This document shows, piece after piece, positions 1 to 64,000 of a stretch of DNA of 64,000 bases. The DNA is taken from contig NC_092562.1 in assembly GCF_037975245.1 (NCBI RefSeq), forward strand, positions 17,931,521 through 17,995,520, in the 5' to 3' direction. The notes beneath the pieces are model-generated. The model saw only the letters and a program-made list of their open reading frames with translations, was not told where the DNA came from and did no database searches. Position numbers and translations under genes: made by a program. Every line of letters starts with the position of its first letter. The first letter of the stretch is position 1. The stretch comes from Apostichopus japonicus (taxonomy: Eukaryota > Echinodermata > Holothuroidea > Aspidochirotida > Stichopodidae).

Positions 1-439
1 CAGGGACATTTCAGTGGTGCAATACAGTTGTATATGGCCGTATGAAATGCATACATTTACTTTAATAAATTAATAAATGATAAGTTATTAGGTGACGTCA
101 CACAATACGATATGTACATGCACACTGAATGACTTGGTCTCTATTAGACATTAGTCAAAGGAGGGAAATGTCCATATTTAAATTATTCTGCTGCAAATTT
201 CAAGCTATCATCTTTTGGTTCCCGATTTACCGACGATTTCTAAATTTTACCCCCATCCCCTCTCTATCTCTCGGTGTGCGTGTGTGTGCTGGTGCGTGAA
301 TTTTGTGTTTGTTGAGGTTAAGGGGGGGGGGGGGGAAGGGGAGAATTAAAAAGTGAGAAAATGAAACAATGGATTATTTTTGCAGAAAAAAGATCCCTTA
401 GAATTTAACCAATTCTTTCGCGATTTTCAGAGGATTGAG

Positions 440-496
440 ATGACCATAAAGGGGATTCGGGTGGTGAAACTGGGAGTCGGGTCAAAGCCGGAAGAG
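440..496 (+). CDS. Candidate first exon of gene A (weak)
   Basis: An ATG at 440 opens 19 codons that end in phase 0 at GAG|GTGAAC, a usable splice donor, 99 bases before the acceptor of the transmembrane exon at 596. The position and phase fit exon 1 of the family. The peptide does not share the MAQE start or the PPAY ending of exon 1 in genes B, C and D, and no ATAAAA box is seen about 105 bases upstream. The true first exon may lie before the window. Confidence 0.2.
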
Positions 497-595
497 GTGA
501 ACCCTAATGTGATCTGCAAGAATTAATCAAAATCTTGGCAGTCTGTATAACCATTCGATTTTCATGCAAAGGAACGTTTTCATTGTATCCCTTAG

Positions 596-2333
596 GGTAA
601 GGATAGGACCACGCTGTACGTGGTGGCCATAACAGTCATTGTTGTGACTATCCTGGTGGGATTCTTTGGTGTATTTTATTTGCTGCTATCAGCACCAGAA
701 CCAACGGTTATTAACAACTTGTCAAATGAGGTCGAATCCGAAACCCCAGCTCCCATTTCACGGGTAAGTATACCATGATCACAGTGTGAATGAGGGTCCT
801 GATGGGGAGTCTGGCAGTTGGAGAGGGCTGGAAGAAGAGGGGTATGTGATCGACAATTCAGTGCACGCTTACACGGTGTCGTCCGAACGTACAGTGACGT
901 GCATAGGATTTCAAAGGTGGGGGAAAAGGGGCAAAAATAAATTTCCTCCCACTGATTTAGGTGAACTTTATTATTGGACCAGAGGCGAGTCAATGACTTA
1001 TCAAGGTGGAGTGTGGCACATGGGATCGTTGAAGCCCACTCACATGTAGGTGTGGGGTCCGACCCCCCCCCCTCGCCCCCGGCAGACAAAAAGTAAAATC
1101 GTGGAAGTCAAAAGGTGCATTATTTGGCACATCCGACTATTCATTGTCACTATCTCTCGCATCTATCAAAAGTCAAGTTGTAGATTGGAAATTTTACTGC
1201 TATCTATTTTCCTTTATTTCAGAGTGTATCGTTCGACATGGGTGATGGTGTGGAACACTGGGAGAAAACGACAGCCGATGGTGATATGCTTACCATCCAG
1301 AGTCTTGATGAGAATTTTATTGCAATATTTGACCATGGAAGGGTAACCAAGCAAGTTTTGGGGTTTATGAAGTGGTATATTATGCGATGGAGAGAGAGTG
1401 AGAGGGGGTGTAAGGGTATGTAGTCATTACAATTTTCGGGCTATTTATGATTCAGAAGTCATCTCTAAGTAAATGCTTTGATGGGTTTTTTTAATGATTT
1501 CCTTTACTAGTATATAGGAAAGGAGAAAAGGGACTCTCTCGGGGGAGTCATGACCCCCCCCCCCCTTTCCCCACCATGTCGTAATCACACTTCGATCAGT
1601 CAGAAAAACGGTCCTCTTTTCTCCACCTGAACACTTTGTTTCCGGTTGTGAAACATTTAGTTCTCATAAAATGAACAAAATTAATCCGAATATCTAAGAT
1701 ATTTCCTGTTATTTTTTTCTGCAGGAAATAACTATGTTTAAGAACCTGACGTCTTCTAGATGTTACTTTAGTCATTTGGACGAAATTCCTGACATGGGAA
1801 TGAATGACATGGATAACGTTCATCCATTCTACTTTAGAGAAATAGAGCTGGGATCAGATTCGGTAAGTAAGATATAATGATCACAACTGTAGTTTTGTTA
1901 TAGGGTAACAATGATACATTTTAGAAATTATTGTTAAATGTCATCTAAGCCGGCCGCACAGCTGTCATAATGGTGATTTTATTGGGTGGAATAAGATATG
2001 ACAACGATCAAGGCTGGAAATCATAAATACATCTAGAGATTACATTAAGCACATTGATATAAACACTTATCTATATGTTCCCTTGTCTTGCTTTATGTGT
2101 AGATGTCTGATGTTGATCCATCAGTCGAAGTCTTTAACTTTGAGCAATCAGATCCGATCCCGACGGATTACATGAAGTTGACTAACAGCCTCGCAGTTTC
2201 AAGTCTCTGCAGCGGTGGTGAGTCGTATTGGCTGACACCACAAAATGGTGGACTTGTTCGACGAGATGTGACTGTTGAAATAGACTTAACTGTCGTAGGT
2301 GTTCATGTTAACATCAAAATTCAATGGGATTAG
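596..2333 (+). CDS. Gene A: BRICHOS-like type II membrane protein, 5' incomplete
   Basis: Hand-spliced exons are 596-763, 1223-1342, 1725-1862 and 2103-2333, all joined in phase 0, giving 218 residues without exon 1. The first exon shown holds one hydrophobic segment (LYVVAITVIVVTILVG onward) after a basic stretch, as in a type II signal anchor. The second and third make the front of a BRICHOS-like domain, with AIFDHGR and the first Cys in SRCYFSHL. The last exon has the second Cys (SSLCSGG) and ends in a beta-prone tail (VVGVHVNIKIQWD). BRICHOS domains are known to act as intramolecular chaperones for aggregation-prone segments. This function is inferred here from layout, not proven. It is the most divergent of the four copies and lies tail to tail with gene B. 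Donors are GTAAGT, GTAACC and GTAAGT. The 5' end is not secure. Confidence 0.72.
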
Positions 2334-5300
2334 AGAACCATGTTTGTTCTCGTCTGTTTCGTGGTCCATGCATATCACCAGATGAAGAATGTCGTCACAT
2401 TTTACAACGTTTATTTACGGATAATAATCACACAGCTCTTATGTGGAAGCCGTGCAGCCTACATACACTTGCCATGATTCGTAATATACCAAGGCTGTAC
2501 TTTCTATGCCTAATTTAGTCTAAGCTTAGTCTATCAAGTTCTAATCTTGTCACCAAGATTTAATTGTAGTTATTCCAACACGTATGTTTAATATTTTCTA
2601 GAAACTTCATTCTGATGTAATATTTTGATTTTTCTTTTCACTTTCACATATAGTTATACATTTTAGATTCTTAAAACTTAGCGAAAATGTATAAACGGCC
2701 TTATTGCTTTTGCTGCAAAAGGCGGTGGGATGTATTCACACTGAAAGGTCATAACGCCAACGGTTCCAAAAAAAAAAAAAAAAAAGACAATGTAAGGTAC
2801 AGCGGGACACTTCTTGGCTTGGTGTGAGTTGGCAATTAGAACATTTCATCTTGCGTTCTGTCTTACTCCTTGATGAAAAGAGCAAGAAGCTTGTATACTC
2901 TTAACAACATATAATAGTTCAATTCCCAATATCTTTCCTTGCCTTTTCCATAGTAAATAGATGACGTCATTGTGTTTGCTCTTTCATCGTTGTGATGTCC
3001 TTGTGGAGGCCTTGTGTTCTTCCCCATATAAAAAAATATATCTAGTGTAGCAATGATAAATCCATTTAAATGTCTTGAACAAATATTTTAACATCTGCCA
3101 TTCAATTTTCATTTGGTATTATTGTACTACGTAATGTATTCGAGCAGTCCCGACAAGTAATCATTGACATGTAGAAAAAATATGATTTTGACCTATACTG
3201 GAGGAATAACATAATCTAAGCAAACATTTGGAATTTTAGATTCAATTTCTGCGTATCGATTACAAGATACGTTTGAAGTTGACACGTTTTCAACCCAATG
3301 TATAAACTTGAAGCACACAGGCATAATGTCTAATATAAGCACAGTGATATATTACATGCATGTTTTCCTTTAACATTAACATCCCAATTCCCTACGAAGA
3401 AAACCGGGATCTACATCAATGCACACTACAGTTATTGATATATTATTTCCTTTAAATCCCCTGAAAGTTTGGATAAAGTTATCTTATCCATGAGGTCAAC
3501 ACAATAAAGTGAAAAAATAAAGAAAAACAGAAATTTTGCTGCCAGTGTGCAATTACTGTACAGTATGACATCACACCTGTTTGCTTCAAGTTCACTTGTT
3601 GTATAATCTGTGACAAATTTAATTATCAATATCTCGATAAAGCTATGTATAGGAATTTTTGTTTGAAAATTTTACCAGGATCATACTTAGAAAAGAACAT
3701 TTTCATCTTTCATTAGTCAATAACCAAATTCCCTCTGAACAATCCTTTTAAGGTTTAGGTCGATACCGTTCATGTAATTATCATATATTGTGATGTTACG
3801 ATATATGTTACCGTTCTAGTAACATGATTTGAATTAACAGGTTTTAACACAGTTGTTATACCTGGTGTATACAATTTTGTTACATTGTATATGTTACAGT
3901 TTAAGAGTAACATGTGGTATTGTAAACGTCATTTTGTACTTGTTGAAAGTTTGCATTATGCTCAAAATATGTTCCTTCTTCGTCAGTCAAAGATCAAATT
4001 TCCTTTGGACAATCCCTTTAAATACTTAACATGTATTTCGAACGTGTTATAGAAGAACACGTATATACTCTAATGGCTGAATCATCATAAAATACCAACT
4101 TGATATGTGACTCCAAACGATGAGAGGCAGGACTACTTGTCTCGTAAATGCTGCAAATTACGTTATGTCGTTACTTAGTGTCACTTTGACCAAACCAAGA
4201 ATACACGCCTTCAATTCGATACCCTAGTGATCTACTAGCTAATCGGTATGTGTAGTGCTACAGGTCCTTTGTCAGAAAAGTCACCCAAGAAAGAACCCGC
4301 GCACGTTAGTCAAACAATCAAACAACCAAACTACTGATACATTCTCAACTTCACCAGCCTCCTGACATCGAGACTGAGACTGTGTGTTCATAGTCATGAT
4401 TCCCTTAGAAACCATCAGATACTACACATAATCTTATAGCCAAAAGTTCGAGTATCGATTACATTGTTGTATATAACATCCATCCATGGTATATAAACAC
4501 TTGTGACGCAATCAATCTACACGCCTTTGTATTCTATGCATGCTTTAAATGTCTCTTATGTATCTTTGGTATCTGTTTGGTATGTGCCGTTTAAATGGTA
4601 AAAAAAGAAGGCAGGGAGGGAAGGCCGTATAGGTTGAAAACAGACCCACAATACGGAATGTAGTAAACGGAGAGTATAAACCCTCAGTTGGACACAACTC
4701 ATTTACGCGTGAAAATGGAAAAAAAAAAAACATGGCTGATCTGTCCTATAGGTATATACGTCATTATACTCCAGGTTTGTGTTCTATCATCTTCATTTTA
4801 TCTTTGCGAAGCTTTGACTTTTGTCTATTGGGTGAATTTGATGAAACAAATTGTGTTTTTCTTTCTTTTGATGGTCGTGTACGGCCGGTACCCCACGTAT
4901 AGTCTCATAAATTAAACGTAAAATACATCATTTTCGATACCTATTTTAATTCTTCTGGTGGAAAAGAAAACATCCAGGAAATGTTGATATCAACAATTCT
5001 CGTATGAAGTCGTTTCAAATCGCCCAAATAAGGACAGGAAAACAATTATAACAAAGTGATTAAGGACCCCTACATTCCAATTAACGGACTGAAAATATAA
5101 AGGGAACGCTTGCTGAATACATTGCAGTAACTTCAGTGAAATTAATTCGTTATTATCCGTTGGTCGTCGGCAATTTAGATTCCTTATTCCCCTCCAACCC
5201 CTTCCTCACCCCCCCCCCTTATTGACCGAATGAGTCACGGATTGCGCAAATGGGCCGAGGATAGGGAAAGCAGTGCAGAAAGGGTTCACATCACAGCATA

Positions 5301-6742
5301 CCCGGACACAGCAAACCTTTTCCGGTTTTCACAAATTAATCTGGCTGACAGTTTTCACGATTGGATCTACCAAACTTTTGGTATTATTGATTTTCAATCG
5401 GTATCTTGGTACCGGGGCTACCGGCTACTCACCCCACCCCTCCCCTCGCCCCTCCCCCGTCCAACAGCCTCCATTACCTCATTCTTGTTGCAGTTGTGGG
5501 CCTGGGATATAAACCTTCGACTAGTGATAATTTTGTGAATTGATGTTTACGTTTTAATTTGGGTGATATAAATGTAGATTGTGAAAAGTATGCAATCAGT
5601 ACCATTCGTTGGACTATCATTGTTATGATGAGTCAAATTACCCCCCCCCCCCTATACTCCCCCAAACAAAAATAGGAAATATTTCCAAATGTCTATGAAA
5701 TGTGTAACCAAATTTATTCACCAAACTTACATCAAAACATTCATCTTGCACCGGTACATGAGTTAGGTACGCACAAGTATAAAAATAAAACATGCTAAAA
5801 ATAAGTGTAATGAAACACCCTCCCCTATGCTTTCTTGTTGACACCACCACCATCATCAAATCGCATGAACAGGTATCCAGGGTGGGATATGAGGCGCCAC
5901 TACTACTTAGTCAGCTTCAACGACCTCATGACCACACTACCTTTATTTCAAAATCTTGATTGCGGCCCTGATGAAGTGTTAGTATTTAAGGTAGGGCCTT
6001 CTTAATCCTTAATCTAATTTACATAACAAGAAACTACTTTTATTTATCTCGAAGTCTGAATTTTATCAAATTTGGAAGAACAAAGAAATGTGTTTGTTTC
6101 CAACCTGAACAGTCATACACATCAATACGAACTGACACACATGGGTTTTAAGAAAAGAAATATCAAAAGCAGAACTTTTATTAATTTCAGCAACCATTTG
6201 TTCCGCAAACATGTCACAAATAGTGCATGGAACGCCGTTATTGTCAAGTAAATGTATCCTGAACAAGTCTGTATCTTGCAGCACGGCTTCAACGGTAAAC
6301 TTATGATCTTTTTTAGTTACGTCATTGGTTTTGGGATATAAAATGTAACTTTCTGTGTCGTCACTACTTTACTGAGTCGAATCACGACACAAAGGACTTG
6401 GCAGCAGTCGGTTACCGATCTGTACTACAGGAGCTTGTTAACGTTAACCTTAGTTTAAAGAAAAGCGCTATTACAAAGGATAAATGCCAATGTTTAAATC
6501 TACCAAGAACACAAATCTGTACTCCAAAGACAGAACAATTGTAGAATATTTCACCATGATTATTTAATATAACATCGAATGGTTCAAGTTGTCTGAGAGT
6601 TATATTTGCTAACTTATTAAATACAACCGAAAGCGCCCTGTGATAATGATAAGAAAGACATATGTAGGAGAATCGAAGAATGATGATAACCGACTGTAAT
6701 ATATTATTGAGGAATTTGAAAGTTTACCATAATTCCTTTAAT
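2334..6742. other. Non-coding interval between genes A and B
   Basis: The 3' ends of convergent genes A and B face each other here. I see poly-A and poly-C runs (2767-2785, 5641-5652) but no domain-bearing reading frame. The short frames at 3432-3629, 5230-5538 and 5638-5859 lack recognisable motifs and depend on low-complexity tracts. Confidence 0.5.
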
Positions 6743-6748
6743 TTTATT
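6743..6748 (-). terminator. Possible polyadenylation signal of gene B
   Basis: On the minus strand the bases read AATAAA, about 117 bases after the stop codon of gene B at 6865. Distance and motif fit a poly(A) signal. No downstream element was verified. Confidence 0.3.
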
Positions 6749-6864
6749 TGAGCACGATATTTTCTTTTACATTTAGTTAACCAGGATTGAAATCATATTA
6801 TTGAAACTGAATTTATGACTCAACAAGAGTCCTGCAAATTTGCTTAATGAGTAACAAACGTTCA

Positions 6865-11749
<4,885 letters not shown>

Positions 11750-11851
11750 CTCGATGAAAATCGAATGCAGTCGAATTCTTGCAGAAGAACTGTAACTGTG
11801 GTAATAGAAGGAACGTCAGATTTTGTGGTCGCAGTGTCCGTACCGTCGCCC

Positions 11852-11857
11852 TTTTAT
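11852..11857 (-). promoter_or_regulatory. TATA-like box of gene B
   Basis: The minus strand reads GCATAAAAGGG, about 103 bases upstream of the gene B ATG at 11749. Genes C and D have the same ATAAAA core at 105 bases, so the conserved position supports a core promoter. Confidence 0.5.
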
Positions 11858-12959
11858 GCATTTTTGAAGACTGGCAGCACCCTTGATCTTGAATGCCCCT
11901 GACGTAGGTGATTTAATCAAACATTTGAACCTTTTCTATCTTAACAATAAACCGGATACAGGAAATATCTAGTGACGGAGATTGGTTGCCTAGGACGACC
12001 AAAACAATGTTTAGTACGTAAGCTATAGACCTTAAAATGGAAACAGTCTTTTTCTTGTCTTATCTTTTAAGTTATATTATGTATAATTATACATACTTTT
12101 GGTTTTATATTTTCTGCATCAATAAACCATAACGAAGTTAGAATATTCATACAACAATTCCATGAATTAAGGACGTTTACAGAAGGACATCACAGTCACG
12201 ACTTACCAACATGGTCAACAACAAAGTACAACAATCTGAGGCTTCCATGGGACACATAACATAGTCAAAGGTTACCAGTATCGGCCCCCAAGTTTTAGCA
12301 AATTAACATCCTTGAAAACTTCCAAAAGTATTTCTCGCAGGTGTCTGATCTCTCACGTTATTCTCAGATACGATTGATAAGTGTTTCAATAGATACTTAA
12401 ATGTCTAAGTAAGGAAGACTGCTAAAAGCGTGTCAGTTAAAAGTATGTTAAGATGGTGAGTCTTAGTGCACAAACAAGGTTTTGGTTGTTACATATACTG
12501 CTATACCAGCTCCCTCATGATAAACCATGTCATTATGAAATCGCCTTCACGCTGATGAAGTGAAATTGTATATGAAGAATGCATGCATCTGTGATATCGG
12601 TGACCTCATGTTCGAAGGTCAAGTACAAATGAGACAAAAACAAAAGAGGAAAAATACAACAATTTTAACAACGACTGAATTATGACATCTATTCTTTTAA
12701 CGGAATTAGCTGTGGGTCCGGTGGACAAAACAAGAAACGGTTATCCCTTTTACTATACCTATGATTTTGAAATAGCCTACATGGTGAAAAAGTGACTTCG
12801 TGAGTTAGGGTGTATCTGTAATCTCATTGTAGAAGGAAGGTCAAAAAGGCAACAATAAACCACTATAACAACTTTAACAACGACTGAACGACGACGCCTA
12901 TATCGTTTACTGTAACAGTGGTGTGCGCAAGAGTAGGGGGCGGGGAATGTCAGTCGGGG
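11858..12959. other. Upstream region of gene B, no gene seen
   Basis: No supported reading frame. A phrase (TTAACAACGACTGAA) occurs at about 12668 and 12871, a partial local duplication. The rest looks like unique non-coding DNA. Confidence 0.4.
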
Positions 12960-14260
12960 GAAATGTTGTTCGATAATTGCGATAGATGATTGCGCTTGTT
13001 CCAACATAGTTGTCTTGTATGAAAATTTCAGCGAGCAGTGAGCTATGTTCAGGTTCCTAGAACAAGTAAAATCCATATTATGAAAGTGTCGAGATGAATG
13101 ACATTGAAAGCCCTTTTAACTGGAATACCCTTCCTCAGGTGTGTATAATGCCACCTGTCGACTTTAAAAACATGTAATCGACACATGATTTAGCCACAAA
13201 AACCCCTATTAGATCCGGGTTTTATTTAATGAAAAATAATCATTGTCATCATTATATTCAATCCACGTTAAAGTTTCTATAGGTTCTAGAGTTAGGTCAC
13301 TGAGGTTAGCGATAGATAATAGTAGGTTAGCAGGAATACATTACAGTAACGTGCAAAGAGGCAGACCCTGGTTTGATGAATTAGGCGATGTGGCCTTGGG
13401 GTCGTTTAAGCAGACCTTCACTTGCAGAAAGGGGAATGTTTGGGGTCTTTAGAAAGGGGAAAAAATAAAATTAATGGTTAGACTTCCAATGGAAAGGATA
13501 AAAGGAGCTGGGATGGTGACTCGGACATAATAAACGCGCCACCTACGCTGACAATTTCTTACCGTTTACTTACGAACAACACTTGCACAATCGCTATTAA
13601 TAATAATATATTCATGACTCTTATATATCTCATTGTGTCATATCGACAAAAGGACATGCGGTTTAAACTAGTTGACGCCCCCATTTGTGTAGCGGATAAC
13701 AGCTGTATTTAATAACAAGATGTTTTGTATGTCTATAGTACCGGTGACCTTTGGTGGTTCTTTTGCCTGAAAATTGTAAAACTATTTTTCAGGGGCATTT
13801 CGTGACGTTAATGGTATACCAGGGTCGAATACAAGTCTGGCTATTTTGAAATAATTTATTTTATCATAATATGTGTTTCTATAGGTCCCAGGTACCCAGC
13901 TAGCGTCATCAAACCTTTAATAAAAACTTTAAAATCTTGAAAACTAATTGTAAGACGGATCCGGTCCTTTGTTAAACCTTTAAGTCAGTGACACGTGTAA
14001 CTATGATTTTAAGAGAAAAGTAAGCTTCAAGCCAACTCACAGCGTCGTAGATTTATGTTCTTAACCACTTGGATCAGCGTTAAACATAGCGAGTAATGCT
14101 TTTTGGATTAAGAAACGTTTTCGTCGTCCAGACATTTTATCATTGTCATAATCAACACTTGTAAATTCAAATCTGGAATAGTTACTAGTTTACTCAATAT
14201 TTTACATAGAACTTGACAAGTAAAGTTGGTGAATTGCATTAATTAGGGATTTCTTTGTCA
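12960..14260 (-). repeat. Block I: inverted copy of the gene C/D upstream region, without exon 1
   Basis: Read on the minus strand this matches parts of 25690-28020 and 58900-60380. Shared landmarks are the promoter-like phrase at 13495-13560, the GGTACC segment near 13890, and the stretch near 14110 that matches about 25820. The piece that would hold exon 1 of the BRICHOS-like gene (about 25940-26200 in block II) is missing at about 14028, so this copy cannot start a gene. Confidence 0.7.
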
Positions 14261-14264
14261 ATGA

Positions 14265-14273
14265 AATATATAT

Positions 14274-14308
<35 letters not shown>
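14265..14308. repeat. (AT)n microsatellite
   Basis: Simple TA dinucleotide run with an interrupting ACATACA segment, lying between block I and the opposite-facing copy at 14330. Confidence 0.95.
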
Positions 14309-14329
14309 AGACATAAATATATTATTATT

Positions 14330-14890
14330 AATAGCGGTTGTGCCAAGGGTTGTTCGTAACCAATCTTCATGAAATAGAAGTGTAGGTGGCGTTTATTATG
14401 TCCTAGTCATCATCCCAGCTCCTTCTATCATTTCCATTGGACGTATAAACATTTATCCTCCCCCCCCCCTTTCCCCTGTATAAAGTCCCCAAAAATCCCC
14501 AGTCCCCTTTCTTCAAGGGAAAGCCTGCTTAAACGACCCCAAGGCAACATCACCTAATTCATCAAACCAGGATCTCTCTGTCTCTTTAATAAATCTTCCT
14601 GCCCTTGTCAAATCAATCTGGGATTTTGGAATAGTGCCCCCCCCCCCCCAACCTTTTTATTTGAAATCATTTGCACGTTACGTTAATGGAAAAAAAAACA
14701 TTGCACAAACAAGTTATCGGGTATTGCTGGTAACCTATAATATTGTACTATTGCTATCCTCAGCGACCTCACTCTGAACCTATAGAAACTGTTACGTGGA
14801 TTGAATACAATGATTGTGATAATGAGTATTTTCTTTTCTTTAAACTCGGATTTAAAAGGGGGTTTTCTGGCTAAATCCCGCGTCGATTAC
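14330..14890 (+). repeat. Partial upstream-module copy facing block I
   Basis: Matches 59780-60200 and 26550-27260 in direct orientation, including GGCGTTTATTATGTC, CCCAGCTCCTT and GCTTAAACGACCCCAAGG. Block I holds the same module in the opposite orientation at 13190-13560, so the two form an imperfect inverted repeat with a loop of about 0.75 kb. No gene is seen. Confidence 0.65.
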
Positions 14891-16410
14891 ACCTTTTTAA
14901 ATTTTGGGTTTTTTCTTATAGGTATCGGAGAGGTATTTCATAAGCATTTCTACAGTTAGGTTAGGTATAAAGTTAAAAGTTGAGGTTGCTTTCGTTTAAA
15001 ATTAAAGTAGATGTTGCTGATAGGTTCATCTGAATTAACATTACATTTAATTAATTTGTAGGACTAGGTTCTTTGAGTTATGTTAATCATATATTGTTTA
15101 ATTGATAACGACTCCATCTAATTCTTGGAAATTATGGTAATTCGCCAAACTGTGCGGTCTTCGTAAAATCAACTAAATAGATGCCATGCGTAACATTCCA
15201 TCCCTACTACAGCTAAGAATCAGCATTTGATATGTAACTGTTGCACTGTTAATGTGTTGCGTACTCTTCTTTATAGTTATATATAGGTATTTTAACACTC
15301 TTGGTATGTTTTTCTCACTACAGGGTGAAGTTTAATTTACCCGCCAAGCTCTTGTATAATAGAAGATGCATCGACGCTGATAAGAGACTGTTGAGGCCAA
15401 AACACAGTCAATAATTTCTGATTTGTTTAAATGATTTTTGAGGATTGTGTTTGCAATCAAGTAGAGAAAAGAGGAGGAAGCGAGTAACTCCAATGCACAA
15501 TATTCACCAAATCTCTTCCCCTTACTTTAAGTAATATCGAAGAAACTCAACATTCTATTTAATGGATTACATAGTCATTACAGTACTTTGGATGGAACGT
15601 AAGATCAGGATGTTGTTATTTGTATTTGTATATTTATTTGTTTCATCACAAGTTACAGTGTGAAGGGAAGTCTCCTATAAAGCCTGTAAGGCTTAACAAA
15701 GTAGGAGACTCCCCAAAAAGAAAAAAAGAAAGAAAAACTTAAGAATAGAAAAAGAAAAGTTAATAGTAGCATCTACAATGATGAAATAATCGAATTGACG
15801 CTAATTGAAATTAATAATCTTAATAAACAATCCTAACAATCTTTATAATGATCTTAATCACAAATACACACAAGAATAACACCCTGGAACAACTCCCTGG
15901 TAAGACGTGGTTGACAATAATATGTTCAAGCGATAGTTTCAAGTATCGCTGAAGTCTCGCTGAAGTAACAAGCAAAAACTCAAATGGTAATCATGTGGGG
16001 GCGTAGAAAAATAAAACAGAGATATGGTGATCACGCAAAACTTAACAACCATTCTTGTTCATGCAGTGTAAACAATTAATCAGAATCAATTCAAGGTCTT
16101 TTACATAGGATTTGTACGTGGGAAGATATTGTTTAACATATCAATGAATTCCAAAGAAATCCATTTTTGTGTAATGTGAAAGAACACCACAGCAGATCAC
16201 AATAGCCATTTTGTTCTGGCTTGAGATAAACGCTCCTCGCCGTCAGTCTGTTTACGAACCAACCAAGTATCAACAATGACTTTGGGGTGAACCTAGCTAA
16301 TGTGTTGACCTAACTTGCCTGTAAATAATATTCTAGAAAATATTTGATGTTTTATTCGAAGGTAGGGCTAATTATAAAGTGCATCAACCATGCTTAAACG
16401 TGATGTGTAT
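14891..16410. other. Non-coding interval
   Basis: No supported reading frame apart from the LINE tail noted separately at 15620-15725. The sequence is AT-rich and without evident tandem structure. Confidence 0.4.
15620..15725 (-). mobile_element. LINE 3'-end fragment with conserved hairpin
   Basis: On the minus strand this reads GGAGTCTCCTAC, then a loop with AAGCCTTACAGGCTTT, then GTAGGAGACT-like pairing, then TGTGATGAAACAAATAAAT. The same order is present at the 3' end of the L2/CR1-like LINE at 37735-37850 (GGGAGTCTTCTG, AAGCCAGCATAGGCTTT, AGAAGACTTCC, TGTGAAAAAACAAATAAAT). It is therefore a strongly 5'-truncated tail of the same or a related LINE. Confidence 0.55.
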
Positions 16411-16414
16411 GTAT

Positions 16415-16620
16415 GTATGTATTTTAGATCCTCCTGCAAGCAAGTACTCGCGAAGAAGCCTCATTGGCTTATCAAAGCCGCAAGCTGATCGAAGTCAGTC
16501 TCTTACATTCATATTTAACGTCCATGATTATGAATTGTCAATTGTCAACAACTCTGAAACTGGACGACATACATTAATCTTGGAGTGACTCGAACCGGGG
16601 ACCTGTGCAGTGATAAGTTT
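16415..16620 (-). mobile_element. tRNA-derived SINE, copy 1 (head truncated)
   Basis: The body matches the copies at 17745-18000 and 42612-42868 (for example GAAGAAGCCTCATTGGCTTA). On the minus strand it contains GGTTCGAGTC, a consensus pol III B box. The A-box half of the head is not recognisable in this copy. Confidence 0.5.
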
Positions 16621-16794
16621 CATTTTGGTGTCCAATGACATTCTTGGTTCTCCAATGAAGTGGTGTGCGTAGTCGGGGAAAATGTTTCAGTTGGAATAAA
16701 TATCACATCATCAGAGGAAGAATTTTCAACCACACACAAACAATCCAGGGTACTTATTAGCAGAACCTTTTAGAGCTTCCGATGGACCAACTAG

Positions 16795-18205
16795 TAGTCT
16801 AAATATGCCTCAGAACACCCCAATTTTTTAACGTCTCAATGTTTTTCTGTGCAGTATATGTCACATTTCATTGCTCTTGATGCAACTTTGATAGAAATAA
16901 ATAATATATTATGTTTAAGTAATGTAGGCTTCCTTTCGTTTCTTTCAACCATGGTTTAGGAATTACGAGAATAATGCCTTTTTTATATACAGTTTTACAG
17001 TTTTCAACTATATCTTACCCACCCAAAAAGATTTTCAAACATAATCAGCCCAAAATTACATTCCAATGAACTGTTAAGTATCAACAGGACAAGTTTGTAA
17101 CTATATTGCATCTGTCATATATTTTATTCATTCTTTGACATTCTGTCTTAACATTTCGTACCTCTAAGATTAACTCATTAAATTAAAAAACAAGAACCCT
17201 CAACATTAATACCAATTATAAAATCAAGTCCAATTTCTTAAATTTTTCTGTAATTTGTTAGAGATCAGAAGTACCATAAAATGATAAAGAATATTCAACA
17301 TTTTTACATCAAAGTTAAAGGCATTGAAGAACCGCGCGTCTGATGCTGATAATCTGACCTAGTTTAGAATGAGGTGTAAGAGAAGTGTTAGCCTACACCA
17401 CCATCGATCCCAGAAAATACACACACAGCTTGCTACCGATGGTAATTAGACTATAGTGTAGAGTCAAAACATGCAGCTACGGTCATTACCCACAACACAG
17501 TGTACATAGCAAAGTTTCAGCTGTTTACAAAGGAAGTGTAAACATTACCAATGTCGTCCTTAGTTTGTCATTATATTTTGTCATAAAAATCATCTTCGAT
17601 TGCAAAAGAAGGTATTGTGTTTTGGACCTTCCTTCAATGATCTCAGCAGTACTAGATTCTCACACTCTATGAGAATGCCCTGCAGTCGCACAGGCTAGTT
17701 CATTAGACTAACATTATTGTTTTTTAATATACTTCTGGCAGTATTAGGGGTATGTATGTATTTGTATTGTTAGATCCTCATGCAAGCAGGAACTCGCGAA
17801 GAAGCCTCATTGGCTTATCAAAGCCGAAAGCTGACCGAAGTCAGTCTCTTACATTCATATTTAACGTCCACGATTTTGAATTGTCAACTGTCAACAACTC
17901 TGTAACAGGACGACATATATTAATCTTGGGGTGACTCCAACTCGGGACCTTATGATTGAAAGACCGGCGATAACCACTGAGCTCACACTCCTCGGGCTAA
18001 AACTACCGTGGTAATGATTAAAACAAATTATAGTCAGTTTTCCTATTTAGCTGTTTCTCCATATCAGGGATGTCACACATATTTCATATTTCTCAACAAT
18101 TTGCAGTCAATAAGGATGCTAAGTCAAGATTTATCATCACACGGAATAAGACCCTACAAAATAATAAGACTCTAAATAGTTTACAGTGACAGCAGATTAG
18201 ATATA
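16795..18205 (+). repeat. Duplicated segment, copy 1 (partner 41022-43083)
   Basis: Extended direct similarity to 41022-43083, starting at TAAATATGCCTCAGAA and ending near GATATACGTA. Both contain a SINE at the same place. The partner has two extra stretches: an inverted-repeat element (41387-41815) and about 210 bases near 42165-42375. No intact gene is seen in this copy. Confidence 0.75.
17745..18000 (-). mobile_element. tRNA-derived SINE, copy 2
   Basis: Read on the minus strand from 18000, the head carries TGAGCTCAGTGGTTA (A-box-like) and then GGTCCCGAGTTGGAGTC (degenerate B box), spaced as in a tRNA gene. The body ends in a short ATACATACA tail at about 17750. tRNA-like stems are not preserved enough to call a functional tRNA. 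Confidence 0.6.
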
Positions 18206-18220
18206 CGTATATATAATGAT

Positions 18221-18844
18221 TGTCTGATCCCAACAAAATAGTATCCTTTAATTAATAAGCAATATAGTCCCAGGCTATCCTCTAGTAAAATAATGTGTAT
18301 ATCTTTGTGGTAAAATAATGTCAGTTATAACAAATGGTGTCTCGGAATATACTTTATGGTAAAATAATATCCTCTAGGTAAATAATATTCTTTATAGTAA
18401 ATAATGTCCCAGACTGTCAGTAGAATATCACTCCTTCCATAAAATCATAAGGACTATAGTAAATTGAACTTGAAAATTAAGGTTTAAAACAAACTATCCA
18501 GCATTAAAACTTTATTCTCCTCTTTTGCAACTGTCTTGCTCCAATACTTATGGCCAACTGCCAACTCTCTATACCCTCACAAAACTCCTTTGTTCCTATA
18601 ATATATATACACAGACCCCATTTCCTGTGAGGGCTAATTTCCAGGAAGAACAAAGATAGTTGCTTAGCAACCCAGAAGGAGAGATCTTAATCCCCCTTTC
18701 ACTACCACAAGACAACATACAAAAATACTGTACAAATGTATAGCCCTCTGTACAGTCAGCACTGCATAGTGCACTAATAAACAAGTAAAACTATGGTACA
18801 AAAGAAAACTTTATGTAAGAGCTGACTATCTTACATCTGTAATA
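18221..18844 (-). mobile_element. Candidate retrotransposon LTR
   Basis: On the minus strand a purine tract (CCAAGAAGGGAGG, 18845-18857) is followed by TATTACAGATG, resembling the polypurine tract plus LTR start of the gypsy remnant at 53166-53190. Inside are a TATATATTATAG box and AATAAAG. It ends at GGGATCAGACA (18221). No second LTR or target duplication was found, and the first bases are TA rather than TG, so this is a candidate only. Confidence 0.35.
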
Positions 18845-18857
18845 CCTCCCTTCTTGG

Positions 18858-21408
18858 AGGATGCTCTAGAAAGCATGAATTATCTTGAGTTGCATCAGAG
18901 CTACAAAGAGAGAGTCCTCATTCCAGTTAAATTCACTCATGAATTATCCCATGCAGGGAGGGGGTGGGATGTGGGGTTTGGCACACATCATCAGAGGGAC
19001 ACATTCTCATTCCACAACCACCACTCGTTATGCTATAAACCGATACACACCGGCCATATCATTTAAATATACATGATGTGTTAGTATGCTATCTATACTA
19101 TTTATTGAGATTGTTCATTATTAACCGTGCAACGAAAACATATGTTATGCCATTTTTAAAATATCATGTGCAGACAGTGCCACCCCCGGCTCCTACCCCC
19201 CCCCCGATCCCATGTATAAGCATTTGTTCACTCTTTGCCCAGTCTGATATAAGTTCAGAATATTATGTTTATGCATGACTATTATTCAATTTCATGTTTT
19301 GATTTTTACTTCATTTACTTTCTTTGAACAAACTTATCTCTAACAAGAATGACGTATTTAAAGTGTGCGAAAACATGATGAGACAAAATACCTAGCATAT
19401 TGCATCCTGCTCTGTCTATAGTGCTTTATTTTTTCCCTTGTTTGGCTTTGTTTTTGTTTCTTGTAAATCAAAAAATTTAAAAAAGTTAAGCATGTGACAT
19501 TTCAATGATTTCCCCGACCAATTAGCAACAGTTCTCTAGTTATGTTCATTGCATACGGACCCATAATGCATTACTGAAATTATTGAAAGTCTAAATCTTA
19601 ACACATGAGATCTCAAAATAACCGATGTGTAAATGCAACTTGAACAGGAAGTGTCTTTTACAACGATCAAGGAGTATTTGTTGGCAAAAAAATCGTCATA
19701 CGCTCCGATGGTGGCGCTCCGCTTAGATAGTATCATTTGGTGTGTTACACCTATATGACCTACTGATCTCCCCCCCCCCCTTGTAACTATTTCTGCGCAC
19801 GCCCTTGGACCTACAGACCTACAGATATGGGGCCCTTTGGGCCAGGAGTGCAGGGATGAACAGCCTCCAAACTGAAGATGTGTGTAGTGTTCGGTTTCGG
19901 AAATATCTGCTATTTTCTCATTTCCTTCAACGAAGTTTTATAATAGCCGTTATAAGAGGTTTTAATATTTGTACACCAATAAATTAACTGTGTCTGAATT
20001 TTCGAAAATTCCCTGACCACCATTCTTCATCATACTTCCCTCTGCTCGTGCAACTTTGACCGGTCTGTTAGAGGATGAAGGAGGTGTTTCTATCTTGGTT
20101 TTACATAGATGAAATTGTTTTGCAACATGATGGGTATGTTCTGAAGTTAATTTATTCACGAGAATTGTGAATTTCCAAATTCTGAACAAATAATGGGCTT
20201 AAAAACCTAGAAAAGTGGGGCTTACGGGTATTGTGGGCCGCGACGTAGAATCACCTGCATAAAGCAATGATCCACTGGAGATGCGATGAGGTCGAACATG
20301 ATGTGTGACTGGTGACAATCTCCAAAAATGTTATGGATGAAAAAACAAATATTGGGAAATTCTTGGTTCTCAGGGGAAAGTGTACATCTTGTTGGTCATT
20401 TCAAGCCCGAGAAGAGCCGTTTCCGGTGATCTAGGGGGTATCAAAAACCAGAAATTTTCTTGTACGCTGCGCGCCAACTGATGGTGGCGCTCCGCTTAGA
20501 TAGTAACTCGCGACCCCCGGGTTAGAAAATCCTGGATACGTCCCTGCATATACTATACTATTGTTGGTCTTTTTGTTTTTATTCTCCATTCATTTATATT
20601 TAAGGTTACCGCCATCACCACTTTATTCTTATCATATTACATATGTTTAACCGCATTTACCTGAATCCACGTGTCATGATAACTTTTGTCTCTCTCAATC
20701 TACTCTTAATCCAGTTTAGTCCAGTATTTTAGTTGGTGTTGCATTTTCACATAATACATAACAAACACAGCTTAGGAAATACAAAAAAGTAAACAAAGTG
20801 TGAAAAGTATTAAAGACAGAAACATAACCGCATACTTGAACAGTCAGTGAGAGCATTTATTGCCTGATACATGTTTCGTGACTTTTATGGCTACATATCA
20901 AAAAAGCTAAGCTGATACTAGATCATTCCCTAAAATCACCCTAACCTAAAATGTTCCTTTTTTCACCGTTTCATGAGGAAACACTGTGTTACCCTGAAAA
21001 TTGCAATCGTTTTGAAAAAAAGGAACTTTAAAATATCCTTGTGGGCTTGACCATAGATTACTCGCAGAACAAGAACAAAAAAGTGAGCAAAATAAGACAG
21101 TTAACAAAGAAAGCAAACCCCTTCCCCACATCACCCCACCCCTCCCCAAAGAAAAGGAAGAAATTAATTGTTAGAATATTATTAATATATAGACTTGGTT
21201 CAAACAACCTGAAATAAGGTTTAGCGATACCCCAATCCCATATCTGTACACACAATTTACACTCCATCGGAATTGTTTTAAATTATGTTGTCTTATATTT
21301 AAACCAGATAAATGATCTTCTACAAACTGAAGAAGAACCATATTTTCAGGATTAAAAATCCTGTCTCAGTTCTTTAACCTTACAGTCAAGTATGTGTTGT
21401 TATATTAA
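18858..21408. other. Non-coding interval before gene C 3' end
   Basis: No supported gene. A 26-base sequence (starting GATGGTGGCGCTCCGC) occurs twice in direct orientation at 19707-19732 and 20480-20505. The bases at 20525-20545 (CCTGGATACGTCCCTG) look like one end of the 41387-41815 type inverted-repeat element, without its partner end. Confidence 0.4.
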
Positions 21409-24400
21409 TTAACGACTACCGGAAATCAAGATAATACAAGTGCCACAATCTTCTGTTTCTTCTTCTTCTTGGTCACGAGAATCTCTTCGTACCTTTCGCG
21501 TCCTTTGACTATTCTTTGGCTCAATCCTGATGGAATCGATACATTGATCAGTATTGGTCGTCATGATGTCACCAGCTGGTATCATCACTATGGTTGTATT
21601 GGTATGGGTCAGCAGCTATTATTGAAGAAATATATAATTAAAAAATCTGAGTCATTCGTTGTCGGCTACTTTTATTTTAGAGAAAATTATAAATGAGAAA
21701 CCAAATTGAGCCTAGAAACTGTTAAAAACTATTTTTAGAAGAAAACTCAAATTCCAAAATATTTTAGTCAAAAAATCAAACTCTAACATCTCCACGTCAG
21801 CAAATCTTATTATACAAAATAGAATCAAAGGGAAGCCGTTGTGATACAACACTTCCCTCTCTATCCCCTGCTTCCTGATAAGTGGATTTTCTGTACCTTA
21901 TCGGATGGATCATAAACCTCATGGAAAAACATGGGAAGCATTTGGTCTTCATTATCCAGATCCATGTCTACAGGTATGTTGTCAAGAGAGATGAAGTAGC
22001 AAGCGCTCGTTGTCAGATTTTTGATCATCATCATATTCTATAATAGAAAGAAACACCAAGAAGAAGAAGAAGAACATTATCAAACTTCTTAAGAAAGCAT
22101 TCCTTAAAGGAGCTGGTTGAGATAAGAGCGTTAAATTACTCCCACTCCAGCTCCACATTGAAGTAAACAAGTCTACAATTAGTAGTAATATCTTCAAAGT
22201 GCATCAATGTTGATAAAATTACTGAATATTAAATGAATAAAGTCAAAACAATGTGAACATTTAGCCATATAGGTCACCAGCAGTTTCATTGAAGATGTGA
22301 TGTAGACCTGGGATTATATAAACTCTATAGGCTGATGAACAAATAATTCTCATCTACTATATTTGTTGTCTCACCACCTCTATATGGAAAATGATACATT
22401 TTAATGTTTTGGTCATTGTGGTTTATTATGGTTATATCAGTTACTATAGCAACGATTGCCTTGCAGGAGAGGTGAAAAGCTGCCCGTTTGTGCGTTTGTG
22501 TAGTTGCGTTTTGGGGGTGCTTCTGTTATACTCTTGCTGAACGGTCGCTTGTCCTCAAACTTGACACAGTGGTAGGAAGACACCCCTTGCTATAAACTTG
22601 AGTCTGGCAGACTTTCAAAAACGAAAGGTCTTAGGTCAAGTTAAGTAAAATGGATGTTTGTCTAGTTTACTTAAAGTGACTTGCAACCTTCACAAGTTAA
22701 ATAGGAATACCATGAATATGAACGGTGTTTTGGAAGGTATCACGTATTGCGCGTTGAAATATGAAGATGCCATGCTAACTGACGTCAAATGCCAAAATGC
22801 ATCACTTATGTGCTGATATATGTAAACAATCTTGTTTACAACTTTACCAAATATATCGAACGCCAACTTTGGTAGGAAGGTGTCCCGTGATAGGAAAGTG
22901 TGCGTTGAAGACCTTCAGAATGAAAGGTCAGACTGGGGTCAAATGTGGGATGAGCGAAAAGTTATTTTCTGCTATGTATACAACGACAAACGTAATCAAG
23001 TTAAGTATTATCAAAGTACATGGTTACTATGACGACTAAGGTCAGCACACAGGTGGTAACAGTTAACCATCGTTTCATTCAGTACTATTATGTATCCAAT
23101 AATCAGTTGTTGATGATGGGTGGTTGGGATGAGATATGCAACTTTGTGGTTTATCAGCATGTTTTTCCGCTATTTAAATATTATATGTTGTCGGCCAAAA
23201 ACAGATGTAATTGGTGAAAAGGGGAACTTGTTCTCCTTCCTCCACCGTACAAGAATTCTGATAACAACTGATAACAAAGTCTCTAATCGAAGGCACTGTA
23301 TTGTGGATCAATTTCCATTTAATATAATATGAATTAAACTTCTGATCGAGTATCCTACTTTGTTCAAGTGAATCTTATTTTGAGTTATATCGCTATGTTC
23401 GGTACAGATACCGACCAAACAAAACATGCATCAACGTTTTTTACCTTTTCATAGTCTATGGTGATGGTGTATCCGTCATTCACATTCTCTACGGTCAGAA
23501 TATTTCCCTCAAGCGTCACTTTCTCGTTTCGTGGTACACCATCATACATTTCAAAAGCAATTTCCTGTAAGGATAACAATTTATTTAATTCATATTGGAA
23601 TGATATCTACGATGTTTTGGCACGAAATAACCCATGTCTTGTACATTCCCATATCCCTTCCACTATATTGTTTTCATGGATCGATGTAAAAGTAACTTTT
23701 GATTAACACGTCCAGACAGCAAATGACTTCAGTCCTACATTGTTTTCGGCTTTCTTTTTGTTTTTCATCGAATTGACGGAAGACCGTTCCTTTATTTACC
23801 CTGGTTATAACGATTTGATCGTCATCTCTCGTCGTCAAGTTGTTCACATACATTGATTTCCTTTACTTTTCATATTGTTTTGCATTTAATTGTCGTTAAG
23901 ATTCCTTGAATTTTACTAACCCTGATTAAAACTACTTGATCTCCATCTCCCGTCGTCAAGTTGTTCCCAACCTTTGGATTCTGCGCAGAAAACACTAAGT
24001 AGAACACACCAAATGATAACACCAACAGAGTGACAAGTGTCACTGTTACGGCGATAACATATTGTTTTGCACTTAATTGTCGTTAGCTTTCTTTACTTTG
24101 ACTTACCCTGATTATAACTACTTGATCTTCATCTCCCGTCGTCAAGTTGTTCACAACCTTTGGATTCTGCGCAGAAAACACTGAGTAGAACACACCAAAC
24201 GATAACATCAACAGAGTGACAATTGTCACTGTTACGGCGATAACATAGAGGTTTGTCTTACTCGGCTCCTGTGACTGTATACAGTGGAAAGACATGAAAA
24301 TCACTTGTTAATGCATTAGTTGACATGTTACTTTTATTATGCTGGATAAATCTAAAAAATCTGAAAATGTGTTCTAAAAGTATTTGCTTTTTACAGTACG

Positions 24401-26086
24401 CGACAACTACACATTTCTATAGCTCAGTTGGGGAACGATATATCAGTTTTACGGAAACCAAACTCAATCATTGTGACATTGTTACAATATCTATGTTTCC
24501 TGTACAACTAAGAATTGATTCGGCAAAAACTCAACTGTAGCAAAAGAAATAATATCTCAAACAAGTCGTTTGTACTTTAAGTTTGTTTCGAAAACTTGTT
24601 TCCAAGCATAGGAGGAATTTGATTAGACCCGCTTAATGTTATTGTTTGATGCCGGTACCCGTAGGGAGGACAGTTAAGGAGAAGCAAGCACTACCCTTAC
24701 CGGCATCCTATGTCGTTATCATGATCATGATCATCAATATTATTATCACTTTTATCATCACTATTATCAACTCTATTATCATTATCTACTATTTACTAAT
24801 ATCAGGGGATAGCTATATATATTAATTAACTGGATTTCACAAAGGCGTTAACTTAACATGATTTCTAAAATATATCCATGCTTTCAACTTCTTCATTTAC
24901 TTGTCAGCAACCGGCCCTCCTTGCCTTCCCATCCGACCCTCCATGCTACCCGCATTTTGCGATCGGCAATAAAATATTAATGAATTCAAATTTCTATTTG
25001 CTATATCGATAAAAAAATATATATATATTTAAATACTGAAGTCAAAATGGTACAGTGTGTTTCTCAAAACCACCTTTTGTATATTCGTCAGAACGGGGAC
25101 GAATTATGGTAGTCATTCAGTTTCATCCATACCATTGTACTGTTTATATCATAAGTTTTGTTTGGGTTAAATTATACTCAGACCCTTTTGGTCTATTGTA
25201 ACCTACCCTTTCTCTATGTATATATCGATAAGAAAATGAGCTGTTATTTTCAACAGAACATAACTAAATGGAGGGGAGAAAATCGCTTTCAGTTTAGGAC
25301 TGCAACTCTGATGCCATTCAACTAACCAACAATTTTCCTCTCGTTACTACTCACTTATTTGCTTTAATCTAGTCGCCTTTAAAGACACAATCAGATCATA
25401 AAATCTGATCCTCTGATGACAAGAACAATGAGGTTCATCTAGGCATAAGCAAAGTACTAAAATTTTGTCTGAACTAACATTAATCTTTCAAACGGCATAG
25501 CATCTATCGACTTTCTCTTGCCGTGAGTTTATAAGCATTTCCATGGCGGGAATGAAGGATTCGACAAAATGACCTGACAAGGAAATCCCACAAGCTTTTA
25601 GTAGCTTCCTTGTGTAATCCCTTCAACCATTTATTATGTTTAAATCTCTGGTCTGAACACATCACTGTAAATTCTTTGAACATTGTTGGTTGAAATTGAA
25701 TTGAATAATTAATGCAATTCATTAAATTTACTTGTCAATTTTGATGTTACATATTGAGCAAACTTGTAAATAGTCCAGATTTGAGTTTGCAAGTGTTGAT
25801 TATGACACGGATAAAATGTCTGGACGACGAAAACGTTACTTAATCGAAAAAGTATACATTCATTACTCGTAATATTTAACGCTCATCCGAGTGGTGAAAA
25901 AATCTACAAAAGGCTGTGAGTTGGCTTGATCAATTAAAAACACATTTTGAATGAGCTTTGAAGTAGTTATTTGCAATTGAAACAACAAAGAAAATAAGAG
26001 AAAAGCTTGAGTGATTTCCTTACCTGATACGCAGGAGGTGAATCCATCACCACGGAAAGATCTTTTCCTCGCATCTCTTGAGCCAT
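21409..26086 (-). CDS. Gene C: BRICHOS-like type II membrane protein
   Basis: Five phase-0 exons: 26024-26086, 24107-24274, 23445-23564, 21897-22037 and 21409-21615, giving 232 residues. Exon 1 is MAQEMRGKDLSVV.. ending PPAYQ. Exon 2 holds the membrane span (YVIAVTVTIVTLLMLSFGVF). The domain shows GYTITIDYEK, the first Cys in SACYFISLD and the second in TDQCIDSIR. Exon 5 differs from B and D: the aligned front is shorter, then comes a charged run (RTRKVRRDSRDQEEEETED) before a short hydrophobic end (CGTCIILISGSR). Splice sites are canonical. Two truncated copies of exon 2 lie in intron 2 (23803-24060). Exon 1 and about 0.2 kb of flank are nearly identical to gene D. An ATAAAA box lies 105 bases before the ATG. 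Confidence 0.8.
23803..24060 (-). repeat. Two truncated tandem copies of the transmembrane exon of gene C
   Basis: The copy at 23922-24050 keeps most of the span and linker with a GTTAGT donor, but lacks its acceptor and first codons. It reads VIAVTVTLVTLLVLSFGV and on to the donor. The copy near 23803-23853 keeps only the last 16 or so codons before a GTAAAT donor. Both end in the same linker (TTGCACTTAATTGTCG type) that precedes the next copy. The intact exon is 24107-24274. Confidence 0.75.
24648..24717. other. 70-base inverted repeat in intron 1 of gene C
   Basis: A perfect 10-base stem (GATGCCGGTA at 24648-24657 with TACCGGCATC at 24708-24717) encloses a 50-base loop. It is GC-richer than its surroundings. 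No known RNA family is recognised. Confidence 0.3.
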
Positions 26087-26190
26087 AGCGATGAAATATC
26101 TTGCAGCGATTTTTGGCACAACTGTTAACCAGGCGAAGAATTCGTAAGTGTAGCTGGCGCTTATTAGGTTCTAGTCACCATCCCAGCTCC

Positions 26191-26196
26191 TTTTAT
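26191..26196 (-). promoter_or_regulatory. TATA-like box of gene C
   Basis: The minus strand reads GGATAAAAGGAGCTGGGA, with ATAAAA 105 bases before the ATG at 26086. The same phrase recurs as decayed or intact extra modules at about 13505, 14420, 26630 and 59830. Confidence 0.55.
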
Positions 26197-26716
26197 CCTT
26201 TCTGAGATGCTTACTTTTCTCTTAAAATCCTAGTTACATGTGTTCCTGACGTAAGTGATTTAACAGAGGACCGGATCCATGTTATATTTAGTTTTCAACA
26301 TTTTAAAGGATTTATTAAAGATTTGATGACGCTGGCTGGGTACCTGGGACCTATAGAAACACATATTATTGTCAAATAAATAATATAAAAACAGCCAAAT
26401 CGACCCTGGTATCTTTGTACCATCATACTTCTCGGAAATCCCCAAGATCAACCATAGGTCACCGGTACTAAAGAAAAACAAAACATGTTGATACTAAATA
26501 CAGCTGTTATCCGCTACACCAATAGGGGCGTATATACTTTTATTAATAGCGATTGTGCCAAGGTTTGTTCGTAAGTAAAGGTAAGAAATTGTAAGCGTGG
26601 GTGGCGTTTATTATGTCAGAGTCACCATCCTAGCTCCTCTTAAACTTTCCATTGGACGTCCTTCCTAAAGATCCCAAACATTCCCATTCCTCCTTCTTCA
26701 AGTGAAGGTCTGCTTG

Positions 26717-27085
26717 CAGTGGCGTAGGAAGGTACTTTTGAGTGGGGGGGGGACTGAAGACTGATGGCAGGCCTGGGGGAGGGGTCTAAGGGGAGGGGGT
26801 GTCCCCCTCCCCTTTGGATTTTTTTTGCATTTCCAGGTGGCCTCAGATGCAATTTGGTGCAATATAGCACACTTCAACACCCAATCCATTTTGTAAATAA
26901 TTTTGCATTTTCACCTGGCCTTATAGATGCAATTTGGTGCTCCAAATGAGATTTTTTTTCTCATTTGGAAATGAAAAAGGGGTTTTCTGACTCGCGGAGC
27001 GGGGGGCGGAATGATACTTCCGCCCCCCATATTTTTCACTTGTGGGGGGGCTGGCGCCCCCAGCCCCCCGGTTCCTACGCCCTTG
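26717..27085. mobile_element. hAT-like non-autonomous inverted-repeat element (MITE)
   Basis: Ends are CAGTGGCGTAGGAA and, on the other strand, CAAGGGCGTAGGAA. The flanks TCTGCTTG (26709-26716) and TCTGCTTA (27086-27093) form a 7/8 target duplication. The paralogous place in block III (about 59925) has a single uninterrupted TCTGCTTAAACG, an empty site. The CAGxGGCG end and 8-base duplication fit the hAT superfamily. No transposase is encoded. Confidence 0.75.
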
Positions 27086-27266
27086 TCTGCTTAAACGACC
27101 CCAAGGCCACATCGCCTCATTCATCAAGCCAGGGTCTGCCTCTTTGCACGTTACTGTAATGTCTTCCCGTTAGCCTACTGTAATGTATTCCCGCTAACCT
27201 TCTATTGTACTTTTTCTAACCTCAGTGACCTCACTCAAGAACCTTTAGAAACTTTAACGTGGATTG

Positions 27267-27669
27267 TATGGAACGTCAAAACCGACAAAAATGCAGATAC
27301 AAATTATGTAAACCTAAGTCATTATATGAACACAAAATTATCGCCACATAATGACCAAGAACAATTTAAGTCCTTATATTGCACTAATAGCACCTCCACA
27401 TAATGAACAAGAACATTTTACTTATCATGCGATCCTAACTCTGCCACATAATGACCGCCAATACCGACAATAGTCCTTATGTGGGGATCTTGCATGTCGC
27501 CACATAAGGACTCACGTACATCGTTAGTCCTTATGTGGGGCTGCTATTAGTGCCACATAAGGACTTAAATTGTTCTTGGTCATGATGTGGCGATAACTTT
27601 GTGTTCACATAATGACAAAGGTTTACATAATTTTTTAATGCATATTTGTCGGCTTTGGCTTCCCATGGA
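27267..27669. mobile_element. Foldback element with long terminal inverted repeats
   Basis: About 120 bases at each end are inverted copies of each other (TATGGAACGTCAAAACCGAC against CATGGGAAGCCAAAGCCGAC, continuing through ATTATGTAAACC and CCAAGAACAATTTAAGTCC). The centre has further CCACATAAGGAC units in both orientations. ATTG at 27263-27266 and 27670-27673 is a possible short target duplication. Block III is uninterrupted here (near 60100). Confidence 0.7.
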
Positions 27670-28599
27670 ATTGAATATAATGATTATGGCGATGATTATT
27701 TTTAGTTTAATAAAACCGGATTTAAAAAGGGTTTGTGTGGCTAAATCATATGTCGATTACATGTTTTGAAAGTCGACATACGGCTTGATACACACGCGAG
27801 GAATGCATCGAGATGTTTTTAATGTTTTTTGCGCTTTATAAGAACGGTATGTCATCATTATTATTATTATTATTATTCGAGTTAAAAGTGCTTTCAATGT
27901 CATTCATCTAAAAATATGGACTTTACTTGTTCCAGGAACCTGAACATAGCTCACTGATCGCATAAATTTGCATACAAGGCAACTGTGTTGGAACAAGCGC
28001 AATTATCTATCGCAATTATTAAGAACATCAATAAAGGCGGCTGAAAAACAAGTGTATAGCAACCATTAACACAGAAACTCAAACAAGCCCACTCAGGTTT
28101 GTTCAGGGTTTTATGTTTCGAAAAGGTAAAGAGAAATACAAATAATTGTTCGAAACACAGAATAATCTAATTGTAAATGTTAAACTTTGGCACTGCGCCG
28201 ATGATTAAAGAAACTAAAAAAGAAGCACACCCAGCTATTGTCACTAACTTTAAGGATGGAACCGATTTTGATGAACACCTGAACAAACTAGAAACAACAC
28301 TTTTCTTAATGTTAACTCATATACAGAACTTAAGAGGTTACAACTTGAGCCACATAAGCTGAAGTTTGGAATGTTGTATTTATTTCATTTTATTGAAATT
28401 GTTTTGTTCATTTTTCTGATGGAGCTTTACTTTAAAAGAGACACAAACTCAACACCCAAAGATATGATTCTCTTTGGGAGATATCACAGATTTGAATGAT
28501 TCTTCACACACAAGGCTGAAGACTTGATCAAGTCTAAATATGACATCATCGAGCCACTTGTGTTTCAATTTGTTAGCAGTTAACATTGGACAATTTTTG

Positions 28600-28920
28600 T
28601 TTTAAATTTGGTTCGAAGGAAGCTTTTATCTTTCATCACGAGTCAATAACATGTGTTTAAGCTCGACTGACGACATGCATACATGAGGAAGGATATATTA
28701 GCTATAAAGGCTATCAATGCCAGACATGGAGAAAATATGAACCTTATTTGAACCGTATTTTTTTTAAATTTGGTTTGAAGGAAGCTTTTATCTTTCATCA
28801 CGAGTCAATTACACGTGTTAAGCTCGACTAACGACATGCATACATGAGGAAGGATAGATTAGCTACAAAGGCTGTCAATGCCATTCATGGTGAAAATATC
28901 AACTTTATTTGAACCAGGAA
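28600..28920 (+). repeat. 160-base tandem duplication
   Basis: Two direct units (about 28600-28757 and 28768-28920) share AAGGAAGCTTTTATCTTTCA and CGACATGCATACATGAGGAA. Next to them, at 28496-28575 and 29033-29107, are two copies of a sequence with the palindrome GACTTGATCAAGTC; a third is at 46003-46080. Confidence 0.7.
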
Positions 28921-29149
28921 ACCTGAACTCAGTTCAAAGTCAGAGCACTTTATTTAAACACACTGAAGACGGAAGTAAGTTTTCAGATTCCAGGGAGCTG
29001 TATCTCATACCGCATAATACATATTTTAATGATTCTTCACACGCAGGGCTGAAGACTTGATCAAGTCTATATTTGACTCACCGAGCCACATGTGTTTCAA
29101 TTTGTTAAACTATTCTTACTTTTTGCAATGTTTGTCGAGATAGAAAGAT

Positions 29150-30118
29150 GTTTGCCAACATCTTTATTAGAAACCTAGAGAAAACTTGAAACCACACACG
29201 TGCATGGTTACGTTTCATTGACGATATTTTCATGATATGGACCCATGGCGAGGCAAATCTAAAACTCTTCATGACATAAACTCGTTTCATGACACATTAC
29301 TGCAGAGTCTTCTGTACATGACGTTCACTTCCTGGACACCACTGTGACCCTACAAAATGGTTCACTCAAAACACACTTGCTAAATAAACCCACGAACAAG
29401 CACAACAACATTTTACTAATCAGTTGCCATCCACGTCACTGTACCAGAAATACTCCGTACAGTCAAGCCTTGCGCATTCGACTCATTTGCTCCTCTGAAG
29501 TCGATTTTGATTCCCTCACCAAAGAACTGTCACAACATCTTCTATTTTCAGGGTACTATTGAAAATGCCATCAAAAAGGCTAAAGCTTAAAAGCAAACCC
29601 CGTACCGAAATATTGACTTAAAAAACTCGTCAAACCAGTTCCAAAAGGGTACCATTGGTTACTGAATTCCACCCTGGTCTCCCTCCACTGGCTATCATTC
29701 AGAAGAATTTTCATCTACTTCAAGGCACCGAACGCCTGAAATCAGTTTTCCCAGAATTACCTGTCATCGCTTTTAAAAGACCCAGCAACCAATGGGATAT
29801 CTTAGTTCGGGCATCCTTTCGGGATGACACCCCATTAGGGGAAAGCCCAACAGAAACCATAAGATCATCGCCCTGTACACAAAATTGCAAAACGTGCTTA
29901 CTTGTCGATTCGATTGGGGCCTTTCAGATCAACCAAGCAAAACGCACGTTCCAAATTCGGCACAAAATTAACTGCCTATCCAAAAATGTCATTTACCTTA
30001 TACTGCAATATTTGTAACTAACAATACATTGGAGAGTCAAAAAACACTCTTAGAATGAGAATGACACAACATAGATCGGCGATCAAAACAAAATAGATCA
30101 ACCAACCTGTTGCAAATA
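29150..30118 (+). pseudogene. Penelope-like element, reverse transcriptase end to GIY-YIG (5' part)
   Basis: Broken frames carry Penelope-like motifs in order: WLRFIDDIFMIWTHGEANL (reverse transcriptase catalytic FIDD), HFLDTTVTLQNG, the CTQNCKTC Cys cluster, and a GIY-YIG-type endonuclease (NVIYLI..YIGESKNTLRMRM..HRSAI). In-frame stops and frameshifts occur (for example after LEKT, and between 29562 and 29655), so it is dead. It is 5' truncated. At 30118 it is cut by the 8.7-kb insert; its C-terminus resumes at 38858. Confidence 0.8.
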
Positions 30119-30155
30119 TACGAAGATCTAGAGAGGACATGGTTAAAAAAATATA

Positions 30156-30360
30156 TTACGTACGTACATAATGATACTACGTACGTACGTAATAATTATC
30201 ACGTACGTACGTGATAATACTACGTACGTACGTAATAATATCACGTACGTACGTGATATGTTTTACGTACGTACGTGATAATTACTACGCACGTACGTAG
30301 TGTTATTACGTACGTACGTAATAATTACTACGTACTTATGTAGTGATTATCACGTACGTA
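30156..30360. repeat. Subterminal ACGTACGTACGT palindromes, about 21.5-base period
   Basis: About nine 12-14-base palindromic cores (alternating TACGTACGTACGTA and CACGTACGTACGTG) at about 30178, 30200, 30221, 30242, 30263, 30285, 30307, 30329 and 30351, separated by AT-rich spacers. Two more cores lie at the right end (38791-38817). Confidence 0.9.
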
Positions 30361-30410
30361 TTTAATAATTATAACGAATGTAGGCCTACGTATAGGCCTA
30401 CACTCTAAAA

Positions 30411-30850
30411 CCAACCTGGTGAAATTTTACCAGGAGTTGCGTTTATATGCTACCTTATATATCCTGGTTGTTTTCACGAAGTTGCCTGGTGAATGAGACT
30501 TTAACAAAATCCTGGTAGATATAACCAGGAAAGCCTGGTTAAATTTCGTGGTGAAATTTTGACACTGTCCTGGTTAATATCCATGGGTATTCACCTCATT
30601 CCTTGTGATATTAACCAACATTTACTGGCTGATGCTTATACTATCCTGGTTAATATCATGAAATATTTCACCTCTTTCCTGGTCAAATTTACCACACTTT
30701 TCCTGGTTGGTGCTAATACTATCCTGGTTAATATCACAGAATGTTCCACCCCTTTCTGGTTAAATTAAACATTTCCTGGTTGATGTCACCATTATCCTGG
30801 TTAATATTAAGCTGACTTTCCACCTTATTCCTGGTTAAATCACCTCTTTC
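30411..30850. repeat. Degenerate CCTGGTTAATAT repeat field
   Basis: About fifteen CCTGGT cores, many extended to TCCTGGTTAATAT, occur in 440 bases with irregular spacing of roughly 20-75 bases, including two on the opposite strand (ACCAGG). No coding meaning is seen. Confidence 0.65.
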
Positions 30851-31092
30851 CTTGTCAATATGCCACCTTATTCTCCATTTAAGTTGCAATGCATTCAAAT
30901 TGAGAAAAAGCAAAACATAAATTATAAAACAACATCATCAATGTTACTGATAGCTAACTTTATTTGCATCTCCATTACTTTTGAATTTTGAGTACTAAGT
31001 GAACTTTTGCAATTTAGTTTGATTCCTCAGATATTAATACAATGAATTAATATAAGAAATGCAATACTGAAATCAAAATTTTGAGGACATAT

Positions 31093-31322
31093 TTACAGCA
31101 TAACCATCGTCACATGCTGAAGCTCTGATTGCTCGACATCAACTGTGAAATGTAGCAGGGATACCAAGCCCTTGATCAGCACTTTTGCACAAGGATACAA
31201 CTTGAAAATCACTTGAACAGTTTTCAGTACAGAACAAGAAATGGACCCTATACCTGTCTCTTGAAATACTTGATCAAAGCCTCTCTCCCAATAACCTTTG
31301 TTACGACAAAATTCAGCCCTGT
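31093..31322 (-). other. Possible orphan terminal exon, function unknown
   Basis: A 76-codon open frame without a Met, bounded upstream by TGA and ending in TAA at 31093. A possible acceptor is CTGACACAG just after the upstream stop, with a GCTAATAC branch-like site before it. Composition is protein-like (GYWERGFDQVFQETG, CSVLKTVQVIFKLYPC, ending ELQHVTMVML). No family is recognised and upstream exons were not found. It may be chance. Confidence 0.25.
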
Positions 31323-31339
31323 GTCAGTAGCTTCTTTTC

Positions 31340-31562
31340 TTTAAAGGTATGCTGTATTAGCCCCAAATATGCTAGATATTCAAATGTGGTCACCTTTGGT
31401 CAGAATTCTTAAACTGTTTTATTACAACCCTTTGAGGAAATTTTCCCATTCAGTCATCTTGTGTGTACCTTAAAAATGTCTGAGAACATAGGAAGGTGCT
31501 TTTTGAAAACTTCTTGCCATTATAGCGTGCTATATTTGGGGCATATACTGACTACCATTAAA
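31340..31562. mobile_element. Short inverted-repeat element (MITE)
   Basis: Ends are inverted copies over about 40 bases: TTTAAAGGTATGCTGTATTA and TTTAATGGTAGTCAGTATAT, both followed by GCCCCAAATAT. The element is 223 bases long with no reading frame. It sits just upstream of the open frame at 31093-31322. Confidence 0.65.
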
Positions 31563-32452
31563 CCAGATAGGAAGGTCTTAAAAGATCTTTGTTCACATTG
31601 TTGTTGATAAGGATGACCTAATACCAAAAAAAAATTTAATTTAATTATTTACTTATTGGTAATTAATTCATATTTTTAATTTAATTACAATTATGTTTAC
31701 CACTTTGCACAGGCAAACCGAACATCTGCAAGATAATAATTAGGCTTCCAACAATACCATTAATGTTTTAGTAATAAGCTCATCGTTGGACCTCACATAC
31801 AGTACTTGTGCAAATTATTTTAACTCCAATAGAAAGTGGTAAGTTAAGCTTATTATAATCACAAGAAAGATTAATTTGAAAAGATTTTGAGCTAACAATT
31901 AAGTAGTTAAAGTATAAACCAAAGTGACCTTGAACATGAAATTTGTGATACTCCGACCCCGAATGACCATAATTATGATCACGTTTTGCATACATCCACA
32001 TGTCCGTCCGTGGACCAAACAATTAACCAAACCAAACCCCTAAATGACCTTCGACATAAATTCCTGAGCACTTCCACAAGTCTCTTCATCACAGGCCATC
32101 TCTATGCAAGTTTCATTGAAGTTGTACCAACAGGTATTATCAATTGTGGACAGAGAGATCAATTGAAATGCAAAGCATCAAATTGTTTCTCATAAAAACA
32201 GCTACAATCACATTCTTGATGTGCATCATCCAAGCCAAAGACATCCTTTCACTATTGCAAAGCTGCGTTACTTGGTAGCCTCTCTCAATTTCTCATTTTC
32301 ACCTCTTCCAGTTTGTACCAATCTAGGAAAGGAATGAAACAATTAAAGTATTAAATGGTGTGTTAACGAACTAGAATGAAAAGAAGATTAATCGCTTTCT
32401 TCCGTCTAATAGTTTTTGCGCCATGCTTTTTGAAAACCTGGCTTGAAAACCA
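31563..32452. other. Non-coding part of the 8.7-kb element
   Basis: AT-rich DNA with a stretch near 31920-32120 (TGACCTTGAACATGAAATTT, CAAGTTTCATTGAA) in the style of common marine-invertebrate repeats. No supported gene. Confidence 0.4.
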
Positions 32453-33940
32453 ATGGCTATCATGGCTGCTCTTAGTCGAGACACGTCTGTTCAGCTTCAC
32501 TTAGATTCCAGTGAAGGAAAGTCAATTCTATTTAAACTGTTGAAGGAGAGATTCATCGATCCAAGAGAGCATCTTACGGCGGTTCAGGAACTACCAGGTA
32601 GAGTATGGGATGTAACCTTCAAAACCGTAGATTTGAAGAAGAAGTTTTGGCCTGCTCTGTCCAGCGCAGATTGCTGCACTGCGACTACGTACACTGGTTG
32701 CACGACGCTTGTTACTGTGTTACATGTACAGTATGAATTGGGGGTCAACGTTGTGAGGTACGTTCTAGGCCGATACGGTAAAGTAGTAAGCGGTCGTTTC
32801 CTCACACTCGCCGACTACCCACAGGTGTTTAATGGGATTCGACAATACCAGGTGGAAATAACAAAGGATATTCCCTCATCTTTAAGACTCGGTGGAAGGA
32901 ACTGCTGGGTTAGATACAGAGGCCAGCCAAGAACCTGCTTGAAATGCGGATTAAATGGTCACGAAGCAAAGAACTGCGACCAGATCAAATGTTACAACTG
33001 CCATGAATTTGGACATACAGCGAAAGATTGTACTACAGAAGTCAAATGCACGGTATGTGAAAAGTCGGGGCACACTTCTCGTAACTGCCTAATTTCATTT
33101 GCAAGTAAGATCAGCCCTACCGCCAGAGCTTGGGTTAAGGGCCCTGCTGTCCTGCAACAAGAAGCAGAAACAGCCGAAAAAAGTGATGAGATAACGGCAA
33201 AAGGATCTGATGGTGACACCAATGCCGAGGTAACGGAATCTATGTCATCAGCCTCAAGTTATTGGGCCACCCCCCCCCCCCAAGCTGAATCCCTCGACAC
33301 CAATGCCAATATGGACGATGATCATGGTATGACCCAGGACCCACAAAATACAGAAGAGAGTCTACCCATCACAGAAAGTCAGACGAATCTGTTCGAAAAC
33401 GCAGAGGTAATTGAATCTAAGTCATCAGCCTCAAGTAATTGGGCCACCCCCCAAGCTGAACCCCTCGAAGAATCTAACAGTGGAAGAATGAAATGTCAAC
33501 CACCACCGAAAATATCGTCACAAGAGGACAGTGTTGAAGCTAACTCTTCCCGTCCCAGCTCAAGAACAAAGAGAAAAAGTGCTTCTCAACCTGAGTCAGT
33601 CAAGAGATTGGAGAGATCAAGGTCAAGCCTTCGCTTCCCCGCCGAGGACCCATGCGACAGTGTAAAGATGACTCAAATTTTCTTAGAGGACGAGCCATGG
33701 CACTCGTGTTATGCGAAGGGGTGCCAGGAAAAATTTTCCAGGTATGATTTATTGATAGAACACGCGTCCAAAACCCACCCTAAGCTGAAACCTGCAAAGT
33801 ATCCCTGTGCCTTAAAGTCATGTAAGTTCACGTGTGAGTCCCCCCGGGATTGGATCACGCACATGGCTGAAGAGCACCCACAATTTGTGAGTCAAAAGGA
33901 GACAGAATTTTTCGACGGGTATTTTTTAAAGAATGCCTGA
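32453..33940 (+). CDS. Retrotransposon-type ORF1 with three CCHC knuckles and two C2H2 fingers
   Basis: Intact 495-codon intronless frame. Residues 1-160 form a region that resembles the N-terminal part of Tx1/L1-type ORF1 and ZCCHC proteins. Three zinc knuckles of CX2CX4HX4C type follow at residues 162-175, 180-193 and 199-212 (CLKCGLNGHEAKNC, CYNCHEFGHTAKDC, CTVCEKSGHTSRNC). A Ser/Pro/acidic linker contains a repeated phrase (SSASSYWATP, SSASSNWATP). At the end are two C2H2-like fingers (C419, C424, H437, H442 and C452, C457, H470, H475). The likely role is nucleic-acid binding for a LINE. An L1/Tx1-like ORF2 scrap follows at 34389-34680. The start could also be the second Met, MAAL. It is remarkable that this frame is open while nearby LINE frames are broken. 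Confidence 0.7.
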   Translation: MAIMAALSRDTSVQLHLDSSEGKSILFKLLKERFIDPREHLTAVQELPGRVWDVTFKTVDLKKKFWPALSSADCCTATTYTGCTTLVTVLHVQYELGVNVVRYVLGRYGKVVSGRFLTLADYPQVFNGIRQYQVEITKDIPSSLRLGGRNCWVRYRGQPRTCLKCGLNGHEAKNCDQIKCYNCHEFGHTAKDCTTEVKCTVCEKSGHTSRNCLISFASKISPTARAWVKGPAVLQQEAETAEKSDEITAKGSDGDTNAEVTESMSSASSYWATPPPQAESLDTNANMDDDHGMTQDPQNTEESLPITESQTNLFENAEVIESKSSASSNWATPQAEPLEESNSGRMKCQPPPKISSQEDSVEANSSRPSSRTKRKSASQPESVKRLERSRSSLRFPAEDPCDSVKMTQIFLEDEPWHSCYAKGCQEKFSRYDLLIEHASKTHPKLKPAKYPCALKSCKFTCESPRDWITHMAEEHPQFVSQKETEFFDGYFLKNA

Positions 33941-34135
33941 ACAAATCAAAGATTTTCACTCATCTTGTTCAGTTTGAGCGTACCTCATTAACAACGACTA
34001 CTTTTGTTTCACTCAACGTAAATAGACTACGGGACAACCAGAAATGTTCACAGATTCCACAACGGACCAAGATTTTTAAATTTAATATCATACTGTACAT
34101 GTCGTGTTTATTTTATGTAGTGCTGTATAATCCAG

Positions 34136-34380
34136 TTAGTACTGAACCTGGTGTTTTTAAACATCAAGGCTGTGCTTTCTATAACAGCAGTTTATGGGTC
34201 TTTAACATCACTTATAATCTTACTGATTGTTGTAGGGCTGTATATGTGCTGTATATGTCATGTAGGGCTGATCCTGAGTTTTTCAAGCGCCATTGTTGTT
34301 CTTCCCATAACAGTACTTTACGGGTATTTAACGCCAATTATAATCTTATTGATTGTTGTAGGGATGTTCATCCCACCACC
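34136..34380 (+). repeat. Tandem duplication of a hydrophobic-coding segment, about 125-base period
   Basis: Two diverged direct units begin at about 34136 and 34261. In one frame (34151-34390) both encode similar hydrophobic stretches (VYGSLTSLIILLIVVGLY and LYGYLTPIIILLIVVGMF). No family is recognised. It lies between ORF1 and the L1/Tx1-like scrap and may be LINE spacer sequence. Confidence 0.5.
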
Positions 34381-34388
34381 AACGTCCT

Positions 34389-34680
34389 AGAATTGATCGG
34401 ATCTATTCCCCGAAAGAATTTGTTGTTAACAAAGCGACTACGTCGCCGATCCCTTATTCTGACCATAGACCTGTCCAGGACAATATGGAAGAATTACGGG
34501 CTTACTATAAGCTATGGTCTACTCCGAATACTAATTTTAATGCTTTAGGTGATTGGTGGGAGAGTGTTAAAACTAGAACTAAAATGCTTGCTTGCCGTTC
34601 GACAGGGTACTCGCATTGCTCGTCAGAAAAGAAAACAGCTCACAGAGCTCCAAAGTCTTTGTTTAACTTCAAATTGCCAT
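34389..34680 (+). pseudogene. L1/Tx1-like LINE ORF2 fragment
   Basis: In the frame starting at 34389 the residues RIDRIYSP and YSDHRPV match the end of an APE-type endonuclease, followed by DWWESVKTRTK, typical of the segment between endonuclease and reverse transcriptase in L1/Tx1 elements. A frameshift near 34600 moves the continuation (RIARQKRKQLTELQ) to another frame. A different LINE's endonuclease starts within about 100 bases after it, so this is a scrap of a separate element, probably the one that owns ORF1. Confidence 0.6.
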
Positions 34681-37645
34681 GGCATTACCCGCTGATAACA
34701 TAAACATTGAACGGAGTAATCCAGATGTCAACCATCTGGTACATACTCCATGTAAATACTTTGATATTGATTCTTTTAACAAGTTATGTCTAGCAAACAA
34801 AGCCGGTTTCACGATATTCCATCATAATAGCCAAAGTCTTATCAAAAATTTCAACGACATAACAACTTTTATCTCATTATTAAGTAACGACTTTTCCATT
34901 ATTGGTTTCACAGAAACGTGGTTCAATAAACGTAGTTCCCCCCTTACTCAATTAAATAACTATACTCTAGTAGAAAATCACCGTGACGAGAGAAGGGGTG
35001 GCGGGGTCTGCTTGTTTGTTAATAATAATTTATGTTTTAAGGAGCGGGTAGATCTCTCCATTTTTAATGAGAGTATTGAATCTATATTTATAGAAGTAAC
35101 TGAAACGCATACTAAGAAGAAACTGATTATTGGTTGTATTTATAGACCACCCAGCGGTTCAATTGACGATTTCAATTTCAATGTACAACATAAATCTAAT
35201 ATAATAAGTCATCACAATTATGATTCATATATAATGGGAGATTTTAATATTGATTTATCTGATGTAAACAAATCAACAGGTTTTCTTAACTTATTGTAAT
35301 CTACCGGATTCAATCCTACAATTACTAAACCCACTCGTATCACTGCAACCTCAGCAACTATACTTGATAATATTGTAACAAATATCGAATCCACAACCAT
35401 ACCAGGAATTCTTGTAACCGATATTAGTGATCATTTTCCAATATTCCTTTTGATTCCTACCAAGAATAACAGACCAATGAACTTCATGTACAGGCGAAAT
35501 TATAAACCAGATAACATCAGGTGTTTTAACTATGAAATTGAAAACAAAAACTGGAACGATGTTTTAAGCCAAACTGATGTTAATGCTGCTTACGACACTT
35601 TCTTTGATTCCTTTAATTACACCTGTAATAATTGTTTTCCAATATGTTATGTAAGCAAAAGGAAACGACGTAAAAAGAAACATCCATGGATTACAACTGG
35701 AATGTTGAAATCTATCAAAAGAAAGAACATGCTCTTTAAAAGTTATTTAACAGCACCTACTGATGTTAACAAGGCTACGTATAAGCATTATCGCAATAAG
35801 CTTAACCATATTATTAGATTTTCTAAAAGATTGTATTTCTATGATAAATTCAAAAATAATAGAAATAATGTAAGTGTAACTTGGAAAACAATTAACGAAG
35901 TTCTAAACACCAACCGAAAAAAGGTGGATATCCTGCTGCTTTTAAAACTGGTGATCGAGAAATCAGCAACGAGAATGACATTGCCAGCTACTTTAACAAA
36001 TATTTTGTAAACATTGGACCCTCACTTGCAAGAAACATTACAAATAAAGGTAGTACAGAATATCTTATTCATAATAATAACAGAAACAGTCAATCTATGT
36101 TCATTAATCCTGTCAGTGAGGAAGAACTTTCAATAGTTGCTATTTCCAGCCTGAAACCAAAAACATCAGCGGGATATGACGATTTTAAACCAGATATAAT
36201 AAGAAATGTTATTCACTTTATCGCCAAACCATTGACTTATATTTGTAATTTATCTTTTACTTCTGGTACATTTCCAGATAAACTAAAGATTGCTAAGGTT
36301 ATACCAATTTTTAAAAAGGTGACCAAGATGTATATGAAAATTACCGTCCTATTTCTTTATTATCATGTTTTTCAAAAATTATTGAAAGGCTTATGTACAA
36401 TCATATCGATAAGTTTCTAACCAAGTTTAATATCCTGTGCAATGATCAATATGGCTTCCGCCCAAAGCATTCTACAGAACTTGCTTTGGCAAATGCCATT
36501 GAAAAAAATATGTACTAGTCTTGATAACACCAAAATATGTATTGGAGTGTTCCTTGATCTCTCCAAGGCATTTGATACTATTGACCATACCATTTTGCTA
36601 AGTAAATTATCTTTGTATGGTGTAAGGGGAACAACCCTTGACTGGTTCAGCAGCTATTTATCCAATAGACATCAATATACTTCATATAAAAACTCTGAAT
36701 CCGAACACGCTGTAACCCGTTGTGGTGTTCCACAGGGCTCAATATTAGGACCACTGTTGTTCATTATATGTCAATGACATTTGCCAGGTGTCAAAAATTG
36801 CCAAGACTATACTGTTTGCTGATGATACCAATATTTTCTTCGAGTTCGAAAACGTACATAGAATACATGATACTGTCTCTACTGAATTAACTAAATTTAC
36901 TAACTGGTTTGCTGCTAATAAGTTATCACTTAATGCAGACAAAACTAACTATATAGTATTTAATGGAAGAGGAACGCTTAACTGGAGTAATGACATAATA
37001 ATGGACGGTAAAGTAATTAAACAAGTATCAACTACTAAATTTCTAGGGGTTAATATTGATAGTAAACTTTCATGGAGTGACCATATTACAAAAGTTTGCA
37101 CCAGCGTTGCAAGAGGTGCAGGAATTTTAGCAAAGCTAAAACATTTCCTCCCCCAGAATATACTCAGAATACTTTATCAAACTTTAATAGCACCACATCT
37201 GTATTACTGCTTGATTATCTGGTCTGGTACAAGTGTTTCTCATTTAAGTCACCTTAAAATACTTCAAAAGAGTGCAATTCGTCATATATCTCACGCAGCA
37301 CCGCGTGAACATACAAGCCCCCTCTTTAAGAAACTCAATTTATTGAAATTAGATGACATTATAAAAGTTAATATTGCAACATTTACATACAAGGCTTGGA
37401 ATGGATCATTACCAATCAGTTTTCGAAATTTTATAAATAGCAACACGGATTTCCATAATCATAATACCAGAACGGCTAGCAACGCACATTATAAATCATA
37501 TAAAACACGCACTGGTATGTTAAGCCTCAGTAACCGTGCAACCAAAATTTGGAATTCACTGTCAATAACTTTAAAAACTAAGAAAACAAGCTCCACATTT
37601 AGTAAATGTCTTACTAAAGAAATTATCATGTCTTATAAATTATGA
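34679..37645 (+). pseudogene. L2/CR1-like LINE ORF2 (endonuclease plus reverse transcriptase), frameshifted
   Basis: The APE endonuclease shows GFTETWF, RRGGGVCLFV, GCIYRPPSG, YIMGDFNIDL and SDHFPIFLL. The reverse transcriptase shows FLDLSKAFDTIDH, GVPQGSILGPLLF and the catalytic FADDTN, then a C-terminal region to 37645. Breaks: TAA at 35297; frameshifts near 35920 and 36318 and near 36503, all in poly-A runs; and one near 36770. The catalytic motifs themselves are intact, so decay is recent or the run-length changes are sequencing errors. It is followed by a hairpin 3' UTR and a TGAA tail. Confidence 0.85.
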
Positions 37646-37850
37646 TTTAGCTGCATAGTCGCATAGCAGCATATTCACATATTGAAGCGTATACGTATTG
37701 TTATTAACATTATTTTCACTATTTTCTATCTTTTCTTCATGGGAGTCTTCTGTTTTATTAAGCCAGCATAGGCTTTTCAGAAGACTTCCATCCACATTGT
37801 AATATTTATGTGAAAAAACAAATAAATGAATGAATGAATGAATGAATGAA
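37646..37850 (+). mobile_element. 3' UTR and (TGAA)n tail of the L2/CR1-like LINE
   Basis: Contains the stem halves GGGAGTCTTCTG and AGAAGACTTCC around an inner AAGCC..AGGCTTT pair, then TGTGAAAAAACAAATAAATG and about six TGAA units. The same hairpin and tail plan recurs at 15620-15725. Such tails are the usual 3' ends of L2/CR1-type LINEs. Confidence 0.65.
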
Positions 37851-38760
37851 CCTAACCCTAATTTAATCTTGGAATAATTCACTGAGTTGGTCAGTCTTAC
37901 TTCTGTTTGGGTTTGTTTTCCACAGGGCATTTATGTGGTTTCTAACCCTAGGCTCCTTTGACGTTTAGTAACCTGTTAGGTTAGGTTTGTGTGTAAAGTA
38001 GGCTAACCTTATACTAATACTAGCTGATACCATGTAGTGATTTGAGATTAGCAACATTGACTTGAATTTGACATGGTAGTTATTATAATAAATGGGCTAG
38101 CTGTTGATACAGGAGGGCTACACAATATGATTGATTATCAACATACAATTCCACGTTTATACTTTTAAAGTCATTTTCAAGGCTAAAAATAAACCTCAAA
38201 CAATTATCTGTAGGGTAGGGTAGTCCTGTCCTACCCTTACCTAGCCTATAAAATGTGAGTAAAATCAGGGAGTTGTTCTAACAAATACCTTGTATAATAT
38301 CGTTCGCCCAGCTATTAGTATTACCCTGGCTATATGTGCATAGGCTGGGGAGTTTAAGTGATCGACCAGGGAGTTGCCGTAACATCATCTTGGACCGACA
38401 GCGGCAATAGACACTACACAGGCCTTATCACTGGCCTAGCCCATGACCTATCCACGTGAGATTCAATGAACTCAAGCTTAACGTGAGGCCTACGTGAGGT
38501 CTAACTCAAGCCAGACCTATTTATGCATTACTTGAGCCTAGGACTAATGATTCGGGAATGAGTTCCAGCACAAAATTGTGGCGGCTTAAGTACAGGCATA
38601 CCTGTGGTGTTACTGTTAGTCGAACGAACGTACCTTAATTGTCTGTCTCCGGCATGTTTTAGTTAACTAGTCTATAGGCTGCATAAGCTTGACTTCTGAC
38701 TTCTTGCATGTCGACAAATGTGTTACAGTATATACGTACCGCGTACCCTCACTTCTTACT
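37851..38760. other. Non-coding right part of the 8.7-kb element
   Basis: No supported gene. The sequence is unique-looking, with several TAGGCCTA-type words. The open frame at 38689-39063 runs from here across the terminal repeat into Penelope sequence and is a fusion artefact. Confidence 0.4.
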
Positions 38761-38857
38761 ATCTTCGGTATAGAACGTAAAATTATCACTTACGTACGTA
38801 ATAAATATTACGTACGTAATATTATTTTTTTTACCATGTCCTCTCTAGGTCTTCGTA

Positions 38858-39311
38858 CAAATAACATCAATCTCCAAAATCATTCAATTGAGAATTTGCG
38901 TGTTATTGCCATTGACCAGAACGATTCTTGCACAGATAAATCTGGGAAAGGAAAAGAACTAAACCTAAAGACCACGGCACCTTTCGGCTTAAACATCAGA
39001 AACGATTTGCCGTCCCAGAAAAACCAAAACAATTCCTTTGCAATTACGACGGAATCGGATTAAAATAATCTAGGAAATCTTAAAATAATCCGACGCGGAT
39101 TAAAATAATCCGAATTTCTAAAACTTCTGCTCAATTAAGCAGAAATCAGTTAGTCGCTTGACTTAACAACCATGCCGACAATCTTTTCTATAAAATAGTT
39201 TCAATTCCTGCTACTCCTTGTCACTTTCTGTGATCATGCACTGAAGAAGAGATAGTTTTGCTCGAAAGCTCTGCAAAAACCTAACATTGTCTGTTTTACT
39301 TCCAATCACTT
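38858..39311 (+). pseudogene. Penelope-like element, C-terminus and 3' UTR
   Basis: Continues the element cut at 30118. The frame resumes with NHSIENLRVIAIDQN and ends with TTAPFGLNIRNDL, the usual C-terminal pattern of Penelope-like proteins. The 3' UTR (about 39218-39311, with TTTGCTCGAAAGCTCTGC) runs into a long TA microsatellite. The same UTR occurs in inverted form at 40780-40900. Confidence 0.75.
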
Positions 39312-40718
<1,407 letters not shown>

Positions 40719-40779
40719 AATAACGGAAAAACTGTTATGCTGCATTTAGAGAAAGGCTGGATCTCGAGGGAGATACAAT

Positions 40780-40900
40780 AATTAAATTAGGTAAGTGATT
40801 GGAAGTAAAACAGCCAATGTTTGGTTTTTGCAGAGCATTCGAGCAAAACTAGCTCTTTTTCAGTGCATGATCACCGAAAGTGAATTATTTACTTTGAAGT
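40780..40900 (-). mobile_element. Penelope-like 3' end, inverted copy
   Basis: The reverse complement matches 39210-39311: TGATCATGCACTGAAAAAGA, TTTTGCTCGAATGCTCTGC, TGTTTTACTTCCAATCACTT. Only the 3' UTR is present. It faces the first copy across about 1.4 kb. Confidence 0.7.
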
Positions 40901-40935
40901 GCAGTGTGTTCTGCAAAAAAGTGATGCTTCATATA

Positions 40936-40936
40936 C

Positions 40937-40968
<32 letters not shown>

Positions 40969-40980
40969 ATATATATATAT
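40936..40980. repeat. (TA)n microsatellite
   Basis: ATATAT run with TTTATATTTA interruptions, between the inverted Penelope end and the duplicated segment at 41022. Confidence 0.95.
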
Positions 40981-41386
40981 GTATTTTAAATAAGCCTAAT
41001 TAATATATTTTATATAATTCTAAATATGCCTCAGAATACCCCCATTAAACGTCTCATTGTTTTTTCTGTGCAGTATATGTCACATTTTATTGCTCTTGAT
41101 GCAACTTTGATGGAAACAAACAATATGTTATGTTTAAGTAATGTGGGCTTCCTTGGTTTCTTTCAACCATGGTTTAGGAGCTACGAGAATAAGGCATTTT
41201 TTATTTACAGTTTTACAATTTTCAATTATATCTTACGCACCCAAAAAGATTTACAAACATCATTAGCCCAAAATTACATTCCAATAAACTGTTAAGTATC
41301 AACGAGACAAGTTATCTCTATTGCATCTGTCGTATATTGTATTCATTCTTTGACATTATGTCTTTCGTACTTCTTAGATTATCTCA

Positions 41387-41815
41387 CAGGGGCGTATATC
41401 CAGGATTTTCCACTAGGGGGGGGGGGGGGCGTCAGGCATGAATGATTGCCGTCCTGGGGGATGGGTCTAAGGGGAGGGGTGGACAATTTTTGCTTTCGAA
41501 GCAGGGCTGAAATGCAAAATGGTGCCATATGTGATCCATTTTTCGATCTTAATAATAAACAACATTTCCAGTAAAAATGGACACAAAATGCACAATTTAG
41601 TATGGCTGGCATGTCACTTAGTGTTTGTAAAACTTGTGACCGACAGGGAAATCTGGTGATTGCCAAGTTTCACCATCAAAGCCTTTAAGAAATTTATGAA
41701 TTTTACTTTATAAAGGTCGTCATCAATTTTTTTTTTGCTAAACTTTTTTTTTGGTGACGGCCAATAGGAGGGGGCGCGCCTGTTGCGCCCCCCCCCCCCC
41801 CTGGATACGCCCCTG
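41387..41815. mobile_element. Inverted-repeat element with CAGGGGCGTAT ends
   Basis: Ends are CAGGGGCGTATATCCAGG and, on the opposite strand, CAGGGGCGTATCCAGG, with G-rich and C-rich runs just inside. The partner segment (about 17170) is uninterrupted. No clean target duplication is visible. It has the same general design as the hAT-like element at 26717. Confidence 0.65.
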
Positions 41816-42011
41816 ACACATTAAATTACAAAACAAGAACCTTCAATATTGATATCAATATAAAATCAAGTACAATTTCTTAATTTTTTTCTGTTATTTG
41901 TTGGAGATCAGCAGTACCATAACATGCTAGAGAATATTCAACAGTTTTACATCAAACCTAAAGGCATTGAAGACCCGCGCACAAAGAAACGTCTGATGCT
42001 GATAATCTGAC

Positions 42012-42338
42012 CTAGTTTCGAATGAGGTGTAACATAAGTGTTACACACCACCATCGATTCCAGAAAATAAACATACAGCTTGCTATACCGTCGGTAATTA
42101 GAGTAGACACTAGTGTACAGTCAATACATGCAGCTACGGTCATTACCCACAGCAAAATGTACATAGCAGCGATGGACATCTCAGGTCCAGCTGAAGATAA
42201 CAAGGTGTCATGTTTCATCACTATCTGCATTTTGTAGCGACAAGAAAAAACTTGACTTACAAGCAACAGAAAGTTACTTTCCAGAGGGCCACACGCGGTT
42301 TGAGGCGAGTCTTCGATGCCCTTAAGTCTTCTCCCCAT
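42012..42338 (-). other. 108-codon open frame, doubtful
   Basis: Ends at a stop at 42012. It contains a signal-anchor-like stretch (AAMYILLWVMTVAACIDC). Part of it lies in DNA absent from the partner copy at 17340-17520, and the shared part there has a stop and length changes. No family is recognised; probably chance. Confidence 0.15.
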
Positions 42339-42611
42339 TCAAATTTCTTTTCGATCTTCATATACCAGTATTTCTTAGGTTTCAGTTGTTTACAAAAGGA
42401 AGTATAAACATAACCAATGTCGTCCTTAGTTTGTCATTATTTTTTTATAAAAAACATCTTCGATTGCAAATCAAGGTATAGTGTTTTGGACCTTCCTTCA
42501 ATGATCTCAGCAGTACTAGATTCTCACACTCTATGAGAATGCCCTTGCAGTCGCACAGGCTAGTTCATTAGACTAACATAATTGTTTCTTAATGTACTCC
42601 TGGCAGTATTA

Positions 42612-42868
42612 GGGGTATGTATGAATTTGTATTGTCAGATCCTCCTGCAAGCAGGAACTCGCGAAGAAGCCTCATTGGCTTATCAAAGCCGCAAGCTGAC
42701 CGAAGGCAATCTCTTAGACTCATATTTAAACTCATATTTAGATTATGAATTGTCAACTGTCGACAACTCTGTAACAGGACGACATATATTAATCTTGGAG
42801 TAACTCCAACTCGGGTCCCTATGATTGAAAGGCACCGGCGTTAACCACTGAGCTAACACTCCTCGGGC
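42612..42868 (-). mobile_element. tRNA-derived SINE, copy 3
   Basis: Same body and head as 17745-18000. The minus strand has TTAGCTCAGTGGTTAACGCC (A-box-like) and a GACCCGAGTTGGAGTT B-box relic. It lies at the same place in the duplicated segment, so it is a co-duplicated copy and not an independent insertion. Confidence 0.6.
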
Positions 42869-43588
42869 TAACACTTCTGGGGTAATGATTGAAACAAATT
42901 ATAGTCAGTCTTCTTATTGAGCTGATTCTCCATATCAGGGATGTCACACATATTTCATATTTCTCAACAATTTGCAGTCAATACGGATGCTAAGTCAAGA
43001 TTTATCATCACACGGAAAAATACCCTACAAAGTAATAAGACTCTTAATAGTTTACAGTGACATAGCAAATAAGATATACGTAGACTGCTTTGATTCTTGT
43101 AACAGACTCGTACAGATATAGAAAAACACATTTTAAGTTTAAAAAAAGTGTACACGACATGCTGGGGTGAAATAGACTGTGATCTTTTTTCCTTCATAAT
43201 TAACGCCTTAAGCAAAAATACATTTTTCAATGCTTTCAATTGAAGCCTTTACCAATATATAATGAGGTTCATAGGTGCAATATCTCGCTTCAGTGACAAT
43301 GAGTTAACAGCCGAATTGACTGAAGGAACAATATCAGAGTAAAATCCGCTTCTTTGTTAAGTTTTGGTTTAACTACAATTTTGGTTTTGACTTTTTCCTT
43401 TAAAAGAGTTCAAACATATATCATAGAGCCTTTTTTGTTTTTCGATTAGGCTAAATCTATGAACTCAATGAACTATCCCCCCTGCCCTTTTCCATTAATG
43501 TTGTTAATGATTTGGATTTACCCAGCATAATAAAAGTAACATGTCAACTGAATGATAAATGATTTTCATGTCTTTTCACTGTATATAG

Positions 43589-44095
43589 TCACAGGAGCCG
43601 AGTAAGACGAAACTCTATGTTATCGCCGTAACAGGGACAATTGTCACTCTGTTGGTGTTATCGTTTGGTGTGTTCTACCTCGTGTTTTCTGAGCAGAATT
43701 CAAAGGTTGTGAACAACTTGACGACGGGAGGTGACGAACAAATCGTTTTGACCAGGGTAAGTTAAGAAACGGTAGCTTCGGCCAATTCGATGAAAAACAA
43801 TAAACTAGCCGAAAGCAATGTAGAACTTTCGACATTTGCTGTCTGATTTTGTTATCAATAGTTACCTTTACATTGCTCGATGAATAAAATATGGTGGTAT
43901 GGATGTGGGAATGTACAATACATGGGTTATTTCGTGCCAAAACATTGTAGATATCATTCCAATCTGAATACATATGAAGTGGATTTTGCCATGTATGATG
44001 GTATACCATGAAAAGAGAAAATAACGGCTGAGGGAAATATTCTGACCAAAGAGAATGTGAATGACGGATACACTATCACCATACACTATGGAAAG
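43589..44095 (+). pseudogene. Pseudogene E: BRICHOS-like exons 2 and 3
   Basis: The transmembrane exon 43589-43756 is intact (YVIAVTGTIVTLLVLSFG, donor GTAAGT). The next exon (43976-44095) has TGA where the paralogs have an Arg codon after YDGIP, and its acceptor AG is lost (ATAT instead of ACAG before GAA). No exons 1, 4 or 5 were found nearby. The block through about 45300 is an inverted copy of gene C (about 24310 down to 22240), from before the transmembrane exon array of gene C formed. Confidence 0.8.
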
Positions 44096-45300
44096 GTAAA
44101 AAACGTTGAAGACTGCTTCATGTTATGTTCGGTCGGTATCTTTACCGAACATAGCGATATAACTCAAAATAAGATTCAATTGATCAAACTAGGATACTCG
44201 TTCAGAAGTTGAATTCATATTATATTGAATGGAAATCGATCCTCAACATGTCGTCGATTAGAGACTTTGTTATCAGTCAGTTTAGCAGAATCCTGGTACG
44301 GTGAAGCAAGGAGAATATGGATCTCCACTCTACCACCCCCCCCCCCCGTTTTGTTAAATCTCACAAGTTCCCCTTTTCGAAAATTACATGTTTCGCGGAT
44401 TTTATATATCTCAATAGCGGAAAACATGCTGATAATCAGAAATAACTTTTCACTTCATCCCACCTTTGCCCTCCGTCTGACCTTTTATTCTGAAGGTCAT
44501 CAACGCACAATTTCCTATCACGTGACACTTTCCTACCAAAGTTGACGTTCGATATATTTGTTAAAGCTGTAAACAAGATTGTTTACAAGTATCAGCACAT
44601 AAGTGATATAATTTGGCATTTGACGTCAGTAAGCATGGCATCAAAATATTTCCACACGCAAGGTCCCAAAACACCGGCTGAGTCGTTTAAGACTGGTTTT
44701 GACAGAAGTTATTGCACAGAAGTTATATGTTTTATCTTTGACCCGTGACCTTTGACCTCATATATCATGGTAGCCATATGTTGCTAGTTTTTGGTATTCC
44801 TATTTAACTTGTGAAGGTTGCAGGTCAATTTAAGTAAAGTACAAACATCCCTTTCACTTAATTTGACCTTAGACCTTTCGTATTGCAATTCTGCAAGACA
44901 CAAGTTCCTTAGCATGGGGTGTCTTCCTACCACTGTGTGATGTTTGAGGATAAGCGACCGTTCAGCAAGAGTGTCTCTCACAAAATTGGAGATCTAATAG
45001 AAGCACGCGCAAAACGCAACTACTAGAACGCACAAACAGGCAGCTTTTCACCTCTCCTGCAGGCTTTTCAGCAAGGCAATCGTTGCTATTGTAACTGAGA
45101 TAACCATAAAAAACAACAACAACCAAAACATTACAATGCATCATTTTCCATATAGAGGTGGTGAGACAACAAATATAGTAGATGAGAATTATTTGTTCAT
45201 CAGCCCAGAGTATACATAATCCCTGGTCCACATCACATCTGCAATGAAACTGTTGGAGACGTACGGCCATATGTTCACATTGTTTTAATGTATGTAATAT
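44096..45300 (-). repeat. Inverted copy of gene C intron 3
   Basis: On the minus strand it follows 22257-23444 of gene C, for example the GAACAAATAATTCTCATCTA and GGTGTCTTCCTACCACTGTG segments. Exon 4 of gene C has no counterpart here. Confidence 0.75.
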
Positions 45301-48093
45301 TATGTAATTTTATCAACATTCATGCACCATTCGTTTTATATTCTGTACACCCTGCATGCTCCGAAAAGTGTGGGTTGGACAGTCAACAGTGGTTTAAATA
45401 GAGGGCGGGTTGGTAGATAGTAGAGATCATGAGTATATACTGAAAACAGATACCCGCGGTTTTGAACAAGACTAGACCGAACATGGCTGACATTCATAAT
45501 GGAAAAAAATTACCCCCTCGCTCAGTCGTTACAAATACGTACAAGAACACACGTACCATGCTATTCAGCGGCAGGTGATATGCTTTGCCTTTGTGCTGGA
45601 AGAGGGTGACATAATTATTTTGCCAATATTTATAAGCCTTTTTATTGATATTTGTTTGGCAAGGTATCCTTAGTAAGTTGAAGTATTATAAGCCTGAAGC
45701 AGGATGGTGATGCTATTCCATAAATACATAAATGAATTCTCCAATTGTAAACCAGGAAGTTTACCGTGAACTCCAGTATTGTCTTTTTACAGATATGTTT
45801 TGATCAGTGATTAATGTTTAACGCCGCCATCAGTGTTATTGTCTGTCACAATCACTTGGTGCTATCACGTTATGTAGTGGTTAAGGTGTTTAAAGGAGAT
45901 AGAAACCCAACTGCAGTTATTGGTCTATGTCATTGACACTTCCACACACAGCTAGGAAAAAATCTTATTCCATTTGGGAGATTTAAAATAATGAAATGAT
46001 CCTGCACAATCCAGGATGAAGACTTGATCAAGTCTAAATATAACATTATCAGTCCACACGTGCTTCAAATCTTTTTACGCTTGACACTAAATTAAACTTG
46101 CCCGAGGATCTGTCCGTAACACACCAGTATCGAAAAGAAAACGAGGAATATTGGGGCGCACTATAAGCATACACCACATTGCCAACAGAAAGGTGCTTTC
46201 GGCCTATACTGAAGTAGTTGCTTATAGTATACTTAGGGTATTAGCAAGACTAGAACACGCAGTACACAAGGACTAAACGGTTAACAATTGTTTGTGTACC
46301 AACTTCATGTGTTTGTGTTTGAGAAGTATAGTGGTCATCCATCAGCGCTATACAAAATCTTTGATTAGGCCACTAAGACCAGTCCTCTGGCGCCAACATA
46401 TTTTTCCTAAGCCGAGGAAATACCAGTGCGTCACGACAAGAAGTGTGAGACACCTTATTTTGTTTTATTTTTGGGCCCGTATAAAGAATTTTCTTTTATA
46501 CAAAACGGATAAGATGTTCTCCTTCAAGTAAAATGCCAAAATGCAGTAGGAGAATATATCTTTGACATGATATCAATCAAGATTATTGGTGGCTGCATGT
46601 TGAAGTGCATGAATGGAAGCACATGTGGTGCAAATTGGGTCAGTTGAGGCGATTTAAGACCCCTTTAGCCCTCCCAGCAAATAAATTGGGATAATATTTT
46701 ACCATCCAGATTATACCGTATTCCTCCTTCAACGATTTCATGTAGAACTGTGGTGTAAGAGGGGTTTTTCGCAACGATTAAGCTCTAAAATGTACTACCT
46801 GGCGTCTTCCCTCTCAACGCGAAATCCCAACATGAATCACTACTTAGGTTAGATTTATGACCATTTCCCCCCTCAAAAAGCAAGCGAGCTAAAGGTCACC
46901 TAAAAGCTAGCTTGACGTAGGGGTGGGTCAGAGGGGGTCTACAGTCACCACGAGGCCCGGGGTCAAGTAAGGGGCCCGGGGAAATACGGAGGGCCCTGGG
47001 GAATATCAAATGAAGAATAAGGTATTCTGATACTCACAATGTAAGAGTGGGTCACGTGACATAACTGCCCACGTGGCTCGATCTGGCTCACAATTCCTTT
47101 GCCTATAAGTGTTAATAATGTAGAGCTACTACTGCACAAGCAGAATGAAGATAAATGCGTACACATGTGAGTTGAAAAATCTAAGGAAAATATATTCATT
47201 CAAACGGCAGTAAAATATTCATTGTGCATTGGTACATGAAAGTAAGTACGCACATTTATAAATCGAGAAATACCCCACAACCCGTTAGACTCCAGTATTA
47301 ATTGCGATAATGATATGTAAAATACACTGAATATTCATTATTTTCTCCATAATGATACACCCACTAGTTTTTCTTCATAAAGACTACATCTTAGCAAATA
47401 AGTGTTAAGAGAACAAGAAATTAATCTTCAAACATACATAAATACATACACATTCACACATTGAGAGATGGATGAATTCTTAGATTATAGGTTAGAAAAT
47501 ATTATGCTTCCGTTAAGTTTTCAGTTAGTTCGAACAATTTCGCTATGCTCTATGATATGTACTCTCAAAATACGCTTCAGAGCACTTGTACTGACAGCAT
47601 TAACAGGTCCTATAACCTTTATCTGCTAGAAACCGGATTCATACTTATCATATGTCGATACAATTGCTTTGAAGCATGACATGAAAACTCACTATATAAC
47701 GATTGTCTACAATTTCCTCCCTCATTACTGTGAGGAAGTGAAAAGAATTCTGAGAAAAGTAAATGTAATCAAAAGTCCATTAGGGTGGCAACGTCTGTGG
47801 TACTTCGTGGCATCAACTTAAAAATAATTTAACAGTTACAAGGGCTGGCAATATTTGTTATATGGAGATGTAACAGGTCAACACAGTAATAAGAATTCTG
47901 ACTTTTAGTAACGTCACTATTTTAGTATACAGTACAGAAAGGAGTTATAAACAACCTGTAGCTAAACTTTATTGTAAGAAGCCCCAATACACACCGATTC
48001 CTGTTAGTTGTAAGACAACACTATTATAAATTTTAAAAAGGGGATTACAATGGTATTGTTTTAAAATAATTTTACATATGATTTCAACGAGCT
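45301..48093. other. Non-coding interval between pseudogene E and gene D
   Basis: No supported gene. It contains one copy of the GACTTGATCAAGTC palindromic repeat (46003-46080, as at 28496 and 29033) and a GC-rich island near 46920-47000. Confidence 0.4.
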
Positions 48094-48099
48094 TTTATT
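48094..48099 (-). terminator. Possible polyadenylation signal of gene D
   Basis: AATAAA on the minus strand, 15 bases after the gene D stop. A second AATAAA lies near 47970, which would leave a more usual 3' UTR length. Confidence 0.3.
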
Positions 48100-48113
48100 G
48101 TTAACTCCTCCGA

Positions 48114-51100
48114 TTAACAAACAGTAATAAAGTAGGTTTCGCAATCTGTTACTATCACCCATAGTTCACATGGTACTACTGGTACTACATTCGCTTGCTG
48201 TCTTACTGCCGCTCGCACAATCCGTGTATCTTGGTTGCTCATTGGCTCAACCCAGAAGGATAAACTATCAATACATTGATCAGCTGTATTGATTAACTTG
48301 AGGAAACCAGCTGGTATCGGTTGTAATTGTTCTGCATACATCCTTGCATTGGAATGATTCAGTACCTACATCGAAAACAAAAAATCATTTTAAAGTTATA
48401 TCGATTAAATTCAGTCGCTTTTTCAACGGTTGAGAAACATAAGTAATAACAACATGTAAATACTCCAAATTAACATTCTTATAAGAAAACAAGATTTACA
48501 AGGTACTAACTTGAAATGATACATATCACCTATTAAATTTTCTAAAGTACAATTGACAATAATGAAATATTTCTGCTTTTAAGTTGACATCAACATATTG
48601 AGGTCATCTCACAAAAGTTTTGCTTTTCCTTGAGGGAGAGGGGTATTCATTGAGATACTTGATTATCGGACTATCAAGGCATAATGACAATGCCAATATT
48701 TTAAAATAATCTTGCGTGTTCAAATATAAATACAAGACTGTAATTTATACTTATCAGTTATTTAAAGGTGTTTGATTTTCTCTACTAACTTGACATTCGG
48801 AAAAGTTCAAATATGAAGATATTCCTGTTTCAATCCACATCATCTATTTACATATAGGGTCAGTCAATGTAGACTACAGATGAGATGTTTCATCTTTTCA
48901 CATTTCGATTTGACTCAAAGTTATAGTTTCGACAAACAAAGAAGATGAGCTTTATCACAAATAGTTCTTTAGAGTCGCTGCATATGATGACGTATCACGA
49001 TGACCAGCCTAGATAATTCGCATGAGTGCAAGAGTGGACTGATATCGGACTGACTGTAGCCTTACTAGGTTTTGTGGCATATGGCGAGATAGACTGGGAC
49101 CATATGAGTAAACTGTATGATAACATATATGCAGTTACCTATTTAGGAAAAGGATTTTTAAAATGTTTTCCATTCTCATAATAGCAATGATCATATCATT
49201 CGAACAATGGAAAGACGAAACCAGTTACCTTTGTTCTTCACCACCCCCCCCCCCCCTCCCTCCCTCTCCAACCAGCTTGGTGAGGGGAAATGCAAACACC
49301 TCATGATAATGTTGGTTTGATTAGTCTCTGACCCAGTCTCTTGTTTTCGTAACAAAGAAATGGTGGCAAATTTCTAATTTATCACCTTTTCGCGTCAGCA
49401 ACAACTGGTTTAGTTTTACAAACAAACAAAGGTCGTCATCATGAATATATATCAACATCCCACCCTCTCTCACCCTCACCCTCTCTCTACCTCCACCTCC
49501 ACCTCTCTCCACCTCGCACGCTCTCTGTCTCTCCACCCACCACGCCTTCCTCCTGATCTCCTCCTTAACGATAAGGATATCTTTCTTACCTTATCGGAAG
49601 ATGAATCAGCCTCTCGAAAGAAGAAGGGGAGAATATTGTCTAAATTATCCACAGTCATATCTCCAGGGTAGTCTTCGAGTGGAGTGAAGTAGCAATTGTT
49701 GTTTTTCAGATCTTTAATCATGATGATGTTCTAAATCAAAACGAGAAAGACAAAAGTAGAAAGAAAGAATTCATAAAAGCTCTTAAGTTTCAGTCATTAA
49801 AAGTAGCCAGTGGATACCATGGAAACTCTACGCTCTATATCCCTTCCCATAACAAAAAGCGAAACATCTATAATGAATGATTCAAGCTGACATTGATGCT
49901 TTAGTATGTCTTATGGTTTGATCAATTGTAATGTAAGTTTGATTCTTTACATTTCGTAATTTTGATAAAATGTTGCTACATAAAAAAAAGGAAAAAAAAG
50001 CTATCAGTATTACCTTGTCATGGTCAAATGTGGCAGTATATCCGTCGTTCAAATTCTCTATGATCAGAATATTTCCCTCGACCATCATTTTTTCGTTTCT
50101 TGGAACGCCATCAGACATTTCAAAAGCCACTTCCTGTAAACAGAATAAGACATCATTCTTGTCAGTTTTCATTCATTAATTTACACAGAGGTAACTGCAT
50201 ATACATCGACACTAAATACATGTGGAAACAATGCATCCATACTCCCTCACCACATCCAGTCCCACGATGTATCGCTGCCTACTCTTCTTCATCCTTCGTG
50301 CACCCTTGCCCATTCATATTCATCCTTCATCACCCAAGCCCCACCCTAACTCTGCCATCGCAATATTTTGATAGTAAAACTGATATCGGTTTATGGTAAT
50401 AATCGATCTTTCATTCAAAATTGTAGTATTTCATCAGTGTGAAGTTTATTTTAATATCCGAAGTATACATTGATTTCCTTTACCTTTCATATTGTTTTGC
50501 ACTTAGACCTAATTGTCGTTAGGTTTCTTTACTAACCCTTATTATAACTACTTGATCTCCATCTCCCGTCGTCAAGTTGTTCACAACCTTTGGATTCTGC
50601 GCAGAAAACACGAGGTAGAACACACCAAACGATAACACCAACAGAGTGACAATTGTCACTGTTACGGCGATAACATAGAGTTTCGTCTTACTCGGCTCCT
50701 GTGACTATATACAGTGAAAAGACATGAAAATCATTTAATACATTCAATTGACCTTTTATATGTATATTATACTTGTGAAATATGCAACTCAAAACGAGCC
50801 AATCCATGAACATCTTTAAAGGGGTTATAAAATGGGAAAAACTTCTTTATTATCGTATTCTGTACACTCGAAGCTTTCCAATGATACCCAATTCGTGTCA
50901 AACGAAGCTTGCATCCTCGAGGACTAAACGATCAAAAATTCGAGGGTAATAAAACTTTATAAAAATTGTTGTATTTACGGTAATGCGGCGTGACGTCAGT
51001 CGAGCATCTCAGCTCACTTCCGAGACGCTATGTTTACATTCTTAAACGTCTGAGAACACACAATATTACACTGTTGCAGTGCTCCGTAGTATAATTGAGA

Positions 51101-54100
51101 TTTGGTGTTTGGAGTTTTGTTTTTACGTAAATTTATCTCGTAACTGTTAAATATGCCGAGCCGATATGTGGTTGCAGGTTGCTCCACCACAAGTAAAAAA
51201 GGATTTCTACTGCACGCTTTTCCAAAAGATGACAGAAAACGAAGAATTTGAACAAGACTCGTTCAAAACACTACACAAACACAACGTTACGAGTGCCTGT
51301 AGGCCTATACTGTTGCCAAATTACTTGTTATGACAATGGCCTAGGCCTCCTTGATGCAGCAAATGACGATTTTTTTGTTTGGTTACATAGTATTTTGCAC
51401 TAAACTTAAAGTTTAAATTTCCTAAAATTACGCACAAATCGAAAAGGAGATGTTAGGGATTTTATTCGGTTGTGAAAGGTTCCACGAATATTTATATGGT
51501 CAAAAGTCAGTCAAAGTCGAAACCGATCACAAGCCCTTAGAGGCGATATTTACAAAACCGTTGTACCAAACTCCCCACAGGCTTCAACATATGCTTTTGA
51601 AAGGTCAAAGTACCCTTTGTCAGTTAATTACAAACCTGGTAAAGAATTATACATAGCTGACACGTTGTCTAGGTGTAGCTTGGCAGAAATAGCTGATGAT
51701 CTAGGAGAGAAAGAATTTGAAATAGCTCAGAAGCCTCAGATTCAGATGCTTCCTATGTCAAATGATAAGTTAATGAAACTAAGACAACTCACAGTAGAGG
51801 ACAGTAGTTTGCAAACTCTTGTGAAATATATCGGAGAGGGTTGGCCTGAGACATGGTCAGAACTTCCAGTCTGCGCAAGGCCTTATTAGAGCTACAAGCA
51901 TGAAACTACTGTCAATGACGACATACTATTCAGGGGTGATAAAGTTATCGTTCCACTTCAAATGAGGCGTGACATTCTTGCGCAAATTCATAGCGCTCAT
52001 TTTGGCATTGAAAATGCAAACGAACTTGAAGGGCCAGGGATGTTCTGTTCTGGCCTCAGATGAATGCAGATATTGAAGATCTTATATCTAAATGTGAGAT
52101 TTGTAACAAATACAGAAATCAAATCTCCAAAGAACCCCTGATGCCGCATGATGTTCCAACAAGGCCATGGGAAAAACTTGGTGCAGATTTGTTTGAATGG
52201 AGGGGTAAAGATTTTTTAATTTTGATTGACTACTATAATTCTGGATATTTTGAAATGGCACATCTCCCAAACACCAAAAGCGAAACTGTAATAACAAATT
52301 TGAAGTCTCAATTTGCACGACATGGGATACCAGACACACTTGTAAGTGACAACGGGCCACAATTTAGCAGTAATTGTTTTTCTGAATTTTCACAAGTTTG
52401 TTTCAATTTCACCATACAACTTCTAGTCCGTACCACCCTCAGTCGAATGGTATGACCGAAAAAGCTGCGCAGATAGCTAAGGGTTTGCTTACAATGACAA
52501 AAGAGTATTGTCAAGGCCCCCATTGCTTGAGTATCGCATTACCCCCATAGACGACATCCTCGGGTCACCCGCCCAACGACTATTTGGACGCAGAACTAAA
52601 ACAAGGCTACCCACTAGTGAACGGCTCCTGCAATCCCGTATATTGAAACCGGACACTGTAACCAAACGACTTGCTGAAAAACGACAAACGCAGAAAACCT
52701 ACTTTGACAGGCAAGCAAGACCCCTAGCCCAACTATATCCCGGTGAAAACATAAGAATGCAAACAGAAAAGGGGTGGGTCCCAGCAATAGTGATTTCTCG
52801 AACTGGTCAACCCCGCTCATACATTGTCGAAACACTTGATGGTACAAATTATTGTCGAAATCGTAAACACTTTCGTAAAACTAAGGAAAACTATGACTCA
52901 TTAAAACTGCTAGACATGCAGCTTGTTGACCCAGAAAGTGAGGAGAGAGACATGCGAGAGAATACTGAGACTAAATAATTGAAGAGATACGTAGAAGCAC
53001 TAGACTAAAGACAAAACATGTCTGGGCGAAGGACTACATCATGTAAATAAGATATTCTTAATCTTTGTATTTAACCACTATAATGATTGTATTTAACGAC
53101 TATGTTAAAATTTCATGTAGTCATTGTATTTAATACACTGGTTGTTGTGACATCATCTAACTTACAAAGAAAGGGAGATGTTACATATTGTACTGCAACC
53201 TGCAGTTTAGACCAACCACTGCCAGTCCTGCCTGGATGTTACATGCCTACCCTGACCCCAGCCACCATCCTAGACTATCTATGCCCATATATGGATTTAA
53301 GAGTAAATGAGCTTATATAACAGATTGTTCTACTATAGTACTATATACAGAGATACGGGATTATTACTATGGAATACAATGCCTTAACAACTGGAATAAC
53401 CTGTCTTGTGTTATTATTAGATTATAGTTATTTATTAATTAACTAACAAGATTACACAGTACACTATACTAGGCTACCATTCGGGCGTTTACAATAGCGT
53501 CTCTCGAGGTTGGGCAAGAAGGTCGATATTTTCTAACGATGACTCTCATTTGTTACCTCTAGGTCCGATTGCGAATTTTAACCAATCACAATAATTTTTA
53601 TATGTACAGAATCTGTCATTCATTTGTAATGCATATTCAATTTAGACAAAGATGAGGGCCAGTGTTACAGAGACACAATTGAACTTTCAATTATGGGAGT
53701 TTCAAAAGCCAGAAGACGCAACATGTTGCCATGTGTGTTTTACGTGTGACTTTTGGTTTCAAAAGTTACGTAGTTCTACATTTTTAACCCCCAAAGTCCG
53801 ATTGTGCCATACTAAATAGAAACTAGAAAACCACTGAGATATAAAGATATTTATTCCACCTTTCTAAAGATGTATTAGACAAAGTGTAATGAAATGAGAA
53901 AAGAACTGTTATCGGTGAAGAAAAACATGGCCTAACATTAAGTCAACTGGGGTGGTGAGTAACTGTTGTGACTTTCCGCCGTTGTATAAGTAAGAGCGCT
54001 GGGGAATTGATATGTTTGTTACATTTCATATTTGGCAACTTGCGGTAAAAGAGACAATATTGGGTACGATATACTGAAGTCAAAATTTTGAAACCTTCAG

Positions 54101-57100
54101 AGCGTGTTGTTTCAAATCACACTTTGTTCAATTCCGTAAGGACGCAAGAACGGGGAAGAATGATGTTATAACACTCATATTGTTGTTCTGTTTATTTAAT
54201 AAGTTTGGTTTGGGTAAAATTACTCTAAGATCTCTTTGTTGTAATGTAAAATATCCTATTTTCATATATTTATTGATAAGAAAAAGTGTTGTTATTATCA
54301 ACAGAGCATGACTAAATGAAGGGAGAAATCGCTATCAGTTTAGGACCTGCAGCTCTGATGACCCGCATGCCGCTCAAGTAACTAACGAAGTTTCTCAGGT
54401 TACTACTCACTTATTTGCTTTAATCTAGTCGCCTGAAAAGACACAATCAGATGATATAATCTGATGTACTAATGACAACACAATGAGGTACATTTATGCA
54501 AAAGCAAAGTATACTAACACTTTGTCTTAACGAATATTAATCATTCAAACGGCATAGCAAATACCGACTTTATGTTGCCGTGAGTTTAAAAGTTTAGTTT
54601 AGTTTAGTTTAGTAGAAAAAAAGATCAGGAGGGACACTTAAGTCCCCATCAAGGACCCTATAGAGAGAGAAAAAAACTGAAGACAAAAACACTCAGACCC
54701 GATTACAATGCTTAACGTGTTTTTCCAAAGCATTCTTTAACCCATTGACACTACTTGCAAGTACAACTTTCTCAGGCAAACCATACCACTCATTCACAAC
54801 CCTATTAAAAAAAAAGTTATGCCGAATATTAATCCGACTATTAATCCTATGCGTTTTTGGAGTTTAGGACAATGACCTCTGGTACAACTACTGTTAGCAA
54901 ACATAAAAAAGTCCGTAAAGGATAAATTGTCGAAACCATACACAATCTTGAAAACCTGGATCAAGTCCCCACGTAACCTCCTAAGCTCCAGTGTAGTGAG
55001 ATTCAACAGTTGTTACCGCCTATAATAAGGAACCCTCTTTAAGGATCTCATCAATCTAGTAGCTCTCCTCTGGACCTTTTCAAGTACTTCCTTATCCTTA
55101 GTAAAATATGGGTTCCAAGCCTGCAAAGCATACTCCAGATGAGGCCTAACCAACTGCTTAAAAAGCCTAACTACGATGTCCTCTTTCAGAAAACTGAAGT
55201 TCCTCTTGATCATACCTAAAACCCTATTACCTCTTTTAGCAGCTTGAAGACAATGTTTAGAAGGTTGGAGAGATGAGTCAATTTAGATACCTAGGTCTCT
55301 TTCAACAGAGACCTCCTGTAACTCCACACCATTAAGATTGTATGCAAACTTTTGGTTACTACTACCAATGTGCATTACCTTGCATTTAGCAATAATAAAA
55401 AGCATTTGCCACCCCTGAGACCAGGAAAAAACCTTATCCAAATCCGTTTGAAACTTCTCAGAATCGCTTTTGGAAGAGACCTCAGAATACAATTTGGTGT
55501 CATCAGCAAACTTCTTAGCTGTACACAAAATATCTCCGTCGATGTCATTTATATAGACAACAAACAACAAGGGACCCAATACAGACCCTTGTGGAACCCC
55601 ACTAGTAACGCCCTGCCAAGAAGAAGCACAGTCTTTAATTACCACCCTCTGTTTACTATTACCAAGCCAATTCTCCATCCAAGACAGTAAATTCCCAATG
55701 AAACCCATACTCTTCAGCCTAAGTAAAAGACGATGGTGGGGAACTTTATCAAAGGCCTTCTGGAAATCCAGGAACACAACATCTACAGACTTCTGCCTAT
55801 TTAGTGAGCTTGTCACATCTTCCATAAACTCAAGAATATTAGTGAGACAAGACCTTTTTTGCCAAAAGCCATGTTGAAACTCTCTGATCAAAGACTGACT
55901 GCTAAAGTGACAGACCATAGACTTTTTAATAATAGACTCCATGACCTTACAAACAACACTAGTGAGACTAACGGGACTCTAATTACAGGGCTTAGACTTA
56001 TCACCTTTCTTGAAAATTGGGGGTAATATTAGCACATATCCAGTCCTTAGGAACATAACCTTCATTCATAAATTTACTAAAAACCAATGACAGTGGAACG
56101 CAGAAACGGTGTGCAAAAGTCTTCAACAAATAAGGATGGATTGCATCCGGTCCAGAAGCTTTAGAAACATTTAGACGAAGCAGCTCCTTTAAGACAACCT
56201 CATCCGAAAATAAGACCTTATCCAGTTTAGGCCTATCACTGCCCCTTAATAATCAGGAATACTACTCATATCTTCCCTTGTAAAAACCGACACAAAATAG
56301 TTGTTTAAAAGATCTGCAAGATCCTGACTATCAGTAACTATATTATCAGCCTGTGGTGCCCTAAGAGAAACAATTGCATCTTTAACTTTCTGCTTTGACC
56401 TGACATAAGAAAAGAAGGCCTTTGGGTTATCCTTAATTTTTAGGGCAATGCTACTTTCGAAATTCATTTTTGCATCAGAGACTAAGCATTCTACCTTCAG
56501 CTGATGAATTTTAAACTTGGCCAGAAGAGATTCAGATTTAGTCCTCCTAAACAACTTTCAAACAACATTCTACGTTTTTGCCTAATTGCACATCTAACTT
56601 TCTTATTCATCCAGTGAGGCATACTGCTTTTATGAAGACGATTCTTCCACGGAACATGATTTTCCATAATGACCTTTAATTTATCAGCTAAATAAATCCA
56701 AGACTGAGAAGCACTCATATCTCTAAACAAATTAATCCAATCTGTACCCTTTAGTAAAGTTTCAATTGCCTCTGTATCTGATCTCGAAAATCAGGAACTT
56801 TTTCCTTGCTAACAGAATTTACGACTTTGCAAACAACATCAAAAGCTAGTATATCATGATCACTAGTTCCTAGTTTTCCTAGACCCGTCAAATCCACAAC
56901 ATTGCTTGGATCATAACTCAAAACAAGATCCGGGATGCTATCCCCCCTAGTAGGGAAAGTAACATGTTGATGTAAAAAGCAATCTTGAACAACATCTAGA
57001 AAGTAACTACCCTTCCTACCACTGGAACCATCTATCCAATTAATGTCAGGAAAATTAAAGTCGCCCATTATAACAAAATCACCTTTAGCAGCCTTTCTAA

Positions 57101-59265
57101 TTGAATCAAACAGCAAGACAAAATTATCAGCACTGCTTTTAGGAGAACGGTAAACAACACCAACAGTGATAACATCACTAGACCTCTTGGGGTTTTCTGT
57201 GGACAACTCGCACCAGACAGAATTTACAAAAGACCCTTGCAACTGAGATATCTCAACACTTACAATGTCATCCCTAACATACAGTAAAACTCCCCCACCA
57301 ATCCAATTATGAGTATCCCTTCTGTCCTAACGATACACAACATACCCCGGGTGAGAAACCTCAGCACTATCAATGTCCTCCCATAACCAAGATTCGGTGA
57401 TACCAAACACATCAGGTTTCAGATCCTCAAGAAGCACAGTAAATTCAGCAAAATTTTTACGAATACTTCTAGCATTGGTAAAGACAATCTTCAGCTTATC
57501 CCTGAAACTATGTACCTTAGCATGCCTCCTAAAGTTAGCACTATGACTATCACTTTCCTTGCTTTCAAAACGTCTATAATCGCCTCCACTAGGAACATAA
57601 TCCTTATCGAAATGTATTTCTGCCCTCATCGCCCCCAATTTAGTTTAAACATAGCTGTTCAACAGGTAATTCACCATCCTACCAAACAACGAGACCCCGG
57701 TATTAGCTAAGTGCAACCCATCCCTGGCGAACAAATCCCTTCTAGACTGGAAAGATGAACACATGTCAACAAATGTGAAGCCGAAGTCAGCACACAGACT
57801 ATGCAAGAAACCATTCAAAGTTACAATCTTATCTGACTGAACCTTGTTGTCAAATCTTGGCAATATACTACATATGACAACTTTAGCCCGAGTTTGATGC
57901 TGGTCGACACATCAATTCATTAATGTTTTGCGACCCCTTCTGCACATTATTGGTGCCTACCTGGACCACAGCCACCTCCTCATCTGACACGATTTTGTTT
58001 ACCCTTTTACTGACATCCTGGATTTTAGCACCTGGCAAACATACCCTGGCCCTTTTTGCTTTATACGCCCTGCAGCACTCTCGGTCTACATACCGTACTA
58101 GTGAATCCCCACACAATACCATTCTTCCTCTCGACTTCTCCCGTCCCCACTGACCGCTGTTTAAAACCACACTACCATCGTCTATCACATCACAATCATC
58201 ACGCACTTCGTCCACTACTAGCCACTCACTATTTCCCTCCTGGGAGACTTCATTCCCATCACCAACATCACGCAACTCACAGGTAACACGTCGAAACCAT
58301 TACAAGTTGGAACATCCTCGCAAAGATCCCTTTCTACAACTGCACTACTTACAGTCCTACTATTCCCGACTTCCGTACATTCACAACTACAGCTATTCAA
58401 TAGCTCCTCTAATTCCTTAAATTTCACACACTTATCGCAAACAAACACAATAGCTTTACTAGACGCTGAATTAAAATCACATTCCAAGCAAGAAATCTCA
58501 AACTCGATCCACATGTTATACTCGTCACAGCAGACTAAACGATCAGGCACAGCCATAACGAAAACACTAAGTCACAGAAAAACCCGCGAACACAGAAAAC
58601 CGAAACTCACGGTGAGCAGCTTAGGCTCAACAGAGACTGTACACTGAACGATAGGATACACTGACGCTACAGACCTAAAACCACGGACAACACTTAAACA
58701 GGACAAAAACCAGGACAGATTGAACACAAAAACTTGCAGAATGACAGGAAAAGACAATATAAAACGAATACACTAAGTCATAGAAAAACCCGCGAACACA
58801 GAAAATCGATACTCACGGTGAGCAGCATAGGCTTAACATGACAGGAAAGGATTCGACAAACTGACCTGACATGGAAATCCCTATTTATTGCAATTCATGA
58901 ACTTACTTGTCAAGTTGTATGTAACATATTGAGTAAACTTGTTAATATTCCACATTTGAATTTGCAAGTGTTGATAATGACACGGATAAAATGTCTGGAC
59001 GACGAAATCGTTTCTTAATCGAAAAAGTATACATTCACTACTCGTTATATTTAACGATCAACCAAGTGGTGATTTTTTTTTTTTACAAAAGGTTGTGAGC
59101 TGGCTTGATGAATTGAAATCAAATTTCGAATGAGCTTTAAAATAGTTATTTGCAATTGAAACAACAAAGAAAATAAGAGAAAAGCTTGAGTGATTTCCTT
59201 ACCTGATACGCAGGAGGTGAATCCATCACCACGGAAAGATCTTTTCCTCGCATCTCTTGAGCCAT
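48114..59265 (-). CDS. Gene D: BRICHOS-like type II membrane protein
   Basis: Five phase-0 exons: 59203-59265, 50537-50704, 50014-50133, 49590-49730 and 48114-48365, giving 247 residues. Exon 1 is identical in sequence to that of gene C. Exon 2 (span YVIAVTVTIVTLLVLSFGVF) differs from C at about 4 of 56 residues and uses a GTTAGT donor, as the truncated copy in gene C does. Exons 3-5 are closer to gene B: GYTATFDHDK, first Cys in NNCYFTPLE, second in ADQCIDSLS. The tail is hydrophobic (WVIVTDCETYFITVC). Intron 1 is 8.5 kb and holds a gypsy remnant, a THAP relic and a CR1 LINE, so whether exon 1 still splices to exon 2 is uncertain; the phase and sites allow it. An ATAAAA box lies 105 bases before the ATG. 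Confidence 0.75.
51153..51302 (+). pseudogene. THAP-domain relic
   Basis: From ATG 51153: MPSRYVVAGCSTTSKKG then FPKDDRKRRI, matching the start of a THAP zinc-binding domain (MP, Cys spacing, FPKD). A TGA stands where THAP domains have the conserved Trp, and the frame continues with TRLVQN. Only the first third of the domain is visible. It lies in intron 1 of gene D just upstream of the gypsy remnant, probably a scrap of a mobile element. Confidence 0.55.
51421..53178 (+). pseudogene. Ty3/gypsy retrotransposon remnant: RNase H and integrase
   Basis: Begins in the RNase H region (IEKEMLGILFGCERFHEYLY, VETDHKPLEAIF, ADTLSR). The integrase follows, with a zinc-binding part (CEIC), the core (LGADLFEWRG, VSDNGPQFSS) and a C-terminal part (YFDRQARPLAQLYPGE, RKHFRKTKENYD). 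Frameshifts near 51615, 52040, 52430 and 52500 break the pol frame. Gag, protease and reverse transcriptase are missing. It ends in a polypurine tract (53166-53178) before a 3' LTR. Confidence 0.85.
53179..53448 (+). mobile_element. 3' LTR of the gypsy remnant
   Basis: Starts TGTTACATATTG right after AAAGAAAGGGAGA and may end at ACTAACA, giving TGTTA..TAACA ends. It has a TATATAA box near 53318. No 5' LTR was found, so the right edge is approximate. Confidence 0.55.
53449..54079. other. Non-coding interval
   Basis: No gene or repeat recognised between the gypsy LTR and the start of block III. Confidence 0.4.
54794..57638 (-). pseudogene. CR1 ORF2: endonuclease and reverse transcriptase, broken
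   Basis: In order: LKIVFTNARSIRKNF, FGITESWLWE, VGVVYRSPKSS, VIMGDFNFPDINW and SDHDIL (APE endonuclease), then GFWQKRSCLTNILEF, VFLDFQKAFDKVPH, GVPQGSVLGPLLFVVYIND and FADDTKLYS (reverse transcriptase). Breaks include TAG near 57328 and frameshifts near 56760, 56550, 56250 and 55980. Catalytic motifs remain. Confidence 0.85.
57645..58556 (-). pseudogene. CR1 ORF1: Cys-rich finger plus GDSL/SGNH esterase-like domain, broken
   Basis: From MAVPDRLVCCDEYN: Cys pairs spaced like a PHD-type finger (CC, CLEC, CDKC). Then the esterase-like part follows, with CGDSLVRYVDR (nucleophile Ser), CLPGAKIQDV, VVQVGTNNV and RDGLHLANTG (Asp/His). This ORF1 plan is known for CR1 elements. Frameshifts near 58250 and 57900 break it. 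Confidence 0.8.
58563..58843 (-). repeat. Doubled CR1 5' UTR segment
   Basis: About 75 bases (CACTAAGTCACAGAAAAACC through CTCACGGTGAGCAGC) occur at 58565-58640 and again, with few changes, at 58769-58843, about 205 bases apart. This is a tandem 5' unit of the LINE. Confidence 0.75.
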
Positions 59266-59369
59266 AGCGATGAAATAACTTGCAGCGATGTTTGGCACAA
59301 CTGTATATCAGTCGAAGAAATTGTAAGTGTAGCTGGCGTTTATTGGGTTCTAGTCACCATCCCGGCTCC

Positions 59370-59375
59370 TTTTAT
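59370..59375 (-). promoter_or_regulatory. TATA-like box of gene D
   Basis: GGATAAAAGGAGCCGGGA on the minus strand, 105 bases before the ATG at 59265, same place as in gene C. A second similar module lies upstream near 59830. Confidence 0.55.
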
Positions 59376-60549
59376 CCTTTCTGGTAAGCTTACTTTTCTC
59401 TTAAAATCCGAGTTACATGTGTCATTGACGTAAGTTATTATAACAGAGGACCGGATCCATGTTACAATTAGTTTCCAAGAATATGAAAGGTTTTATTAAA
59501 GGTTTGATGACGCTGGCTGGGTACCTGTGACCTATAGAAACACATATTATTGTAAAATAAATAATATAAAAACAGCCAGATCGACCCTGGTATCTTTATA
59601 CCATCATACTTCTCGGAAATCCCCAAGATCAACCAAAGGTCACCGATACTATAGAAATACAAAACATGTTAATACTAAATACAGCTGTTATCCGCTACAC
59701 TAATGGGGGCGTCAACTAGTTGAAACCGCTTGTCCTTTTGTCGATATGACACCATCAATGGATATATATAAAAGACATAAATATAAGCGTAGGCGGCGTT
59801 TATTATGTCCGAGTCACCGTCCCAGCTCCTTTTATCCTTTCCATTGGACGTCTAAACATTTTTTCCCCTTTCAATAAAGACCCCTAAACATTCCCATTCC
59901 TATTTCTTCAAGTGAAGGTCTGCTTAAACGACCCCAAGGCAACAACGCCTTATTCATCAAACCAGGGTCTGCCTCTTTGCACGTTACTGTAATGTCTTCC
60001 CTTAAACCTACTGTAATGTATTCATGTTAACCTTCTATTGTACTATTGCTAAAATCAGTTACCTCGCTCTAGAACATAGAAATTTAACGTGGATTGAATA
60101 TAATGATTATGACAATAATTATTTTCATTTAATAGAAACCGGATTTAAAAGGGGTTTGGGTGGCTAAATCATGTGCCGATTACATGTTTTCGAAATCGAC
60201 AGATGACTTTATACACACGTGAGGAAGGGTATTCCAATTAAATGGGTTTTCAATGTCATTCATCTCGACACTTTCAAAATAAGGATTTTACTTGTTCCAG
60301 GAACCTGAACATAGCTCACTGCTCGCATAAATTTGCATACAAGACAACTGTGTTGGAACAAGCGCAATAATATATCGCAATTATCTAAAAACATCAGTGA
60401 AAGCAGCTAAAAAACAAGTGTATAGCAACTATTAACAAAGTTACACATAAACTCAAACAAGCCCAACCAAGTTTATTCAGGTTTTTTTTTTCGAAAAGGA
60501 AGAGAAGAAACACTTATAATTGTTTCAGAACAAAGAATAATCTAATTTT

Positions 60550-61515
60550 AAATGTTAAACTTTGGCACTGCGCCGATGATTAAAGAAATTAAAGAAGAAG
60601 CACACCCAGCTATTATCACTAACTTTGAGGATGGAACCGATTGTGATGAACACCTGAACAAAATGGAAACATCACTGGTCTTAATGTTAATTGGTATGCA
60701 GAACTTAAGAAGTTACAACTTGAGCCACATTTAGCTGAAGTTTGGAATGTTTAATTAATTTATTTTTCATTAAACTATTTTTTTATTAAACTTGCTTTGT
60801 TGGCACTGCGCCGATTATTAACGAAATCAAAGAAGAAGCACACCCAGCTATTATCACTACCTTTAAGGATGGAACCTGTTGTGATGAACACCTGAAAAAT
60901 GGAAACATCACTTGTCTTAATGTTGATTCATATACAGAACTTAAGAGGTTACAACTTGAGCCACAATGAGTTGAAGTTTGTAATGTTTTATTTTGTATTT
61001 TTTATTAAACTATTTTTTTTTTTTATTAAACTTGCTTTGTTGGCACTGCGCCGATTATTAACGAAATCAAAGAAGAAGCACACCCAGCTATTATCACTAC
61101 CTTTAAGGATGGAACCTATTGTGATGAACCCCTGAAAAAATGGAAACATCACTTGTCTTAATGTTGTTTCATATACAGAACTTAAGAGGTTACAACTTGA
61201 GCCACAATGAGTTGAAGTTTGGAATGTTTTATTTTGTATTTTTTATTAAACTATTTTTTTTTATTAAACTTGCTTTGTTGGCACTGCGCCAATGATTAAC
61301 GAAATTAAAGAAGAAGCACGCCCATCTAGTATCACTAACGTTAAGGATTGAACCGATTGTGATGAACAACTTAACAAAATGGAATCATCACTGGTGTTAA
61401 TGTTATTTCATACACAGAACTTTAGAGGTTACAGCTTGAGCCACAATAAGCTGAATTTTGGAATGTTTTTTTTTTCTCTTTTTATTAATCTTGCTTTGCT
61501 TCTTAAAGAGACACA
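60550..61515 (+). repeat. Four tandem 240-base repeats
   Basis: GGCACTGCGCC starts units at 60564, 60802, 61042 and 61280 (spacing 238-240). The single equivalent unit of block II is at 28180-28400. Each unit starts a similar short frame, but the frames break at different points, so a gene is not supported. Confidence 0.85.
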
Positions 61516-61919
61516 AACTCAACACCCTGTTTTTTTTCCATATTTCAAGGTGGAATGTTAACAGATTTGACCCTGAAAACAATGCCTGCATAATGTCATA
61601 TCAACTAGCTTCAATATTTTAGATTCTACATTTACAAAACCCATTACTTTAAAAACGTGTAATCGACGCGGGATTTAGCCACAAAACCCCTTTTAAAACC
61701 GAATTTGGTCCTGAAACCAATGCCAGCATAATGTCATATCAACTAGCTTCAATATTTTAGTTTCTACATTCGCGAAACCCATTACTTTAACCAGAATGCA
61801 GAATGCATTGAGGTTTCGATGACTTCAATGCACTAGACTTATGCTTGTTAGAATAACCAGAACTAGCTGTTACAATTACACTATGGCATGATAACAGAGG
61901 TCAGTCTACTGTACGTGGC
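61516..61919. other. Non-coding interval with short repeats
   Basis: A phrase (GCATAATGTCATATCAACTAG) of about 60 bases with flank occurs at about 61590 and 61730. No gene seen. Confidence 0.4.
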
Positions 61920-62190
61920 TATACACACCTCCATCAAAAACAATAGGGGTCTTGTACTCAATGTTATGAATCCACACAACAAGTATTAGAGGTATCCACG
62001 ATTTCCATCTTTACATATCATGTAAAAGGTTTTTCAGAGTTTAACCTCTGGTGACCTATAGGAGATTTGACCTCACAAGCAATAGGATTCTTGTACTCAA
62101 TATGGCAAATCCATTTACCATGTATGAAAAGTATCAATGATTGCTATCATGAGGAATCATGTTGTGAAGATTTTCAGGCCTCAACAAATT
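61920..62190 (+). repeat. Two diverged units of a 130-base GACCTC minisatellite
   Basis: Units share TTGTACTCAATRTGG-like text and GACCTC with the longer array at 63040-63570. Confidence 0.55.
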
Positions 62191-63039
62191 AATTATCCAA
62201 TTAATTATCTGTCTGTTAGCTGCAGATTGTTGCGCGAGAAATATCGCTATAACTCCATTTCACTGCCAAAATCAAAGCAACCTTTTACGCAATGTTAATC
62301 TGAGGTTGTAATGCATCTCTCTTCCAAAATTCATATTAGTAACAACAGCAAACTTGTCTCAAAACTCCTTAATTTGTTCTATACTTTGCGAATGATGACT
62401 GATAGCCAGTAGGAAAATTGCCTTAAGAAACCATGTAGGAGATGTTTTGCCATCTTAAGTGTATTGGTATTCTGACTCGTAGTCTTCACGTTGTTGTTCT
62501 AACGAACCCTTTTCTACCCAACCGTTGCTGGCCTAGACAACATAAATATGCTCACAGGCCTACCCAGGTTTGTTCAAGTTGTCCCATAATCATAAACGCG
62601 ACGAAAGTCGAACGTTACTGTTAAGGCCTAGCTATTCTGAAACTGGTGGAAGAGACTACACAAATTGAGATCAACAGCCGATCCAGACAAAACCTTGCCA
62701 AACTAAGACCGTTTTACACAATTATTTTGAATTGGTCATAGTACAAAATCGAACAAGAAGAACTGTTAAGCTTCAAAAACGCTGCTTGGTCACAACGAAA
62801 CTACATCCAACCTGAAATAAATACGACAAAAAAGTACACCTTTTTTGCACGCAAAATAAGGCTTCCGAGCGGTACGTTGAAGCCAATGCAAATTTAGTCG
62901 AACTTAATGTTTTAGATTCTACGGTTGCCCATAAGCTCATCTCCAATTGCCAATAGCCTCCTAATCGTACGAGGCGTAACACACATTATATCTGATATGC
63001 TGGTCTGTGGGAGAGACGGTAACTTATAAAACAAGGTTC
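62191..63039. other. Non-coding interval between minisatellite parts
   Basis: No gene or known element recognised. It may be an insertion that split the minisatellite. Confidence 0.35.
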
Positions 63040-63570
63040 CACAATTTGGAGTCTCGTGACTCCAAATGACATTTGACCTCAATAAAATCTTGTACTGAAC
63101 GCGTACCAACTAAATATGAGATTCGTCCAACCTTCCCTTCTTGAGTTATCGTCTTTACACGGTTTTTCACAATTTGACCTCTAGTGACCCCCAGATGGAC
63201 TTGGATCTCAACCAAACACAATAGGGATCTTGAACTCAATGTGGTACTTCTTCACACGATATACGAGATTGATCCAACCTTTTTGTCTTGAGATGTCAAG
63301 GTTTACACAATTTGGCCCCTGGTGACCCCAAATGAACTTTGACCTCCACAATAAACAATAGGCTTTGCTCCTTAATTAATATTAGATTGGTCCAAGCTTA
63401 CCTCCTTGAGATATCTTGTTTACGAGGTTTTAACTATTTGGCCCCTGGTGACTCCAAGTGACCTTTGACCTCCCCTCAAAACAATAGGGTTCTTCTACTC
63501 AGTGTGGTACTCATAAACATCAAAAATAAAATTGTCCAAGCTTCCCTTCTTGAGATATCGTGTTTACAAG
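63040..63570 (+). repeat. Four-unit 130-base minisatellite (TTTGACCTC)
   Basis: TTTGACCTC or its variants recur at about 63073, 63201, 63334 and 63462. Each unit runs through CTTGTACTCAATGTGGTAC, GAGATTGGTCCAAGC-like text, CTTGAGATATCGTGTTTACA and TTTGGCCCCTGGTGAC. The array ends in a CA repeat. Confidence 0.75.
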
Positions 63571-63572
63571 TG

Positions 63573-63626
63573 AGGCATCACACACACGCACACACCCACA
63601 CACGCACCCACACACGCATACACACA
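63573..63626. repeat. (CA)n microsatellite
   Basis: CACACACGCACACACCCACA-type run directly after the minisatellite. Confidence 0.9.
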
Positions 63627-64000
63627 CTCTCCGCCTGCATGAATGCATAGGTTACGATTATCATCGAAACCAATAATACTTCAGTGGTGCTCCTTTAGAG
63701 GTGTTCAGTAATGCAGGTCCAAGGTAAGTTGCCTCACTAAGGTTCAACAAGTGAAATCCATTATACTGACATCTTGTAGTTGCAAAGAGCAGTTTTTAAA
63801 TTCATTTTGAAGGCACATTGGTGCCATGTTCAAACATAGTTCATATCAAGTTCACCCCGGGATATTACTATATATGAGAAGTTTTATACTTGCATACATG
63901 CCTGTTGCCAGGTCTGATTCTGTTCCAATGAAAAACAAACACCATAAAGCAGAATGGAAATTAGATGAAAACCCTACTGTGACCCCACTTTTCAAATGAT
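63627..64000. other. Right edge of window, no gene seen
   Basis: Unique-looking non-coding DNA; no supported reading frame. Confidence 0.4.

Follow-up and report, generated by a model that had tools for sequence, protein, structure and literature searches.

A non-autonomous transposon with probable IS3EU-type affinity, nested in a Penelope-like repeat and itself interrupted by a LINE, in Apostichopus japonicus

The stretch of DNA analysed here (the window, 64,000 nt; C2:17931521-17995520 of the 671.6-Mb genome, which comprises 35 contigs) holds a clean nest of three layers, in which a host repeat is interrupted by a DNA transposon and the latter by a LINE. Elsewhere, at 60562-61488, the window carries a 238-bp tandem array of 3.9 copies. 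The parts of the nest are as follows, in window coordinates.

29622..30118, + strand: left part of the host repeat, Penelope-like with a GIY-YIG motif (joined-flank search, profile scan)
30113..30118, no strand: left target-site duplication, CAAATA (direct reading)
30119..30153, + strand: left terminal inverted repeat (TIR), TACGAAGATCTAGAGAGGACATGGT... (inverted-repeat analysis, genome motif search)
30154..30376, + strand: left subterminal array, 10.3 copies of ACGTACGTACGT-centred units of about 22 bp, several of them palindromic (tandem-repeat analysis; weak in the symmetry test)
30564..30807, + strand: internal 78-bp tandem array of CCTGGTTAATAT type (tandem-repeat analysis)
31000..32419, + strand: left interior, present in siblings and at further loci (genome search)
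32436-32439 and 37850-37853, no strand: ACCT flanking the LINE (direct reading)
32440..37849, + strand: nested LINE with an (AATG)n tail, absent from 20 compared sibling stretches (profile scan)
32447-33940, + strand: CCHC protein of the LINE (ORF/profile analysis)
34667-35299, + strand: endonuclease of the LINE (profile scan)
36749-37645, + strand: reverse transcriptase of the LINE (profile scan)
37860..38420, + strand: right interior (genome search)
38775..38818, + strand: right subterminal ACGTACGT array, 2 units (inverted- and tandem-repeat analyses)
38823..38857, - strand: right TIR (inverted-repeat analysis, genome motif search)
38858..38863, no strand: right target-site duplication, CAAATA (direct reading)
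38864..39063, + strand: right part of the host repeat (joined-flank search, profile scan)

CAAATA abuts both ends of the element, and the repeat is exactly 6 bases long. Just inside it, TACGAAGA..TCTTCGTA form a TIR pair of 35 nt, with 33 of 35 positions paired (94% complementary). An earlier interpretation made from the letters of the window (the sequence-only reading) had put the similarity of the ends at about 48 bases; some 35 of these are true TIR, but the remainder derives from the ACGTACGT-rich subterminal arrays that sit inside both TIRs, and there is no single long TIR. When a 25-base end motif was searched across the 671.6 Mb with up to 3 mismatches, 191 matches were recovered (93 forward and 98 reverse), whereas the reversed motif, used as a control on the same genome, gave none in either direction.

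The state of the site before insertion can be read from other copies of the host repeat. A 400-base empty-site query, in which 29919-30118 was joined to the right flank with a single CAAATA, aligned end to end (query 1-400, 414 bases, 93%) in every one of the 40 copies scored from 520 candidates, the result being judged by the span of the alignment across the join and not by the junction letters. Other copies of the host repeat therefore run straight through the insertion point; Penelope copies sharing the internal sequence had been named beforehand as an outcome that would tell against an insertion, and the copies found pass through the site uninterrupted. The frame across the join matches the Pfam GIY-YIG model at E 0.0032 and 18.2 bits, below the cut-off of 22.6, and this match, together with the attribution made in the sequence-only reading, is compatible with a Penelope element but does not prove one.

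The two ends were used as genome queries, as had been proposed, and many other loci carry the same ends. With the left 302 bases 93 matches were obtained (scoring covered 40 of 214 candidates), and with the right 458 bases 122 (40 of 152). Twenty sibling stretches were fetched, of which 18 have both ends while L037 and L038 are without a left end in the fetched stretch, so that the window copy and 18 siblings make up a two-ended subfamily set of 19. An exact 6-bp direct repeat flanks 16 of these 19 copies, and none has a longer one. All 19 have the termini TACGAA..TTCGTA, which is a measure of agreement and not an independent test because the copies were chosen by their ends. Among the other three, L035 has a 6-bp repeat with one mismatch, and L022 and L024 have no 6-bp repeat, their left flank being that of L021 and their right flank different. 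L023 and L033 have nearly identical flanks on both sides and are a single insertion that was duplicated together with its surroundings, so that the 16 exact repeats represent 15 insertions.

Relatives from other subfamilies can carry exact 6-bp repeats of their own, as seen in L079 (AGAACC, 4,783 bp) and L082 (GTTTTC, 395 bp). No exact repeat was found around any of six distinct short copies of other subfamilies (L039, L042, L045, L046, L048 and L050), which have 1-2 mismatches, and this weighs against the reading favoured below. Five of the six, all but L048, have flanks in common with one another and with L079, namely GCAGCAAGAAC..AGAACCAACCCC with small differences, or the complement; they are thus not independent insertions, but one insertion multiplied by the surrounding repeat. 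At other places in the genome, besides the 395-bp L082, paired ends lie roughly 0.7-1.1 kb apart. TIR sites with GATAGG are clustered on C11 and C23 at a spacing of roughly 80-166 kb, which looks like a large tandem duplication.

That the inverted repeat and CAAATA might have met by chance in a rearranged region has nothing in its favour other than the small size of the duplication, and is refuted by the absence of control matches, by the 16 of 19 exact duplications and by the host copies running through the site; its probability is negligible. The window insertion is real, well bordered, gene-less mobile DNA within an older mobile element, and the ends, CAAATA and the genome copies agree in bearing out the original proposal that a TIR-bearing insert, with a 6-bp target duplication, sits inside another repeat.

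The size of the element requires revision. Siblings align to positions 1-2321 and 7733-8739 of the window element without the stretch between, and when three siblings are compared at the break the insertion is seen to be clean, with ACCT on each side. The insert, of about 5.4 kb, is a LINE that arrived after the transposon had inserted. Its CCHC, endonuclease and reverse transcriptase reading frames are broken by stops and frame changes; the endonuclease still matches Exo_endo_phos at E 2.4e-6, and the reverse transcriptase matches RVT_1 at E 3.5e-6 with 27.3 bits, just under the cut-off of 29.6. A 1-kb piece of it occurs at full length in at least six other places at 96-98% identity (40 of 195 candidates scored). 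Most siblings (15 of 18) fall within 3.2-3.8 kb. The element proper is some 3.3 kb long, and the 8.7 kb originally given is the sum of this element and the nested LINE; the borders in that description hold but the size does not. The statement that the interior contains other mobile DNA is correct for the window copy. Other inserts are present in siblings L024, L029 and L036.

The two interior segments behave differently in genome searches. For the right interior every one of 24 candidates was scored, and the 24 matches fall at 23 loci, one of them the window. The left interior, apart from its presence in siblings, is found with 87-90% identity at at least 13 further loci (40 of 2502 candidates scored). 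None of these has the right interior or, within 13 kb, a listed TIR, which indicates that this part of the element is common to another repeat. These left-interior-only loci lie on C9, C8, C16 and C5, with eight of the 13 in three clusters on C9. In a 1.3-kb core aligned across 20 copies, some siblings at different sites are only about 1% apart, indicating that the family was active recently. The window copy differs from the other 19 by 4-5% in this core and is among the most diverged members.

The subterminal DNA was examined for dyad symmetry using 232 ACGTACGT units (92 distinct; the duplicates L022, L024 and L033 were excluded). In the 53 distinct units whose core measures 12 bp, the base adjacent to the core is symmetric in 72% against 57% in shuffles, a value reached by 5 of 2000 shuffles. 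The corresponding figures are 70% against 63% for the next base (174 of 2000), 79% against 80% for the third (2000 of 2000) and 85% against 81% for the fourth (105 of 2000), while the outer two bases are symmetric at chance level; symmetry in the 38 units whose core measures 8 bp does not exceed chance. The dyad symmetry of the units thus exceeds that of shuffles weakly. It is improbable, though conceivable, that the family owes its movement to a transposase from none of the known 6-bp superfamilies, which would recognise tandem palindromic ACGTACGTACGT units beside short TIRs. The window copy, L045, L048, L049, L061, L079, L080 and L081 have in common the TIR and a ACGTACGT-rich subterminal stretch of roughly 90-190 bp, and the interiors of several of these are unlike one another despite the common ends.

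The element is non-autonomous. The longest stop-to-stop frame is 97 residues in sibling L031 and up to 112 residues in L030, L022 and L019, and three L031 frames match nothing in Pfam at E 0.1; the view that no transposase is recognisable extends to the copies examined here. Polintons are 15-20 kb in size. That the element is the decayed remnant of a Polinton/Maverick is highly improbable: none of the four siblings has a long frame, or one for an integrase or polymerase, the ends and size are unlike those of Polintons, and many short copies have the same TIRs. The likeness lies in the 6-bp duplication, which Polintons also make in the account given by PMC10045372.

Searches with TIR variants yielded 148 distinct sites among the matches listed, with sites at 2-3 mismatches partly covered. 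The integrase core domain PF24764 (rva_4) has 143 matches in this genome as opposed to none in 14 control genomes. The closest of the 143 lies 45 kb from any of the 148 TIR sites among the matches listed, and an earlier comparison of 86 PF24764 positions with 142 TIR sites gave the same minimum of 45 kb. Two PF24764 proteins were compared with the NCBIfam models: L072 matched IS481 at E 6.3e-7 and IS3 at E 7.4e-5, both below the curated cut-offs, and L069 matched neither. PF24764 may mark the IS3EU transposase.

Six TIR-paired intervals longer than 4 kb held no recognised transposase (for the interval on C4, in an ORF listing of the middle part alone). Two of them were considered as autonomous copies and set aside. 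The 4,783-bp interval on C7 (L079) belongs to another subfamily and has frames of up to 204 residues, none of them recognised in an ORF listing, and the 10,887-bp interval on C4, whose middle 5,000 bases contain frames of at most 96 residues, may be the gap between two separate elements. A match to the IS481 model on C13 was also rejected as a partner, as it is 5.1 kb from a TIR pair yet lies outside it. Of the 68 IS481-model matches scored (from 1287 candidates), 37 are in frames of at least 1000 residues, as expected for the integrases of LTR elements. Genome searches with the left and right interiors, as leads to longer relatives, found no autonomous partner.

The PF24764 matches are crowded on C17 (59 of 143), where several may be exons of one gene. 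In L085 (347-1435), as with L069, L070 and L084 (C1 and C16), a PF24764 integrase gene lies opposite a frame with a HECT ubiquitin-ligase domain (E 1.4e-11), with a tandem array of about 161 bp between the two. The arrangement suggests a transposon carrying a HECT protein; a literature search found no paper in which transposase, HECT domain, transposon and integrase core all occur.

The reading we favour, with a probability of about three in four, is that a DNA transposon of the cut-and-paste type, non-autonomous and some 3.3 kb long, with ends of the IS3EU/GingerRoot type, inserted into a Penelope-like repeat and was later invaded by a LINE. A DDE transposase supplied in trans would bind the ends, perhaps engaging the TIR and subterminal array together, cut the element out and join it to target strands 6 bp apart, the target in this case being a copy of the Penelope-like repeat. 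Repair of the gaps left by the staggered joins would then create the CAAATA duplication. The LINE would later have copied itself into the transposon between the ACCT flanks, giving the present 8.7 kb. Sibling identity near 99% implies that a working transposase was present recently, and hence that an autonomous partner should be findable.

The ends of hAT elements are usually CA..TG, and Dada transposase can make 6-bp duplications. That the same non-autonomous TIR transposon was moved by another 6-bp superfamily, such as hAT6 or Dada, is unlikely but deserves some weight, given that the TIR could be tied to no transposase at the 148 sites among the matches listed. The usual hAT ends do not fit TAC..GTA. 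The length of the duplication does fit hAT6, families of which with 6-bp duplications are on record in the part of PMC12730594 that deals with them. The complete IS3EU families reported in PMC10045372 always have TA..TA termini, matching the element here.

An IS3EU/GingerRoot affinity of the window element accords with these comparisons. This group of eukaryotic DNA transposons, related to IS3/IS481, combines the TA..TA termini with 6-bp duplications in the families covered by PMC10045372, and the window element likewise has TAC..GTA ends, a 6-bp duplication and a TIR exceeding 30 bp; the earlier objection to IS3EU on account of the ends is therefore not supported. The difference is that no transposase is present in the copies examined here and the autonomous partner was not found, so that the assignment, which rests on the ends, the duplication and the TIR length, is likely and not proved. 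Good support exists for the more modest description of a cut-and-paste element with IS3EU-type ends that is mobilised in trans. MITE-type families offer a second comparison: short relatives (L082, and the end pairs of about 0.7-1.1 kb) keep the same ends, but the window subfamily is mostly 3.2-3.8 kb long and its interior is partly common to another repeat. A young family with IS3EU-type ends is of an ordinary kind, a useful annotation for the specialist and no surprise. Fungal IS3EU elements, as described in the relevant portion of PMC12730594, have 6-bp duplications, TIRs of more than 30 bp and the ends TAYGG..CCRTA, from which the TACGA of the present element differs, and the copies described here probably represent a new IS3EU-type family.
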